Source of the DNA: Candidatus Nitrosocosmicus arcticus
GTDB lineage: Archaea > Thermoproteota > Nitrososphaeria > Nitrososphaerales > Nitrososphaeraceae
DNA: 64,000 nucleotides
Direction of reading: 5' to 3'
Assembly: GCF_007826885.1 (NCBI RefSeq)
Contig: NZ_ML675581.1
Coordinates: 62,001-126,000, forward strand
The notes under the pieces were generated by a model. That model worked only from the letters and a program-made list of their open reading frames with translations. It did no database searches and had not been told where the DNA came from. Shown here one piece after another: positions 1 through 64,000 of this stretch. The first letter of the stretch is position 1, and each line of letters starts with the position of its first letter. The position numbers and the translations under genes are program-made.

Positions 1-319
1 CAAAAAGTGCGTTAGATGCTTCGACATTAATTAGAGTATCATTATCGTTTGGTTGAGGTAATGTACTTGTTTCTGCAGCATTGTCGTCGTCATTATCTTC
101 AGATTGACCAAAGGCCAAATAACCATTACTATTTCCATTAACGTATAACATGTTTGAAGACATGAATACTACGGGTGCTATAACTAGAACAATCCCAATA
201 AATAAAATTTTTGATACTTGTCTAAATTGTCTTTGTAAATGCTTACCATTACTACCGTTCTCAGGTATACTGGTATTGTCTATATGTTTACTACTACTGT
301 TAGAGTATTTTTCTGACAT
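1..319 (-). CDS. Membrane-anchored or exported protein, cut off by the window edge
   Basis: A reading frame open from an ATG at 319 runs down through base 1 without a stop, so at least 106 residues are present and the C-terminus lies outside. The first 40 residues are polar (Ser, Asn, Lys, Gln), followed by one hydrophobic segment at about 41-57 (ILFIGIVLVIAPVVFM) and then an Asn/Asp/Thr-rich stretch. This fits a signal anchor with an exported low-complexity region. No family is recognised. The complementary 61-codon frame at 150-335 is its shadow. Confidence 0.6.
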   Translation of the reverse strand, partial: MSEKYSNSSSKHIDNTSIPENGSNGKHLQRQFRQVSKILFIGIVLVIAPVVFMSSNMLYVNGNSNGYLAFGQSEDNDDDNAAETSTLPQPNDNDTLINVEASNALF

Positions 320-494
320 TACAGAATGGTATTAAAAAAATTATTTAAGAGAATTCCCAAATTATACCAAAATTACACCAGATTCTATTAAAAATCTAAC
401 AATATTCTACAGAAAAAGGTTAGACAGAAGCCAAATATTAAATCTATGCTAATATACTTTTATCTTACATTATGAATAATAGTGTGTCTGGCGG

Positions 495-932
495 TTGAAT
501 TCGATTGATTCTGATTCTAATAATAAGAAAAAAGATAAAGATGATCGTAATGATGAGGGTAGAATCGACGGATCAAAATTCAACAATGCTGAGGAAGACG
601 AGAATAAAAAGATCTCTATGAGCACAGATAAATCTGTTGATCCTCGATTTAAGAGACTGCTATGGTATTTGATAGCCAGTACTAGGGGTGGTGTGAATAG
701 AGCTAAAATAATAAATTTCTTATCTGAAAGTCCCTCTAACGCTAACCAATTGTCTAATCAATTAAAACTTGATTATAAAACGATAGTTCATCATTTAGAT
801 GTATTAAAAATAAACGGATTAATAATCACAGAAAATGAAGAATCCTATGGGGCAACATATTTCATTTCACCAATAATTGAAAAAAACTATTCGGCATTTA
901 AAGAGATTATGGCCACAATTGGGAAAAAGTAA
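495..932 (+). CDS. Winged-helix (ArsR-like) transcriptional regulator
   Basis: A 145-residue protein starting at TTG. Residues 1-48 are an acidic, Lys/Asn/Asp-rich linker; from about 50 the sequence (DPRFKRLLWYLIASTRGG, then NRAKIINFL, NANQLSNQL, DYKTIVHHLDVL and NGLI) has the helix pattern of an ArsR/HTH_5 winged helix with the wing near 105-120. Such single-domain regulators are common in Nitrososphaerota. It lies 36 bases upstream of a small membrane protein on the same strand and probably forms a two-gene unit with it, as at 59894-60792. If the linker is not translated the start could be the ATG at 618. The ligand is unknown. Confidence 0.8.
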   Translation: MNSIDSDSNNKKKDKDDRNDEGRIDGSKFNNAEEDENKKISMSTDKSVDPRFKRLLWYLIASTRGGVNRAKIINFLSESPSNANQLSNQLKLDYKTIVHHLDVLKINGLIITENEESYGATYFISPIIEKNYSAFKEIMATIGKK

Positions 933-968
933 ATTAATCAATACTGTACTAGTAGGTTCAATAGACAT

Positions 969-1268
969 ATGGATTTCATGATTGCAGCAGCAATTGCGGC
1001 TCTCCTTAACATAGGATTACTCGGGACTATTATCATAATTTATGTCCAGAATATAAGACTGATAAAATCATATTTTACGTATGGTTTGATAACTATTGCA
1101 TCTGCATTTATGGTCCAAAATATTGTGATAGTTATCTTTTGGTTTAATCTTTATACGGCGGGACCTGCAATAAAAGCGGTCGTTGATGCAGCAGCTCCAT
1201 ACTTATTCATTATCAATCTAGCCCAAACGGTTGGGTTGGCGGTAATGGTGTGGATAAATACTAAATAA
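969..1268 (+). CDS. Small three-helix membrane protein paired with a regulator
   Basis: A 99-residue, almost wholly hydrophobic protein with membrane segments at about 3-27, 38-60 and 73-95. There is no cleavable signal and no catalytic motif. It follows the winged-helix regulator at 495-932 closely on the same strand. A similar pair (regulator plus small four-helix membrane protein) occurs at 59894-60792, suggesting the membrane protein senses something or binds its regulator. That role is inference only. Confidence 0.75.
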   Translation: MDFMIAAAIAALLNIGLLGTIIIIYVQNIRLIKSYFTYGLITIASAFMVQNIVIVIFWFNLYTAGPAIKAVVDAAAPYLFIINLAQTVGLAVMVWINTK

Positions 1269-1510
1269 AGAAATCTTTAGAATGTAAAATGTCGTAATTT
1301 GTTATCACAATGATAAATTGAAAATATATCCTACATGTCTTTACAATACCAATTCTTTTAACTTCCTTTGATATCTTAATCATTCTAATTTCACATTTTT
1401 TCCGTACTCATTCGAACAGAACGAAATAAAGACTAGACTCAAATCCTCATTAAGAATTGGATCGAATTTGGGTATTCGCTTATATACTAGATGTGGCAAC
1501 CTTACGATGC

Positions 1511-1774
1511 ATGAATAATTTGAGTTTATTTGTAGTTTTGGGTATCGTAGCAGTAACAGCATCAATATTTGGTACACTGGTAACATCAGTCTTAGCTATG
1601 AGTCACGAGAAGATGTCAATGGGAATGGACAACATGTCAATGGGAATGGACAACATGTCAATGGGAATGGACAACATGTCAATGCCAATGGACAACATGG
1701 GTAACATGTCAATGTCAATGGACAATTCTACTGGTATGACCATGATGGACAATGCAACAATGGCAGCAAAGTAA
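1511..1774 (+). CDS. Exported Met-rich repeat protein, possibly copper-binding
   Basis: The ATG at 1511 gives an 87-residue protein with a signal-type hydrophobic stretch at 5-29, directly followed by the mature sequence. The frame also opens 18 codons upstream (1457), but that would bury the signal sequence. The mature part is repeats of MSMGMDN followed by MSMPMDN, MGN, MSMSMDN and a Met-rich end. Spaced methionines of this kind bind Cu(I) in several exported copper proteins, and the organism type is copper-dependent, so a copper scavenging or buffering role is plausible but unproven. The repeat is also exact at DNA level. Confidence 0.7.
   Translation: MNNLSLFVVLGIVAVTASIFGTLVTSVLAMSHEKMSMGMDNMSMGMDNMSMGMDNMSMPMDNMGNMSMSMDNSTGMTMMDNATMAAK
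1613..1726 (+). repeat. 21-bp in-frame tandem repeat
   Basis: Units of 21 bases start at 1613, 1634 and 1655 (identical), 1676 (two changes) and 1706 (diverged), with a 9-base insert before the last. Each encodes the heptad MSMGMDN or a variant. Exact copies next to diverged ones point to recent expansion by slippage or recombination. Confidence 0.9.
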
Positions 1775-1853
1775 AATTATTATGAACCAATAATAATTGT
1801 TATTTTTTCAAGCTAAATTATAGGATTATATTATTTATTGCCTATTACTCCTA

Positions 1854-2303
1854 GGACCACATATTTTTCATTATGTTCAAACAATCTACAATTGGAGTAA
1901 AGATTTGGTTGTTTGTTCAAACGGTAACATAATTTCAGATCCTGAAATCAAAGACTTCAAAACAAGGGGGGTCAAAATCATGGAACAGAGAATTAAAAAC
2001 CTTGTCGGACAAAATGGACTGATGGAACAGATATTCTTTGAAAACGGGGAGACTATATCAAGAAAGGCTGGGTTTGTTTTACTACAATATCTCCAGTCTT
2101 CCGATTTTGGTAAACAATTGGGTTGTGAAAATGATTCTATGGGTGGTATTGCCACTGACACTTTTGGTAGAACGAATATTCATGGAGCATATGCAGCAGG
2201 AGACGCATCGAAAATATTTCCATATGGGATAATTTATGCGGCAGCCGAAGGAAGTCTGGCGGCTGTAGGAGTAAATACGGATTTGACCCAGCAAGATTTC
2301 TAA
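1854..2303 (+). pseudogene. Thioredoxin reductase-like flavoprotein, C-terminal remnant
   Basis: The frame reads GPHIFHYVQTIYNWSKDLVV before the first possible start codon (TTG at 1905), so the homology begins inside the protein. The C-terminal part carries the ATDTFGRTN and GAYAAGDA motifs of the FAD-binding end of pyridine nucleotide-disulphide oxidoreductases of the TrxR/alkyl hydroperoxide reductase F type. The N-terminal FAD fingerprint and the NAD(P) domain with the redox CxxC are missing upstream, where only short AT-rich sequence lies before the Met-rich gene. About 150 of some 300-330 residues remain. It is read as a 5'-truncated remnant. Confidence 0.75.
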
Positions 2304-2562
2304 CATAAATAAATATTGCAGGATGGTTATCCTTCTTACACAATTCAAGAATACAAATGTTTATTTTTTTGAAACTATTTGTTTAAATATTATCTTTAAC
2401 TCTGTTCATTCATTTGTTATGTTTATTGCTTTTCTCGTCCAGCTTAGAATTTAATCCCATCATTCTTTAATTCATACGACAATTTTTAATCTATCAATTT
2501 ACACCGTAATGACGAATTAACAAACATCAATTTTTTATATTGGCGTTAAATATCTTTAGTAT

Positions 2563-2748
2563 ATGCTTAGTTTAAAGTGCAGCGATGCAGGATTTGATTG
2601 CAAACAAACCATGAAAGGTAACTCCAGAGAAGAAGTTATCAATCAAGCAAGAGAACATGGAAAACGCGATCATAATTTAAAAGATAGTGATTTTTCACCA
2701 GAATTGGTCAACAAAATCGAAAGTCTTATCGTTGAGTCAAAAGAATAA
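2563..2748 (+). CDS. DUF1059 family small protein
   Basis: A 61-residue protein with the DUF1059 pattern: Cys6 and Cys13 in LKCSDAGFDC, a Gly-containing turn (MKGNSREEVI) and a paired-His helix (AREHGKRDH). Length and spacing match the family, whose function is not established. It is a single gene with A/T-rich flanks. The next gene downstream is convergent. Confidence 0.85.
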   Translation: MLSLKCSDAGFDCKQTMKGNSREEVINQAREHGKRDHNLKDSDFSPELVNKIESLIVESKE

Positions 2749-2865
2749 TTAAACAGTTATTTTTATTTTTTAAAAGGATATTGTTATCATGGTATAATAG
2801 AATTGATCAAGATTAGTGATATTAAAAAAATGAATTTTGTTTATTTTATAATCTCCTTTAAAATA

Positions 2866-4053
2866 TCAGCTATATAGCACCTTGTTTATGATACTTGCAG
2901 CTTGAGATATGGCTTCCTCTGCAGCAGGCGTATTGGCAAGTGCGTTTAGCATCATAAAGTCATGGATTGTTCCGAGATATCTAACTGAGGCGACAGGCAC
3001 TCCTGCTTCCATAAGCTTGTGAGCATAGGCTTCTCCCTCATCTCGTAATACATCATTTTCATCTGTGATGACTAGCGTAGGTGGTAAACCCTGTAATTGT
3101 TCGAGGGATGCTTGCAATGGAGACACCAGTGGATCTTTTATATTTGTTGTTTGATTGTCCAAGTAGTTAGTCCAGAACCATATCATGGCATCACGACTAA
3201 GGTGGTAGCCACTTTTGTATTCTAAATAGGATGGAGTATTGAAATTCACATCAGTAACTGGATAGAATAATGCCTGAAATGATATGTTAGGACCATCGTC
3301 TCTTTCCTTTGCAAGCATTGTTACTGCAGTAGCCATGTTACCACCAGCGCTATCTCCTGCAACGGCTAATCTTGAGGAATTGACATTGATGGATTGACCA
3401 TTTTCGGCAACCCATTTTGTAGCTGCATATGCTTCTTCTAGAGCTTGAGGAAATTTGGCTTCAGGTGACAGAGTATAGTTAACATATACTACTGAAACAT
3501 TGGCAGCGTTTGCAAGCTCTTTTATCAGTCTTTCATGAGTATCAAAACCTCCTAATACCCATCCACCGCCATGGAAATACATGACAACTGGTAAAACTTG
3601 ATTTTCACTAACTCCTGCAGGACGAACTATTTGAATCGTTATAGTTTGATTATCTGGACCACCTGGAATCGTTTGGTTTTGCACTTGAGCTTCCGGCATA
3701 ATAACAGGGTATGAAGATTGAAGTCCTGATAATGCTGCTCTAGCTTCGTTTGGTGGTAAAGTGTTTATTGGTGGATTATTTTTTGCCTTCATGTCAAGCA
3801 AAAATGTTTTTGTATTTTGTTCCAATCCGGTATAATTTGTATTGGTAGTTGCAGTTGAGTTAGTTGTTGTATTGGATGAATTAATACTACCGTATGCTAG
3901 TTGAGCAAGAGTGTCTGATGGAGCCAGTGAAGTAGAGTAGGAGAAGAAAGGCGTAGTTGCGACCAGGTTTCCTAACATCAGAACAGACATAGTAAAGATT
4001 GTAGTGTATAAAATATTCAGCGTAATTATTTTTCTATAATTTTTTTGGATCAA
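2866..4053 (-). CDS. Exported alpha/beta hydrolase (HSL-type esterase/lipase)
   Basis: 395 residues. A membrane segment at about 12-33 acts as signal peptide or anchor, followed by a Ser/Thr/Asn-rich linker to about 75. The catalytic domain shows the oxyanion-hole HGGGW at 161-165, the nucleophile elbow GDSAGG at 233-238 (Ser235), the acid in DVLRDEG (Asp334) and His364 in GTIHDF, the full set for the hormone-sensitive-lipase family of carboxylic ester hydrolases. Location outside the membrane is inferred from the N-terminus. It is transcribed alone. The substrate is unknown. Confidence 0.9.
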   Translation of the reverse strand: MIQKNYRKIITLNILYTTIFTMSVLMLGNLVATTPFFSYSTSLAPSDTLAQLAYGSINSSNTTTNSTATTNTNYTGLEQNTKTFLLDMKAKNNPPINTLPPNEARAALSGLQSSYPVIMPEAQVQNQTIPGGPDNQTITIQIVRPAGVSENQVLPVVMYFHGGGWVLGGFDTHERLIKELANAANVSVVYVNYTLSPEAKFPQALEEAYAATKWVAENGQSINVNSSRLAVAGDSAGGNMATAVTMLAKERDDGPNISFQALFYPVTDVNFNTPSYLEYKSGYHLSRDAMIWFWTNYLDNQTTNIKDPLVSPLQASLEQLQGLPPTLVITDENDVLRDEGEAYAHKLMEAGVPVASVRYLGTIHDFMMLNALANTPAAEEAISQAASIINKVLYS

Positions 4054-4251
4054 TAGTTAAATTATAGTAACATACCTTAAATACATCATTTGAATTCTAC
4101 AACAAGAAACAATCAATTTTGCATTTTCTATTTATGAATATCTTACGATGGAAAGCTTATGCTGGAATGGGTATAATATAAATGAAATATTTATTCAGAT
4201 AATTATGAAATTACTTTAATAATTATTTGTTATTTGTAAAAAAAAGAAAGG

Positions 4252-4995
4252 TTAGTTGCCTTGTGCACTTGCATTGTTACCGTCGTTGTCTTGTTCTTGG
4301 AAGCTAAAGTTGTTTCCAGAATCAGTTGTATCACCGCCTGAGACTACTTGACTGTCTTGTTCTGAGTCTTGTTCTTGACTTATTGATTGGTTTGAATCGT
4401 TGCCATCATCGTTGTCTCTACCATTGCTACTGCCATTATCGTTGCCATCATCGTTGTCTCTACCATTGCTACTGCCATTATCATTGTCATCATCATCATC
4501 GTCGTTGCCATTACCATTGCTACTTTGTGCTGCTGCATTATCTCCGTCGTTGTCTTGTTCTTGGAAGCTAAAGTTGTTTCCAGAATCGTCTGTATCACCG
4601 CCTGAGACTACTTGACTGTCTTGTTCTGAGTCTTGTTCTTGACTTATTGATTGGCTTGAACTTGAACCACTGTTGCCATTACCGCCACCGTTGCTACTTT
4701 GTGCTGCTGCATTATCTCCGTCGTTGTCTTGTTCTTGGAAGCTAAAGTTGTTTCCAGAATCGTCTGTATCACCGCCTGAGACTACTTGACTGTCTTGTTC
4801 TGAGTCTTGTTCTTGACTTATTGATTGGCTTAAGCTATTACCATTATCAAAGTCAAAGTATCTATCCCACCAATTATCACCATTCTCTGCAAATGCTATG
4901 CCTCCTATGTTAGATGCAGCTGGCCCCACAGTCATGACAATCAAAAATGAAAGTGCTATTGCTATATTTTTTTGTGTTTTTGTAGTATTAAACAT
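4252..4995 (-). CDS. Exported protein with three long Gln/Asp/Ser repeats
   Basis: 247 residues with a signal peptide at about 10-36 ending near FAEN. The rest is low complexity. A unit of about 45 residues (SISQEQDSEQD, QVVSGGDTDDSGNNF, SFQEQDNDG) occurs three times, at about 55-100, 112-160 and 203-247. The second and third copies are separated by Asn/Asp/Gly-rich runs (GSSNGRDNDDGND repeated). The units are nearly identical in DNA (minus-strand blocks around 4255-4395, 4545-4650 and 4720-4830). No enzyme motif is present; a surface or matrix role is conceivable. The open frames on the other strand here are by-products of the repeat. Confidence 0.75.
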   Translation of the reverse strand: MFNTTKTQKNIAIALSFLIVMTVGPAASNIGGIAFAENGDNWWDRYFDFDNGNSLSQSISQEQDSEQDSQVVSGGDTDDSGNNFSFQEQDNDGDNAAAQSSNGGGNGNSGSSSSQSISQEQDSEQDSQVVSGGDTDDSGNNFSFQEQDNDGDNAAAQSSNGNGNDDDDDDNDNGSSNGRDNDDGNDNGSSNGRDNDDGNDSNQSISQEQDSEQDSQVVSGGDTTDSGNNFSFQEQDNDGNNASAQGN

Positions 4996-5524
4996 TTACA
5001 CCAAATTGTACTTAACAACATGCTTTATAACCAGATTCCCAAATTAGACCCAAATTACCAGTCAACTTACAAATTATTAATAGAATGATAAACTGTTATC
5101 ATTACCAAAAGCATTTACGTTAAGAAATATAGTATCTTTCTTATTTCAAAATATTAAAAAATTAAAATATGCCTTAGTATTATTATATGCTACCTATTTT
5201 GCATCGATAATGATCCAATATAGTAGCCATCAGCCAGGGGGCGGCTGTCCTGCTAACAAACTTGAGATAAATTCATTGTCTTAATCACTCAAGTAACTTA
5301 ATTTTTTGTCAATTGGTTTGATCATGTATATGTATATATGCAAGCATACATACTTTGAATAAAAATTTTCAGTGACATGAAGTATAGGATATAGATACGA
5401 TGATGGTCCAAATATCCACTTTACCTATTAAAAATAAGACAAATTATACTTTTGGATAAATAACAAATTTGCGAAACACACCAATAGCACTAAAGATAGT
5501 TTGAATAATTGTTCTTTAATCCTA
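4996..5524. other. Non-coding stretch
   Basis: AT-rich sequence between divergently spaced minus-strand genes. The only island of higher GC, 5226-5256, contains a small hairpin (CAGCC at 5231-5235 with GGCTG at 5243-5247) and, on the minus strand, a 15-codon stretch ending SSLLAGQPPPG-stop. That may be the last trace of a gene, but it is too short to name. Confidence 0.4.
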
Positions 5525-5977
5525 TCATTTCTTGGTTTCCATATTTCTCATATGGTCTTCTGCGAGTCTTGCAAGTTTCTCTTTTGATATATCTTTTTTA
5601 TGCGTGGCAATCCACCATTGGTTTCCTGAAAAATCGGAGACTCGTGCGGTTCTATCGCCATAGAATTCATCGGTAGGTTCTCTTAAGGAAACTGCTGCGG
5701 CTTTAATTGCTTCCTGATAGATTTTGTCCACATCATTAACATACAGATGTAACATACAAGGAAGTGGTTTCCATTGTTTATTTGAATCAGAAAGCATTAT
5801 CCTTGAATCTCCTATTTGAACCACAGCATGCATGATTGCACCTTCATGTTCCATGCGTTCTAATTCATTTGCATTAAAGGCTTGTTTTAGAAAATCTATA
5901 AGTTTTGAAGCCCCTGGGATTATTAAATAAGGCGTTACCGTATGATAACCATCGGGGATAGGATTTACACGTTCCAT
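5525..5977 (-). CDS. VOC superfamily protein (PhnB/glyoxalase-like)
   Basis: 150 residues opening with IPDGYHTVTPYLIIPGASK, the typical start of PhnB-like vicinal-oxygen-chelate proteins. The beta-alpha-beta-beta-beta pattern continues through MHAVVQIGDSRIMLSD, LHLYVNDVDK and FYGDRTARVSDFSGNQW. The family includes glyoxalases, dioxygenases and antibiotic-binding proteins, and the reaction cannot be told from sequence. A paralogue is at 49613-50101, sharing the IPDGYH start and the GDR.-type end motif. It stands alone. Confidence 0.85.
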   Translation of the reverse strand: MERVNPIPDGYHTVTPYLIIPGASKLIDFLKQAFNANELERMEHEGAIMHAVVQIGDSRIMLSDSNKQWKPLPCMLHLYVNDVDKIYQEAIKAAAVSLREPTDEFYGDRTARVSDFSGNQWWIATHKKDISKEKLARLAEDHMRNMETKK

Positions 5978-6160
5978 ATTACTTGACTAAAATCATCTTA
6001 TAAATACTGCTTTGTCATACAATACTTACAATAATTAGCATAGTTTTTGCAAGACTTTTTACCCTTCACTTGCCTTCCTCTTTAGTATGATTATTTCACA
6101 ACAATATAGTGAGATAATTTTTCAGCATGTATTTTATCTTTACTTACACTCTATATTCTG

Positions 6161-6415
6161 ATGATACTATATGCAGTAATTTTGATGATGTTATTGCCAA
6201 TATTGATCTCGATGAATACCCTCGGTACAAGTCATGCACGCCAAAATATATCTGAAGAAATCAATTACTTGTTTAGTAATTTAACACCAGACAATCTCGG
6301 AGTCAAAGAGCCTCATTCTGCTGATCAATCCAATAATCTTTTCAAAAAAGATGAGGAGTTTTCTAATACCGATTCAGTAGAGAACAATAATGATAATAAT
6401 CTACCAATAAAATAG
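6161..6415 (+). CDS. Small exported protein of unknown function
   Basis: An 84-residue frame with a hydrophobic start (residues 2-21, ending near GTSHA) that looks like a signal peptide, then a polar, Asn/Asp/Ser-rich tail. No motif is recognised. Composition matches other exported proteins in this window, which is the main support. Confidence 0.45.
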   Translation: MILYAVILMMLLPILISMNTLGTSHARQNISEEINYLFSNLTPDNLGVKEPHSADQSNNLFKKDEEFSNTDSVENNNDNNLPIK

Positions 6416-6799
6416 CGAGTTTTAAGGCAGTTGCGAAATAATAAAGATAAAGTAATAAACTTTAATCCTTAAAACTCACTACTATTTTATTTATTTTATC
6501 AATGCATATTGTTACTAAATGTAAAACGATAACTAAACGTAAAGCAAGGAGAGATAAGGAAGGTTTACTGCTTATAATAGCACAAAGCCAATAATTCTTT
6601 GAATTAATATTCTGATTGTAAATTATCTGATCTGTTTGGAGATAATTACGAGCAAATACAACGATGTTGCCTTGAGTGAAGTAGAATTGCAACGAATTCA
6701 TTACATGTCATACTCTCGATCAAAATAATTCATGACTATATTAATCAAGATTGAAGGGAAAACATAACTACCTTGTGCATCAAATATCTCCAAATGCAA
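6416..6799. other. Non-coding stretch, probable eroded 3' part of the thiC remnant
   Basis: AT-rich sequence. The thiC-like signal on the minus strand fades near 6800 and no further ThiC motif is visible below that. A 79-codon minus-strand frame at 6462-6701 has neither family resemblance nor a credible start and is not accepted. Confidence 0.4.
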
Positions 6800-7256
6800 A
6801 CAACAAGAAAATCTTCTTCTGTTATGTTAAGAGGATTCTGGTGTTTTTCAACTCCATATCCATAAGTTTGGTAGATAGGCACAGAACCAAATGTAATAGT
6901 TGATGCCGCACCAAGTAATTTCTCCTTTTAATGTTTAGGTCCAATCCATCAGAAAGGGTCATCATTGTATCAGCACTGTACTTCAATGAGGATTTGGCTT
7001 TAGAAACTTCAATATTTTGATATAAAATCGATGTTCCGATATTTACATTAACCTTAGTTTTTAGGCCTTTCCCTATGCCTATTACTTTAATATGCCTGCT
7101 TTCTTGCTATATTTTTTGGAATTATGATAGAACCGTTTAATGATAGAACCGTTTACAACATTCTTTAAAATAGAACTAGTATCAACTTGTTCATCTTTTG
7201 CTACTTGTTTCATTTCTTCAGTTGCAATCCCTCTTTTAGCTGAGTTAAGTAACCAT
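6800..7256 (-). pseudogene. thiC: thiC remnant (phosphomethylpyrimidine synthase), N-terminal third, frameshifted
   Basis: ThiC makes the thiamine pyrimidine. Reading down from an ATG at 7256, successive frames spell out its N-terminal landmarks: AKRGIATEEMKQVAKDE, then SIIIPKN, then GIGKGLKTKVNVNIGTS, then SADTMMTLSDGLDLN, then GSVPIYQTYG and NITEEDF. At least four frame changes are needed. One is explained by a perfect 16-base tandem duplication at 7124-7155; another lies next to the start. The catalytic C-terminal two thirds, with the Fe-S Cys motif, are absent. Confidence 0.8.
7124..7155. repeat. 16-bp perfect tandem duplication inside the thiC remnant
   Basis: The unit ATGATAGAACCGTTTA occurs twice back to back (7124-7139 and 7140-7155). 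Sixteen is not a multiple of three, so it shifts the thiC frame. Removing one copy restores the expected VNGSIIIPKN sequence. Confidence 0.9.
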
Positions 7257-7338
7257 TTTTTATTCTAATTTAAAAACGTACGTACACAGGATGTAGCGTA
7301 TTTATTCAAATAAAAAAAGGAAAAGGGTGAAAATGATT

Positions 7339-8001
7339 TTACTTGACTATGATACTTCCAGCTTGCCCAGTATGGAACAAACATATATAATTGTAGGTTC
7401 CTGGTTGCTCAAAAGTGACTGAGAATTGACTAATTGGCGGCCATCCTGGTGGAGCCATACCTGGAGGGAATATTGGTCCGGAATTAACATACTTATCTGT
7501 ACCCTCCATTGTATAGTTGCCGTTTAGTGGAAGACTTTCAACATTTCCTTGTGAATCTATTGCGTATGGATTTAATGCTCTATCGTTTACCCCGATGACA
7601 AGTCTTGGAGTATCTGGACCTTGCGGAATAATGGTGGGAGCACTGTTTGCATCTGGTGGAACAGGGCTTAATTGAGTAGAATTATCTATAGCGAAGGGGG
7701 CAATCAATTCCGCATAGGATTCGTTTGCCATTACAAATGTTACTGTGTGTGGTTCTGGTCCCTCTGTTGGATTAGTCCATATTACACTTTCACCCGCATT
7801 AATTTCTACTGTTTGAGGAAAATAGGCGTTTTGTGACAAAGAAACGCTTCCCCTACCAGCATCTACATGAATGGCAGAGCCAGTATTATTTGTTTGAAGT
7901 GTTGCATTGGCCTTTATGTCCGCTTGGGATGAATAAGATCCTAGAAGGATAATGAATGTGGCGGCGATAATAATACTTGAAAATAATGAATAATTTACCA
8001 T
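7339..8001 (-). CDS. Exported cupredoxin with a possible Gln axial ligand
   Basis: 220 residues with a signal peptide at about 5-27. The mature protein has the plastocyanin-like beginning VSLSQNAYFPQTVEINAG and IWTN, His85 in PEPHTV, and the end YICLFHTGQAG with Cys207 and His210. These give three type-1 copper ligands. At the position where a cupredoxin later in this window (15980-17749) has Met in CIYHPTM, this one has Gln213, as in stellacyanin-type sites. Between the strands is a long insert (about 95-190) rich in Pro/Asn. Probably an extracytoplasmic electron carrier; the partner is unknown. Confidence 0.85.
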   Translation of the reverse strand: MVNYSLFSSIIIAATFIILLGSYSSQADIKANATLQTNNTGSAIHVDAGRGSVSLSQNAYFPQTVEINAGESVIWTNPTEGPEPHTVTFVMANESYAELIAPFAIDNSTQLSPVPPDANSAPTIIPQGPDTPRLVIGVNDRALNPYAIDSQGNVESLPLNGNYTMEGTDKYVNSGPIFPPGMAPPGWPPISQFSVTFEQPGTYNYICLFHTGQAGSIIVK

Positions 8002-9102
8002 CTTTTGTAGGGCAGTTTTATCTATTATTAAACTTTTAAAATTTGATTTGTCTATTGAGCTTTGAGAAATTATCTTAATTATATTAATATATTGTTTAAA
8101 AGATTTACTTCGCTTTAAACCATATGATGAGCAGAGTATGGTTTAGTTCAGTGTATGTGAATAAGAGAAATTAACACGGGTTACTTTTGCTTGTAGTCTA
8201 ATTGTTTCTCCAATGCTCCTACTAATCCCGTATATAATACTACAAATACTTATAACGTTAGACCACCATCTGAAGGTACATCTACATACTACAATAATTC
8301 AACCTCGGATACGGATATATCAACCAGATAATATAACCAATAGCGAATTAACATATCTCTCATTTTATCTGTTTCTTTAATAGAATCATTCATTTGATGA
8401 TAATTTATTGATCTAATAAACTAAAAGTTAATAAAAACAGATTCGTAATGAATTACTACACCCTATCGGTTGTTGTTTTTCACTACCCTATTCGAAGGTT
8501 TTTGAACTTGATTTGTTTTAAACAAAATCATATTAAATCAACAAATCCCATGTACCTCGTGGATTCAAAGCGTACTGAATTATGATTGTGTCTTTTGTTC
8601 CCACGTATGGTTGAAGAATAGTTTATTTATTAACATAAAAATCAAAATTACTGATATATAGAAGAAGGTATTATTTTTTGAATATATTCTTATGGCATTG
8701 AGAATCAAGTATATTATTTATTAACTGGAGTTACAAATTTCAAATAAGGTCCTAGAGAAATAGTATTAAAGGCTATATTCATGTGATAAGTATCTATCGT
8801 CAACAAACAATAGATTCGCAACTATTTGTTCCATCGAAGGTAGGCACAAAAGCATGAGACTTGGAAACCGTATATCTGAAAATTGACGGCGCCGTAAGAT
8901 ATTGATGCCTTTACTTCTAAACTAGGTTTGGTATTAAAGATGTTGGTATTTATAGCGATTTTTGTTGAATATCCTTGTTAAAGTCAAACTGGCTGCTTAT
9001 AATAAAAGTCAAAGAATCCCACTACCGCAAGGAGATTAATCCCACGGATGAGAACTGTTACCCCCATGATACAAATTTTCTCAACAAGGTATGTCTACAT
9101 TC
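8002..9102. other. 1.1-kb gene-poor stretch with faint gene traces
   Basis: No intact gene. On the plus strand around 8210-8330 a short frame reads NTTNTYNVRPPSEGTSTYY before a stop. On the minus strand around 8830-8985 a frame of about 50 codons contains KPSLEVKASISYGAVNFQIY. Both look like ends of lost exported proteins but match nothing recognised. The rest is AT-rich. Confidence 0.4.
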
Positions 9103-10128
9103 CTACGGAATTGTCTCTTTTATAGAAAAAGGAATATCATCAGTATTTCCTTCAGATGTTATGTTGATCGGATTAAGTCCTTGACTTTCCAGTAACTGTG
9201 ATCCATTTTTGGAAAGTATAAAGTTTACAAACGAGATTGCACCGTCCATATTCTTAACAGTCTTTGGTATGGTGATTGAAAAGTCGACTGGTTCACCATA
9301 AATTGTTTTCTGATCAGCTTTCAAAGTGTAATTTGCAAGTTTATACAAATCAGAATAAGTGGAATCACCCAGATTAATCTCTTTAGGTAAAGTGATGTAG
9401 GGAAGATCTCTTGATATAGCCTCGTGTTTGTATGCTATGACTGCATCCAAAGAACCCGTTTCTAACACTGTCTTAAGCGTTTCTTCGGGAAATATCTGTT
9501 TGGGATTTCTATCCTCTCCAAATATTCTATCCTTGATAGTTGAATCATTGTAATAGTTATTTGCTAAATCAGCGGTAATGATTCCATAGTATCCTTTTGG
9601 ATCCAACTCAGGATCTGTTCTACCAAATTTGAAACCATCCTGAGAAACAACTTCATACCATGGAATTTCACCCATTCTTGCTCTCTCTAAATCACCAAAG
9701 TGTGGACTACTTGGTGAGTAAGCAATCACAATTTCAGCAGATCCAAACTTTAAAAGCCAATCTACTAGAGGAGGGGTAGTATCCATTAGCCTTGTCATTG
9801 GTACGGTACCAGCACTAACAAATACATCAGGTGTCCTGAATCCATCCTTAATCAAATTTGAAACTTGAACGGACCCTTTCCCTTCTCCGACGTATGGATA
9901 TCCAGATTCACTTTGAAACGCAGGTCCAATTACCTCTTCAAATATTTTCACAAGGGATCCAGCATACATCACAAAGACTTTATCTTGATTATCGCCAGTT
10001 ACAGTTCCTTTTGCACTTGAAAATTCACCAAGTAAATGTACTGAATATAATCCAATGATAACAAAGAGTATCAAGAATAAACCATTCTGCTTCTTGTTCG
10101 TCATTAAATAGTTAATTATAATATTCAA
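9103..10128 (-). CDS. Tungstate/molybdate-type ABC substrate-binding protein (WtpA/ModA-like)
   Basis: 341 residues: membrane anchor or signal at about 17-33, then a periplasmic-binding-protein fold. The oxyanion-binding features are visible: VMYAGSLV at 53-60, GEGKGSVQV at 81-89, TPDVFVSAG near 99-107 and FGRTDPELDPKGYYG near 182-196, the last typical of the archaeal WtpA branch. The usual partners (permease and ATPase) are not next to it, so it may use a transporter encoded elsewhere or be an orphan. A second start, nine codons in (MTNKKQNG), is possible. Confidence 0.8.
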   Translation of the reverse strand: MNIIINYLMTNKKQNGLFLILFVIIGLYSVHLLGEFSSAKGTVTGDNQDKVFVMYAGSLVKIFEEVIGPAFQSESGYPYVGEGKGSVQVSNLIKDGFRTPDVFVSAGTVPMTRLMDTTPPLVDWLLKFGSAEIVIAYSPSSPHFGDLERARMGEIPWYEVVSQDGFKFGRTDPELDPKGYYGIITADLANNYYNDSTIKDRIFGEDRNPKQIFPEETLKTVLETGSLDAVIAYKHEAISRDLPYITLPKEINLGDSTYSDLYKLANYTLKADQKTIYGEPVDFSITIPKTVKNMDGAISFVNFILSKNGSQLLESQGLNPINITSEGNTDDIPFSIKETIP

Positions 10129-11008
10129 TATTAGAACCCTGTTATTACTAGGAATTTATTTCCCCATGAATCCTTGCACCATAGATCAAAGAACAAATAA
10201 AAGCCTCGTTCCCCTATACCTAATGGATTCGAAGCCCACCGGGACCGCTCACCTTTTTAGTAACAGCTTTTGGTAAACAACCACGATAATTCAATTTTCA
10301 AATATATCTAGGACATCCGTAAACATGAATTAGTAGCTAATCTTGCAAGTCAAGAATAAGTTCCACCGGTATACACTAAAATAACTGAAATGGAAGGGTT
10401 TACATCTGGTATGCCATATAATGAAACAGTTGGTTTTAATGTACATCCGAGGTCAGATAACTCGAATAAAGTAAAAACCTGAATCCATTTTACAATTTTT
10501 TGAAAAAAGTTCTATTATTTGGGAAATTAATATCATTAATGAAGATCAAATTATGATCTAGTTCCTTCCAAAAAAAAGGGAAAGGTTGATTATGTAATAC
10601 TATGAAATGAATCAACTAAAACAAATTCACAGTTTCCACAAACAAGGGACTCAGGGTCAATCCCTTAACCAAGGCGTCCTTATCATGTGTACTAAAAACA
10701 GTTCGTATTCCTTCCTTAGGCGGAGGTATAACTCGAAGTTTGACTATTTTTGTCATATGACATTCATTTGCATTTTCAGATTTAAAGAATAGCAATTTTT
10801 TCATTTTAACCAAAGAATGAAGATGATCCGGTTACCATCAGAAAATCCTTATACTCCGCCTCCTAACCTTCAATTAGAACAACTACCGGAGTTTAAACTA
10901 CCACTTTTTATGGTCCAAGTAGAATCTATTCAACTAATGATGGCCATTTTATACAATGTCCTATGAGTTACAAAAGGACAAACAAAGGACAAGATTATTT
11001 TGAAGCAT
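10129..11008. other. Gene-poor stretch with short open fragments
   Basis: No intact gene is seen. Short frames with protein-like composition occur on the plus strand around 10385-10482 (TEMEGFTSGMPYNETVGFN) and from an ATG at 10817 (ENPYTPPPNLQLEQLPEF), and on the minus strand at 10616-10813, but none can be assigned. A GC-rich 13-mer, CCCACCGGGACCG (10235-10247), recurs with one change at 13339-13351. Confidence 0.4.
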
Positions 11009-11332
11009 GAATAATAAAAAATACGATACAATATGGAAAATATAATAAAGCTCTATTAAAACCAGGTGAACGAGATCATAGTACCAAGGCGATTTTAGAA
11101 TTTTTCAAAAAGGTTCAAGCAAAAGAAAGTAAAATGAGAGGATTTATAGTAATGAACAGTTTAGAAGATTCTTCTGAATCTATAGTCCTTACTTTTTGGG
11201 ATACTAAAGAAGACGGATAATTTTTGTCAGATAGATAATCGTCTTTTATTGGATTTGGTTGAAAAACTCAAACCTTCTTTTGAAACATTACCAGAAAGAA
11301 GAGGTTACCAGGTATCTGATTTTAAAATCTAG
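11009..11332 (+). pseudogene. ABM-like monooxygenase-domain remnant, frameshifted
   Basis: The first frame, with no start codon, gives LKPGERDHSTKAILEFFKKV and then KMRGFIVMNSLEDSSESIVLTFWDTKEDG before a stop at 11218-11220. A second frame continues NRLLLDLVEKLKPSF and ends YQVSDFKI-stop at 11330-11332. Order and motifs fit small antibiotic-biosynthesis-monooxygenase-type proteins of about 100 residues. One frameshift and a lost start make it non-functional as read. Confidence 0.65.
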
Positions 11333-11467
11333 TTGCCCAGATTATTGGAAATACTTTTTGCACGGATGAAAGATAGAACATTTCATAGATACCGTAGCAA
11401 ATTAGACATCAAGTAATGAGATTATTAGTTCTGATTTTACATTATTTAGCTAATATTAATACTATGA

Positions 11468-12592
11468 TTGGAAAATACTACCATGACAAGTGATAAGAGC
11501 CACCAAGGTATTCTTGGAATACACCATATCACAGCTATAGCAGGTAACCCCCAAAAAAATATAGACTTTTACACGGGTTTTTTGGGATTGCGACTAGTCA
11601 AATTAACAGTTAATTTTGATGATCCACAAACATATCATTTCTATTATGGAGATAATAGAGGTAGACCAGGTACAATTCTGACTTTTTTTCCTTGGCAGAC
11701 CATGCCAAAAGGTTTTAGAGGAACAGGCCAAGTAATTATTACATTTTTTTTAATACCATAAAATTCCATAGAATATTGGATTAACAGACTAAAAAATCAA
11801 AAGATTAGTTATACTGGTCCGACCAAGAGGTTTGATGATGATGATGAACAAGTAATTACACTTTATGATCCAGACGGTATGGAAATAGAACTTGTTGCAC
11901 ATAAGGACGCCGAAATAAGAAAAGACCATGTATGGAAAAGGGGTCCTATTCCCGAAGAATATGCTACCAGAGGATTTCATTCAGCAACCCTTTCCTTGGA
12001 AGGATATGAACGAACTGCCGCCCTTTTAACTGAAAACATGGGTTTTTCAAAAACTAAGAACGAAGGAAACAGATTCCGATTCCAAATTAAAGATAAAGAA
12101 AAAATAATAGATGAATTGTACAGTAACAAGCAAAAAAGAGAACTTGATCTTTTAAATTCCCCTTCTACTGTGGACCTCGTATGTCTACCCTATACGCAAC
12201 GAGGTTCTATGGGAGTGGGTACTGTCCATCACATTGCATGGCGTACTCCCACTGATGCAAGCCAGTTAGATATGCGAAAAAAGATAGTTAATACAGGTCT
12301 GGATGCTACCCCTGTAATTGATAGAACATATTTTCATTCAGTATATTTCAGAGAACCTGGCGGTATTCTATTTGAAATAGCGACAGATCCACCTGGTTTT
12401 ATGGTAGACCAAAAAGAGGAGGAGCTGGGACAAAAGCTCTTGTTACCTGAATGGTTAGAGCCTGACCGCAAATATCTTGAGAAAGTGCTTCCCAAAATTA
12501 GTACACCATCGCTTGATAAATTTTCTTCTTCAACTTCTTCTTTTAATCAAACCAATAATACTCAGAAAGTGAAAGATAATGAAGCAGCTTGA
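11468..12592 (+). pseudogene. Ring-cleaving dioxygenase (MhqO-like), split by one in-frame TAA
   Basis: Two open segments (11468-11761 and a second with its first ATG at 11879) lie in the same frame with only a TAA at 11759-11761 between them. A one-base change from AAA would give a 374-residue protein. It has two VOC modules: GIHHITAIAGNPQKNIDFYT and NFDDPQTYHFYYGD in the first; RGFHSATLSL, TVHHIAWRT (His254/255) and PGGILFEIATDPPGF (Glu303) in the second. This is the pattern of MhqO/LinE-type extradiol dioxygenases that open hydroquinone or catechol rings. The next gene overlaps by 14 bases and is MhqD-like. The rest of the frame is undamaged, so the lesion is recent, a sequencing error, or suppressed. 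Confidence 0.8.
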
Positions 12593-13262
12593 TTTTAAAT
12601 ACCGTTTTATCCCTTCACCATCACAGCAGCATGGTGTAGACAATTCTGATCAAGCAGATGGACCCAAAGACAATCAATCAGATACATTGACTTTATTATT
12701 GCTTCATGGCACAGGAGGAAATGAGGATGATCTAATACCAGTTGGTCAAATGATTTCTCCTTCTGCATCATTATTAAGTCCTCGAGGAAAAGTATTGGAA
12801 AATGGAATGCCTCGATTTTTTAAGCGACTCGCTGAAGGTGTATTTGATATGGAGGACTTGAAGTTTAGAACCAGAGAATTGGCTGATTTTGTTAAGGGGG
12901 CATCCAAGGTTTACAGTTTTGATCTAAACAAGACAATTGCAGTGGGTTTTTCTAATGGTGCAAATATAGCAGCAAGTCTTCTTCTTTCTTATCCAGAAAC
13001 GTTAATGGGTACAATTCTGTTTAGGGCAATGGTTCCTTTTATACCAAATTCTCCACTCGATTTATATGATAAAAACGTGCTGCTATGTGCAGGAATGTTT
13101 GACCCTATAGTATCAGAAAGTCAGACACAAAGCCTTTTAAATATCCTAGAAAAAAGTAGAGCAAATGTGACTTTGAAATGGCAGCAATCAGGTCATAATC
13201 TTACAGAGTCAGATATCTTGGACACAAAAGAATGGTTATCTGATAACGTTCACAGGATATGA
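12579..13262 (+). CDS. Carboxylesterase/phospholipase-like hydrolase (MhqD-like)
   Basis: 227 residues of the alpha/beta-hydrolase fold without signal peptide. LLLHGTGGNEDDL at 41-53 forms the oxyanion region, GFSNGAN at 123-129 holds Ser125, and Asp175 (MFDPIVS) and His206 (SGHNLT) complete the triad. The LLSPRGKVLENGMPRFFKR segment is typical of the MhqD branch, which in Firmicutes is co-encoded with the MhqO dioxygenase for quinone or hydroquinone detoxification. Here it overlaps the MhqO-like gene by 14 bases, so translation is probably coupled; the upstream nonsense codon might reduce its expression. Confidence 0.85.
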   Translation: MKQLDFKYRFIPSPSQQHGVDNSDQADGPKDNQSDTLTLLLLHGTGGNEDDLIPVGQMISPSASLLSPRGKVLENGMPRFFKRLAEGVFDMEDLKFRTRELADFVKGASKVYSFDLNKTIAVGFSNGANIAASLLLSYPETLMGTILFRAMVPFIPNSPLDLYDKNVLLCAGMFDPIVSESQTQSLLNILEKSRANVTLKWQQSGHNLTESDILDTKEWLSDNVHRI

Positions 13263-13500
13263 TGACTCTCTAATTTGCTTTTACTTAATTTCGGCGGAGT
13301 CATCGTAAATTTGGACTCGTAATATATCTATTACTAAACCCACCGGGCCCGTTGTAATTGTTTATTGTCTGATGTTTTTTGAGTTGATTGGTAACATCGT
13401 GAGATAACTTACCAAGCTCATTACTAAATTATTAACTCTTTTTTAATACAGCAGACACGTCATCATACTAAAATTAAAATGGATTTAGTTAAAATATCTA

Positions 13501-14730
13501 TTATCCCCATATATTTTCCTTAAAAGTCCATTTTTTATTAAATAAGAAATTGCTAACTGATGCTATTGTAACTCCTAGTAAGAGTGCTACATCATATGAA
13601 ACGCCTGATTCTCTGAGCATATATATTGACAAGAACTGTATTAGGATTCCTAATGAACTACATCCAATAAACATTCCATATTGTCTAATAAATCGTGTCA
13701 AATTGACATTTTTATCTTCAAAAGTCCAGAATTTATTTAACAAGAAATTTGTGGTTACAGATACGGTGATCCCTAATGCAGTTGCTTGCAAATATCCATA
13801 GTTTCCTAAGAATCCGTTTGATAAAAGAATTGATACCAAATAATTCAAAACAAAGCCGCTAGCTCCTACCGTATAGAACCTAGCCGCTTTTGAAATAAAT
13901 CGAACTGATTTTCTCTTTTCTAAATGAGTGTTTTGTTTCTTAGATTTTCTTCCATATCTATAGAGCTTCCAAACTGCCTTGACATAATCAAAAATTATTT
14001 GAAAGCTAAGTTTGCTCTGTCCGTATTTTCGATCCTTAAAAGTATATGGTATTTCTTTTACCTTGATAGTATTTTTTTTCTTTATTAAAATTTCTAACAA
14101 TATTTTAAATCCGTCAGTATTAAACTCCATGCCGTGAAGTGTATGCTTTGGAAAAGCAAAAAACCCTGACATCGGATCATAAACATTTTTTAAAGATAAT
14201 CCATGTCTTGCAATAAAATTTGCTCCTACACTAAGCAAGAATCTCTTAAAGGACATCCCATTGATAGCCCCACCTGCAATATACCTAGAACCAATAATGA
14301 TACAATTAGGTTCCTTCTTCAACTCTGATATCATTCTATTTATTACCTCTGGAGGATGTGAAAAATCGGCGTCCATGATTAGGACGTTTTGACCCATGCT
14401 TGTACTGATTCCGTTTATAAGGGCCGAAATCAAACCAGTTTTTTCCTTTCTATGAATTATCTTTATTGAGATGTTTTGATATGATTGGTCTATATACAAA
14501 GTGCCCATTTTCTCCTCGATATATTTTTCGACTATTAGACCAGTTCCATCAGGAGAGTTGTCATCTACTATTATAATTTCCACAGCCGTTCCTGTAGGTA
14601 TATTAGATTGAATTTGATTAAGTAAATCTGTAATATTCTTTGATTCGTTAAAAGTTGGTATAATGATGGATACAAACTTTTTATATTCTGTAGTTTTTTG
14701 TATGGTATCATTTACATTTAACATTGTCAT
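13501..14730 (-). CDS. Polyprenyl-phosphate mannosyl/glucosyltransferase (GT2) fused to GtrA domain
   Basis: 409 residues. The N-terminal 250 form a GT2 domain of the dolichol-phosphate mannosyltransferase type: SIIIPTFNESKNI at 21-33, VDDNSPDGT at 55-63, MDADFSHPPE at 119-128, GSRYI and a DRKYGQSKLS motif near 233-242. Residues 285-405 are a GtrA-like domain with four membrane helices and the paired motifs TNFLLNKFWTF and SNFLFNKKWTF. The enzyme likely loads a sugar onto a lipid carrier, and the GtrA part anchors it or flips the product, feeding glycosylation of cell-surface proteins or polymers. It is transcribed alone. Confidence 0.9.
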   Translation of the reverse strand: MTMLNVNDTIQKTTEYKKFVSIIIPTFNESKNITDLLNQIQSNIPTGTAVEIIIVDDNSPDGTGLIVEKYIEEKMGTLYIDQSYQNISIKIIHRKEKTGLISALINGISTSMGQNVLIMDADFSHPPEVINRMISELKKEPNCIIIGSRYIAGGAINGMSFKRFLLSVGANFIARHGLSLKNVYDPMSGFFAFPKHTLHGMEFNTDGFKILLEILIKKKNTIKVKEIPYTFKDRKYGQSKLSFQIIFDYVKAVWKLYRYGRKSKKQNTHLEKRKSVRFISKAARFYTVGASGFVLNYLVSILLSNGFLGNYGYLQATALGITVSVTTNFLLNKFWTFEDKNVNLTRFIRQYGMFIGCSSLGILIQFLSIYMLRESGVSYDVALLLGVTIASVSNFLFNKKWTFKENIWG

Positions 14731-15311
14731 TGATAATCCCTCATCTCACACTCTTTAGTTTATTAAAATACTATATAATACATACGATTGTTTCTATTAG
14801 GGGAAAAAGTTTGATGGATTAGAGATTAATTTGTAGCTAGACTTCGACTTAAAAGTGGAGTAATTTACAATCTAATTAGTATCAGGTCTCACAATTGGTC
14901 AAATATTGACAAGGTTATTTCTCCTAAATGTTCATATTTTGGGCATTATAATAACTACAAAAGCTGAAAATACCAGTGCATTATACGGTCATGTATCATT
15001 TTTGCTATTGGAGACGGGGAGAGAGATATCGAGAGTTATCGTGACATTACTTATGATGCTAGAAACTATGAATAATTCTGCTGATAATTGTTTAGATATA
15101 AGGAGCTAAAGAATATAGAATAATTGATTGCAAGAGGTATGTTTGCGAAAAAAATGTTTAGAATGGGTGATAACTATAAAATGATCTGTCTCAATTTAGG
15201 GATATATCAGTCAGTACATATATTGCTTTAAGCCTTACATTCTTTCATCGATTTGGATGTTAGGATATCTATTGAATTCCATTAATGGATAAGGGGCATA
15301 ATAAAGGTAAT
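14731..15311. other. Non-coding stretch
   Basis: AT-rich sequence. A 67-codon plus-strand frame at 14906-15109 starts with a hydrophobic run but has no recognisable family, promoter or ribosome-binding support. Nothing else is seen. Confidence 0.4.
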
Positions 15312-15637
15312 CCAAATTAGAAATATATAGTCCTGTTCTAATTGAGTGGACTACTGATCTCGAACCCATGCAATCAAAAAGAAATGGTCTTGCAGCCACA
15401 TCAGTAAATGGATCAAATTATGTATTAGGGGGAGAACAAAATCGAGGAACATTTGATAGTAATGAACGTTATGATGCTGATACTAATACTTGGACCAAAG
15501 AACTGCCTATGCCCACCGCTCGACACGGATTGGGTGTTGCCTCATATGGTGGTAAGATATATACAATAGGAGGTGGTCCGCATCCTGGATTGACTGTTTC
15601 GGATCGGAATGAGATCTATTATTTGAATCAAGACTAA
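15312..15637 (+). pseudogene. Kelch-repeat protein, C-terminal remnant
   Basis: The frame opens after a stop near 15309 and reads LEIYSPVLIEWTTDLEPMQSK before the first ATG (15368). It then gives NGLAATSVNGSNYVLGGEQN, NERYDADTNTWTKELPMP and HGLGVASYGGKIYTIGGGPHPG. These are Kelch blades (GG doublet, spaced Tyr and Trp). Only about two blades are left, where a propeller needs five to seven, so it is a 5'-truncated remnant. Confidence 0.75.
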
Positions 15638-15979
15638 ATCTTGTTTATTGACTCTTCTCAAATACTTTATGTCAAAATTTGCACTAGGAATCTATTTGGT
15701 GAATGGATTTACGGCTATCAGGGATTGAAAAAAGGCCATCATTGTAAGGACGGGGAATTAAGGTGTCTGTGTACATTACTACATGTTGGATAGACCTAAT
15801 TCCATTAGATAAATCATATGAATTAACTATTAATCCGATTTATCCGTGAAAATTCAGCATTGTTCATGATATTGGTATTTTTTTCGTCCTCTTGAAAAAA
15901 CCCTATAGTTATTAACATTGATGGATTATGACGAAACCTTAATTAATTTAAAATATTTCTCTATATCATTAGACTACCT
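15638..15979. other. Non-coding stretch upstream of the sugar dehydrogenase gene
   Basis: AT-rich; no gene or relic is recognised. The A/T-rich run around 15940-15965 (TTAATTTAAAATATTTC) is a plausible TATA region for the gene starting at 15980. Confidence 0.35.
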
Positions 15980-17749
15980 ATGCATCATAGACTAAAACTC
16001 TTGATTTCTTTTTTCGCTATATCCATGATTTTACTTTCCACCATAACTTCTTCCTATATTCAGGTTTCTTACGGGGCTTATGCTAAAGCCCCTCTGTCCC
16101 CTACTGGACCCACAGTCAATGATGATACCCTTACGGTTGAAAAAGTAACTGGTGGGTTAGACTTTCCTACCAGTATGGCTTTTTTGGGTCCTAACGATAT
16201 TCTAGTCACTGAGAAAGCTACAGGTAAAGTGATGCGAGTTACAAATGGTTTTGTGTTGCCTCAACCTGTACTTGATGTACCCGTAGCAAGTGCAATAGAA
16301 CGCGGCTTGTTAGGAATTGCCATTTCAAAACAACCTGACGGAAAAACTTTTGTTTTCCTATCTTATACTGAATCAGGCAACGGCGTAGATAGTAGTGATG
16401 TTGATGCTCTTGTTGATCCATTAGGAAATAGATTATATCGTTATGAATTTGTTGATGGTAGATTGATTAATCCTGTTCTTCTCTTTGATTTAACTGCTAT
16501 TCCTCCAAATACAAGAGGAGAGCATAATGCCGGTAAAATTCGAATTGGTCCTGATAATAATGTGTACTATATGGTAGGAGAAGTAGGGGGTCACAGAACC
16601 CAAGCCCAAAATATAATAGATGGACCAGCTCCGAATGGTCTAGGAGGCGTACTTCGAATCACTCAAGACGGTGATTTAGTAGATCCCGGCGATCCAATAT
16701 TTGGTGAAGGGTTGCCTCTTAATGTCTACTATGCCATGGGTATTCGAAATAGTTTTGGTATGGATTTTGACCCATTGACAGGGAATTTATGGGACACCGA
16801 GAATGGACCAGTGGCAGGCGATGAAATAAATCTTGTTTTTCCTGGATTTAATAGTGGTTGGTTTCAAGTCCAAGGCTATGTAGATGAGGATTTACTAGAA
16901 CATGGTACCACAGAAGCAGATTTGGTATATTTTGGGAAAGGCCAGTATGCTGATCCAAAGTTTGTGTGGACATTGCCTGTTGGTGTAACAGCCCTTAAAT
17001 TCTTAAATTCATTTAAACTTGGAGATCAATTTGCAAACAATATGTTTGTAGGTGATATTAATAATGGCTTGTTGTATAGGTTTACACTAAATGAAGGACG
17101 AGATGCTATTTTTATAAATGATACTTATGTTGGTAATGTAGAATTATTAGAAGATAATGAAATAGATGATCCTAAAGAAAATCAACCTTTAATCTTTGGA
17201 CAAGGTTTCGGGGGAATAACTGATATTCAGGTGGGTCCGGATGGTTACTTGTATATTTTAAGCTACACTGGGTCAGTTTATCGAATATTGCCTATAGCTG
17301 ATAGCATTGTTCCAAAATCTCAGCCAAGCTCCCCTCCAAGCTCCCCTGCTCAAAATGGCACTCTAACATCTCAGGCCGTTTCGGCAGTTATTTTGGGAAT
17401 AGATGGTGATAATTCCTATTCGCCAGAACCGATTGAGATTGAGTCGGGACAAACAGTAACGTGGTATAATGGAGATACAATATCTCATACGGTAACCTCA
17501 GGACAAGATGGTGATCCAGATGAAGGGGTTTTATTTGATTCTGATTCTATAATTCCAAATCAATCCTACAGTTTGAAATTTGTTGAAGCTGGTGAATTTG
17601 ATTACTATTGCATTTACCATCCTACTATGGTTGGCCAAGTAGTTGTGAATCAGCCCGATACTTCTTCATCTACGTCAGAAGATTCCCCAGAAGATTCCCC
17701 AGAAGATTCCCCAGAAGATTCCACCGATGAAGGAGATGAGGAAAATTGA
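15980..17749 (+). CDS. Exported PQQ-type sugar dehydrogenase fused to a cupredoxin
   Basis: 589 residues. Signal peptide at about 5-32. Residues 48-430 form a glucose/sorbosone-dehydrogenase beta-propeller (COG2133 type): GGLDFPTSMAFLGPNDILVTEK, ERGLLGIAI, RGEHNAGKIRIGPDNNVYY, YAMGIRNSFGMDFDPLTGNLWDTENG, GDEINLV and the closing GFGGITDIQVGPDGYLYIL. A Ser/Pro linker leads to a cupredoxin at about 455-556 with His503, Cys544, His547 and Met550, a complete type-1 copper site. An acidic tail repeats EDSP four times from 12-base DNA repeats near 17680-17730. The fusion suggests electrons pass from substrate to copper outside the cell. PQQ use is inferred from the family. Confidence 0.9.
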   Translation: MHHRLKLLISFFAISMILLSTITSSYIQVSYGAYAKAPLSPTGPTVNDDTLTVEKVTGGLDFPTSMAFLGPNDILVTEKATGKVMRVTNGFVLPQPVLDVPVASAIERGLLGIAISKQPDGKTFVFLSYTESGNGVDSSDVDALVDPLGNRLYRYEFVDGRLINPVLLFDLTAIPPNTRGEHNAGKIRIGPDNNVYYMVGEVGGHRTQAQNIIDGPAPNGLGGVLRITQDGDLVDPGDPIFGEGLPLNVYYAMGIRNSFGMDFDPLTGNLWDTENGPVAGDEINLVFPGFNSGWFQVQGYVDEDLLEHGTTEADLVYFGKGQYADPKFVWTLPVGVTALKFLNSFKLGDQFANNMFVGDINNGLLYRFTLNEGRDAIFINDTYVGNVELLEDNEIDDPKENQPLIFGQGFGGITDIQVGPDGYLYILSYTGSVYRILPIADSIVPKSQPSSPPSSPAQNGTLTSQAVSAVILGIDGDNSYSPEPIEIESGQTVTWYNGDTISHTVTSGQDGDPDEGVLFDSDSIIPNQSYSLKFVEAGEFDYYCIYHPTMVGQVVVNQPDTSSSTSEDSPEDSPEDSPEDSTDEGDEEN

Positions 17750-17954
17750 AAATATAAATCCCCTTGGATTTCTCACGCGATCATCGAAATAACTAACTAT
17801 ACTTTCAGTCCCCTACTCATTTTTATAACATATGAAGTATACTCACCTATGAAACAATTGATTCCTGATCAACAACGGCTACCATCTAACTTTCTTTTGA
17901 GCGTCTATTTTTATAGAAACGTTGACGTGTCTAAGTCACGATGGGGGACTTATT

Positions 17955-18332
17955 ATGTTGAGTAATAAGAATGCATTAGCAAATATAGCTGTTAAGAATC
18001 TAGAAATTTCCAGAAAGTTTTATGAGACTATTTTGGGACTGGAGGTAATTGGTTCTGTGGGAGAAGAAGTAGTAGTTTATAGATGTGGTAACGCTGCTAT
18101 GATAGTATATCAATCACAATACGCTGGAACTAATAAAGCCACTAGTGCCACTTGGGTGGTGGGGGAGGATATGGATGTCTTGGTAAAGGAACTTAAATCT
18201 AAAGGCGTACAGTTTGAACATTATGACATGCCTAATACAACATTAAAAGGTGATATTCATTTTGATGGTGACATGAAAGTGGCCTGGTTTAAAGATCCCG
18301 ATGGTAACATCCTAAATATCATTAACAAATGA
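17955..18332 (+). CDS. VOC superfamily protein (glyoxalase-like)
   Basis: The ATG at 17955 gives 125 residues. The frame is also open to a TTG at 17922, but the family start is the ANIAVKNLEISRKFYETILG segment, and a G-rich GGGGGA precedes the ATG by about ten bases. Further VOC features are LGLEVIG, AMIVYQSQYAG, VLVKELKSKGVQFEHYD and WFKDPDGNILNI. Such single-domain proteins chelate a metal and act on small oxygenated substrates, or simply bind them; the substrate is unknown. It is followed by a terminator-like hairpin. Confidence 0.85.
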   Translation: MLSNKNALANIAVKNLEISRKFYETILGLEVIGSVGEEVVVYRCGNAAMIVYQSQYAGTNKATSATWVVGEDMDVLVKELKSKGVQFEHYDMPNTTLKGDIHFDGDMKVAWFKDPDGNILNIINK

Positions 18333-18352
18333 CCCTATACCAACTATTTATC

Positions 18353-18380
18353 AGGCAATTATAGTTGCCCTTTTTTTTGT
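18353..18380 (+). terminator. Hairpin followed by T-run
   Basis: GGCAA and TTGCC arms around a six-base loop are followed by eight T residues, about 25 bases after the VOC stop codon. This fits an intrinsic-type terminator; archaea also stop on the T-run alone. Confidence 0.6.
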
Positions 18381-18692
18381 TTATCCGCCCTAAAAAATTC
18401 TATACAAACCATAAAAGCGAAAGGAAAAACAACATGATATTATTCATCGTAAAATCGATGATAACCTTGTGATGCTATTATTTCTTTGACGTTAACATTC
18501 TGATATTATAATCAAACGAGTGTGGTATAATTTAATTTCTTTTCTGATCTTCATAATGTGCTAAATAAAATCATCATGCCATTCAGTCATGTAGTGACGG
18601 GATGGCATGGTAACGAATTCTTTATCTTGTTTGTGGCTTATAAATAGGTTATAGGGAGTGTTTTTGTAGCCTGGCATTTAATGTTGTACTAA
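18381..18692. other. Intergenic stretch with one strong hairpin
   Basis: The stretch lies between convergent genes and is AT-rich except for the hairpin at 18575-18609. No coding sequence is seen. Confidence 0.45.
18575..18609. repeat. Near-perfect 35-base inverted repeat
   Basis: The arms CATGCCATTC and GGATGGCATG pair over ten positions (one G-T), then one mismatch, then GTCA/TGAC around the loop TGTAG. With 14 pairs out of 15 it is much more stable than its AT-rich surroundings. It is not followed by a T-run on either strand. It could be a small structured RNA, a protein site or the trace of a mobile element. Confidence 0.65.
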
Positions 18693-19010
18693 CTAATTAC
18701 TTGAATCGCTATTTGAGTTTGTAGCAATGTCGTTACTATCGTCAGTATTATCACTGGAATCTGAGCTAGTACCTGCCTCTGGGTCATAAATTGGTCTAAA
18801 ACAGTCTCTTATTTCGCTTTCAGATGCATATCCTTTTTCGCCTTCTGATTGAGCTAGACAATTAACAAATTCTTCATAATTATTTTTTCCTGTTTCATCA
18901 TCTTCACCATTAGATTGAGCAAATACGGAACCACTTGTTATACCTGATACAGCAAACAATGATGCTATCGCAATGACCATGGTAACAGTTATTTTCTTAG
19001 TTATGTTCAT
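18693..19010 (-). CDS. Small exported protein with two Cys
   Basis: 105 residues. Signal peptide at about 7-31 (VFAQS cleavage-like). The mature part has a conserved-looking core, NNYEEFVNCLAQSEGEKGYAS then SEIRDCFRPIY, with two Cys about 20 residues apart that could form a disulphide. A Ser/Asp/Asn-rich tail follows. No family is recognised. The composition and signal peptide resemble those of the many exported proteins here. Confidence 0.65.
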   Translation of the reverse strand: MNITKKITVTMVIAIASLFAVSGITSGSVFAQSNGEDDETGKNNYEEFVNCLAQSEGEKGYASESEIRDCFRPIYDPEAGTSSDSSDNTDDSNDIATNSNSDSSN

Positions 19011-19450
19011 TATGTTTACATAATTAACATCGTATAAAAGTGGGGACTCATCATTCTACTAATATGGATTTATCACATATTTTTCTATACAATAAAGGGT
19101 TTGTTATTATATCATGAATAGTTAGACACAAAATAAATTTCTTTATAAGTTTTCTCTCTTTCCGTCAATTGATAATTCAACCTGGATATAGATTAACGGT
19201 TCATCACCTTACAGAAAACTATGAAAATATTATAGTAAAAAGAGCGATTTAATTTGGTTTAATCATTATGGTTTCCATTTTGTCTTTTGCGATAAGATAT
19301 ATTACATATTATAATTTTTTAATATCTCACTAAACACCATAAACCACGAATTAGGTTGCGGAGAAATCTTAATATTCATGTCATATTTTAAAATCATAAA
19401 AAAGAAAAGAAATTTGGTTGTATATGGATAGATGATACTTAATTTGTTAT
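19011..19450. other. Non-coding stretch
   Basis: AT-rich, between two minus-strand genes for small exported proteins; nothing recognised beyond probable promoter sequence next to 19010. Confidence 0.35.
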
Positions 19451-19693
19451 TTATTGTGTCATATTACTACCAGTCATATTACTACCAGTCATATTACTAC
19501 CAGTCATATTGTCACCCATCATCATATTACCATCCATTCCCATTCCCGTTTCAGTTATGTCAGTTGTATTTTGAACCGGTGCGGTGGAATTATCCATTGT
19601 CATGTTTTGGGCGAATACTGGCGTGCTTGCTCCTATTAATAAAATTGATGCAGCCAATACGCTTATGACTGCAACTGTAAGAATATTGTTCAT
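19451..19693 (-). CDS. Exported Met-rich repeat protein (NMTGS repeats)
   Basis: 80 residues: signal peptide at about 4-28 (VFAQN), a short Thr/Asn linker, then MGMDGNMMMGDN and three NMTGS pentapeptides ending NMTQ. The pentapeptides come from 15-base repeats at about 19456-19505. Like the protein at 1511-1774 the mature part is about a fifth to a quarter methionine, which suggests Cu(I) binding, while the N-x-T/S motifs are potential N-glycosylation sites. The function is not known. Confidence 0.65.
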   Translation of the reverse strand: MNNILTVAVISVLAASILLIGASTPVFAQNMTMDNSTAPVQNTTDITETGMGMDGNMMMGDNMTGSNMTGSNMTGSNMTQ

Positions 19694-19901
19694 TAGAAGA
19701 TCTTACATAACAATGTTTATAACATTCCACCATTCTAAAATGTGATCTATTAGTGTATCGATGAACTAAATTATAATATGGAGTTTTATAAATCCCCGTT
19801 ATGAACAAAGTATACAGATCATTTGAATTATTGCATGCATTATGAATTTGATACAATAATCGTAATTTTCTTTAAATATTACTAATATAGTATTTAGATG
19901 A

Positions 19902-20339
19902 ATGAAGAACATTATCTTTTTAAAATCAGCAATCATATCCGTGCTTTTTGTAACTTTTGGCATAACGTTTGGAGGGTGGACATCAAATAACGAAGTCTCT
20001 GCTCAAACTAATAATCAAGAAAATAGCCAAGTACTTGCTCAATTGATTGCAAATTTAACCCACGCACAAGATGCTGTATCAAGTAGTAATTCAACAGTCG
20101 CAACCACTCAGCTAACTGCAATAATAGGGGAGCTTTCTGATATTCTCGGTAAAATTACAACAGATAACAATGGTCCGTATTTAGATGAACATACTCATTT
20201 CTTTACTCACAAGGATCATACCCATACCGTGACCCATGCTCATCCTCACCATTCGGATCATCATAGCCATCACCAGAGCTGGACCGAAAAACATCATATC
20301 TTTGATCCAAGTAATTGCAAACCAGGTAGAATGTGTTAA
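19902..20339 (+). CDS. Exported protein with His-rich metal-binding tail
   Basis: 145 residues with a signal peptide at about 5-34. The middle (45-95) is a helical segment, VLAQLIANLTHAQDAV and TTQLTAIIGELSDILGKI. Residues 98-135 contain some 17 His in patterns such as HTHFFTHKDHTHT and HPHHSDHHSHH, and the C-terminus has two Cys (CKPGRMC). A His-rich segment like this binds Ni, Zn or Cu. The middle helix resembles that of the exported protein at 59237-59611 (YLNGAIQALDNGNNTQAELQL). Probable extracytoplasmic metal binding or storage. Confidence 0.7.
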   Translation: MKNIIFLKSAIISVLFVTFGITFGGWTSNNEVSAQTNNQENSQVLAQLIANLTHAQDAVSSSNSTVATTQLTAIIGELSDILGKITTDNNGPYLDEHTHFFTHKDHTHTVTHAHPHHSDHHSHHQSWTEKHHIFDPSNCKPGRMC

Positions 20340-20725
20340 ATATTCTAACCATCATTTTTACTCTTGATTTTTTTTCTCGCTGTTTTGAAAATATTATAAT
20401 TTAATGGTTTTCGTTAGATTCGATCCACAGTATTTTGGTATTTTATTTAATAACTTTACCAGTAGTGAGTTCCTTAGTCCTACATAAGGGGATATTTGTT
20501 TGTTAGATAGTTGAGTATGACATATGAATTGCTGAAATTTGGTTAATGGTTTGAAAAGCATTCGTTGATAAACCCTTTTAATCCGCTTTTAGGTATCTAG
20601 TATGAGATAGAACATAATTTCAATCTTACAGTTTTTTGTCAGTAATTCTTGATGGCAAATAAAGCCAACCTGTGACTAATTTTAATTAAACTTGGTCAAT
20701 AAATTCGGGCATAATCTATAGTATT
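20340..20725. other. Non-coding stretch upstream of the proteasome genes
   Basis: AT-rich and no coding sequence. The operon promoter is expected in the last 60 bases before 20726 but no clear consensus can be asserted. Confidence 0.35.
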
Positions 20726-21316
20726 GTGAACAAAATGACTACCATAATAGGAATTAAAACAACCGAGGGAGTAGTACTTGCATCAGATAAAAGAGCGAGC
20801 AAGGGTTTCTTTATCGGATCCAAGATAGTACAAAAAATTTCCAAACTAGATGATACACTTGCAATTGCTATTGCAGGACAGCTATCTGATGCGGAACATT
20901 TGATTAAAGTTGCTGGAGCCGAGAGAAAATTGATAGAACTACGTAGGGGATTTCCATTGAGCGTTAAAGAATCTTCGAGACTAATCGCAAATCTAGCTTA
21001 CTCAGGGCTAAAGAATTATCAACCATATTATGTCGAGTTACTAGTAGCAGGCGTAGATGCCCGCGGATCACATGTAAATGTTGCAGATATGAGTGGTGCG
21101 ATTACAAATGAAGATTATGCTGCATCAGGCTCGGGAGCACCCATAGCTTATGGAGTACTTGAAAGCCTTTACCATTTTGATATTACAAATGACGAAGCAA
21201 AGGAAATTGCCAAAAAGGCCGTTGCAGCGGCAATGGAGCGGGATCCAGGTTCTGGCAATGGAATAGATGTTTTAGTCATATCTAAATTGGTAAAAACCGA
21301 CCAGGTTGTAATATAA
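20726..21316 (+). CDS. psmB: Proteasome beta subunit
   Basis: 196 residues with a GTG start (20726); an ATG three codons later is an alternative. Processing after Met4 would free Thr5 as the catalytic Thr1. Counting from it, Asp17 (ASDKRA), Arg19 and Lys33 (the second Lys of KIVQK) are in place, and SGSG and GNGIDVLV supply the other active-site positions. This is an active-type beta subunit of the 20S core, an ATP-dependent cytosolic protease. Its propeptide is only four residues. The alpha-type gene follows 20 bases downstream, so the two are likely co-transcribed. Confidence 0.93.
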   Translation: MNKMTTIIGIKTTEGVVLASDKRASKGFFIGSKIVQKISKLDDTLAIAIAGQLSDAEHLIKVAGAERKLIELRRGFPLSVKESSRLIANLAYSGLKNYQPYYVELLVAGVDARGSHVNVADMSGAITNEDYAASGSGAPIAYGVLESLYHFDITNDEAKEIAKKAVAAAMERDPGSGNGIDVLVISKLVKTDQVVI

Positions 21317-21336
21317 GGGGAGAATGATAACACAAA

Positions 21337-22029
21337 ATGTCTGAAGATAATAATTCTGTAGGTTCTCCTCATGGTTTTGGGAATAACAATAGATATCCGT
21401 ACTACTACGGACAAGGTGGTAGACTGGTATTAGTGGACAATGCTTTAGAGGCGGTAAATAAAGGTTCAACTACTATTGGGTTAAAAACTCCAGAATTCGC
21501 TTTAATTTCAAGTCATATCAAGCCTACTTTACCCTTAGTTGACCCTAATGAAAAAATATTTGTCATTGATAAGCACATCGGAGCGACGGGAGCAGGCTAT
21601 ATCGCAGATATAGAACATTTAATAGAAGAAATAAGGTTACAAGCACAGAAACATCGCATCTCATATGATAGCTCTATAGATATAAGATCCATTACAAAAC
21701 ATCTAAGTACTTATTTACACAATTACACTATGTATGCCGTAAGACCACAAGCGGCTTCAATAATCATTGCAGGAGTAGATGAAAATGGAGTACAGTTGTA
21801 TCGAGTTGACCCCAGTGGAACTTATTTAAAAGGTGGTGGGTTTGCAATAGGTTATTCCTCGGATGTGGCATTAGACGTCATTCAAAAAGGCTATGACACA
21901 AATATGAACATTGAAGAGGCGTTGAAATTGTCAAATGAATCTATAGAAAAAGCAATCGGAGAAAAACCGGTGGTTGAGTCGGGGATAGTTACGTCAAAAG
22001 GATTTACAAAAATAAAACCGGAACTCTAA
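21337..22029 (+). CDS. Divergent proteasome alpha-type subunit
   Basis: 230 residues. From residue 26 it matches proteasome alpha subunits: GGRLVLVDNALEAVNKGSTTIGLK, PNEKIFVIDKHIGATGAGYIADIEHL, then YTMYAVRPQAASIIIAGVDENG. Lys73 in PNEKI corresponds to the pocket lysine that receives the C-terminal HbYX motif of activators. The N-terminus is unusual: instead of the short gating strand with YDR and SPDG it has a Gly/Asn/Tyr-rich stretch (PHGFGNNNRYPYYYGQ). Assembly with the adjacent beta subunit is likely. A canonical alpha gene is not in this window and may lie elsewhere. The G-rich GGGGAG at 21317 could serve as ribosome-binding site. Confidence 0.85.
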   Translation: MSEDNNSVGSPHGFGNNNRYPYYYGQGGRLVLVDNALEAVNKGSTTIGLKTPEFALISSHIKPTLPLVDPNEKIFVIDKHIGATGAGYIADIEHLIEEIRLQAQKHRISYDSSIDIRSITKHLSTYLHNYTMYAVRPQAASIIIAGVDENGVQLYRVDPSGTYLKGGGFAIGYSSDVALDVIQKGYDTNMNIEEALKLSNESIEKAIGEKPVVESGIVTSKGFTKIKPEL

Positions 22030-22232
22030 CATGCTGTGGTGATAACTTATTGTTAAAAAGTTCAAGGTATGGTGACAATAATCCATAAGCACAATTTTTT
22101 ACTATTTTTTACTGAATATTATAGTTCTGTACTGCGTGGAAAAATAGATTGATTAATTGAAATCTTGTATGTTATAATATTTTTAATTCCCTGTAAAGGT
22201 GAAAATTATAAAAGAATAACTTTGACATTCCA

Positions 22233-23096
22233 TCAATTATTTCTATTTTGCGAAAATTTTATGTCATTAGTGTAAACAGGGGTGTATTCCTTTTTTGGTA
22301 TGTGTTCTTCATGTAAGTTCCCCTTAAGAACTTTTACTATCTCTTCAATTATCCTGTTTGAGTAATGCATAGCTTCAACTTTCTCACTATCAGAAATGGC
22401 ATCGGACTCTAAAATAACATAATCTGATATAACACTAACATTAATCTGAAATATTTTACTGTTACTGTATTTATCTACCACTATCCATTGAAGTCTAAAA
22501 CCTGTTTCTTTTTTTGTCAGACCAAACCATCTTAAATTGCCAAACCATTTCCGAGTTAAATGATCCACTATGGGTTCGATGTTACCCTTTATAGGCATAT
22601 AGATTTGGATTAATTGCTTATATTTTCTATTTTTTTTTGATTTATCTATTTCTAGCTCTTCATTTAAAAGATTATCATCCAATACTGGATTCAAGTTATA
22701 GGCATTTCTTTCAACCAACTTGTACCCTGATGATGTTTTCTCAATTAGGTTCAATTCTAAAAGCCTTTTCAAAGCCCTTGATAGACTTTGTTGGTGAATG
22801 TCAAGTTTTCTCTCAAGAGCTTTAAAAGAATATGTTGACCACATTTCTTTACGCAGCAATGATAGAATTTTCTTATCGTTATTATGAACATCATTGATAG
22901 CTATTGTAATCTTTTCATTATCTATCCGATAGTCCGTTGTATGTTTTGAATATAATGAAAAGTAATTATCATATGTTTTCGACTTAGTTGTCTGATTTTG
23001 AACCTTATGATCTACTTTCAGAATTTCCATATAGTCCTGAATGTTACCGCAGTTATTAGTTTCACATTGGGGTAACAATAACTTAGTTAATTGCAA
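22233..23096 (-). CDS. Winged-helix transcriptional regulator with C-terminal sensor-like domain
   Basis: 287 residues. Residues 1-70 contain CETNNCGNIQ and polar sequence; 72-125 form a winged helix (KKILSLLRKEMWSTYSF, ALERKLDIHQQSLSRALKRLLELNLIEK). The C-terminal half (about 155-260), with QLIQIYMPIKGNIEPI and RLQWIVVDKYSNSKIFQINVS, may bind a ligand or mediate dimerisation. No close family is recognised; the target is unknown. It is separated from the ABC exporter genes by about 590 bases, so no operon link is implied. Confidence 0.7.
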   Translation of the reverse strand: MQLTKLLLPQCETNNCGNIQDYMEILKVDHKVQNQTTKSKTYDNYFSLYSKHTTDYRIDNEKITIAINDVHNNDKKILSLLRKEMWSTYSFKALERKLDIHQQSLSRALKRLLELNLIEKTSSGYKLVERNAYNLNPVLDDNLLNEELEIDKSKKNRKYKQLIQIYMPIKGNIEPIVDHLTRKWFGNLRWFGLTKKETGFRLQWIVVDKYSNSKIFQINVSVISDYVILESDAISDSEKVEAMHYSNRIIEEIVKVLKGNLHEEHIPKKEYTPVYTNDIKFSQNRNN

Positions 23097-23685
23097 TTTT
23101 AATTCATCCCATTGCTTAGATGGGGAGATAATTTTACAAGAGTTGATGTAGAAATTTTCCTAGACAGAAATTTTATTTCGTTAATGGATAATTCTTTCCT
23201 CAAGTCCATATGATATATATCGTTTGATCCGCTTAAATACTTATTTTATAGACTATTTTATATAATTGCTATAAACCTGACTACAGAGATTGAATAGATC
23301 GATTCCATCTCTTTATGATCCTCATGATGAATGTCTGGATTTTATCTTTATGACTTGATTTCACGAGCCGAGTTTATTTGGTTTAGTGTCTTTTTTTGTC
23401 ATATATAAATATGGAAATGGGGTATGGTGTATGGCTTAGGGGATATGGGATGGGGTAAGACGTGGGATGACCCCATTATTACATACCTAAGATTTTAGCA
23501 TTCGAGAGTGTAATGTCAAGTATTCTAATGTGATCATGCCAGAAGGAGATACACGCATAGGTGATGGTTGCAGTCTATCTCTACGCAATTATTAAGCATC
23601 TAGGAATGATCCTGTTATGAACCCTCTTTTTTTACCATTGCTATCTACCTCGAATTTTTGGATTACTTTGTAGTGTGATTTCTTT
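23097..23685. other. Non-coding stretch with a G-rich cluster
   Basis: AT-rich overall with a marked G-rich patch at 23417-23467. No coding sequence was found. A 7-bp inverted repeat (ATGGGGT at 23450-23456, ACCCCAT at 23470-23476) lies at its end. Confidence 0.45.
23437..23467 (+). other. G-tract cluster, possible G-quadruplex
   Basis: Four G-runs (4, 3, 4 and 3) separated by 4, 2 and 8 bases occur here, with a further GGGG at about 23419. In a sequence of about one-third GC this is conspicuous. The last spacer is slightly longer than the usual seven-base limit, so folding is only possible, not certain. Confidence 0.45.
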
Positions 23686-24501
23686 TTATCTTAACGTCTG
23701 ACGCTTGAACAACCATGTTGCCACAGGCATTGCAATCACGATAATACCTGTACACCAGGCAAACGCAAGCCATCCGGAATCACCTATTGGGGTCCCAACC
23801 AACCAAGAACGAATCGCTTCTATTACATGTGTAAGAGGCTGATTTTCAGCAAAGAATCTTAATGGTCCTGGCATAGTATCGGTAGGTACGAAAGCACTGC
23901 TCACAAAGGTTAGTGGAAAAATAACGATAAAACCAGTCCACTGAGCAGCTTCGATACTCTTGACGATTAGCCCCATAATGGCCGATATCCAAGAAATAGC
24001 TAATGAAAAAAGGATGGCTAGGCCAAATATCGATACCCATTCAGTAACACTGGCCACAGGGTGAAATCCTACCAGAAAACTAACCCCAATTACAATTAGA
24101 CCTGAAATCATGTTTCTGACTAGATCTGCTCCAACATGACCTATTAGCAGAGCAGATCGTGAAATGGGAAGAGATCGGAACCTATTAACTATACCTCTTT
24201 GAAGATCGATGGCTAAATTCATAGTTGTATAGTTCGCACCAAAAGCAAGCATTTGGACAAAAATGCCAGCCACCAAAAAGTTGACATAGCTCATATCACC
24301 AGTATCTATAGCACCTCCAAATACATATCGAAACAACAAGAAAAACATGATGGGAAATAGAGCAACGGAAAAAAGTTGATCCAAATTCCTAGTAATATGT
24401 TTGATGCTTCGCTGGGCCAGTACAAAAGAATCACTGAGCATCCAATAGAATCTTGAGTGATTTTCTGGTCTGATATTGGTTCTAAAAGATGGTCTGGTCA
24501 T
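23686..24501 (-). CDS. ABC-2 type transporter permease (DrrB-like)
   Basis: 271 residues with about six membrane segments (from about 44, 59, 112, 141, 171 and 240). It has ABC2-membrane features including DLQRGIVNRFRSLPISRSALLIGHVGADLVRN and, near 198, FPLTFVSSAFVPTDTMPGPLR, typical of DrrB-type drug exporters. Its ATG overlaps the last codon of the ATPase gene by four bases (ATGA), so the pair is translationally coupled. It would form the membrane pore of an exporter for a lipid or toxic compound. Confidence 0.9.
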   Translation of the reverse strand: MTRPSFRTNIRPENHSRFYWMLSDSFVLAQRSIKHITRNLDQLFSVALFPIMFFLLFRYVFGGAIDTGDMSYVNFLVAGIFVQMLAFGANYTTMNLAIDLQRGIVNRFRSLPISRSALLIGHVGADLVRNMISGLIVIGVSFLVGFHPVASVTEWVSIFGLAILFSLAISWISAIMGLIVKSIEAAQWTGFIVIFPLTFVSSAFVPTDTMPGPLRFFAENQPLTHVIEAIRSWLVGTPIGDSGWLAFAWCTGIIVIAMPVATWLFKRQTLR

Positions 24502-25541
24502 TGCTTAGGGACCTCTTTTTCTCTTTCTTCTCTATTTGATTGCTCTGTTGAATGGCCCGTAAGAATGAGGAAAACGTCATCTAGCGTGGGACTATGAAAA
24601 GATATATTTTCTACTTCTATATTTGCTTCGTCTAATCGACTAAGAACTTGTCTTAGTTGATGGACTCCACCTGTAGTTACGAAACTTATAGTACGCATCT
24701 TACTGTCTGCATGAAATTTTTCTACCTGAATAACCTCTTTAGCTTTTTCAAAATAGCTGGTATTCATAAAGGTTATCTCTAAGCGTTCGGAACCCACCTG
24801 CTGTTTTAGTTCATCTGAAGTGCCCTCTGCTATAATTTTGCCGCCGTTAAGAACCACAATTCTACTTGCCAAATGATCCGCTTCATCCATATCTTGAGTA
24901 GTAAGAAGTATTGTTGTACCACTGTCAGCTAATTGTTTAATAGTGTCCCACATAATTAACCGACTACGTGGATCAAGACCTGAAGTAGGTTCGTCTAAAA
25001 AAATTATCGGTGGAGAAGCAATCAAACTGACAGCAAGGTCCAAACGGCGACGCATACCACCTGAATAATTCTTTACAGCTCGATTAGCTGCATCTACAAG
25101 ATCAAATAATTCAAGTAATTCGTCTGTCCTTTGTTTAATGTCCTGGTGACTGAGACGATATAAACGACCAATCATTTGCAGATTTTCTCTACCTGTCAAG
25201 TATTCATCTAAAGCTGCATATTGACCAGTCAGGCCAATTAAACTACGTACTTTGTCAACTTCCTTAACCACATCAAAACCGCTAATTCGAGCAATGCCCT
25301 TATCAGGCAAAAGTAATGTACTTAAAATGTGAATAGTTGTGGTTTTTCCAGCCCCGTTCGGTCCCAATAAAGCAAGAATAGTACCTTTTTTGATATCAAA
25401 ATCAATCCCGTCGAGTACAGTAAGTTTTTTGAATGATTTTCTCAATCCTTTGACTGATACAACGGTTTCGTTCGAATAATTGCTATCGGTTGAATTATTG
25501 AAATTTTTTGTGTTGTAATTGTCATCTTTAATTCTTGACAT
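24498..25541 (-). CDS. ABC transporter ATP-binding protein (DrrA-like)
   Basis: 347 residues. Residues 27-250 are the ATPase: Walker A GPNGAGKTT at 60-68, Q-loop near 107, signature YSGGM at 159-163, Walker B IIFLDEPTSGLD at 179-190 and the switch His shifted to TTQDMDEAD, as usual in the DrrA family. The C-terminal 90 residues are the DrrA-type regulatory extension ending in SPTLDDVFLILTGH. The first 25 residues are Asn-rich. It is the first gene of a two-gene exporter unit with the permease downstream; substrates in the family include anthracyclines and other amphiphiles. Confidence 0.93.
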   Translation of the reverse strand: MSRIKDDNYNTKNFNNSTDSNYSNETVVSVKGLRKSFKKLTVLDGIDFDIKKGTILALLGPNGAGKTTTIHILSTLLLPDKGIARISGFDVVKEVDKVRSLIGLTGQYAALDEYLTGRENLQMIGRLYRLSHQDIKQRTDELLELFDLVDAANRAVKNYSGGMRRRLDLAVSLIASPPIIFLDEPTSGLDPRSRLIMWDTIKQLADSGTTILLTTQDMDEADHLASRIVVLNGGKIIAEGTSDELKQQVGSERLEITFMNTSYFEKAKEVIQVEKFHADSKMRTISFVTTGGVHQLRQVLSRLDEANIEVENISFHSPTLDDVFLILTGHSTEQSNREEREKEVPKQ

Positions 25542-26296
25542 TTATTAATGGCCCTTAATTAACAGAGGTGCATTTCTTTGAGCACATATTGAACATATTC
25601 AAGGATGCAATGATTAAATTCCAGATATGTAGAATAGAAGATCGATAGAATGAATTTGTAAAGTGAGATGAACTAATTGTACTCACAATATGTGGTGATG
25701 AAAAGATCATGATATAATCGTTACTATATAACAAATTGATTGAATTATAAAAGAGATAAGTTTTTTGAGTCATTTTCTCAGTTAGTAATATACTCGAATC
25801 GATCAAATCTAGAACAATCCTGTCTATCTCGTGATTAACTTCGCTCATTTTTATAATACGGAAAATATGGTATAAAAATGAATAAGGTACAAAAAGTATA
25901 CTGAAAATTATACACGATGTATCGTTGTTTGGCTTGAATTGTTATTCTATTGATCCCTTCTGTATTACTAACGAGATTCGCAGAACCCATCGGGATAAAT
26001 AAATGAATCGGGTTAATAAAGTACATTAATTCAATCAAATAACCATTAATTAATTCTAAGTCTTATCGTGCCGTAATGTTTTTTAATGTATTGATATACA
26101 GTAAACCTGATTACTAAAGAATGAACTTTTCGTAATTGCATATCTCAATTTGTTGATATATTCGGGAGAAAATTTTTGTGCTTGCAATGGTTGTTATTAA
26201 AAATCGAATTGGGGTATTAATGAGTGCTAATGTATAGTAACTAGGCAAATAAAAGGACAGGCAAGAAATTTATATTAGTATGTACTAATATAAGAA
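25542..26296. other. Intergenic stretch before divergently oriented genes
   Basis: It contains a 97-codon minus-strand frame (25555-25848) and a 67-codon one (25835-26038), both compositionally biased by AT-rich DNA and without family resemblance, so neither is accepted. The promoter of the exporter genes should lie near 25550-25600. The right end holds the inverted repeat at 26271-26292. Confidence 0.4.
26271..26292 (+). promoter_or_regulatory. Perfect 10+10 inverted repeat at the start of an exported-protein gene
   Basis: The arms TATATTAGTA and TACTAATATA are perfect complements separated by two bases, and the repeat ends four bases before the ATG at 26297. A dyad at this place, where a leaderless archaeal transcript would begin, is well placed to act as an operator. 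A comparable, imperfect dyad sits at the same distance from the related gene at 44680-45432. Confidence 0.6.
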
Positions 26297-26809
26297 ATGG
26301 ATTTTTACAAGGATTTTACGGCAACAAAACTTAAAAGAAAAAATATTTTTTCATTTAGTTTGACTGTTTTCTTAGTAGCAGGAATAGTTGTTTTGACTAG
26401 CACTGTTTCTATTACATATGGACAAGTAGGGAATACCAAGACCGGTGTATTCAATCATACACAGACCGATTCTTCAGGAAATATAACCTGGATAAATTCT
26501 GGTAACTGGTCAATGACTGGAATAAATTCGTCATCTCCCAGCTTTACTGCCATTATAGATATGGCCAAACCAAATGGAAGTGCAGGACACGAACATGAGA
26601 TAAGTGATTTCGAATTAATAGGTTCGCCAGTTATTGAAAACCAAACGATTCATCTCAACGGTATCTCGACTATAACCATGAGGGACGGTCCAGCTACAAA
26701 TGAACCAACAGTAATTGCTCTATCACAGGAAGAAATTGACATTTACTTTGATCCCGAGAATATAAACAATCATTTTGAGAATCAGTCAATCTCAGGAATA
26801 GGGAATTGA
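26297..26809 (+). CDS. Exported protein, family shared with 44680-45432
   Basis: 170 residues with a signal peptide at about 17-42 (SITYGQ). The mature domain reads NITWINSGNWSMTG, then SFTAIIDMAKPNGSAGHEHEI, then NQTIHLNGISTITM. The same ordered pattern (VTWIQGGLWNLEI, FSANFTMIKPDGSLSHNHLI, DIVVTGVSSI) is found in the protein at 44680-45432, so the two are paralogues of one exported beta-rich family. The shared His-x-His in the centre may bind a metal or be structural. No named family is recognised. Confidence 0.75.
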   Translation: MDFYKDFTATKLKRKNIFSFSLTVFLVAGIVVLTSTVSITYGQVGNTKTGVFNHTQTDSSGNITWINSGNWSMTGINSSSPSFTAIIDMAKPNGSAGHEHEISDFELIGSPVIENQTIHLNGISTITMRDGPATNEPTVIALSQEEIDIYFDPENINNHFENQSISGIGN

Positions 26810-26955
26810 GTGCATCAAACTTTCGATAAGTAGGGAAGAATTCATATACCTTCTTTTATTTTTTTAATACTTTCAAAGATCATAATACCTTCTATAACGG
26901 GGAATTAGTGGGCCTGTTCTAATTCAAACAAAAAATAAAACTTTTCCTCTGATTA

Positions 26956-28185
26956 TTACACATTCGAAAGAATCTGCAAGTCAAAAGCTTGTATCAAATC
27001 AGGATGGATCTGTGTATGAACAATCATCATTATATCCATTGGTGAAACCTTGTCTTCTATCGAATTTACAAGCTGCATGATCCCTCTTTCAAGATTCGTA
27101 CTATAAGCATTGGTCCCATTCTTGGATATGATGGGTTTAAGTTCGTTATTAAAGACATTAAACAATTTGTCAGCCATACCTTTTGCGCTTTGATAATTTG
27201 CCATATTTACTATGGGTTCATTTGTACTCATTTTGGAATCCGAATCCGTCATTGAGTGCATATTCATCATGCTCATATTCATGTTGCTACTGTTGTTAGA
27301 ATCAGAACTATTACTATTTCCCATCAAAGAATCCTTATTCATCGTCCCCATGTTTGTCATATCGGTCATATCAAAGTCAACATTATACGCATCGCCATAA
27401 TTCCTTAGTACATCGTCTACCCCCTCAGCAAACCTCATAGGATGAATTGATCCATTGCTGTTGTCCTTTTTTGGGCTAAATATATTCGATATGAACATTG
27501 TAACTTGATTTAGAAAGTTAGAATCTTCTGATTGTTTTTGTGTTTCCGTTATGGCTATGATTTTGTCTACATTTGTATTGATACTCGCAATTAACTGATT
27601 TGATTGTTCTAGTATTTGTTTTTCCCCTTGAACTGATGTGAGGGTATCTGAAAATGATGACGTCAGGTTGCGCAAATTTTCTACTGCCATTTTTAGATCA
27701 TCTCCAATTTTCTTATCCTGCTTAACTATTTCTACCAACAAGTCCCAGTAAAAAATACTAACGGCTTCATCTGCATGTTTTTGAGCCAAAATTATGTTAT
27801 GATCTAAAAGATTTGACTGGACGAGATTCGATTCTGTCTGAAATTGATCTAAGGATGCTACAAATGAAGCATAATTATTTGGAGGAAAGTTGTGACCGTA
27901 CGCTTTTTGGAAAAAAGTAGAATCATGAATAATACTTGTATTATTATGGGTGGTTATGCTAAATAAAATACCTAGCATAAATAGGATATACGGGGTATTT
28001 TTCTGCTTCACAATAGTAAAATTATGTTTAAATGTTATAATAATACTTCGTTTGATTACAATTACTAGTCTCTCTATCTTAATAGCATGCACAACGGTGG
28101 AAATAGCTTGCCAGTGAAGATTGAACCTCTTGGAATAACCGTCGATAATGATTTTTTTTAATGAATCATTGAATTTAGAATTCAT
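26956..28185 (-). CDS. Exported or anchored helical protein with a Met-rich insert
   Basis: 409 residues. A hydrophobic segment at about 68-85 (ILFMLGILFSI) probably is the real signal or anchor, so the start may be an internal one; the given ATG overlaps the previous stop by one base (TAATG). The mature region is helical (SFVASLDQFQTESNLVQSNL, then QKHADEAVSIFYWDLL). A Met/Ser/Asn-rich insert near 270-325 contains MNMSMMNMHSMTD. After it comes NYQSAKGMADKLFNVFNNEL. Spacing and helix pattern resemble the extracytoplasmic domain of the FTR1 permease at 55374-57923 (QIDLTAQNLKDND, DYQNSMGLLDSSERLLFS), so it may be a free form of that domain. Confidence 0.65.
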   Translation of the reverse strand: MNSKFNDSLKKIIIDGYSKRFNLHWQAISTVVHAIKIERLVIVIKRSIIITFKHNFTIVKQKNTPYILFMLGILFSITTHNNTSIIHDSTFFQKAYGHNFPPNNYASFVASLDQFQTESNLVQSNLLDHNIILAQKHADEAVSIFYWDLLVEIVKQDKKIGDDLKMAVENLRNLTSSFSDTLTSVQGEKQILEQSNQLIASINTNVDKIIAITETQKQSEDSNFLNQVTMFISNIFSPKKDNSNGSIHPMRFAEGVDDVLRNYGDAYNVDFDMTDMTNMGTMNKDSLMGNSNSSDSNNSSNMNMSMMNMHSMTDSDSKMSTNEPIVNMANYQSAKGMADKLFNVFNNELKPIISKNGTNAYSTNLERGIMQLVNSIEDKVSPMDIMMIVHTQIHPDLIQAFDLQILSNV

Positions 28186-28845
28186 TATTCATATTTCGTG
28201 ACAGAATTTCTACAAAAAAATATCCGTCGATTATTTAGTTTCCACCTTGTATAATAATAAGTATTTAGCTTATTACCTACATCCCAATCTGTTATGCCGA
28301 TAACTTTATTGAGAAATGTAAGCGAACCGTTATCATTCAATGGCTTATCGTACAGTTGTGCAGTAGGATAAAACATGATATTGCCGTTTGAATCTGTAAA
28401 CCCGCGACCATATCCTTTCATTTTGACAGTATCGTGCTTTGAACTAGTATTATTGTTCTCAATGTAAACTGATTTGCCATTTCCTTCCCCTCGAATTACT
28501 CCATCGGATCTATGGTTGTTTATATAGATCCAGTATTCAGTAACCTTGGGTCCTCCGCCCGTAAATTGTTCAATACCTTCATAAGTAACATGAATCTTTC
28601 CCATTTATTCCGCTCTCAATTATTGTTTGATTTGTGATATTGCCATAACTAAAATAGATCTGTGTTGCACTCACAGTGGTTGAATGTGAATTATTTGAAT
28701 TTTGCAAGCATAATTTATATTCGTTTTTAAGATCCGAACCTAGCCCATTTAAGGCCGGATTGGAAGAGGCAATGGTCAGAATTCCAATAGCCCAAATCAA
28801 TGCAATTGAAATGAATAACTTGTTTGACTTATGGTTTTTTTGCAC
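28185..28845 (-). pseudogene. Exported protein gene with an apparent one-base frameshift
   Basis: Two frames overlap at 28579-28604. The upstream one (from 28845, 88 codons) has a signal peptide at about 9-28, then NITNQTIIESGINGK, where it runs into an unrelated end. The downstream one (to 28185) starts just there with GKIHVTYEGIEQFTGGG and goes on VTEYWIYINNHRSDGVIRG and GYGRGFTDSNGNIMFYPTA. Dropping one G from GGG near 28600 joins them as NGKIHVTYEG. The combined product is an exported protein of about 219 residues with no known function. It is either a frameshift mutation, a sequencing error or two overlapping genes. Confidence 0.55.
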
Positions 28846-29286
28846 CTGAAAAATTAAGAATGCTTTTATTAAAGTTATGTGATCATTTTCATGTAAAGAT
28901 AACTATCAATAACATCGGAATACTTAATTTTCATAAGAGAATGATAGATCAAAGAAAAGTAAACGAAAATATGCTAAAACTGAAAATGTAGTTTCTAAAA
29001 AATGGTGTGGGTATTATTCATCTTCACAAATGATTTTCGATCGTTCTTAATTTAGATCTCAAATAAAGTCAAGGGGGGACATAACCCAACCATACCTGAA
29101 TCTTTTCAATAATGGCTCACAAATCTGAATTTGAAACCATATCAAAGTTGAGTAATTTCTCTGTTGCAAATAATATGACCCTAAATGATGACTCAACAAC
29201 TACAATTTGATAGAATGTGCAATGAAGATATGTCGATATCTTGAGTACTTTAGATGTGGTTGTTAATTTGTTAGGGGATAAGAAAC
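28846..29286. other. Non-coding stretch
   Basis: AT-rich. A 32-codon frame from an ATG at 29112 (AHKSEFETISKLSNFSVANN) is too short to judge. Nothing else recognised. Confidence 0.35.
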
Positions 29287-29496
29287 ATGGATATTCTATT
29301 GTTAAAAGAAGTTACGAATTCATCAACTATTTGTACCTGTCCTTTGGTTAAAATGTCCAATTCTACTGGATTTGAACCTTTATTTATCTTCTTATCCATC
29401 ATCTTTGCTACTTCTTTAATTGTTTTATTCATAGGAATGCATGGAGTTCCAGATATTTATGTATATTGGTGTATAATGGCAATAACAAGCAATTAA
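29287..29496 (+). CDS. Possible small single-span membrane protein
   Basis: 69 residues with one hydrophobic segment at about 31-50 (FIFLSIIFATSLIVLFIG) and a Cys pair near the N-terminus (CTCP). A G-rich AGGGGAT lies 11 bases before the ATG. There is no homology and the case is weak. Confidence 0.35.
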   Translation: MDILLLKEVTNSSTICTCPLVKMSNSTGFEPLFIFLSIIFATSLIVLFIGMHGVPDIYVYWCIMAITSN

Positions 29497-29556
29497 CTAA
29501 CACTTTAGTTCAAGCCTTTTCTATATTCCATGAATATCAAAAATGAAAAAGTAGCG

Positions 29557-29868
29557 TTATACATGTAGAAATGAAACACTATATCCTAATCCTGCTGTGG
29601 ACTGGGCTTTTAACCCGGGACAATTGTTAAGTATCATGTCTAGTTTTTGTAATTCCTCTTGGGATCTATTGGATATGGTCCCCTGCTCATAAGATGCAAG
29701 AAAATTTTCTTTATTTCCTTCCAGCGCATACAAACTATTTATTACTTCGCTGGCTTTCTGCTTACATTGTTCTTCAAAAGCGGATGGGGCAAGGAGTCCT
29801 ACTACTACTATAGTTATGATGAGTATTGGTATAGATGAAACTACAATGATCTTTTGGCTCTTTTCCAT
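29557..29868 (-). CDS. Small membrane-anchored protein with two Cys
   Basis: 103 residues. A signal anchor at about 7-27 is followed by a helical region, FEEQCKQKASEVINSLYALE, then QEELQKLDMILNNCPGL. Two Cys about 50 residues apart could form a disulphide outside the membrane. The amphipathic helices speak for a real gene. No family recognised. Confidence 0.6.
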   Translation of the reverse strand: MEKSQKIIVVSSIPILIITIVVVGLLAPSAFEEQCKQKASEVINSLYALEGNKENFLASYEQGTISNRSQEELQKLDMILNNCPGLKAQSTAGLGYSVSFLHV

Positions 29869-30287
29869 AGTATATCAAATTAGTCCCAATGGAATTGTAA
29901 TAAAGGTATCATTACGATCTCGTTTATTGAGTTGAATTTGGATCTTCTCATGTTCCTAGTATTTTATTGATCTATTGATTCCTTTTATTTTGTTGCATTC
30001 GATCTAATATTTTTGTACTTCATTGTCAGATGGATTGACATCTAAATTCTATTTTATGATGCTACTAGATTTATTTAGGCCCGCAGCAATGATGGCCCCC
30101 TATGACCTATTGATGGAATCGTATGATGTCTATTGATATCGCAGTGTATGACACAATGATCGAGTATTCTTAAACGATGATACTTAAAATTAGTTATATT
30201 ATCAAGGACAATTGCGAGGAGTAAGATAAGTGTAGTGAATCAATCTAGTGTGTCGCGAATTAGGTATTACCAATGTCAAAAAATATT
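29869..30287. other. Non-coding stretch
   Basis: AT-rich. A C-run motif CCCCCTATGA at 30096-30105 resembles CCCCCTAT sequences at 30966 and 47897 in other intergenic regions. No gene. Confidence 0.35.
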
Positions 30288-30884
30288 ACGGATTATCATA
30301 GCATATTGCATAAGCTTGCACAGTTAATGCTGAATCCAAATTTGAACTAGTAGTAATTGTGGTTATAAATGTGCTGAGAGAATCTGGAATTGCAGAGAAA
30401 GAAATTACATTTCCATCGGTAATATCATAAATGGGCCCTCCTCCCAGGATTAAATCATTGTCGTAACATGATGCAGCCGAGGAATAAGGGCTACCGCCAG
30501 TTTTATCGGTCGGTCCATGAATTAGTATGTTTTTCCAGCTAAAGATGATGAATCAGTTGAGGATGATGAACCAGAAACCACTACGTTATTTGTGGTATCT
30601 GAGGAACTACCTATGTGAGTAGGATTAGTTGAACAAGTCACACCAACTGTGCCTTTCGGACCGGCTGGACAACCTACACCGCCAATACTTTTAGCATTAC
30701 CTTGACCTGCTTGACCACCCGCATTACCTTGATCCATACCACCAGCATTTTCCATGCCTTGATTACCAAATTGAAAATTACCCTTTTGTGCTAATGAAAA
30801 ATTCAGCAGACTGGGGCTGTAAGGAATAGTTAGAATTATAAAGATTAATCCACATATTAGTATTATACTATTTAGAATAGCCAT
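30288..30884 (-). pseudogene. Exported Gly-rich protein with C-terminal domain out of frame
   Basis: The frame from 30884 (120 codons) has a signal peptide at about 5-31, Gly/Gln-rich sequence (MENAGGMDQGNAGGQAGQGN), a collagen-like GCPAGPKGTVGV and a Ser/Thr stretch, and stops at 30522. Directly below, another frame without a start codon reads ILIHGPTDKTGGSPYSSAAS, CYDNDLILGGG and ALTVQAYAICYDNP-stop. That second part looks like the Cys- and GGG-containing C-terminal domain found after collagen-like segments in exported archaeal proteins. One frameshift between them is the simplest explanation. Confidence 0.5.
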
Positions 30885-31213
30885 GATCTAGAAATCAAAG
30901 TATGGTTATATAGATTTTATTCATTATAGTTTATCTTGATGCTGTTGCCATAATAGGGATTGCTACCCCCTATGGTGACTTCCTTCCAAGCGTAGGGTTT
31001 CCATGTATGTAAAGTTTGAATTTATTTACTTGCCGCAGAACGACCCAAGTTCTAAAGTTTAGCAATGCATTGTTCTTTTTTGATTGATATTTCCATGCAT
31101 GTTTGACGCTATCATAACCCATTATAATTGAGTCAAATAGAGGTTAACATCCATGAATATTGTTATTAGAAATACACTCTTTTAAGAGCCTATTAGCAAA
31201 AAGCAAACTGTTG
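30885..31213. other. Non-coding stretch with an imperfect inverted repeat
   Basis: 30948-30975 contains CCATA-AT-AGGG facing CCC-CC-TATGG around a seven-base loop. No T-run follows. No gene seen. Confidence 0.4.
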
Positions 31214-32182
31214 TCATTTATTTTTCAAACCTTGAGCAACTAATATCGAATAACATCCCAGTCCACATTTTTCACATATTGGCTTCATTGCTTTACTATC
31301 CGAGCTTCCTATACAACAAGGCTGTTTCGACTTCCCTTTGTGGTCCAATGATAATATTGCCCATGAAGGACAGTCAACGGGATTAGTTTTAATTCCTCCC
31401 CAGTTGCCCTTCATTAACTCTAGTTGTTTTTCAGTATTCATGATGAAATCTGGGTATTTACTTCTTAGTCTTAGAATATTGTTAATTATATCAGTTCTGT
31501 TATTGCCATATGGTAACCAAAGTGGATCATTATCTGCAAAAGGAGTATGAAATTGAAACCCTATTTTATTTATCGTATCTTTCCATTCATTAATCAGATC
31601 TTCGATGGTGGTATAATTCAGAGAATTTATAGTCATAGTGATCCAAATGTCCTTCCACGCTGGTTTTCCATTGCGAGCAGGTCCATTGATATAATCTAAA
31701 ATGTTCTTTTTGGTTTTCGAATATGCGCCTTTTCCTCTTATGCTATCATGTACTTCTTCTGTCCCATCAAGGGATACCCAGTAAAAGTAAAGATTATCAA
31801 ATCTGACAAGAGGATAAGTACCGTTTGTTACTACACATATTCTTCTGGGCATCTCGTCGCAGAAAACCTTTATTATATCTTGACGCATCATGGGTTCTCC
31901 TCCTACCAGTGTGACTACATAAACACGATGTTTTTTAAAGGTCTGTTTTATTATCTCTTTCCAGTCTCCAGTACTCAATTCATCTAGTTCATTTCTTCTG
32001 GTTTTCCACCAGTAACAATGCGAACAATGTAAATTACAGACATTGATGATATCTGCAGAGCCATAGATGAATGGTTTTGACTTAAAAAACTTAATGGAGA
32101 TATATTTACTTAGGATACTAAAAATTGTAGGTGCGTCTTTTATTATATCTGTTATACCCATACCGTATACAAGATCTACCAA
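31214..32182 (-). CDS. Radical SAM protein with Cys-rich C-terminus
   Basis: 322 residues. The radical-SAM iron-sulphur motif CNLHCSHC gives Cys49, Cys53 and Cys56, and GGEP at 94-97 contacts SAM. Further conserved pieces are ICVVTNGTYP and YWVSLDGTEEVHDSIRGKGAY. The C-terminal part has six Cys (271, 289, 290, 303, 306, 310), like the extra clusters of SPASM/twitch proteins that modify peptides or assemble cofactors. There is no signal peptide. No obvious peptide substrate gene is adjacent; the target is unknown. Confidence 0.88.
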   Translation of the reverse strand: MVDLVYGMGITDIIKDAPTIFSILSKYISIKFFKSKPFIYGSADIINVCNLHCSHCYWWKTRRNELDELSTGDWKEIIKQTFKKHRVYVVTLVGGEPMMRQDIIKVFCDEMPRRICVVTNGTYPLVRFDNLYFYWVSLDGTEEVHDSIRGKGAYSKTKKNILDYINGPARNGKPAWKDIWITMTINSLNYTTIEDLINEWKDTINKIGFQFHTPFADNDPLWLPYGNNRTDIINNILRLRSKYPDFIMNTEKQLELMKGNWGGIKTNPVDCPSWAILSLDHKGKSKQPCCIGSSDSKAMKPICEKCGLGCYSILVAQGLKNK

Positions 32183-32948
32183 TAGTAATCATAGATAATA
32201 TAGATTCTAAAGTATATTAAGAATATGCGTAATTTAGAAATATTCTTCAGTGGATCTACACTCTTATGGAAAAAGTTAAACTTTCTGTTTATCTTTCTTC
32301 TCTTTTCTCTTAATAATGTCCAATTCAGTTAGAATGTCATTTTAAGATTATTTGGACAGTTTGATCAAAAATAATATAGAAATATTTTCATATTCAAGCT
32401 TTGTCATTTCTCTTCATCACTTCTACTCATACCAGTAGGATTAGTTCAGCTTCAGGATTTCATTCCATCTATCGGTCATTGATAACATATAATATTTAAT
32501 ATTATTTCCGTATTCGGTATTCTGGTTTTAAAATTAATAGTTCTAAATTTGTAAGAAACTAGGACATGTTATAATACGCTTTGTTTCACTCTCTGCGGGT
32601 TTATCATAGGATTTGTCTAAAGCATTTCACAAACCAATCTGACTTAAATTTTTCATTAATTAAGCAATGTCCATAAAAAACGGAATTTCTGTTTTTATAC
32701 ACTCTAATACCCTATATGTTATCAGTTGCGGTGATCAGATATATAGCCTAAAAAGATTAACGCAATATGGCGAATTATGTCAATAGTTATTGTATTTGTT
32801 ATTCTAGTTCCAGTTCATGCTGTTTGCTATTGAATTAATGGTTCATTTGAAGGAATCATTTTTAATGGATGTTGAAGTGATGATAAACTTGAACAGAAAA
32901 CGATATTCATCGTATTATACTTAAGAGACATGGGGTGTATATAGGAAC
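32183..32948. other. Non-coding stretch
   Basis: AT-rich intergenic sequence between divergent genes. Only a short signal-peptide-like frame (SIVIVFVILVPVHAVCY-stop) near 32778 stands out, probably by chance or as a relic. Confidence 0.35.
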
Positions 32949-33308
32949 ATGGTAATAGAAAAAAGTTATAATAATAATCACCTTCCCCTTATGTCATTAG
33001 ATTCTCTTCGTAAAAGCACTATAATCAATCAAACTAAAAATGAAAGTATAGTTGTCCTTGCTGCAGAACAATCATCTGAAGATGTAGAAACATCTTTTCG
33101 TCAAAGATACTCCCAAGAATTAAAAACTAAAAAACAGCAAATAAATAATAGTGAAAGAGGATTTGCTGAGTTAGACGACGAAAGAAGGAGTGTTAGACAG
33201 CAAATGATGCGAACTCCTGGACGAAGAGGGGAGATTATAAAAGAAGAGGAAATCTCTAAGGAATTTGGCAGGAGATTTTATGAAAATGAAGAGATACGTG
33301 CAAACTAG
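32949..33308 (+). CDS. Hypothetical charged protein
   Basis: 119 residues, no signal and no membrane segment. The middle and C-terminus are strongly charged and helical (FRQRYSQELKTKKQQI, ERGFAELDDERRSVRQQMMR), suggesting a coiled coil or nucleic-acid binding. A weak SD-like AGGAA lies just before the ATG. No family recognised. Confidence 0.5.
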   Translation: MVIEKSYNNNHLPLMSLDSLRKSTIINQTKNESIVVLAAEQSSEDVETSFRQRYSQELKTKKQQINNSERGFAELDDERRSVRQQMMRTPGRRGEIIKEEEISKEFGRRFYENEEIRAN

Positions 33309-33887
33309 AGCCCTTCACTATCTCATAATATTATAATTATTATATAGTTTTATCTCAAAAAAATAAAGTTTTTACCAGTTTGTAGAATTGCATTTCATGT
33401 TCTAGATGCTTATCCATATTCCGGTAATGACATCAACATCAATATGCTCTAGCCTTGTTTATAGCAAAGACACATGGGTGTAAGTGTTCCTAGATAATAT
33501 CTTGAATCTCATCAGCTCAGACAGTATCAATTTTTTTTGATGATGTGATTTTACCTCGTATAAATATGATGACTATGTCATTATTTGAAAGAGGTAAAAT
33601 ATGCCTATGATATCTCTTCAAAATGAAGGCTAAAGTGCCAAGCAAATATGCCCAAAAGTCAAACGAAAGGAATTTGCGCATCTTATCTTATATTTGTAAA
33701 ATGTTGCCATTAGCAGCGATCACCAAATCTTGAGATCTTTTGAAACGTGATGGTTAGATAATAAATGAGTTTTTTAGGTTCTATTGCAAATACTTTAGGT
33801 CCCGTTTTATCTAATTATATATGCCATTTAGTACCTTTTTTGATAATGCTTAATATGGTATCATGTATATATTAACTTGTGAGTAAC
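33309..33887. other. Non-coding stretch
   Basis: AT-rich with no coding signal. The last 40 bases include TATATATTA, a plausible TATA box for the microprotein that starts at 33888. Confidence 0.4.
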
Positions 33888-34016
33888 ATGGATAACCTTC
33901 AATTACTAATTTGTAAGAATTGTACCCATTCAAGGGATGAGCACAGACAACAACCCAGCGGGCCAAGATTTTATGATCATCGCTGTTTATTTTGTAAGTG
34001 CCAGCAATTTACATAA
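33888..34016 (+). CDS. Zinc-ribbon microprotein, copy 1
   Basis: A 42-residue protein starting MDNLQLLICKNCTHSRDEHR, then GPRFYDHRCLFCKCQQFT. The two Cys knuckles CKNC and CLFCKC, about 24 residues apart, would hold one zinc ion. A second gene of the same family is at 40838-40972, and the two share FYDHRCL and the ending CKCQQFT exactly. That conservation, together with near-identical DNA at many codons, shows these short frames are real genes. They could bind nucleic acid or protein. Confidence 0.8.
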   Translation: MDNLQLLICKNCTHSRDEHRQQPSGPRFYDHRCLFCKCQQFT

Positions 34017-34359
34017 AGTTATTTTTCTCTCCCATTTCCATTAGTCATTTAATGACATGCGTGTCTACTTCTACTTGAACAGAGTGTATTTCTATGGTAT
34101 TTCTAATTCACACCATTCATCATTATTGCGATTTTCTTCACAATTTTATTTATGAAAATAGAATTGTGATTAGCTTGTTTATAAAATTGGTAGACTATCT
34201 ATGTGCCAATAAGTATAAGCACATCCCAGGCCAACATCCCGGAAAACATTGCTTTTAATATGCTATTTAAATACCATGGAAACAACCGTATTCAATGTCT
34301 ATACCAATTATGAGCAACATCATCTCTAAGGATAAATTCTGTATTAGCGATCTATCCAA
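34017..34359. other. Non-coding stretch
   Basis: AT-rich, no coding sequence; it contains the promoter region for the following TTG-start gene. Confidence 0.35.
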
Positions 34360-35328
34360 TTGAAGTCCGAAATCCTAAAAAGATACTCAAATAATCCTAT
34401 ACTTATTCCCAATAAGAATAACTGGTGGGAATCAGAAGCTGTTTTTAACTGTGCCATATTATATGATGGAAAAAAAATTCATATGCTTTATCGTGCGATC
34501 GGAGAATATGAACACTACCTTTCAAGAATAGGATATGCATCCAGTGATGATGGTTATCTCTTTAGTCGGCGTGATGGAATAGCGTTTAATCCAACATTGG
34601 ACTATGAAAAATTCGGTATCGAAGATCCTCGATTGTCTGAAATCGACAATCAAATCTACATTACTTATGTAGTATTACCTGATCGTCCAAAAAAAGGCCC
34701 AATGGTATCAACCGCATTAGCAACTACTGGAGATTATTCAAAATTTGAAAGACTGGGCATCATTACAAATGAAGGGATGGATAACAAAGATGTGGTTCTT
34801 TTTCCGTCCAAATTGCCCTCTAAAGATACATTGAATGGCGAAAAGATGACCTACTTCTGCCTGCATAGGCCAAGTTCTTGGGTAGGTGACGCATACGGAA
34901 TAGATAGACCTGGTATATGGATTGGAGAGGGATCTACTTTGACAGGGTTTGAAACCCATAGTTTGCTTATGAAACCGGAACAAAAATGGGAAGAATTAAA
35001 GATCGGTGCTGGTTCTCCGCCTATTAGAACAAAATACGGCTGGTTAGTGATATATCATGGTGTGAGTGCAGACAGAACCTATAGTGCTGGTGCTGCACTT
35101 CTTGATTTAGAAGATCCATATAAAATAATTTGTAGAAGCAAAGAACCCATTTTAGTACCTACCACCCAATATGAGAAATATGGCGATGTAAACAATGTGG
35201 TCTTTCCCACAGGTGCTTGCATTATCAATGGAGAACTTTTTGTCTATTATGGTGGTGCGGATAAGGTGTGTTGCCTTGCAACGGCCAAAATAAGCGACCT
35301 AGTAGATTATATTTTTCAAAATAGTTAA
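34360..35328 (+). CDS. Glycoside hydrolase family 130 (mannoside phosphorylase-like)
   Basis: 322 residues with TTG start. The five-bladed-propeller GH130 pattern is clear: NNPILIPNKNNWWESEAVFNC, KIHMLYRAIGE, RIGYASSDDGYLF, FGIEDPRL (EDPR at 88-91, with the catalytic Asp89), then VFPSKL, YGIDRPGIWIGEG, GAGSPPI and VVFPTGA. GH130 enzymes phosphorolyse or hydrolyse beta-mannosides. No signal peptide, so intracellular. It precedes, on the opposite strand, a GT4 glycosyltransferase; the two may serve mannose-containing glycan turnover, but no operon connects them. Confidence 0.9.
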   Translation: MKSEILKRYSNNPILIPNKNNWWESEAVFNCAILYDGKKIHMLYRAIGEYEHYLSRIGYASSDDGYLFSRRDGIAFNPTLDYEKFGIEDPRLSEIDNQIYITYVVLPDRPKKGPMVSTALATTGDYSKFERLGIITNEGMDNKDVVLFPSKLPSKDTLNGEKMTYFCLHRPSSWVGDAYGIDRPGIWIGEGSTLTGFETHSLLMKPEQKWEELKIGAGSPPIRTKYGWLVIYHGVSADRTYSAGAALLDLEDPYKIICRSKEPILVPTTQYEKYGDVNNVVFPTGACIINGELFVYYGGADKVCCLATAKISDLVDYIFQNS

Positions 35329-35697
35329 TCTATCAGGCGTCGTTAACTCCATAAAATATTGTAGGCTTAAGAAAACTAATTTTATCGCAGAATAGCATAA
35401 AAACTGAGCGGCAATTTCACTGTCTATCGTTTATATGTTATTCTCTAGTTCTATAAAATGCACTTTAGAAAATCATCAAATCATTACCTTTACCTTTACT
35501 ATCAAGTGCTATAGTATGCAGTGAAAAACAAATTAAAAAATATATCATCCATGTTATTCTCAGAATTTAAAAAGATGATCACTTCTATAATATCTAAATT
35601 TGGGCCTAAAATGGCCTGGGCACTTAGTTTTACGAATCCATTGAGCACAGACCCTAAGTGTCGGTTATTATAAAATTATCAAACTACTGAATTTCTA
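35329..35697. other. Intergenic stretch between convergent genes
   Basis: AT-rich, no gene. Terminators for both flanking genes are expected here but no strong hairpin is seen. Confidence 0.35.
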
Positions 35698-37101
35698 TTA
35701 TGGGCTGGCATAAGGGAAGAGATTGTTTTTGATTCCCTCGTTCTTACTTAAAACTGTGTTATATAGTGCAAAATGCTGCAACGCAACATTATCCCACGTT
35801 AAATCCTTATTGAATTCCTCAATTCTTTTAGTATACTGGGAGTAATTAGCTTCTAGTTTCTTTATTGCCTTGGCAAATTCATTAGGTCTTCTTTTTACTA
35901 CTATCCCTAGTCCTTTATTTGCAAATTCTCTGAAGAAACCCAAATCAGTTGCTATGAATGGTAATCCGTGAGCTAGGGCATCAAACATTACCCCTGAACC
36001 TGAGGTTACGGTATAGGGGAGGATGATTATGTCACATGCATAAAAAAGAATTGAAAGTTCTTTATCTGTTAAGAATCCTCGATTCAAATTAATTATTTTA
36101 CTATGCTGCGTATCTTTCCTTTCTGTGTGTGGAGCTCTATTCTGGTTATCACGACCCTCTATTGAAGTCGGCTTTATTGGATTGTATAAATTTTCAGATT
36201 GATTAATTACCATCGCCCAATCATCCGGAATATCCATATCATTCAATATGTCCCAACCTTTTGTATGCGTCATGAATCCAAAGAATAGAGCTATTTTACG
36301 ATTTAGTGGTAAGGAGTATGCCTCCCTTGCCTCCTTTTTCTTTAAAGGCATATTCAAATTTGGTTCTGCACCATGGTATATAACAGTAAAATTTTTCAAT
36401 GTTTTTCCGTCATTACTGATATTTTCATTTTCGGATATTAATTTGGCCAAATAATTTGAAAAAACGATATTAGCCTGACTCATTTGCATTTTTTGCTTGT
36501 TTGCTGTATTAAAAGATCGGTAGTTTATGAAACGTTTCCAATACGCTATTATTTGCTTGCTTAGGTTGATCGGAAAGGTAATCATGTTTTTATTCAAAAG
36601 ATTAGGGTGTTTTGATAGCTCCATCCATTGTCGTAAGGGATATGCAGAATGAAATGTCGTAATTATGGGTATTTTACATTCTTTATAAAATTCGTCTATG
36701 TTGGTACTTAAGTTACTTGGATTGATAGCATCCATTTTTAGTCCATAAAGTCCATGTTCTAATTGTATATGCACAAGATCAGGGACAGACTCATCAATTA
36801 CATCTAGTATTATTTTGGAATTATTGCCATTTTCGGGATCAATACCCCGATAATCCCCTTTTCCTTTCTCGTTGCATAAAACAGAAACTTTCATACCCGA
36901 TCTTTTTAATCCCTCTGTGAGATTCTTTGCATACCTCCCAACGCCTCCGGGAATGGGTGGATATTCGGTGGAAACCATTAGAATTTTTAATGGAGATTTA
37001 TCATATTTATTTAACTTATAAGACATCATAGTAATAGATGGTATATTACACCCAAGACATATAAGGAAATGTAATAACCTTACAAATTCAGTGGTATTCA
37101 C
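35698..37101 (-). CDS. Glycosyltransferase family 4
   Basis: 467 residues. The GT4/GT-B fold starts at about 38 with KILMVSTEYPPIPGGVGRYAKNL, which makes an ATG at codon 25 or 26 (MMSYKL) the more likely true start. The donor-binding half has IALFFGFMTHTKGWDIL and IIILPYTVTSGSGVMFDALAHGLPFIATDLG, the region with the nucleotide-sugar-binding E/S-x7-E-type signature. It is an internal, retaining glycosyltransferase for surface glycans or lipids. A universal stress protein gene lies just upstream on the same strand. Confidence 0.88.
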   Translation of the reverse strand: MNTTEFVRLLHFLICLGCNIPSITMMSYKLNKYDKSPLKILMVSTEYPPIPGGVGRYAKNLTEGLKRSGMKVSVLCNEKGKGDYRGIDPENGNNSKIILDVIDESVPDLVHIQLEHGLYGLKMDAINPSNLSTNIDEFYKECKIPIITTFHSAYPLRQWMELSKHPNLLNKNMITFPINLSKQIIAYWKRFINYRSFNTANKQKMQMSQANIVFSNYLAKLISENENISNDGKTLKNFTVIYHGAEPNLNMPLKKKEAREAYSLPLNRKIALFFGFMTHTKGWDILNDMDIPDDWAMVINQSENLYNPIKPTSIEGRDNQNRAPHTERKDTQHSKIINLNRGFLTDKELSILFYACDIIILPYTVTSGSGVMFDALAHGLPFIATDLGFFREFANKGLGIVVKRRPNEFAKAIKKLEANYSQYTKRIEEFNKDLTWDNVALQHFALYNTVLSKNEGIKNNLFPYASP

Positions 37102-37132
37102 ACATTTTTTACCGGTATTTACTATATTTTGG

Positions 37133-37603
37133 TTATCTTACCAAAACGACTGGACACGTTGCTACTTCTGAAATCCAGCGAGAAATACTTCCTATACCTT
37201 TTCTATCATGCCTTTTCTTCAATGATCCACTACTACCCATTACTATCATACTCGAATTCTCTTCTTTAGATACGGTAAGAATTTCATCTGCCGGATGGCC
37301 TACCCGAATTATTGACTTGGCTGCAACACCTTCATGGGTTAATCTATCTACCTCATTTCCAATCATGATCTCAGCTCCCTCCCTAATTGATTTCTCATAA
37401 TAATGCCTAGCTTTATCGAGATCATCCAAATTTGAAATAAACTTTGCAATTTCTTGAGGGTAGAAGCTTGTATCATCAATAATATACAAAACAATTATAG
37501 TAGAACTCTGGTTTGCTGCAAGATCTCTAGCCTTATCTAAGGCCTTTACTGACAGCTCAGTCGCATCAAATGGAACCAAAATATTGGATTTATTGTCATT
37601 CAT
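37133..37603 (-). CDS. Universal stress protein (UspA family)
   Basis: 156 residues. NILVPFDATELSVKALDKARDLA is the typical first strand and helix; VLYIID and VGHPADEI follow, and the end MGSSGSLKKRH to GIGSISRWISEVATCPVVLVR holds the ATP-binding GxxG-(9-11)-G-S loop. It is a cytosolic single-domain protein, probably ATP-binding. It lies 31 bases upstream of the GT4 gene, possibly co-transcribed. The role in stress is by family. Confidence 0.9.
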   Translation of the reverse strand: MNDNKSNILVPFDATELSVKALDKARDLAANQSSTIIVLYIIDDTSFYPQEIAKFISNLDDLDKARHYYEKSIREGAEIMIGNEVDRLTHEGVAAKSIIRVGHPADEILTVSKEENSSMIVMGSSGSLKKRHDRKGIGSISRWISEVATCPVVLVR

Positions 37604-37803
37604 TTATTATTACATGATTTTTTGAATATATAGACATCACCTTTTCGCAACATCGTCTTATTTTCCTTATATCTTTGATTGGGTTGAATTCAATGAAATA
37701 TACGAATACCAATGAATAAAGGATTAAAGTTTTAAACCAAGTAAAAAACAAACTTATATTCGATAGATGCTTTAAGAAAACAATAAAATGAAGAAAATAA
37801 CTT

Positions 37804-38187
37804 ATGACATCGAGTGTTAAAAATAAAATGCCCAATAAACAAGTTAAACAAGAAAAACCATCAGCTAAAATAGAAATATTAAAAAAAGCAAAGAAAAAGG
37901 TATCTGACGTATCACAATGTGATAATCTATCTATTGCTGAAATAGATGCGCTTCACTATCATTATAGCAAGCTTTCTCCATTATTTAAAAATGCTCCTCA
38001 TCCTACATTTGTGGTTTTAAGGATCTTAGAACGTCATATCCAAATAGATAATATTGTTATTGGAGATGTAATAAATGAAATCAAACAAAGAGGACTCGAT
38101 ATCTCTCATACTGATACACAAATAGATGCATTGGTGAATGATCTAGCATCAAATAATAAAAAATATAAAGCAAAATCCAATGATTAA
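37804..38187 (+). CDS. Hypothetical Lys-rich cytosolic protein
   Basis: 127 residues without signal or membrane segment. A basic N-terminus (KQVKQEKPSAKIEILKKAKKK) precedes a helical domain, SIAEIDALHYHYSKLSPLF and NAPHPTFVVLRILERHIQI, and another helix pair ending in NDLASNNKKYK. The fold could be a winged helix but no match is recognised. Codon composition is like other genes here. Confidence 0.65.
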   Translation: MTSSVKNKMPNKQVKQEKPSAKIEILKKAKKKVSDVSQCDNLSIAEIDALHYHYSKLSPLFKNAPHPTFVVLRILERHIQIDNIVIGDVINEIKQRGLDISHTDTQIDALVNDLASNNKKYKAKSND

Positions 38188-38667
38188 GGCCTAAAAAGTA
38201 TGTATTTATTAGAACAGAGAAACATCGGATACCTTTCTTCATAATATTTCTACTATTAGATACATATATTAAAAAAAGGTATTTTGGATTAAGGATTATT
38301 ATCGCAAGAAATAAAACAAATAAATAAAGTAGAATTAACAAAGTCAATTTTTATATATGCTAATTTGTGAATATGATTCCACAATTGCAGTACAATTGGA
38401 TGATCTTGTTGAAGGTCATGTTCTACTGGATGGAATACTTGAATCCGTTGTTGATATCCAAATTTTTACGATCATAATATATATACATCATTTTAAAAAG
38501 CATAAAAAAAAGAGAATTACCTCTTACAAATCGGAACGATGTAACTATAGTTATTGTTGTTTAAGATTGTTAATACCACAATTCAGTACTAGTCATCCTT
38601 CCTTGTTACTTTATATTTGACCTACACAAAAACATGATTAAGATAGAATGATTTGAATGTCCTGAAT
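38188..38667. other. Non-coding stretch
   Basis: AT-rich, between convergent genes. An 87-codon plus-strand frame (38357-38620) has an unstable composition and no similarity and is not accepted. Confidence 0.35.
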
Positions 38668-38841
38668 TTATGACAGATCTACATAGTCCTCAATTACATA
38701 ATCATTCAAATGCCCTTTAGGGCATTTATATGTTGAATTTGGATTCTTCTCGGACTCATTTCTAAATTCATTCATGTTGTCTGCATATACTCCACTAAAA
38801 ATAATACCACAAGTTTTACATTTTAACATAAGCATTGGCAT
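38668..38841 (-). CDS. Small zinc-ribbon protein
   Basis: A 57-residue frame with ATG at 38841: MPMLMLKCKTCGIIFSGVYA, then a polar helix, then TYKCPKGHLNDYVIEDYVDLS. CKTCG and CPKGH form a C-x2-C / C-x2-H zinc ribbon of the small rubredoxin-like type common in Nitrososphaerota. It is short but the metal-ligand pattern and start are convincing. Confidence 0.75.
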   Translation of the reverse strand: MPMLMLKCKTCGIIFSGVYADNMNEFRNESEKNPNSTYKCPKGHLNDYVIEDYVDLS

Positions 38842-40837
38842 CTTTATTCCTTCATCCTCGACGTTCTCTATACGTTGAACTTGTTATTATGCTTACATAG
38901 ATCCGGAAACTCGATAATCAAAATCAAAATGATAATCTGACAAGATCAGTCACCATCCAAGCATGAACTTTTACATATGTATATTAATTTTAATTTAGAT
39001 TTTTAATGTAGTTTTTCATTCTCCTTGAAAATTACACTTTGTATCTATCGAAAGGAAAAATATAATTAAAGTTGATTCCAAAGATAAATTGTAATTTACG
39101 TTCTTCATAGCAAATGCCTGGTGACTCCAATACTTGTATGGTCCCAAATTCTTGCTGATATCTATGCATTATATATTCACCAATTGAGGATATCTTTTTT
39201 TTGCTGTTATGATTTAAATGATATACGATGGTAATTATGCATTTCAGAAAAAGCAGATCTTCTACAAAACCTTTTGATAATTTCTATTTATTATTTTCAT
39301 ACAAATGGGCTAAAGCGGCCGATTGCCATTATGTATATTTAACAGAGTACTGAATTGACTTTGTACTGTGCCTATTGAAATAGACGAATAATATGTCACG
39401 AATCGAATGTCTTCAAAGGTTATTCAGGGGGAATGGATTTGAGACGATAGTAAGCAAATCCATTGACTATGGATCCTATTTTACGGTTTAAATTGAGTTA
39501 TCTAACATGCACGAGAATATCTCCAGCTGCCGTTATGAAATGTCTCAATGAATCTAACCCCTTCAGTATTATTTCTTATCCTGGTATTGCCATTCTTAGG
39601 GTTATTAAGCTGATTTCTCTTATTAATGACTTCAATAAGTTTTCTCATGTTTATATATACATTTCCTCATATAAGAGCGTATAAAATATTGATAACAAGT
39701 CAAATTTCCATTTTTAGGGCGATATATCGCCAAGCACTGACCTCGGTAATATGCTAATTATTGCGCTTGTAAATGAATACGGTCTACCGCATCACGGAAG
39801 GGAGATTAATACGATCCAGTTCACAATACTATAAGTTCTATCAACCTTGATCTTTTATTGCAAGTTACTTATTTCAAATTAGTCTACCAAATTATTGAAA
39901 ATCCTTCGTTATCGTACTTATTATTATTAATCCTTTGAATTCGATAATATCTTCAATTCATTCGGTAAAATATTGCTTTATGCTCTGATGATTTAATGAG
40001 AAAAAGATCCCATCCATCTTTATGGAATTAAAATATTATCGTTATATTCTCATTCTTTCTTTTATTCAAGAGGCCAAAAAGGTACGGGCCTTATCTTTGG
40101 TTAATTTCAATCAGTATTATTCTTTTGAGTATTTTCATTTTGGAAGTTTTCATTTTGGAAGTACATGTGGTTATTACCTTTAGTACGCTTTGGCACGTTT
40201 GCAATTGTTGCTTCATCATCATTCTTGCTATACGACATCAATAACTATTGTGCTTCATCTTATATAAGATTATAATAGGTTCTGGTTTCTAAGAGAACAC
40301 ATCTATTTTGAAAGATAATCTAATGATCTTCTGCAATCAGTTGGCGTAGAATTTTTCATGAAATTCAAATGTTAAGACCTGGTCTTTTTGATCCTGGTGC
40401 ATTTTCTGGAGTCCATGTTTTATTGAGGTAATTTGCTTATAATACACGCAGTTGGTGATAGTATTCAAGTTAGATTATTCCACTGCAGGAAGAAAAATGG
40501 GATTTGTAACTGAAGTCTCATGACGTAAATGTAATTAAACCATCGAATCCAGAAATCATTCAGTTATTACATGATAATTGATATATTAATATACATTGAA
40601 TTTCTCATTCTAATATCGTAGTCTAGATTTTACGATATTGTCTATATTATTGTCAATAAATTCTTGGCATACGTTTCAACCATAACTTGTCACCTTTGTA
40701 GGGTAAAATAGCGAGCATTTTGAGAGGATGTTATCAAATTCTGGCGAGTCTAGACACCTTTTTTATCGATAGCCAGAATTTACTATTGCCTAGTAATTTT
40801 TCCAACATTAATATATTTGTAAGGCAAATAATAAATA
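38842..40837. other. 2-kb gene-poor stretch
   Basis: The largest gap here. No gene is accepted. A 45-codon minus-strand frame near 39042-39179 (HRYQQEFGTIQVLESPGICY) and a 73-codon plus-strand frame at 39463-39684 cannot be assigned. A 14-bp perfect palindrome, GGCGATATATCGCC, is at 39718-39731. The duplicated TTTTCATTTTGGAAG near 40130-40162 is a small tandem repeat. Confidence 0.4.
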
Positions 40838-40972
40838 ATGAATGATGCTAGTTTTCAATTATTAATATGTAAAAATTGTACCCATTCAAAGAAAGAACAC
40901 AGGGATGAACCTAATGGTCCAAAATTTTATGACCACAGATGTCTTCTATGTAAGTGCCAACAATTTACATGA
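40838..40972 (+). CDS. Zinc-ribbon microprotein, copy 2
   Basis: 44 residues: MNDASFQLLICKNCTHSKKE, then GPKFYDHRCLLCKCQQFT. It is the paralogue of 33888-34016 with the same Cys spacing (CKNC, CLLCKC) and the same end. Differences are concentrated in the Lys/Arg/Glu middle. AATATATTT about 30 bases upstream is a possible TATA box. Confidence 0.8.
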   Translation: MNDASFQLLICKNCTHSKKEHRDEPNGPKFYDHRCLLCKCQQFT

Positions 40973-41211
40973 CCTTGCCTTCCCCATTTTTTTGAAGATG
41001 AGTATTAAAGATGCCGTTATAGTATTAATATGAAGAGGGGGTCAGGTCCAAAAGGTCTCTAAAATGAATTACACCAGACAAATTCTATCTGATGTTTTTG
41101 ATACCTTCTGATAATAATAGATTCATGCTTTCTTCACATAGTTTCGGTGTGCTGTCTTTATAATGAAAAGATCTAGATTATCAATTTACCAAATATGACC
41201 TGGGTTGTATG

Positions 41212-41727
41212 TCACCCGTGTCGTTCTTTTTTAATGAAACTTATTTGGCCATTTATCTCTAAATTTGAAATGTCTATCTCCTGTATATCTCTTATTCCTG
41301 CCAATCGCATAAAAGATTGATACTCTTTCATACCTATTCTAGCTTTTATCATTCCTTCCTCATCCATTTGCCCATCCTTAACCAATTCTATGACGTCTGG
41401 ATTTATTATTTTCTCCATTCTTTTATTTTTGGCACTTACATAATCTAACAGCTTAAATAATACGATGATGATAACTACGACAGTAACCATAGATAATATT
41501 GGTGCGTCATTATTCAGCATAGGTTCTGCCACAATGTTTCCAAGGCTCAATATTATGATTAATTGATAGGCGGTTAATTGATTGACTCCTTTACTTCCAA
41601 TCCATTTTATTACAAAAAGAATAATTCCAGATACAATCAACGTCCTCATGATGATGGATAATGTTAACGCAGGTTCAAAACTCAACGCGGTATTCAGATA
41701 TTCTAGAAATGATGTAACAATGTCCAT
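41212..41727 (-). CDS. DUF421 (YetF/YcaP-like) membrane protein
   Basis: 171 residues with three membrane segments at about 22-42, 52-67 and 76-94. The DUF421 hallmarks are present: IKWIGSKGVNQLTAYQLIIILSLGN, then the cytosolic domain with INPDVIELVKDGQMDEEGMIKARIG and MRLAGIRDIQEI. The family is of unknown function and is widespread in bacteria and in soil archaea. Length is somewhat short compared with bacterial members, the second soluble subdomain being partial. Confidence 0.88.
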   Translation of the reverse strand: MDIVTSFLEYLNTALSFEPALTLSIIMRTLIVSGIILFVIKWIGSKGVNQLTAYQLIIILSLGNIVAEPMLNNDAPILSMVTVVVIIIVLFKLLDYVSAKNKRMEKIINPDVIELVKDGQMDEEGMIKARIGMKEYQSFMRLAGIRDIQEIDISNLEINGQISFIKKERHG

Positions 41728-42261
41728 TTTATCCCTTCATCGTAATATAGAAGGTAACCTTTGATATAGATTTAATTTTACCTCTTTCAAATAAAGTGAA
41801 CTTATTCTTGTTCTTGTCCACTTTATTGTCCTCTCTTTAATCTCTTTAATTTGATCATTTCTTTCAGACAAATTGGTCAATAGGTAATACAGAGCCGTTA
41901 AATGATGTGTTGTATTGAATAGCTGGTCGCTTTTTAAGTAAAAATATGGGCTGCTTACAATTGACGAAAAGGCACGAAAATAGTTGAAGTTTCAGCGTCA
42001 AATAAGTGATCCTATGACAGTAGATGTGACGTCATGTCATCAAAAATCCATCTCATTGTAGAGTATAATCTAAAATTAATTGGTTACAAATCCATCGCAT
42101 GTTTAATATGGTGATTGAGAAATCCAGATCATGTGATTAGCAGAAATTATTGATATGGTAACTGAGACCCTTTGACAGAGCTACTGTGTTTCCAGTATAG
42201 AAAAATGTTATGAACAATCTTGCGTTATCATTTTTAAATTAATGTCTATAATATTTATAGG
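41728..42261. other. Intergenic stretch between divergent genes
   Basis: No coding sequence. A TGACGTCATGTCATCA motif around 42029-42044 contains the palindrome TGACGTCA. AATATTTATAGGATG before 42262 may hold the promoter of the next gene. Confidence 0.35.
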
Positions 42262-42924
42262 ATGTATAGTCTTAAAGTATTGGTATTTTATAGTGCTGTT
42301 TTCTGCTTTGGGTTAATAACTCTAACATATTATGAATACAACCTTGTCTACGGTTCGTTGGCATCAAGTAATTCAACTGAAAGCAATTTGAATTATACTA
42401 TCTACTCTAATGATCGGTTGGGAATCAGTTTTGAATATCCTTCTGAATGGAACGTTGACGAGAAAATTAATAGGTTTTCAAAATATTCCGACGTCCAAGT
42501 TTACAATGGTAGTAGTTCCTTCAAAATTATGAAATCTCAATCAATCTCTGATACAGAAATGGCAGAGAAATTAGGAGGTTTAAAGGAAGTAGTAGAATTA
42601 ATTTTGCCGCCAGAAGAAAGGGTAGTTGGAGAGATAGAGGAAAACATGTATGCGATAGATGGTACAGATACCGTGTCAGTGCTAACGGCTATGGAAGGAT
42701 TGACTAATATTCCTGACAAAGGTTTGGAAAGGATTTTATTGATACATGATGATGTTTTATACATACTTACCTACCAAAATATCGTGGATAAATTTGATTC
42801 AAAGCAAAGTCAAGAAACAATTGGACACATATTAAGTTCCTTCAGATTTATAGATTCAAACAATGAAGATGGCCGAGATGGTGATGGTGATAACGAAGAT
42901 GACGATCAAAATCTGACCAGCTAA
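42262..42924 (+). CDS. Exported PsbP-like protein
   Basis: 220 residues. Signal peptide at about 5-30. The domain beginning NYTIYSNDRLGISFEYPSEW is typical of the PsbP-related lipoprotein or exported family widely found in archaea, and it ends with ETIGHILSSFRFID. The tail is acidic (DGRDGDGDNEDDDQN). The family function outside photosynthesis is unknown. It is transcribed alone. Confidence 0.75.
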   Translation: MYSLKVLVFYSAVFCFGLITLTYYEYNLVYGSLASSNSTESNLNYTIYSNDRLGISFEYPSEWNVDEKINRFSKYSDVQVYNGSSSFKIMKSQSISDTEMAEKLGGLKEVVELILPPEERVVGEIEENMYAIDGTDTVSVLTAMEGLTNIPDKGLERILLIHDDVLYILTYQNIVDKFDSKQSQETIGHILSSFRFIDSNNEDGRDGDGDNEDDDQNLTS

Positions 42925-43227
42925 AATACAGGAAACTTTATGATGATAAAAAACATATCTCATCCACTTATTATATCGTCAGGATTGCATGATGAATTTC
43001 GAGCGTATTTATCTCTGAATTATAATTAATCATGGAATCAAAAATATTTCCAGTGCTACTTAGTGCTTGTATTCTTGCATACAATCTTATACCGAATCGA
43101 TCAAGTAGTTCTTCAAGTGATATCGTTCCATTTTAGTATCAATTCGATATGTGGATCAACGAGTATGTGGATCAACGAGTATGTGGATCAACGAGTATGT
43201 GGATCAACGAGTACTTTTCTAAAAAAA
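42925..43227. other. Intergenic stretch with a 16-bp tandem repeat
   Basis: Lies between convergent genes. Holds the repeat at 43149-43212 and a repeated GTACTTTTCT just after it (43211, 43231). A 67-codon frame across the repeat is not considered coding. Confidence 0.45.
43149..43212. repeat. Four perfect copies of a 16-bp unit
   Basis: The unit ATGTGGATCAACGAGT is repeated four times head to tail at 43149, 43165, 43181 and 43197. The unit length is not a multiple of three and the region lies between convergent genes, so the repeat is not maintained as protein. The copies are identical. Confidence 0.92.
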
Positions 43228-44373
43228 TCATGTACTTTTCTCATCATATGTCTGAATACTATATAAATATCTCCTCTTTTCTGTTCGCATTAAATAAATG
43301 ATTCCTATTACTAGTACTATCTCTAATGCCTTGGCAATAATTCCTCCAAGATCGACATCTTCGGGAGTTGAATTTGGTGAAAGCGGAGGTGGGAAAATAA
43401 CTGAGTACAAGTATAAAAATATTAGAACTAAAGACCCTACCAGTCCAATCCAGTTTAAGATTAAAGACTTCTTATAGTACTCTTTTGATATGTACTTTTT
43501 GTCGGTTTTTTTGACCGTTAGTTTATCGTCAGAGAAAATTAGCAAAATGTATGAAATCCCATATAAAAGTTGTCCACCTGCGGCGGATATTAGGAATATA
43601 CTGTATTCGTATCTTAAAGTTGCGTGACCAGAATATACTGCGAGGTGAACTATAGCCGCACCAAGTGCTAAAAACAAGACTGAATATTTAATGAATTCAT
43701 CGTTAGATATTGGATTTGTTTTACTTTTTCTTCTACTTAGAAACATCCAGCTTAAAACTAATCCAATTATTAAGATCACACCAAAAGCTGAACCATAAAT
43801 CACTGTAATAAAAATGAAGCCAAATGATTCAGTTATAGAGATGTTAAATACAGCTCTTTCACAGTTGCAATTTGAATTGTCACCTAATATTGTACGTGAA
43901 GGAGGAATTGTATTGATGATGTCATCACTAGAATTATTGGAATTGTCATTTAGTATGCTTAAAACGATTTGATAATTTCCTACCTTTGGAAATATATAGG
44001 GAATTTGGAAATCGCCTGATTCTTGTCTTGTCCAAGGATAAGCAGCCATTCGCTCATTGGAAAGTGTTGAATAAATTTCAACCATCACTACCACATTGCT
44101 CGTGTCTTTGCCTTGTTTATCTTGAATGCTAAACTGAATCTGCGATAATTCATTAGGTTTGGTGTATTCTGGCTCCATTTGTTGAAGAACCATGTATTTA
44201 TCCCCAATTCCTGTATCCCCATTATTATAGTGAGCGGAGTGGCTGAAATGCGCCTCGGCCGAACTAAATGAGCATGAAATAAGAAAACAAATAGAAAACA
44301 ATAAAGAGATTGAAATCAAGAATTTGATATTTCGCTTACAAGAATAAATATCATTTATTCTATAATTTTTCAA
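43228..44373 (-). CDS. Membrane protein with exported Ig-like (YtkA/CopC-like) domain
   Basis: 381 residues. A signal peptide at about 16-40 ends in SSAEAHFSH. Residues 42-165 form a beta-sandwich: MEPEYTKPNELSQIQFSIQD, VVMVEIYSTLSNERMAAYPW and FPKVGNYQIVLSI resemble YtkA/FixH/CopC-like domains. A CNC motif is near 178. Then about six membrane segments (190-215, 230-250, 262-285, 315-335, 350-365). The family seems specific to this archaeal group. The His-rich mature start (HFSHSAHYN) could bind copper at the surface. Function unknown. Confidence 0.7.
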   Translation of the reverse strand: MKNYRINDIYSCKRNIKFLISISLLFSICFLISCSFSSAEAHFSHSAHYNNGDTGIGDKYMVLQQMEPEYTKPNELSQIQFSIQDKQGKDTSNVVVMVEIYSTLSNERMAAYPWTRQESGDFQIPYIFPKVGNYQIVLSILNDNSNNSSDDIINTIPPSRTILGDNSNCNCERAVFNISITESFGFIFITVIYGSAFGVILIIGLVLSWMFLSRRKSKTNPISNDEFIKYSVLFLALGAAIVHLAVYSGHATLRYEYSIFLISAAGGQLLYGISYILLIFSDDKLTVKKTDKKYISKEYYKKSLILNWIGLVGSLVLIFLYLYSVIFPPPLSPNSTPEDVDLGGIIAKALEIVLVIGIIYLMRTEKRRYLYSIQTYDEKST

Positions 44374-44679
44374 TTATATACAATTATACAAAATCGAGCT
44401 ATAAATACCGTTATCTTATTTATGATCTTCGAACTTCTAAAAAGCCTAAAGATATGTCAGTCTGATAGCTGTCTTGCTAGAAAATTTATGCTGAAATGCC
44501 TTCAATAATTTGAGGTTGGCAACAAATTCTAGTACTTTAGCCTTGAATTAACAGCATATACCTCATTCGTACAGTATCTGTTAAAATAGTCTTAATTGAA
44601 TTAAGTTACATTGTCTACCTATATCTATAGAAATTTTATTAAAAATGTAAGAATTGTAATATTTAGTGCATAGTACGGG
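44374..44679. other. Non-coding stretch
   Basis: AT-rich, between two minus-strand genes. No relic or clear hairpin. Confidence 0.35.
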
Positions 44680-45432
44680 TCATTTAACTTCAGTATGAAA
44701 GTGATTCGAATTTGTAAAATTATCTTTAGGATTAGGGTTAGTAGTATTGTTTGTATTAGAACCATCTAATCCTATTCCACTGATTAGAGTTCCAAACATT
44801 TCATTAGAACTCGAAAAATGACCTCCAGTTTTGTTAACATCAATCATTAAACCCAAAACCTTTTTGCCCATAAGGTGAATGGTGATTGGTACCTGTGCGT
44901 ATTCGGTTGCATTATCGGAATGGATACTTGATACTCCTGTAACAACTATGTCATTTCCAGCAAAAATAACGTTATTTGAGGTAAAATTATTTATCAGGTG
45001 ATTATGGGAAAGGCTTCCATCGGGTTTTATCATGGTAAAATTGGCACTAAAGGTCGCACTCTTGTTTGGATATTTCATATCTTTACCACTAGAATCTTTG
45101 ATCTCCAAATTCCATAGTCCTCCTTGAATCCAGGTTACTATACCATTTTCCATCTGGTTGTTTGCAAAATGTCCAGATGCCAATACTGACATTGGCCCAT
45201 TTTGTTTTCTAGTTGTGAGGCTATTGTTGTCATGAGCCGGATGCAAACTATTTGTAGGAGTTGGAACTGGCTCAGAAGTCATTTGTGCATACGCCTTTAT
45301 CAAGTACGGTTTTTGCTGTATGAAATCTACAATCGGAGGTGATATTTCTACCGTAGTGGTGGCAAATAAAACTATTACAAGGGATAGGATGATAAATATC
45401 TTATATTCTGATTTGGAAAAAAATATGATCAC
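44680..45432 (-). CDS. Exported protein, paralogue of 26297-26809
   Basis: 250 residues starting at GTG (45432). Signal or anchor at about 10-32. After a Pro/Thr/His linker the domain VLASGHFANNQMENGIVTWIQ begins, followed by FSANFTMIKPDGSLSHNHLI, DIVVTGVSSI and VPITIHLMGKKVLGLMIDV, then a Gly/Asn tail with HFHTE. The order of these motifs is the same as in 26297-26809. It carries an extra C-terminal part. No named family; the shared upstream dyad hints at joint control. Confidence 0.75.
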   Translation of the reverse strand: MIIFFSKSEYKIFIILSLVIVLFATTTVEISPPIVDFIQQKPYLIKAYAQMTSEPVPTPTNSLHPAHDNNSLTTRKQNGPMSVLASGHFANNQMENGIVTWIQGGLWNLEIKDSSGKDMKYPNKSATFSANFTMIKPDGSLSHNHLINNFTSNNVIFAGNDIVVTGVSSIHSDNATEYAQVPITIHLMGKKVLGLMIDVNKTGGHFSSSNEMFGTLISGIGLDGSNTNNTTNPNPKDNFTNSNHFHTEVK

Positions 45433-45436
45433 TAGA

Positions 45437-45455
45437 GTATTTATTAGATTAATAC
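45437..45455 (-). promoter_or_regulatory. Imperfect inverted repeat before the GTG start
   Basis: On the minus strand the outer GTATT and AATAC arms frame an A/T-rich core that is partly symmetric. The dyad ends four bases before the start codon, exactly as at 26271-26292. The core differs, so a common regulator is suggested, not shown. Confidence 0.4.
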
Positions 45456-45638
45456 ATAAATTTATTTCGCAAAGGGGACCTTACCTTCTACACAACACGT
45501 ATCTAATTCTTGTTAATTATGATCATGTCTTAAAGTAAACTAATACTAAAGACTGCCAATAAATTATTTTGTAGGATGATACTACCTTGTCTTGAATAGA
45601 TCTGTAGATCCAATAGGGTTGATAACAAGAAAAAATTA

Positions 45639-45848
45639 TTACGTATTTCTTTTCCTTAGAGTATATTTTCCAAGTAACAAGAAATTTGTAACGACTGTTA
45701 CTGGGCTCATAGCCATTGCTAAGCCTGCAATAATTGTTAGCCATCCAAATATACTTACTATCATTATAGGAACTAATGTACCTGCTGCTACGGGTAATAA
45801 TCCTGTATTATATACAAAGACTAAGCAGTTCAAAAGTGAAGAAAGAAA
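45639..45848 (-). pseudogene. Copper-type P-type ATPase, C-terminal remnant
   Basis: A frame following a stop at about 45849 reads LLNCLVFVYNTGLLPVAAGT, then FGWLTIIAGLAMAMSPVTVVTNFLLL and a basic end. This is the last two membrane helices of CopA/CopB-like heavy-metal ATPases (YN...P.AAG in one helix and A.AMA.S...V..N in the next). The ATP-binding, phosphorylation (DKTG) and CPC/CPH segments are absent upstream. About 65 of some 700 codons remain. Confidence 0.7.
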
Positions 45849-46180
45849 TTACTATGCTTGACATTGTTTGATTATGAATCTTCTTGTAATTATTGACTAA
45901 TACCTCTTGCTGTAGAGTTACCACTGATTTAGGAAAAAAAGAGAATTTGATAGAATTCTTCATTCATACCGATAATTGGATGTTGGGACTGATTTTTTTT
46001 AAACAGATTTTATGTCTAAATACTGCAAGGTGAAGGCGTCATAATAACCGAAGGTCTCTTTTCGCTCTTACAATTAAATTTGAGAGAAACTATAGAGCAG
46101 ATGGATAGTGATGTTTAACAAATGATTCTAACACTACAGAAAAATTCATTCATTATCGTTCAATCAATCAGTAAGCTGTT
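45849..46180. other. Non-coding stretch
   Basis: AT-rich between a remnant and a plus-strand gene; no further P-type ATPase motif is seen in any frame. Confidence 0.35.
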
Positions 46181-46840
46181 ATGAACAAATATTTAGTTTC
46201 TTCTATTATTATATTTGGAATTTTCTCAATCCTTACACTCGTGATTCATAATAATGTTGTTGAGTTTTACGATAACTTATCTGAGGATAGTATCTTTTAT
46301 GAGTTTGATACCGGCGTCTTGCAGACTCGAAGCTATTTCTTTTCCCCTGTAGTAACCGAGTTCATGAATATTTTGTCTGATTTTGGTCGAGAGTATTTTT
46401 GGATTGTTGTTCTAATCTTATTGTTTGTATTTGGAGGAATCGATGGTAGAATAGTTGCCATAATTATTTTGATTTCATTTATACTTGTTATTCCAATCAC
46501 TACATTGGTAAAAGACTTGGTTGACAGGGATAGACCGCTTATTTATTACCAACCTTCTGTTAATAAACTGCCGTTAGATGAATCCTATCCTTCTGGTCAC
46601 GCCAGTATGGTATCAGTTGGTGCATTACCAGTTTTATTATTGTTAAGAAAATGCCCTACGCAGAGATTGATATCCTCTCTTCTTGTAATCGAAGCAGGAT
46701 TAGTTTGTTTATCCCGATTATACCTTGGAGTTCATTATCCCACTGATATAATAGGTGGTATTCTATTGGGAAGTGGAACATCTCTTTTAGTAACCAGTGC
46801 TCATAGGATGATTGATCGATTTGTTAAGCTTAAAATCTAA
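46181..46840 (+). CDS. PAP2-family membrane phosphatase
   Basis: 219 residues, about six membrane segments. The three-part phosphatase signature is complete: KDLVDRDRP (Lys111, Arg118), PSGH at 137-140 and SRLYLGVHYPTD (Arg179, His185, Asp189). Substrates of this family are lipid phosphates such as polyprenyl diphosphate or phosphatidate. The active site faces the outside. It would recycle carrier lipid used by glycosyltransferases like that at 13501-14730, but no linkage exists in the window. Confidence 0.92.
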   Translation: MNKYLVSSIIIFGIFSILTLVIHNNVVEFYDNLSEDSIFYEFDTGVLQTRSYFFSPVVTEFMNILSDFGREYFWIVVLILLFVFGGIDGRIVAIIILISFILVIPITTLVKDLVDRDRPLIYYQPSVNKLPLDESYPSGHASMVSVGALPVLLLLRKCPTQRLISSLLVIEAGLVCLSRLYLGVHYPTDIIGGILLGSGTSLLVTSAHRMIDRFVKLKI

Positions 46841-47242
46841 TGTGTTTTTTCCCTGGATATTAAATAGTTTCATCTTAACCTACGAATTATTCGTCAGCTT
46901 CTATAGATTGATTCCAAACGATACACAGATAGAAAACAGTAGCATGAAAAGCTATTATAATTTATCTTTATAATAACTGTTACTAAGAAGGGCTTGATGA
47001 GAAGGTTTCTTGAAATTAATCAAATTGGCTTAATTTGAATTAATCTAAATCCTGAATCCGCTAAACCAGGATTTTCTGCTATTAACTGATCGTGATGGTT
47101 AATCTAAAGCATGAAATTAACTGGCTCAACAGGTTTGTCGACTATCATGATAAGATATTGAGATTGTTTAGTGGATATCTTCAAAATCATAGTGATAGTG
47201 ATAGTGATATTTAAGAATATTATATGACAAAAAATGCATAAA
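46841..47242. other. Intergenic stretch with a hairpin
   Basis: An AATCCTG/CAGGATT stem (47048-47054 with 47067-47073) followed by TTCT is the only structure seen. Three tandem TAGTGA units lie near 47200. No gene. Confidence 0.4.
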
Positions 47243-47773
47243 TTATTCGGATTTAGAATATGCAATTACAATGTTGCAATACTTCGTTTCTACTTTCATT
47301 ATTCCACCGTTACAGTCATTGGAGAAGGAAGAATTGTAGTGAGGGGTAGATGATGTCGTAACACTGTACATTCCCATTGATAATCTTACCACCGTTCCAG
47401 AAGTATTTCCTTTAAAGATATCTGGGACGGGGCCGTTGGCATGAATATTGACTGTGAAATCAGAAGAGGTATTCATTCCATGTTCTCCATTTAATGTGGT
47501 TACTTTCACTATTAGTACTCCTTTATTCTGTTCTGTCGTCAAAGTCGAAGATAAGTTATTGGTGCTACGCTTACTTTCCAGGTCAGATTGATTGGTTATA
47601 TTTAAATGGGCTCCATATGGGGTGTTGTTTTTTAATTTTGAATCTAATTCAGAGCCAAAACAGCTCAATGTTACAAGAGAAGCCATTAATATAGATATAA
47701 GCGGTAGTACTAACAGTTTAGATATAAATTTCATAAATGATCTTTGTATTACCATATTAAAAAGAGTGTACAT
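47243..47773 (-). CDS. Exported beta-rich protein
   Basis: 176 residues; the true start may be an internal ATG (MKFISKLL, codon 14). Signal peptide about 18-42. The mature domain VLIVKVTTLNGEHGMNTSSDF to GTVVRLSMGMYSVTTSS and then CNGGIMKVETKYCNIVI is a recurring exported Ig- or prealbumin-like unit of this archaeal group, with two Cys that can pair. Function unknown; it may bind sugar or surface partners. Confidence 0.65.
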   Translation of the reverse strand: MYTLFNMVIQRSFMKFISKLLVLPLISILMASLVTLSCFGSELDSKLKNNTPYGAHLNITNQSDLESKRSTNNLSSTLTTEQNKGVLIVKVTTLNGEHGMNTSSDFTVNIHANGPVPDIFKGNTSGTVVRLSMGMYSVTTSSTPHYNSSFSNDCNGGIMKVETKYCNIVIAYSKSE

Positions 47774-48092
47774 ATTTTCGCAATCCCTATATTACAATTG
47801 ATTATTTACCTAGGCGGATATTTTTGATGACGACTGTAATAGCTTCTCCTATGACCATTGGTAAATCAGTTAAAGAATTTTGGGGTTTGTATGGAACCCC
47901 CTATAGGCATTTTCGCCGGTGATTCTATGGGGTCGTTGATGTATGTTGTTTGACTAGAGAAAAGAGAAATTAAGATAATTATTCACAATTGTTCTATATA
48001 ATTATTCTAAAATTAACGAGTAGAATTATTTTTGTTAATCATGTTGACAAATTATTTTAATAAATGTTTTTGTTAAATAATTAACAATTAAA
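47774..48092. other. Intergenic stretch with a hairpin
   Basis: A perfect GGGGTT/AACCCC hairpin with a seven-base loop is at 47882-47900, overlapping a CCCCCTAT motif (47897). The last 100 bases are extremely A/T-rich and probably hold the promoter for the next gene. Confidence 0.45.
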
Positions 48093-49301
48093 TTGTTAAG
48101 GTCAAAAAAAACTACAAGCCTGTTTTTACCAACTACTTTGATAGCATTGCTCTGTTATATTTTTACTTTCGCCGGATCTGATCCCTCATTAGCCGTCAAT
48201 TTTGGTTTTGCTCAAAACCTTGATTCTAGTACGATCCAGATTCTTAGCACTTCAACTTTCATAGATGATTTGGGAAATTTTCACATTATAGGTGAAGTAA
48301 ATAACACCTCATTAGATCCGCAAACAAATATTGTAATTACAACCCTCTTATCCAATACAACAAACAATATTATAGTTGGCAACTATTCTGCATTCTCGTC
48401 AATAGGGACCCTTAGACATGGTGAATCGTCCCCATTTGATATATTAATACAGGATCCTCAAATAGTAGGAAAGTTTAACTTTATTGAATTCTTCTCTAGT
48501 TCTCAACCTGGAATAGAAAAACCTGCCAACCTAATTATCAATGGCAGCAGTACCTTTTTGGATAATACTGGAAATCCACATATTACAGGCAATATGATCA
48601 ACCAAGGCCAATTCCCAGAACAATTCTTAAATCTTGTTGCAACATTTTATGATAATTCCAGTCAAGGAGTTGTCGGAACTCAAAGTTTCGGACTTAACGT
48701 TGGTAATTTATCTCAAAGTCAGATGGCCCCATTTGATATTACAATACTAGATAACAAAACAAAATCGCAAGGCGGATTCTACTCCCTAAATGTTGAATCT
48801 GATCAAAGTTCTATGAGTTTACCTTTTAATTCAAAGTCATCATTTGTTTCAGCTGGAGGGTTTTCTAGTGGTGTAGATATTTCGTCTACTAATCCACCTT
48901 TAAATAGTGGCGTGGGATTTTCAAATAACGATATCAATAACAATGATTCAAGCAATCCTGGGAATGATTCCGACAATGATAATCAAAATAATGATGATAA
49001 TCAGCGCGGAGAAAAGAAAACAGATGATAATGGGAATCCCTATTATAATGACGAAAACTGTAGTGAGGAATCCGGCTCTTCTGGAGGAAATTCTTCTGAA
49101 TGCCAGGATGCAGAAAATGAAGAACAAAGTGAGCAGGAAGATGAAGATTCTTCAGAACAGGATCAAGGTCCTCCATCCAGCTCAGATTCTACAGGAGGTA
49201 ACAATGGAGAAGGAGAAGGCACCGGCAATGAAAGCGATAGCGGTGAAAACACAGATAGCAATGAAGGGAATGACAATGGTGATGATAGTGATAACAACTA
49301 A
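48093..49301 (+). CDS. Exported protein with two FxLYD-like domains and acidic tail
   Basis: 402 residues with a TTG start. Signal peptide about 8-39. Two repeats follow, about 50-140 and 155-250: STFIDDLGNFHIIGEVNN with SSPFDILI, and STFLDNTGNPHITGNMIN with MAPFDITIL, both in the FxLYD pattern (transport-associated beta sandwich). From about 290 the sequence is Asn/Asp/Glu/Ser/Gly-rich (NDNQNNDDNQRGEKK, EQEDEDSSEQDQG) with two Cys in the middle. It is a probable surface protein. The DNA of the tail gives long false frames on both strands. Confidence 0.75.
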   Translation: MLRSKKTTSLFLPTTLIALLCYIFTFAGSDPSLAVNFGFAQNLDSSTIQILSTSTFIDDLGNFHIIGEVNNTSLDPQTNIVITTLLSNTTNNIIVGNYSAFSSIGTLRHGESSPFDILIQDPQIVGKFNFIEFFSSSQPGIEKPANLIINGSSTFLDNTGNPHITGNMINQGQFPEQFLNLVATFYDNSSQGVVGTQSFGLNVGNLSQSQMAPFDITILDNKTKSQGGFYSLNVESDQSSMSLPFNSKSSFVSAGGFSSGVDISSTNPPLNSGVGFSNNDINNNDSSNPGNDSDNDNQNNDDNQRGEKKTDDNGNPYYNDENCSEESGSSGGNSSECQDAENEEQSEQEDEDSSEQDQGPPSSSDSTGGNNGEGEGTGNESDSGENTDSNEGNDNGDDSDNN

Positions 49302-49612
49302 ATAATTGCGTTCGAATCAATAACAACACCGCAATATCGTATTTCATTAATTTTTAGCATACAGAAGATGTTGATGGACAACTTTCATCATTAATCTGAA
49401 ATTACATTCACCTTGAACTCATTACAGTTACAAATTTAAATCTGAAGTTAATATCTTGTTGCTATTAGCCTTTTATCCTAAAGTAGGTTTCCAGTCCTTT
49501 TTTTTACAATCTTTCAGTGGCTGGTATCTAAAAGGATCTTTTCTAATTACAAATAGGTAACTATACTTTTTTTCCCGTACAAACTTATAACTAATAATTT
49601 TATAGAATCTTT
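49302..49612. other. Non-coding stretch
   Basis: AT-rich, no gene; contains the promoter region for the VOC gene. Confidence 0.35.
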
Positions 49613-50101
49613 ATGAGTCAAGTCAAAAAAATCCCTGACGGATATCATTCTATAACTCCATATTTGATAGTAAATAATGGATCAGAAGCGATTGAGTATT
49701 ATAAAAAAATATTTGGAGCAAAAGAACACGGACGAATGATGACTCCAGACGGGAAGAGGATAGCTCATGCAGAAATTGAGATTAGTAATTCTAGATTAAT
49801 GTTGGCAGATGAATTTCCGGAAATGAATTCTCTTTCGCCGAAAACCATAGGTGGAAGTCCTGTAGGATTATTTCTGTACGTAGACGACGTTGATAAAATC
49901 GTTAGTCAAGCAGTTGCCGAGGGGGCAAAGGTGCTGATGGAAGTTGAAGATCAGTTCTGGGGAGATAGATATGGTAGTATAGAAGATCCACTTGGTCACA
50001 GATGGTCCATATCTACTCATATCAAGGATCTCACTAAAGAGGAACTGAAAAAAGCAGCAGAAGAAGCCTTCGCAAAGATGCCTGAAAATAAACCAAACTA
50101 A
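49613..50101 (+). CDS. VOC superfamily protein (PhnB-like)
   Basis: 162 residues. KIPDGYHSITPYLIVNNGSEA and YYKKIFGAKEHGRM are typical of PhnB/YdcS-type VOC proteins; further on come HAEIEISNSRLMLADEF, GLFLYVDDVDKIVSQA and DQFWGDRYGSIEDPLGHRW. It is a paralogue of 5525-5977 with a longer C-terminal helix. Probably a cytosolic dimer with a metal or ligand site; the substrate is unknown. Confidence 0.88.
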   Translation: MSQVKKIPDGYHSITPYLIVNNGSEAIEYYKKIFGAKEHGRMMTPDGKRIAHAEIEISNSRLMLADEFPEMNSLSPKTIGGSPVGLFLYVDDVDKIVSQAVAEGAKVLMEVEDQFWGDRYGSIEDPLGHRWSISTHIKDLTKEELKKAAEEAFAKMPENKPN

Positions 50102-50558
50102 TTTTTCTCTAGTACAATTATGACAACGTTATCTTGGATTATAGTGAGTTCTAGAAAGAAATTGGTTTACAATGCTTATTGCTGGTAATATGTTATCTCT
50201 TAACAGATAACTAAAAATGATATTTACATATTCGTTATCCTAGAACCTACTAAAAGAACTTGTTATAGCTTATTTCTGATCTAACATTTGCTATGTTTAC
50301 CATTCTACCTATCTTGAAAAAGTCATGAGTAAGTTTGAAACTGATTTGAGATTTACATCTGTTTTAACACACGTTGCAATAGAATATTACTAATCTAATG
50401 GAATTTATGGTGGTTCTAAAAGGTACAATCTATTGTTAAGAAATAAAATGAATTATCTGATTACTTTCTTCCTTTTCATATAATACGAATATTTAGCACA
50501 TACATTTTCAACTTCTCTTATATAGCATTATTTTTATTATTCGGATTTTAAAATATGT
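50102..50558. other. Non-coding stretch
   Basis: AT-rich; no coding sequence or structure recognised. Confidence 0.35.
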
Positions 50559-50783
50559 TTGATGGATAGGATCCGAGAGCAAAAAAATACTTCCCAACAA
50601 TCAATAAATAAAGAGAATCAAACCGATCAAGACCTCCTTTTCAAGTACTTCCTCAAATGTGATAGTTGTTCTTGGAGTGCCTCCTTTTTTGAACCCTCTG
50701 GAAATATTCATATCGATATTATTAGATTACGCTGCCCGACGTGTTTTAAAAAGGAAGTAAGATGGAAAAAAGTTCCATTTTGA
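50559..50783 (+). CDS. Small zinc-ribbon protein
   Basis: 74 residues (starts at codon 1 or 2, MMDRI). The polar N-terminus is followed by YFLKCDSCSWSASFFEPSG and LRCPTCFKKEVRWKKVPF. The CDSC and CPTC knuckles form a four-Cys ribbon; Trp and Phe between them and the basic end suggest nucleic-acid binding. No named family. Confidence 0.65.
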   Translation: MMDRIREQKNTSQQSINKENQTDQDLLFKYFLKCDSCSWSASFFEPSGNIHIDIIRLRCPTCFKKEVRWKKVPF

Positions 50784-50962
50784 ATATTTATGAATAGATT
50801 TTTGCATACCGGTTAAAGAAATTACAACCAATACTACTTTCAAGGCCTATTATACAGTTTTTGAATAAGAGGGAAAAATAATATTTCAGAGTTCAATTAG
50901 ATGAGAACTACTTGTTATATAATCAATGTTGTGATAGCAATACTTAACACTGGGCAAGTACA

Positions 50963-51145
50963 ATGTACACGATGAACTCAAAGGGAAGAAAGGGGGATAG
51001 AAACTCCATGGTTACATGTAATTTATGCCATGGCGGATTAAGTATATGGACAGACGCAGACTTAAAAATGCATGATAAAATATGGCATCAGAAAGACTCA
51101 ATTAGTTATTTCATTAGACATAAAAAAGCCAATAACCTAACCTAA
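50963..51145 (+). CDS. Small C2H2-type zinc-finger protein
   Basis: 60 residues, or 45 if the start is the ATG at 51008. VTCNLCHGGLSIWTDADLKMH and then DKIWHQK give two Cys, a hydrophobic core and two His five apart, the classic C2H2 arrangement. Single-finger proteins like this are known in archaea and likely bind DNA. Together with the gene at 50559 it forms a small cluster of zinc proteins. Confidence 0.7.
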   Translation: MYTMNSKGRKGDRNSMVTCNLCHGGLSIWTDADLKMHDKIWHQKDSISYFIRHKKANNLT

Positions 51146-51473
51146 TGATGGTTTTTTTACAGTTAAAAGGAACTTTATTATAAAAATATCAAATTTTAAA
51201 ATTCTTGGTCGTGATATTCCAACCCTGTTGAAGGGCTACACAAATTTATTGGATTCCAAAAATCTAACGAATCTAAGGATCCTACAATTGAATTTTGTCA
51301 GTTTTTGTTGCAGAAATACTACATAAATAGGTACTATTGTCATTATTATTCTTGGCTTTGAAAAGAGAAAGAAAGAAAATGAATGAATTATTAAAATGGA
51401 TGGGACTTAGAAAAAGTTGTCTTTGAAAACCAAAAGATTTCTGGTTTAGTAACCGCAACTGGGTGATGTCTAT
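51146..51473. other. Non-coding stretch between convergent genes
   Basis: AT-rich, no gene; GAAAGAAAGAAAATGAATGAA around 51370 is a purine-rich patch without other meaning. Confidence 0.35.
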
Positions 51474-51845
51474 TTATTCTAGTTTCTTTGCGTAGTCTCC
51501 CATCCCAGTATAGTCAATTGAAACACATGGTTCATCTCCCACTACCCACGCATCATGTCCTGGTGGTATTACCGCAGTATCTCCGGGTCCTCCTTCAATT
51601 TCAGTCCCATCATCCATTTTTACTTTCATCCTTCCAGAGATTATAACTGAGGTATGCGGAGCCTGACAACTATCTGTATGCACTAGTGGTTTTACACACT
51701 TCCCCCAACTCCAACCGGGTTCGAATGTTGCTCTACCAATTATAACATTGCCCAGGTTTACAATCTCAACCTTTCCTTTTTCAAAGGTTCTTACTTCATC
51801 AGGAGAGTCAAAACTTTTTTTCCATATTTTTGTTGTTGATGACAT
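51474..51845 (-). CDS. Cupin-domain protein
   Basis: The ATG at 51845 gives 123 residues; the frame is open 40 codons further (51965), but that part overlaps the preceding gene and lacks family features. The cupin double-stranded helix shows FEPGWSWGKCVKPLVHTD, QAPHTSVIISGRMKVKMDDG and GGPGDTAVIPPGHDAWVVG with two or three His as potential metal ligands. The function is not predictable; small cupins often bind metal or effectors. It is transcribed after the DM13 gene. Confidence 0.82.
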   Translation of the reverse strand: MSSTTKIWKKSFDSPDEVRTFEKGKVEIVNLGNVIIGRATFEPGWSWGKCVKPLVHTDSCQAPHTSVIISGRMKVKMDDGTEIEGGPGDTAVIPPGHDAWVVGDEPCVSIDYTGMGDYAKKLE

Positions 51846-51939
51846 TTTATTATCAACAGATGTGGTGATAATTTGATTATAAGCATTCTTCCATATCTTC
51901 CATATCATTAAATCTGTCCCAATTATTTCACTTTTATTG

Positions 51940-52569
51940 TTAGAATTTGAATTCAGCACTGCCAAAAAGAACTGAAAATGCCTTACACCATATCAGGACC
52001 GTATTATATTTTGATAAATCGGTATCAGAAGGTATATTGTAATTTTGATTTCCATTATTAGCTTTCAATTTACCAAAATTAACAAAGTCCGAACCGCCTT
52101 TATCTGTCGATAGGTAAACATACAGGTCAGGTCCATTTGAGACCTTTAGATTCTCTAATCTTAATATGCTGTCGTTATTAGATAAGGGAATTATCTTCGC
52201 TGTGCCTTCTGCATTATGAATGCCATCATTAACCCCTACAAATGTTGCTGTTCCTGAGGATTGATTTGATTCGGCAGATATGTTGATATTCATGTCTTCA
52301 TCTAATCTACTATTGTTCCCCGATTCTGCAAACTGAACCAACATTTGGTTTTTTTGTTCATTTGTCATATTTCTCGCAGTTTTTACTCTTTCATCTTCGT
52401 TCATCTTACTGAACTCCTCAAACGCGACTGAAGAGTTGATATTCGGGGGAAGGGGCTCATTTATTTCTGTTGATATGAATAATGGTGAAACTAAATAGAC
52501 TGTTACTAGGATGACTAATGCGCCAATGGCTGAGTAAATGATTTTCTTTACATTGTCTTTGTTCAACAT
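51940..52569 (-). CDS. Exported DM13-domain protein
   Basis: 209 residues. A membrane anchor at about 11-30 is followed by a helical linker (EEFSKMNEDERVKTARNM). Residues 100-209 form a DM13 domain: GTATFVGVNDGIHNAEGTAKI, LRLENLKVSNGPDLYVYLST, VNFGKLKANNGNQNYNIPSD and NTVLIWCKAFSVLFGSAEF, including the single conserved Cys. DM13 domains are proposed to take part in electron transfer or redox reactions outside the cell. The cupin gene follows on the same strand. Confidence 0.88.
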   Translation of the reverse strand: MLNKDNVKKIIYSAIGALVILVTVYLVSPLFISTEINEPLPPNINSSVAFEEFSKMNEDERVKTARNMTNEQKNQMLVQFAESGNNSRLDEDMNINISAESNQSSGTATFVGVNDGIHNAEGTAKIIPLSNNDSILRLENLKVSNGPDLYVYLSTDKGGSDFVNFGKLKANNGNQNYNIPSDTDLSKYNTVLIWCKAFSVLFGSAEFKF

Positions 52570-52623
52570 TTATTAATATTTAAAGTTCCAATTAAAGATT
52601 GCATTGCATAAAGTCCCATTACA

Positions 52624-52868
52624 TTAATCCATCAAATGGGGATAGGATTGATCGTTATCACAAACTGCTACTAATAATGAATCATTTCTATCAAGTCTAA
52701 ATGGATTAACTAAATTTGGATTATTTGTCAATAATCCCGCGGACATTAGATTATTAACCGAAGGTGTATCACGTAAAGGTGCAAATATTGGTTCACCAGA
52801 AAGATTTTTTTGCGTAAGGATATCTTACAAAGTAGTGATCGAATGAAGTGTTCTCTGGAAATATCATA
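52624..52868 (-). pseudogene. Phospholipase C-type phosphoesterase, N-terminal fragment
   Basis: From an ATG at 52867, a frame reads MIFPENTSFDHYFVRYPYAK, matching the metal-binding ENxSFDxYFGTYP start of PF04185 phosphoesterases (phospholipase C/acid phosphatase). A shift in a seven-A run carries on NLSGEPIFAPLRDTPSVNNL and NPNLVNPFRLDR, then CDNDQSYPHLMD-stop. About 80 codons of a protein normally near 400-700 remain, so this is a decayed fragment. It has lost its signal peptide as well as its catalytic Cys- and His-rich part. Confidence 0.7.
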
Positions 52869-53126
52869 TTAGATGTTTATGATCGTATCGGTTGAAAATT
52901 TATCTATTTCAGTTTCACAAACCGGACAGCTTCTAAAATTACTCCAAATATTTTCTGTAGAATGAGATAATATTGATAACATCAAGTAACAACCTCTGCA
53001 TAATAAGAAATTCTTTTTTTGAAATTGATATACAGGAGCAGGACAATGTTTAAGGCTTTCATTATATGTTTTTGATAAGACATGTTTTTTACATTTACTT
53101 TTACATTTATTTGTAGCAAAACATGA
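52869..53126 (-). pseudogene. Cys-rich zinc-finger-like frame without a start codon
   Basis: An 85-codon open frame contains TNKCKSKCKKHVLSKTYNES, HCPAPVYQFQKKNFLLCRGC and SCPVCETEID, that is eight or nine Cys in zinc-knuckle spacing. No start codon is in frame. Deleting one T from TTTT near 53120 would join an ATG and give MFATNKCKSKC. It may be a real gene with one frameshift, or a remnant. Confidence 0.45.
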
Positions 53127-53195
53127 TCACCGAAAATAATTAACAATAAGCTGTATTAATATAAATATACGATAGAAGAGCCTGTTTTGAAATAC

Positions 53196-53330
53196 ATGCT
53201 TCAAAATGGGGTTCTAATCCCAAAGAAGGCTCATGAGATAACAAGTGATGACTATATCGATGAAAACAGTGAGGATGAAAACCATTTGAATATTGCCGAC
53301 AAGGTTCTAACAATGAAGGCAAGGTTCTAA
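53196..53330 (+). CDS. Possible 44-residue protein, 3' end altered by a duplication
   Basis: An ATG-started frame reads LQNGVLIPKKAHEITSDDYI, then DENSEDENHLNIADKVLTMK, ending at a TAA inside a 20-base tandem duplication (about 53298-53340, GGTTCTAACAATGAAGGCAA). The composition is protein-like but there is no homologue in view. The evidence is weak. Confidence 0.3.
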   Translation: MLQNGVLIPKKAHEITSDDYIDENSEDENHLNIADKVLTMKARF

Positions 53331-53416
53331 CAATGAAGGCAAGGTAGATAATGACCAGGCCCAGTCGCATGTTATAAGAAAACGGAGTTAATCTTATGTT
53401 ATTTTTATAAACGATA

Positions 53417-54079
53417 ATGACTAACTCTATTTGGTTTGAGATGGTAGACATTGAAGATGTGACACTTGAGGGACATCATATAATCTTGCGTTCTCCAAGA
53501 TCTGATGATTTAGAGGGATTATGTGATGCCGCCAATGATGGGGAAATATGGAAAAATCCATTTGCAGTTTTTCCTAGTGTGGATGAAATGTCTGTCTATT
53601 TACAGAACCTAATCAAACATGACAATACATTATTGCCATTCATAATAGTAGAAAAGAAATCAAACAAAATTATTGGGACGACGAGATTTCTTCATATGGA
53701 TCATGAAAATCGTAGGGTTGAAATAGGTCATACATGGATTGCGGAATCGTTTCGCGGAACGGCTGTTAACACTGAGGCAGAGTTTTTGATGCTGCAATAT
53801 GCATTTGAGAAACTACGCTGTATAGCAGTAGAGATAAGGGCCGATGTTCTAAACAAAGTATCAAGAAAAACAATCGAGAGACTGGGAGCAAAACAAGACG
53901 GAATTCTACGGAAGCATGAAATAATGAAGAATGGGGGAATCAAAAATACCGTATGTTATAGCATTATTAGTGAGGAATGGCCCGACGTTAGGGAAAATCT
54001 TATGGCTAAATTAAATGGTTACAAAAATAGACTTTTTCAACTATTTCTCTATTTAATGATCTTTCCAATCATCATTTAA
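53417..54079 (+). CDS. GNAT-family acetyltransferase (RimJ/RimL-like)
   Basis: 220 residues; an ATG at codon 11 (MVDIEDV) is an alternative start. Typical pieces are LEGHHIILRSPRSDDLEGL, then IIGTTRFLHMDHENRRVEIG and TWIAESFRGTAVNTEAEFLML, which contains the acetyl-CoA loop, and KVSRKTIERLGAKQDGIL. This is the branch that acetylates N-terminal or small-molecule amines. It ends with a hydrophobic stretch (LFQLFLYLMIFPIII) that is odd for the family and may reflect loss of the original stop codon. Confidence 0.85.
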   Translation: MTNSIWFEMVDIEDVTLEGHHIILRSPRSDDLEGLCDAANDGEIWKNPFAVFPSVDEMSVYLQNLIKHDNTLLPFIIVEKKSNKIIGTTRFLHMDHENRRVEIGHTWIAESFRGTAVNTEAEFLMLQYAFEKLRCIAVEIRADVLNKVSRKTIERLGAKQDGILRKHEIMKNGGIKNTVCYSIISEEWPDVRENLMAKLNGYKNRLFQLFLYLMIFPIII

Positions 54080-54312
54080 CGCGCCTGTTCGTCTGTCCTT
54101 ATTTTGTTTACCCATTTAGATTCTCAAAATAACCCGAACATCAAATCTATTAATCACCGAGAAATATTCGATGGGTTCGGCGAGCTACAGAACAATACCA
54201 GTCCCTTTAAATGGGCTTGCTTTTATCAAAAAAAATTATTCAAATAGATATGAAATAAACAAACCCTATTATCAAATAAATTAAGGGTTGTTGAAATTTA
54301 TTATTTGGTCTA

Positions 54313-54340
54313 AATAGCCTATCAGAATCAACAGGCTATT
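54313..54340 (-). terminator. Hairpin downstream of the cupredoxin-like gene
   Basis: AATAGCCT and AGGCTATT arms (8 bp) surround a 12-base loop, starting 24 bases after the stop codon of the minus-strand gene. T-runs lie between stop and hairpin. Likely transcript end. Confidence 0.5.
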
Positions 54341-54364
54341 AAGATAAAAAAATAGTTTTTTTTA

Positions 54365-55192
54365 TTAACTATATGGCAATTCAGATGAAAGGCCACTTAA
54401 GAATGAAAGTGTTTCGCTTAAATCCTTGCCGCCTGTAGTCCATACAATTAATGTTTGTATATCTCCTGTTCCCTGTTGTCCGCCTCTCAAATCTGTAAAG
54501 TCATAAGTATTGTCGACTGTAATTCCTGCACTAGTTATTTGTTGAATATAGTCATCAATATCTTGTGTGGGAACCATCAAAATTCCAACTGTGTCAATAC
54601 TGCCTGAACTTGAATTTGAAGCAGATGAGCTAGTTGGTGTTAGCGGCGATTGGATGTTACCTACAGTAACAGCTCCAGTCATTGTTACGCCCGGGTCACC
54701 TTCTGCTTGGTAATTAAACACACCTGGATTACTAAATGTAAATGGATTAGAGGCTTGACTATCAACGATTTCTCCGGTATTAAACAGAGAAGTGGTTCCA
54801 TCGGTGCCTTTTACATCTATAGTGCGTTCATGACCTGCGTCACCATTAAACCATAGAACGGTAGTTCCAGTGTTAACTACTGCATTTTCGGGGACAAAAT
54901 GTTGGTCCAAAAATCGAGCTTCGTTGTCTTCACCAGCAGCATGATGACCTTCATTAGGGATAAGGATGACAAGAGTTTGTATATTGTTACCTAAAGTCAT
55001 TGTCTTTGTGTTAAATGTATTTTCTGCACTAATATTTGGTTGTAAGTCGACACTACCAGTACCATTATTAGATGAATCTGCTTGCGCAAATACATCCTGG
55101 GTGGAAACATAAGAAATAGGGCCTAATAATGCTAACATGCCCACGATAGCTAAAATTAGATGAATACTTGATACTTTATTTTTATTATTCAT
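54365..55192 (-). CDS. Exported cupredoxin-like protein lacking the Cys ligand
   Basis: 275 residues; signal peptide at about 10-37 (DVFAQ). Residues 66-180 follow the cupredoxin order: QHFVPENAVVNTGTTVLWFN, GHERTIDV, FTFSNPGVFNYQAEGDPGVT. The first His is present (GDAGHERT), but where type-1 copper proteins have C-x2-H, it has YQAEGDPG. Copper binding is therefore doubtful. The C-terminal 80 residues (VGILMVPTQDIDDYIQQITS, TGDIQTLIVWTTGG) are another domain of unknown role. It is divergent to the FTR1 gene, whose start is 181 bases away. Confidence 0.75.
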   Translation of the reverse strand: MNNKNKVSSIHLILAIVGMLALLGPISYVSTQDVFAQADSSNNGTGSVDLQPNISAENTFNTKTMTLGNNIQTLVILIPNEGHHAAGEDNEARFLDQHFVPENAVVNTGTTVLWFNGDAGHERTIDVKGTDGTTSLFNTGEIVDSQASNPFTFSNPGVFNYQAEGDPGVTMTGAVTVGNIQSPLTPTSSSASNSSSGSIDTVGILMVPTQDIDDYIQQITSAGITVDNTYDFTDLRGGQQGTGDIQTLIVWTTGGKDLSETLSFLSGLSSELPYS

Positions 55193-55373
55193 TAACAGAA
55201 AGTGGCGCTTTTAGTTACATAAAACATACTATTGTTCTAGAAAATGAGAATCGTATAGTAGTTTATTAATGAATAGGGTATGGATATAAAATATCTTACC
55301 CTTAGGGTGTTGATTGTTACAAATATTTAGTTAGATTTATTAGTGAATTAGGGCATCCTAATTCAAAGCGTTA

Positions 55374-57923
55374 ATGCATCCAACCAAATCCTCTTACTAT
55401 TATTTTACTAGTTTTTCACTCCCTTTGTTAACTAGTATATTCTTTTTAGTTTCAGTTGGTATCGTTTTAGGATTTAACGATAACAACAACAGCAACTACT
55501 CCTCTGTATTTGGGATAGATGTTACTAAAAAAATAAACTTATCTCCAGAGGAAGCACAAATGATTTTTCTTAATTTAGAGAGAATTAATTCACAAATTGA
55601 TTTAACCGCTCAGAATTTAAAAGACAATGATACAGAGGGGGCATTTTATCATTCTTATATTCCTCACTCTGTTACTTATCCTACAATTAAACAAGCTTTG
55701 GATAAAGTTGACCCTTCCGCATCAATTAAATTAGAAGGATTACTAACAGACTTGCCGATTTTCGTAAATTCAAAAAGTAAAAATGAATCCCCGTCTTCTG
55801 ATGTTTTTTCATCTGTTAATTTAGAATCTAATTTGAATCAAATTCAAAAGACTACCAAGAATTTGACTGGTACTCTTTTGATAAATAGAGTAAATGGTAC
55901 AAACCCGTCTGATATATTACCTATCTTATCTAACAATGATTTGCTTACTTTGCAAACTTCCTTGTTACTATTGGATGATTCTTTGCAATCTTACCTAAAG
56001 TCAAATCTATCAAATGTAAAATCCGCAGAACACTCCATTAATCCATTAAATCTAGTAGATTACCAAAATTCTATGGGTTTGCTCGATAGCTCGGAGAGAT
56101 TATTATTTTCAATAATTAGCCTTGATTCAAATACGCTCTCAGAAAGTCAACTATACTATGACGAAATCGAAAATGCGATTAGAGATAAACAAGATAGTCA
56201 AATTATATCCAATCTTATTAATTCTGTAAAGAGCAATTATGACGCCATTTCGCCCACAGATGTTACCCCTTATTATACAAATGAAAATGCAGTATATTTT
56301 AAGAATATTCATGAATTATTGTCTAAAGTAATTGAATCTATTAGCATAGGAAATTATTCACAAGCTGACAAATATGCAATTGAGGCTTATCTGGATAATT
56401 ATGAATATCTTGAAGCTCCTATTGAAAAGATAAATTCTACATTAAAAAATGCTTTAGAAATTAATCTAAGGGAGAATTTGATTGACAAAATCGATGCAAG
56501 GCAGCCTCTATCAGAAATTTCTTTATTTGTGAATAAGACCATTATACCTGAACTATTAATAGTCGAATCGTTATTGCAGGGACATTATTCAACTATCATT
56601 CAGCAACCCGATATTCAATCTGCGAATCAACTTGATAACAGGACTAGTTTTACAAGTTCTATTGCCAATTTAGATTCGCTACGGGAAGGGTTTGGCGTAT
56701 ATACTGGAGAAAGAAAAGTAATGGGAGATGTTGCTGATTCACAAAAACAACTAGTTCGAAATAATGTAGATGAAATACGACTAGGATTAAATAAAATATT
56801 GGCTCTCTACAAAGAACAAAAATATGATGAATCAATAAGTGAGGCCCGTGCAGTTTACCTAAATAGCTATGAAAATATTGAGATTCCACTTAGACCAATA
56901 AATCCAGATTTTACCCTTGACGTGGAAATCAAATTTGCAGAATTAAGAAACCTATTACAACAAAAAGAATCGTATGAAATAATTGAGAAAAAAATAATAG
57001 AAATACGAAATGGATTAGATGAGTCTGAACGGCTTGTATCGGGTACTGGTATCATTGCTCCAACAATTGCATTTTCATCCTCTATATCCATAATATTTAG
57101 AGAAGGTCTGGAATCAGCCCTGATAATCGGAGCGATGCTTACATATTTAGAAGCTTCTAGAAATGAGAAATTTAAAAAACATATCTATTTAGGAATAATT
57201 CTTGCAATTGGTGCTACCGCCATTATATGGATAATAGCCGATCACATGATACAAATTACAGGAGCAAGTAGAGAATTAATAGAAGGTGTAGCAGGAGTTT
57301 CTGCTGTAGCAGTACTCTTTTGGGTAAGCTTCTGGGTCCTAAATAAAATTGAAACTAAAAAATGGATTGAATTTGTAAAATCTAAAGTATGGCAAGCAAC
57401 AACTACTGGAAGTGTAATGGTTTTTGTGTTATTATCTTTTTTTACTATTTTTAGAGAAGGATTTGAAACGGTCCTATTTTATCAGTCTATGTTTAGCTAT
57501 GCAAAATACATGGAGTCATATGTAATAGCTGGACTACTTATAGGACTTGCTATTGTTATATTTGTTGCATTCATAATAAAAAAACTGGGAAAGCGACTTC
57601 CATTAAGGGTACTATTTGGAATGACAATGGGGATAGGTGCCTACATGTCTGTAGCTTTTATAGGAAACGCAGTAAGGTCATTTCAGGAAGCAGACTATAT
57701 ACACACTACACCTTTGATAGGGATAATTCCTAGATTGGATATAAATATAGCCTCAATGACTGGGATTCATCCAACATTGGAGACCTTTGTAGCTCAATTA
57801 ATTTTATTGGGAATTTATGCAGTAGGCTCTACATATGTATTGATATTACTTCCAAGAAAGAAAAAGAAAATAGAACTATCTAGAAAATCCATGGCTGAAA
57901 GGTATAGTACGAAATCAGATTAA
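55374..57923 (+). CDS. FTR1-family iron permease with large extracytoplasmic domain
   Basis: 849 residues. Signal or anchor at about 14-33. Residues 50-560 are a long helical exported region with repeated patterns (QIDLTAQNLKDNDTEGAFYH, NYSQADKYAIEAYLDNYEYLE, KYDESISEARAVYLNSYENIE). From about 567, seven membrane helices carry both FTR1 signatures, REGLE at 576-580 and REGFE at 694-698, which bind and move iron. FTR1 permeases take up Fe(III) after oxidation, in yeast by a multicopper oxidase and in bacteria by EfeO/EfeB. Here the partner could be a cupredoxin, but none is in the same operon. Confidence 0.92.
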   Translation: MHPTKSSYYYFTSFSLPLLTSIFFLVSVGIVLGFNDNNNSNYSSVFGIDVTKKINLSPEEAQMIFLNLERINSQIDLTAQNLKDNDTEGAFYHSYIPHSVTYPTIKQALDKVDPSASIKLEGLLTDLPIFVNSKSKNESPSSDVFSSVNLESNLNQIQKTTKNLTGTLLINRVNGTNPSDILPILSNNDLLTLQTSLLLLDDSLQSYLKSNLSNVKSAEHSINPLNLVDYQNSMGLLDSSERLLFSIISLDSNTLSESQLYYDEIENAIRDKQDSQIISNLINSVKSNYDAISPTDVTPYYTNENAVYFKNIHELLSKVIESISIGNYSQADKYAIEAYLDNYEYLEAPIEKINSTLKNALEINLRENLIDKIDARQPLSEISLFVNKTIIPELLIVESLLQGHYSTIIQQPDIQSANQLDNRTSFTSSIANLDSLREGFGVYTGERKVMGDVADSQKQLVRNNVDEIRLGLNKILALYKEQKYDESISEARAVYLNSYENIEIPLRPINPDFTLDVEIKFAELRNLLQQKESYEIIEKKIIEIRNGLDESERLVSGTGIIAPTIAFSSSISIIFREGLESALIIGAMLTYLEASRNEKFKKHIYLGIILAIGATAIIWIIADHMIQITGASRELIEGVAGVSAVAVLFWVSFWVLNKIETKKWIEFVKSKVWQATTTGSVMVFVLLSFFTIFREGFETVLFYQSMFSYAKYMESYVIAGLLIGLAIVIFVAFIIKKLGKRLPLRVLFGMTMGIGAYMSVAFIGNAVRSFQEADYIHTTPLIGIIPRLDINIASMTGIHPTLETFVAQLILLGIYAVGSTYVLILLPRKKKKIELSRKSMAERYSTKSD

Positions 57924-58035
57924 GGACTGCTGTAAGTAAATTTCCATCATCGGCGTGACCCCATCATCAAACTTTTTGAATATTGTTCTAAATTAATAAT
58001 AAACATAATAGAATCTAATTCTTAATAAGGACAGA

Positions 58036-58848
58036 TTGACTACTGTAATAGCGATAAAATGTAAAGATGGTATTGTCATTGCAAGTGATGGTCAGGGTAC
58101 GTCTAATACAATAAAGTTAAAATCTAAAAAAATTTACGGTATAAACAAATTTGTCGGGCTAGGTGGCGCTGGAGATTCTTCTCAGATAAAATTTGTTGTC
58201 AATCAACTTGAAAAGGACCTGAAACCCAATGAATGCAAGGAATTTGAGGTGGAAGAATTGTTGCAAGCTATGATTGCCAAAACATTTGCAAATTTGCATA
58301 AATTCAAGAATGTAGATCATTGTTCAAATTCTGGATACTATCTAGAATCATTTTTGCCTTTTTGTCCAGATATATTAATAATTACAAAAGTAAAAAATGA
58401 AAAGGGTGAAACATTCTATCTTTATCGTGGAGGCTTTGGTGAAATCGGGAGATTTAAAGTTAAGACTTCCGATGTATTTTTGGTAAGTAATGATTTTGAG
58501 GCAATAGGGTCTGGTTCAAATCTCGCTTATTTAGTTCTTAACCAACAAACTAGAATGTATTCTTTAACTAATAAAAAACTGACCGATTTGCCACTAAGCA
58601 TCTGTATAGGAATAGCATTATATGTAATCAGTGAAGTTAAAGACATTGATTCATTATCGGGAAAAGATACACAAATTGCAGTAATTGATAAAGATGGGTT
58701 TAGAGAAATACCAACAGATGAGCAACCCAATCATTACGATACTATGGTTGAGAATTTAACCAGTTTAATAAAGGATTTATCTAATAACGGCAAAATGAAA
58801 GAAATGGTTAAAATAATGTTATCCACAAGTCAAACAACTATTCTGTGA
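58036..58848 (+). CDS. Proteasome/HslV-like Ntn hydrolase
   Basis: 270 residues with TTG start. Removal of the initiator exposes Thr2 in TTVIAIKCKDGIVIASDGQG. Counting from it, Asp17 and the Lys pair (KSKKIYGI) match the catalytic Asp/Lys of proteasome beta subunits and HslV. The DGQ-x-T...NT context is closest to HslV (DGQAT). A 30-residue insert with two or three Cys (HCSNSGYYLESFLPFC) and an extra C-terminal 60 residues are not in either family. The end GSGSNLAY keeps the SGSG-like loop. No ATPase partner is nearby. Probably a cytosolic peptidase or an alternative proteasome-type protein. Confidence 0.8.
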   Translation: MTTVIAIKCKDGIVIASDGQGTSNTIKLKSKKIYGINKFVGLGGAGDSSQIKFVVNQLEKDLKPNECKEFEVEELLQAMIAKTFANLHKFKNVDHCSNSGYYLESFLPFCPDILIITKVKNEKGETFYLYRGGFGEIGRFKVKTSDVFLVSNDFEAIGSGSNLAYLVLNQQTRMYSLTNKKLTDLPLSICIGIALYVISEVKDIDSLSGKDTQIAVIDKDGFREIPTDEQPNHYDTMVENLTSLIKDLSNNGKMKEMVKIMLSTSQTTIL

Positions 58849-59236
58849 GCAATTTTTTGATTTGACTCCTTTGTTATCTTTTTATTTAAGACGGTTTAAC
58901 CTTCTATTCTCCTTAGAATTTAATTTAGGTAGGAATAGTTGTACGATTGATCTAGTTTGTAGCTCGACATATTAAATTAATTTTTATGTAATTTTTAATT
59001 AAGATTATAAATTTAGTAGTATTTACATATATAATATCTAACAATTTTGAAATCACAAAACGAGTTATACTATTACCTCACTGATCTAATATCTACTCTT
59101 TGTTTTGGCCATTAAATATAAAACATTTATGGTACAAATGACAAAGTGAATTGATATTTTAAATCCTAAATATATAACCACAATTAGTTCCTTGTATCAA
59201 TTTACTTAATATCTATCGTTTGTAAAGCTGATTACA
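58849..59236. other. Non-coding stretch
   Basis: Very AT-rich; no gene or structure recognised besides the likely promoter of the gene at 59237. Confidence 0.35.
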
Positions 59237-59611
59237 ATGAAAACAAAACTAATCCTTAGTTTCGGGGTAATGCCACTAATGTTAGCAACACTATTTTTGA
59301 CTGTTGCTACTAGTATGGATGCAAACGCTCAAAATAACACTAAACAAGTGATACAACAACCGCTGGCCCAAACAGCTGATCCACAACAAATCAAGAACTA
59401 TCTGAATGGGGCTATCCAAGCGTTAGACAACGGTAATAATACCCAAGCAGAACTGCAATTAGACTTAGCCGATGAACAGATGGAGCTATTGACAGGAACT
59501 AACTCTGTTGAGGATGATAAAGGAGAGGAGGACGAAGTAGAAGAAGGACCTGGAGAAGATGCAGATGAACAAGGAGATGTTGACGTCAACGATAAAGAGG
59601 ACGCTCCATAA
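59237..59611 (+). CDS. Small exported protein with acidic tail
   Basis: 124 residues; signal peptide at about 6-31 (DANAQN). The core is one helix, DPQQIKNYLNGAIQALDNGN to ELQLDLADEQMELL, resembling the helical part of the exported protein at 19902-20339 and of other archaeal exported proteins. The last 35 residues are Glu/Asp/Gly-rich. An acidic tail can bind cations. Function unknown. Confidence 0.65.
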   Translation: MKTKLILSFGVMPLMLATLFLTVATSMDANAQNNTKQVIQQPLAQTADPQQIKNYLNGAIQALDNGNNTQAELQLDLADEQMELLTGTNSVEDDKGEEDEVEEGPGEDADEQGDVDVNDKEDAP

Positions 59612-59893
59612 TAATTTTGACTCTAGGTCGGTTTATATAAAAGGAACACAATACAACCTGAATACAATTTCTTTTTTTTCATTTTCATTTAAATTGGTTG
59701 AGTCAAATTAACTTCATAACAAATATGATACAAGTGACTAAATACAACTTGATAATTCTGGAGTTTTAACATAGGTCAATTAGATGTTTGTACCACAAAT
59801 AATTTTATACTCAGAGCATGATATGAATATCAAGTTGGAATTTGTTAGATACTATCACGGATAATATGACCACACTAGGCGGTTCGGTAGATT

Positions 59894-60445
59894 GTGGGTG
59901 GAGATGAACTTGAAGGTACCGCTAACATGATACTTCAAACTATTAAGCTTAATCCAGGCAGCCATTTACGTATGATAAAAGAAGGCATGAATATTTCAAT
60001 GGGGACAACTCAATATCATTTGAATAGACTGGAAAAAAGTGGTAGAATTACATCTACTAGAAATGGTCTTCATAAACATTACTTTCCTATTGGAATTTTT
60101 CAAGAAAATGAAAAAGAAATTCTTCAAGTATTAGGTCAGGAGACCGCTAGGGATATACTTATGACCATAATAGAAAAACAAACGCCAACTCAAACAGATA
60201 TTGTGAATAGTGTAGGAATTTCTGGAGCTTCTGTTAATTGGCACCTTAAACGATTAATAGCCATTAAATTAGTTGAAGAAACGAAGGATGGTCATTTCAA
60301 ACGATATCATGTATTTGATATTGAAACCTCTAAATATATAACAACTTTAATGCGAAATTACTATCCTAATATTTGGAACAAATGGAGTAATAGATTGATT
60401 GAAATATTTTTGTCCCTATCTGGTGAGGAGATGGATAAAGCATAA
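59894..60445 (+). CDS. Two-winged-helix transcriptional regulator
   Basis: 183 residues with a GTG start. The first winged helix (8-65: TANMILQTIKLNPGSHLRMI, GTTQYHLNRLEKSGRI) and the second (75-140: RDILMTIIEKQTPTQTDIVN, ISGASVNWHLKRLIAIKLVE) follow one another, as in archaeal MarR/ArsR-like tandem regulators. The stop codon is two bases before the next ATG. The same arrangement of regulator plus small membrane protein is at 495-1268, with a single-domain regulator. The target is unknown; autoregulation is plausible. Confidence 0.85.
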   Translation: MGGDELEGTANMILQTIKLNPGSHLRMIKEGMNISMGTTQYHLNRLEKSGRITSTRNGLHKHYFPIGIFQENEKEILQVLGQETARDILMTIIEKQTPTQTDIVNSVGISGASVNWHLKRLIAIKLVEETKDGHFKRYHVFDIETSKYITTLMRNYYPNIWNKWSNRLIEIFLSLSGEEMDKA

Positions 60446-60447
60446 AC

Positions 60448-60792
60448 ATGTTTATGATATTTGATGCCACATTACCATTGTTATTTGTTTATGCAGGAAT
60501 GTTTCTAGAATTAAATGTAGTTGAGGGAATAGAAACTATTATTCTCGCCATTACTGGAATTTTTTCACTATTGCTACTAGGATTATCAATTTCTGCTTAC
60601 AGGAAAACAGGATTAAAAAAAATATTATTTGCTGCTACAGCCTTTGCTCTTTTTGGAGTACAGTTGCTAGTAGAATCTTTAGAAGAGAACTTTGACTATC
60701 TTGATACAGATATCATGTCTGTAATAATGACATCTATGACCATGGGGATTTTAATACTGTTTTTCTTAGCTATAATTAAAAAAAATAACTGA
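60448..60792 (+). CDS. Small four-helix membrane protein paired with a regulator
   Basis: 114 residues with membrane segments at about 4-20, 26-47, 58-75 and 89-110. It starts two bases after the regulator's stop codon, so the pair is certainly co-transcribed. Acidic residues sit in the loop LVESLEENFDYLDTD. No enzymatic motif. It may sense the membrane or an ion for the regulator; this is inference. Confidence 0.78.
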   Translation: MFMIFDATLPLLFVYAGMFLELNVVEGIETIILAITGIFSLLLLGLSISAYRKTGLKKILFAATAFALFGVQLLVESLEENFDYLDTDIMSVIMTSMTMGILILFFLAIIKKNN

Positions 60793-61015
60793 TGACATCT
60801 TGGAGATACCGTTAATCTACCAAATTATTTTAATTTCCGGAATTCATCGAATCGATCGGGTCTGCTGTTCCTCAAGAGTGAATATAATTTTGATGTCTTG
60901 AACAGACAAATAGGAAACCAGATTAAACTTGCTGGTGCAAATGGAGGATTTTTGATACATTAGCTTGTTAGTTCATCCATTTTTACCTGCTGTATATGAT
61001 GACACTTCATTCCTG

Positions 61016-61573
61016 TTATCTCTGCAAGTTATTTATTATGCGATATTTAAGTTGAACAAATCGATTATCAAATACTACCGTTTTAATAGGTTCTAATAAA
61101 ATTTCATTTGTTACCGGTCCAAATAAAGGTCGCCCTTCACCAAGAATTATGGGAAGTATTGTAATCGTAATCTCATCAACAAGATTACAAGAAAGAAAAT
61201 TTTGAATGGTTATTCCTCCATCTACATATACATTTTTAATATTTTCATTAGATAGTTTATTAATTAATCCTGTAGGCGAGGCAGAAGATACTGAAACCTT
61301 GTGGTTCAATTTCAAAGGAATATCTAATTTCACAGATGTTAATACAATGACTTGCTTATTCTCATATGGCCACTTGTCAAGGGTTATTACAATTTCAAAA
61401 GCATTTCTACTCATAAAGATAATATATATACTTTCAATGAAGGTTTGGTAACCGTTGTCTTGATTGGAAGGAAATCGTTCAATCGAATTTTTTTACCCAA
61501 TCAATACTTTCATCTTTTTTGCAATAAATCCATCCAAACTAGTTGCTACAAAAACAGATATCTTGGAAACCAC
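61016..61573 (-). pseudogene. RibD/DHFR-like reductase, frameshifted near the N-terminus
   Basis: From a GTG at 61573 the frame reads SKISVFVATSLDGFIAKK, the normal start of RibD C-terminal/dihydrofolate-reductase-like enzymes, and then loses frame at a run of A. A second frame gives DESIDWVKKFD-stop, and a third continues GYQTFIESIYIIFMSRNAFEIV and runs intact to 61016 through KQVIVLTS, NVYVDGGITIQNFL and LPIILGEGRPLFG. Two frameshifts destroy about 60 N-terminal codons. The remaining 132 codons start at ATG 61414, but would lack the first strand of the nucleotide fold. Confidence 0.75.
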
Positions 61574-61737
61574 AATTTACAATATGGAATCTGGTTGAAA
61601 AATATATTGAAAATGGATTGTAGTTGCTATTATTATCTATCATGGAAAGACATTACATAGAATAATACATACAATATTTTATGGCATGGTGAAAACCTAA
61701 GTCCAAAATTGCATTAGAATAGTCAAAGCCGGCATAC

Positions 61738-61758
61738 TTAGGCATGCCAGCTGCCTAG
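61738..61758. repeat. Small hairpin
   Basis: TTAGGCA and TGCCTAG pair over seven bases (one T-G) around the loop TGCCAGC, in a locally GC-rich patch (61728-61758). No T-run follows. Confidence 0.45.
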
Positions 61759-61922
61759 AATACCATATAAGAACTAAGGATTATCCAACTCAGTTTGAAA
61801 TACAGTATATTACGGGTGATATTTATGATATACTGAATGTTTTCACGGTCGATAGGGCAACAGTAGGTTTGCAGAAAAAGGAGAATCTAACAAGCTCATG
61901 AAAAACATGATTGAATTAGAGA

Positions 61923-62066
61923 ATGGCGTTTGAATTATTGGGGCTTGCTACATATTCTAACAACGAATCCACAGTATCATCATACGCAACAATTTTTGAT
62001 ATATTGTGGCTAAAATCGGAGTTTACTACCTCAAATAATTATCAAATTGAGGCCTATAATTGTTAA
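61923..62066 (+). pseudogene. Fragment resembling a sensor histidine kinase
   Basis: A 47-codon frame, MAFELLGLATYSNNESTVSS followed by YATIFDILWLKSEF, resembles the segment before the kinase core in Nitrososphaerota sensor kinases (pattern ATYSN...SSY.SIFE.LW). No H-box or ATP-binding box is present nearby. Read as a fragment; moderate support. Confidence 0.4.
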
Positions 62067-62254
62067 AGGAGTATTACACTGTGGGATTAATTTCCTAATG
62101 ATATGCGGGTCGAAAGTATTATGCGATTACCTATGACAATTGTCCGTCATATTTTAGTCCTACTAAAACTAATATTGCTTTAAAAAGACATCAATCAATT
62201 TATAGGTTTTAGAATACGATGGTAAATAAAATCCGGTTTAAAGGTGTAAACGGG

Positions 62255-62291
62255 TTATTACGTGTCGGGTAAATCAAACCCCGACTAATAA
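62255..62291. repeat. 37-base inverted repeat
   Basis: TTATTA and GTCGGG (separated by CGT) on the left pair with CCCGACTAATAA on the right, 12 pairs in all with a three-base bulge and a ten-base loop. May be a transcript end of a lost gene or a structured RNA. Confidence 0.55.
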
Positions 62292-62737
62292 TCAAAAAAC
62301 AACGGTTTTGTTGATAGTCTTTTATATTAATTAATTCCATAAATAGCGTAGTAGATAAGGCATTTTGTCGAATAATGATAAAATTGCAGGCATGTACCCG
62401 TTATGAAGTGTTTAGTAGAGGAGGCTATTACCTTTACGTGGTAAAAAAATTAGTCCGATTCAATTTTACAAGAATGCCAGAACGTTTTATCTCCTATTTC
62501 CACATTCACTATGCCCAGTCTCTTGTTAGATTTTTAGTTTCAAGATAGGGGCTTATCCTCCTACTTCTTTTGTCTTTAGTTTCTGGAAATATGTCTTCCT
62601 TATGTAAAATAATATACCAATGCCGATGGAATACTTGATCTTAAAATATTCTAATGATAGATTAGATAAACCTTATTTTTTACAAGAAAATATCTTTTCC
62701 TGTGAATTAAAGGAGATACTATCGCAAAAACATTTAA

Positions 62738-64000
62738 AGTTTCACATTCAGAATTACACTATTTGCTCTAGCATTTGGATTCTTGATTCTATCTGTAATG
62801 CTAAGTATGTCAACATTTGTTAATCCCTCCAATGCTTTTTCCATCATACATCCGGTATCGGCTCAGACAGAAGAAATTCATCTATGCTTTCTAATCAAAC
62901 ACTAAAGGCTCAAAGCAACGATGCGCGAAGGCTTCCTATGCAAGAAGTGTTTTCTACGAGTGTGCTTGCAACAAATTTTACTGCACCACACGAGATCATC
63001 TACGGTCCTGATGATGTATTATGGCTCACTGAAAGAATAGGAAAGGACATTACTCGTGTTGACCCTGAAACTGAAGAAAAGCTAAACAGTATACCGGTAC
63101 CAAAATGTACTTGCGGCAGCTGGCCAAGATGGTCTCATGAATTTGGCATTTGATCCTCAATTCAATAATGCACATCATTTCTATGTCGCATACACATATG
63201 ATGCTAATCCAACTGAGGAACTTGATCGCCAAACTAAATCCACTCGGTTTACACACAATCCATCCAACAATACAATCAGCCAACCAGTAGATCTTATTAG
63301 CGGTCTAGCCGGTACTATAGACCATAACTAAAGTCGTATGACATTTGGTCCGCATGGCAAGATGTACTGTACAATAGGTGATCAGGGTAAGAATCAGATT
63401 TCCCTATATTGCTCGAACATTAAGGCCCAGCATCTTCCAACGGCGCAGCAAGTTGCACCCAAAGATTGGGACGCCTATGAAGGTAAAGTATTGAGAATGA
63501 ACTCTGATGGGTCTATTCCAGAAGATGACCCAGTAATCAATGGCGTCCAAAGCCATGTCTATGCATACGGTCATCGTAACCACCAAGGTATAGCTGTGAG
63601 CCCTACCGATGATCTCTATGTCTCAGCATGGGGACAAATCAGATGATAAAATTTGTCGTCTCCAAGCAGGTGGAAACTATGGTTGGCCATATATCCGGGC
63701 ACAACGATGATGGTGCATTCCAGTATTTCAACTGGTCTGCTGCTGACAACTGTGAGGCTCTTGAATGGAGCAATATTGCTCCTCCACCACAGGGTGTACC
63801 AGTAATGAACGAGTGACTTTAACGCTACAAGCTTTGTTCCTCCGCTACAAACATTTTACACAGTTGGAGGCGACTATAACTTTACTGACCATTCATGCAA
63901 AGGCAATAACTATGTATGTTGGCCCACGGTGGCACCATCAAACTAGTGTCTATACCTTTGACTTCATTCCGGGATGGGAGAATAACTTACTCATGACGAC
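62738..64000 (+). pseudogene. Soluble PQQ glucose dehydrogenase-like gene, multiply frameshifted, runs off the window
   Basis: Successive frames give a signal peptide (FTFRITLFALAFGFLILSV, ending HPVSAQ), then TAPHEIIYGPDDVLWLTERI, then AAGQDGLMNLAFDPQFN and TRFTHNPSNNTISQPVDLI, MTFGPHGKMYCTIGDQGKNQ, YEGKVLRMNSDGSIPEDDP and YAYGHRNHQGIAVSPTDDLY, then RLQAGGNYGWPYISG and VYTFDFIPGWENNLL. This is the bacterial sGDH/COG2133 propeller with the Ca/PQQ motifs such as GHRNHQG. At least five frameshifts or stops break it. The intact, different family member at 15980-17749 is fused to a cupredoxin. Confidence 0.85.

Follow-up and report, generated by a model that had tools for sequence, protein, structure and literature searches.

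A widespread family of Cys/His microproteins in ammonia-oxidising archaea, probably metal-binding, with two members in a 64,000-nt stretch of Candidatus Nitrosocosmicus arcticus

The closest described systems are found in haloarchaea. The one-domain zinc-finger µ-proteins of Haloferax volcanii (C(P)XCG; PMC6562870, PMC11241148) resemble the proteins studied here in being archaeal, shorter than 70 aa, single-domain, numerous in one genome and mostly uncharacterised. Those tested are individually dispensable (PMC6562870, PMC11241148), and deletions alter stress adaptation, biofilm formation and swarming (PMC6562870). Two further observations on the C(P)XCG microproteins concern metal: 5 of the 14 purified from Haloferax held no zinc, and AlphaFold2 is reported not to predict correctly if their four cysteines are placed for binding metal (PMC11241148). 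Brz of Halobacterium salinarum (PMC2253796) is likewise small and carries a zinc finger; it comes from an intergenic region and is a transcription regulator, which is the kind of function proposed below.

The window (the whole stretch of DNA analysed, 64,000 nt) contains two related microprotein genes, called copy 1 and copy 2. The features needed here are the following:

31214..32182, minus strand: radical SAM protein (PF04055); recurs within 2.5-6 kb of microprotein copies, given for context only
33850-33855, plus strand: TATA-like box of copy 1, TTAATA, at -29 from the GTG
33879..34016, plus strand: copy 1, a 45-aa microprotein with GTG start (MSNMDNLQLLICKNCTHSRDEHRQQPSGPRFYDHRCLFCKCQQFT); ATG/GTG swap in orthologs, TATA-like box spacing, purifying selection
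40808-40813, plus strand: TATA-like box of copy 2, TTAATA, at -30 from the ATG
40838..40972, plus strand: copy 2, a 44-aa microprotein with ATG start (MNDASFQLLICKNCTHSKKEHRDEPNGPKFYDHRCLLCKCQQFT); orthologs 93-100% identical, purifying selection

A sequence-only reading had reported frames at 33888-34016 and 40838-40972 on the plus strand; the translations are as claimed, with LICKNCTHS, FYDHRCL and CKCQQFT common to both. Its start for copy 1 (ATG 33888) is moved to GTG 33879, giving 45 aa, because the orthologs have ATG (G013) or GTG (G012, G014 and G006) at that site in the ortholog alignment and because the TATA-like box is correctly spaced from it. The paralogs also start with M/V-S at the equivalent position. 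Each copy is isolated in a long intergenic region, as described earlier: 33309-34359 and 38842-41211 hold no other plausible genes. Variation had been placed in the middle of the proteins only; the middle is indeed variable, but so is the N-terminus. Shuffling the window 120 times never produced the exact Cys/His pattern, of which the window itself has two occurrences.

Both copies differ from the described systems in their motifs. The Haloferax proteins have two C(P)XCG knuckles (four Cys), whereas the window copies have C-x2-C-x-H-x4-H followed by C-x(2-5)-C-x-C and no CPXCG knuckle; judged by the µ-protein definition (PMC11241148), they are shorter than 70 aa but do not carry the C(P)XCG motif. 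Brz, compared by description only, has a C3H motif with one C(P)XCG and is encoded next to its target, bop. By analogy, the microproteins may function like the Haloferax µ-proteins or Brz without belonging to the C(P)XCG set. Profile searches against Pfam, NCBIfam, PHROGs and the PDB gave nothing above the curated cut-offs. The closest profile match is phrog_1311 (phage proteins), with matches from 16 of 60 members (best E 1.6e-4), those shown spanning the Cys/His region; the likeness is weak, with E 0.0018 and 0.068 for the window copies. NinD of the phage lambda nin region (PF17466), also a small Cys-containing protein, gave a weak Pfam match (E 0.022, 15.3 bits vs a gathering cut-off of 35 bits); kinship was rejected, as lambda NinD has neither C-x-H-x4-H nor C-x-C.

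The superfamily signature is C-x2-C-x-H-x4-H-x(8-15)-C-x(2-5)-C-x-C-x2-[F/Y], with seven near-invariant candidate ligands. Both window copies carry these seven positions at fixed spacing in a single-domain ORF, which places them in the superfamily, and their subfamily has a conserved extra His (DHRC), giving eight candidates. All seven C-C-H-H-C-C-C positions are kept in 113 of 117 profile hits, a count made with no motif filter on the hits but not wholly independent, since the profile was built from motif-filtered sequences; the four exceptions are two frameshifted copies and two with the second His lost. Most sequences are basic (pI >7.5 in 50 of 61). The near-invariant Cys/His set makes metal binding likely, in line with what had been proposed for the two copies. 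The single zinc ion of that proposal becomes one or two metal ions, both being possible because there are more than four candidate ligands. The label of zinc ribbon is not supported: a ribbon has two CPXCG-like knuckles giving four ligands, while here the second half reads C-x(2-5)-C-x-C, two His are near-invariant, the spacing differs and no fold match was found. The AlphaFold2 models are of low confidence (pLDDT 71 and 59) and have no extended strands. Foldseek searches with these weak models returned nothing significant; the list consisted mostly of RING domains at E 2 or more, and these matches were set aside as noise.

Comparison of the sequences points to protein-coding genes. Copy 1 and copy 2 differ at 16.2 of 22.3 synonymous sites (pS 0.72) and at 16.8 of 106.7 nonsynonymous sites (pN 0.16), with 9/6/18 differences at codon positions 1/2/3. 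Between copy 2 and its G013 ortholog there are eight synonymous and two nonsynonymous differences, and the between-species ratio is below that between the copies. Where dS is not saturated (74 of 120 pairs), dN/dS has a median of 0.115. In comparisons with less close species, identity is 88-93% over the ORF and 67-85% in the 100 nt on each side. It is close to certain from these comparisons that both frames are protein-coding and under purifying selection. The two frames had been taken for a duplicated gene family under selection, an idea that homologues beyond the two copies or codon-position bias could have overturned by their absence; both were found.

The family is considerably larger than the two members first proposed: a wider superfamily profile finds eight members in the genome of Candidatus Nitrosocosmicus arcticus, and of 70 genomes from the taxonomic family, 54 have superfamily members. 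Most relatives that bear a name in the genome collection belong to Candidatus Nitrosocosmicus. The subfamily of the window copies (CKNCxH..EHR...GP[KR]FYDHRCLxCxCxQF) is found in 11 of 15 genomes of this genus and in one genome of another genus (G021), with one to four intact, dispersed copies per genome plus decayed ones. Decayed copies are evident in G002 (which has fragments only), G003, G007 and G009, and copy 1 has lost one His in G012. The existence of decayed copies shows individual paralogs to be dispensable. In a 300-genome sample of the phylum, superfamily members are present in 32 genomes of family f9, probably Nitrosopumilaceae, and in two of family f18. The gene is nearly always single in f9. 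Most of the 18 loci read there belong to one or other of two conserved neighbourhoods; in the commoner, its neighbours are a zinc-type alcohol dehydrogenase-like gene and a gene of about 78 aa. The f9 form (MNC-RCHHT ... IDEDLL) is also present in genus g12. As a separate observation, the single microprotein gene at L193-L210 of f9 often adjoins the gene for the protein of about 78 aa, which has no known family, and one base is shared in places. The superfamily is single and syntenic in this second family of the order; the genes of the window are multicopy, with gains and losses.

Taken at this scale, the sequences represent a large uncatalogued family of tiny proteins, probably zinc-binding, across ammonia-oxidising archaea. 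The gene family is real and probably under-annotated; the suggestion that its members are too short for routine gene calling is supported. Neither Pfam nor NCBIfam has a model for this family, which is conserved across ammonia-oxidising archaea and multiplied in the soil genus, probably owing to the small size of its members, about 45 residues. It gives studies of small proteins a defined set of targets in a group of global importance whose regulation is little understood.

Each window copy has its own TATA-like sequence, as noted earlier (TTAATA at -29 and -30), and the intact subfamily copies examined, dispersed copies of other genomes among them, all have TTAATA between -28 and -30, the distance in L079 being counted from the second of two ATGs. 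Among most dispersed paralogs, DNA similarity extends from about -45 to the stop only. An archaeal TATA box at such a distance from the start codon fits leaderless transcription. Because the box-to-start spacing is fixed, we infer that each gene would be transcribed alone as a leaderless mRNA, and further genes of this kind can be looked for simply by that spacing. A wider regulon was sought with the promoter 20-mer and was discarded, since sites outside the family were not above the backwards-pattern control.

The reading we prefer, at a probability of about 0.62, is that these are genes for single-domain, metal-folded microproteins working as stand-alone interaction modules. The chain from each leaderless mRNA would fold around zinc, one or two ions as suggested by the near-invariant Cys/His set, and would bind nucleic acid or a partner protein, by which it would tune expression or adaptation to stress; each paralog may owe its partner to the variable N-terminus and middle. 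This role is suggested by the small size, the mostly basic charge, the diversification of the paralogs and the known role of the haloarchaeal zinc-finger µ-proteins. A regulatory or adaptor function is an informed guess. Weighing against the reading are the poor AlphaFold2 models, the Haloferax microproteins purified without zinc and the dispensability of individual paralogs; nor is a mildly positive charge proof that nucleic acid is bound.

Other explanations were weighed against the same data. The frames are short and lie in intergenic DNA, so that they might have stayed open by chance within conserved non-coding RNA or DNA elements; this is the least credible of the alternatives and is already contradicted by the codon-position bias and low dN/dS, by frames that stay open across genomes while start codons swap, and by searches of 33300 to 41300 that returned no Rfam match. 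Dispersed copies and decayed relics might also be expected from parts of a mobile or selfish element spreading round the genome. Such an origin is very improbable: the unit common to most copies is promoter plus ORF only, no larger shared unit with element-like ends was seen between most copies, and positions are syntenic between species. The phage collection holds no relative; tblastn against phages and plasmids gave no matches or chance ones, the lone viral-contig hit (L046) being a chance match over a short CKNCTH stretch. The number of candidate ligands (seven or eight in 44 residues, above the need of a single structural zinc) and the multicopy state would suit a structural or metal-buffering role, as a small metallothionein-like store or chaperone of zinc or another soft metal. 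We consider this unlikely, though the least so of the alternatives, since the non-ligand GPKFYDHRCL and the terminal QF are also conserved, pointing to a fold or surface, and the Cys content of metallothioneins is well above the 5/44 of the microprotein.

Slightly less likely again is that the microprotein is the partner or substrate of the radical SAM enzyme at 31214-32182, whose gene lies near copy 1, for example as a modified peptide. Of 70 genomes of the family, 54 carry the radical SAM gene, with one to four copies each; within the genus it is often close to CxxCxH microprotein genes. In three single-contig genomes, six of seven copies have a microprotein gene within 6 kb, a result reached by 0 of 200,000 rotations; the link recurs in two kinds of neighbourhood that have no further frequent gene family in common, and in G017 about 80 bp separate the pair. 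Against this, other genes intervene, the copies are related by descent and so are not independent cases, some enzyme copies (G001, G008) have no microprotein nearby, the enzyme resembles known families only weakly, and conservation of the microprotein covers most of its sequence, whereas a typical precursor peptide has a variable core. Given the shared ancestry, intervening genes and unlinked copies, the association is a lead and no conclusion. Beyond the interaction-module reading, a bolder and doubtful scenario combines these elements: a binuclear metal microprotein family across ammonia-oxidising archaea, its ancestral gene syntenic in one family (probably Nitrosopumilaceae), which would have expanded in soil oxidisers into paralogs with leaderless promoters, some working with a linked radical SAM enzyme.

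Several observations on neighbouring genes are added here. The radical SAM protein at 31214-32182 is weakly like NCBIfam PTO1314 (69 bits vs a cut-off of 306). On the minus strand, 38668-38841 encodes a distinct protein of 57 aa that has a CxxC pair (CKTC) as well as additional Cys/His; no family matched it above cut-off. A protein of about 114 aa (NRNDILLS ... VFGDYEQRYDIP), without a Pfam match, recurs near subfamily copies in L077, L079, L080, L081, L082 and L084. Lastly, the genes at 34360-37603 (a GH130-like mannoside phosphorylase, a family 4-type glycosyltransferase and a universal stress protein) recur as a group beside microprotein copies in G005, G007 and the clade of the window.
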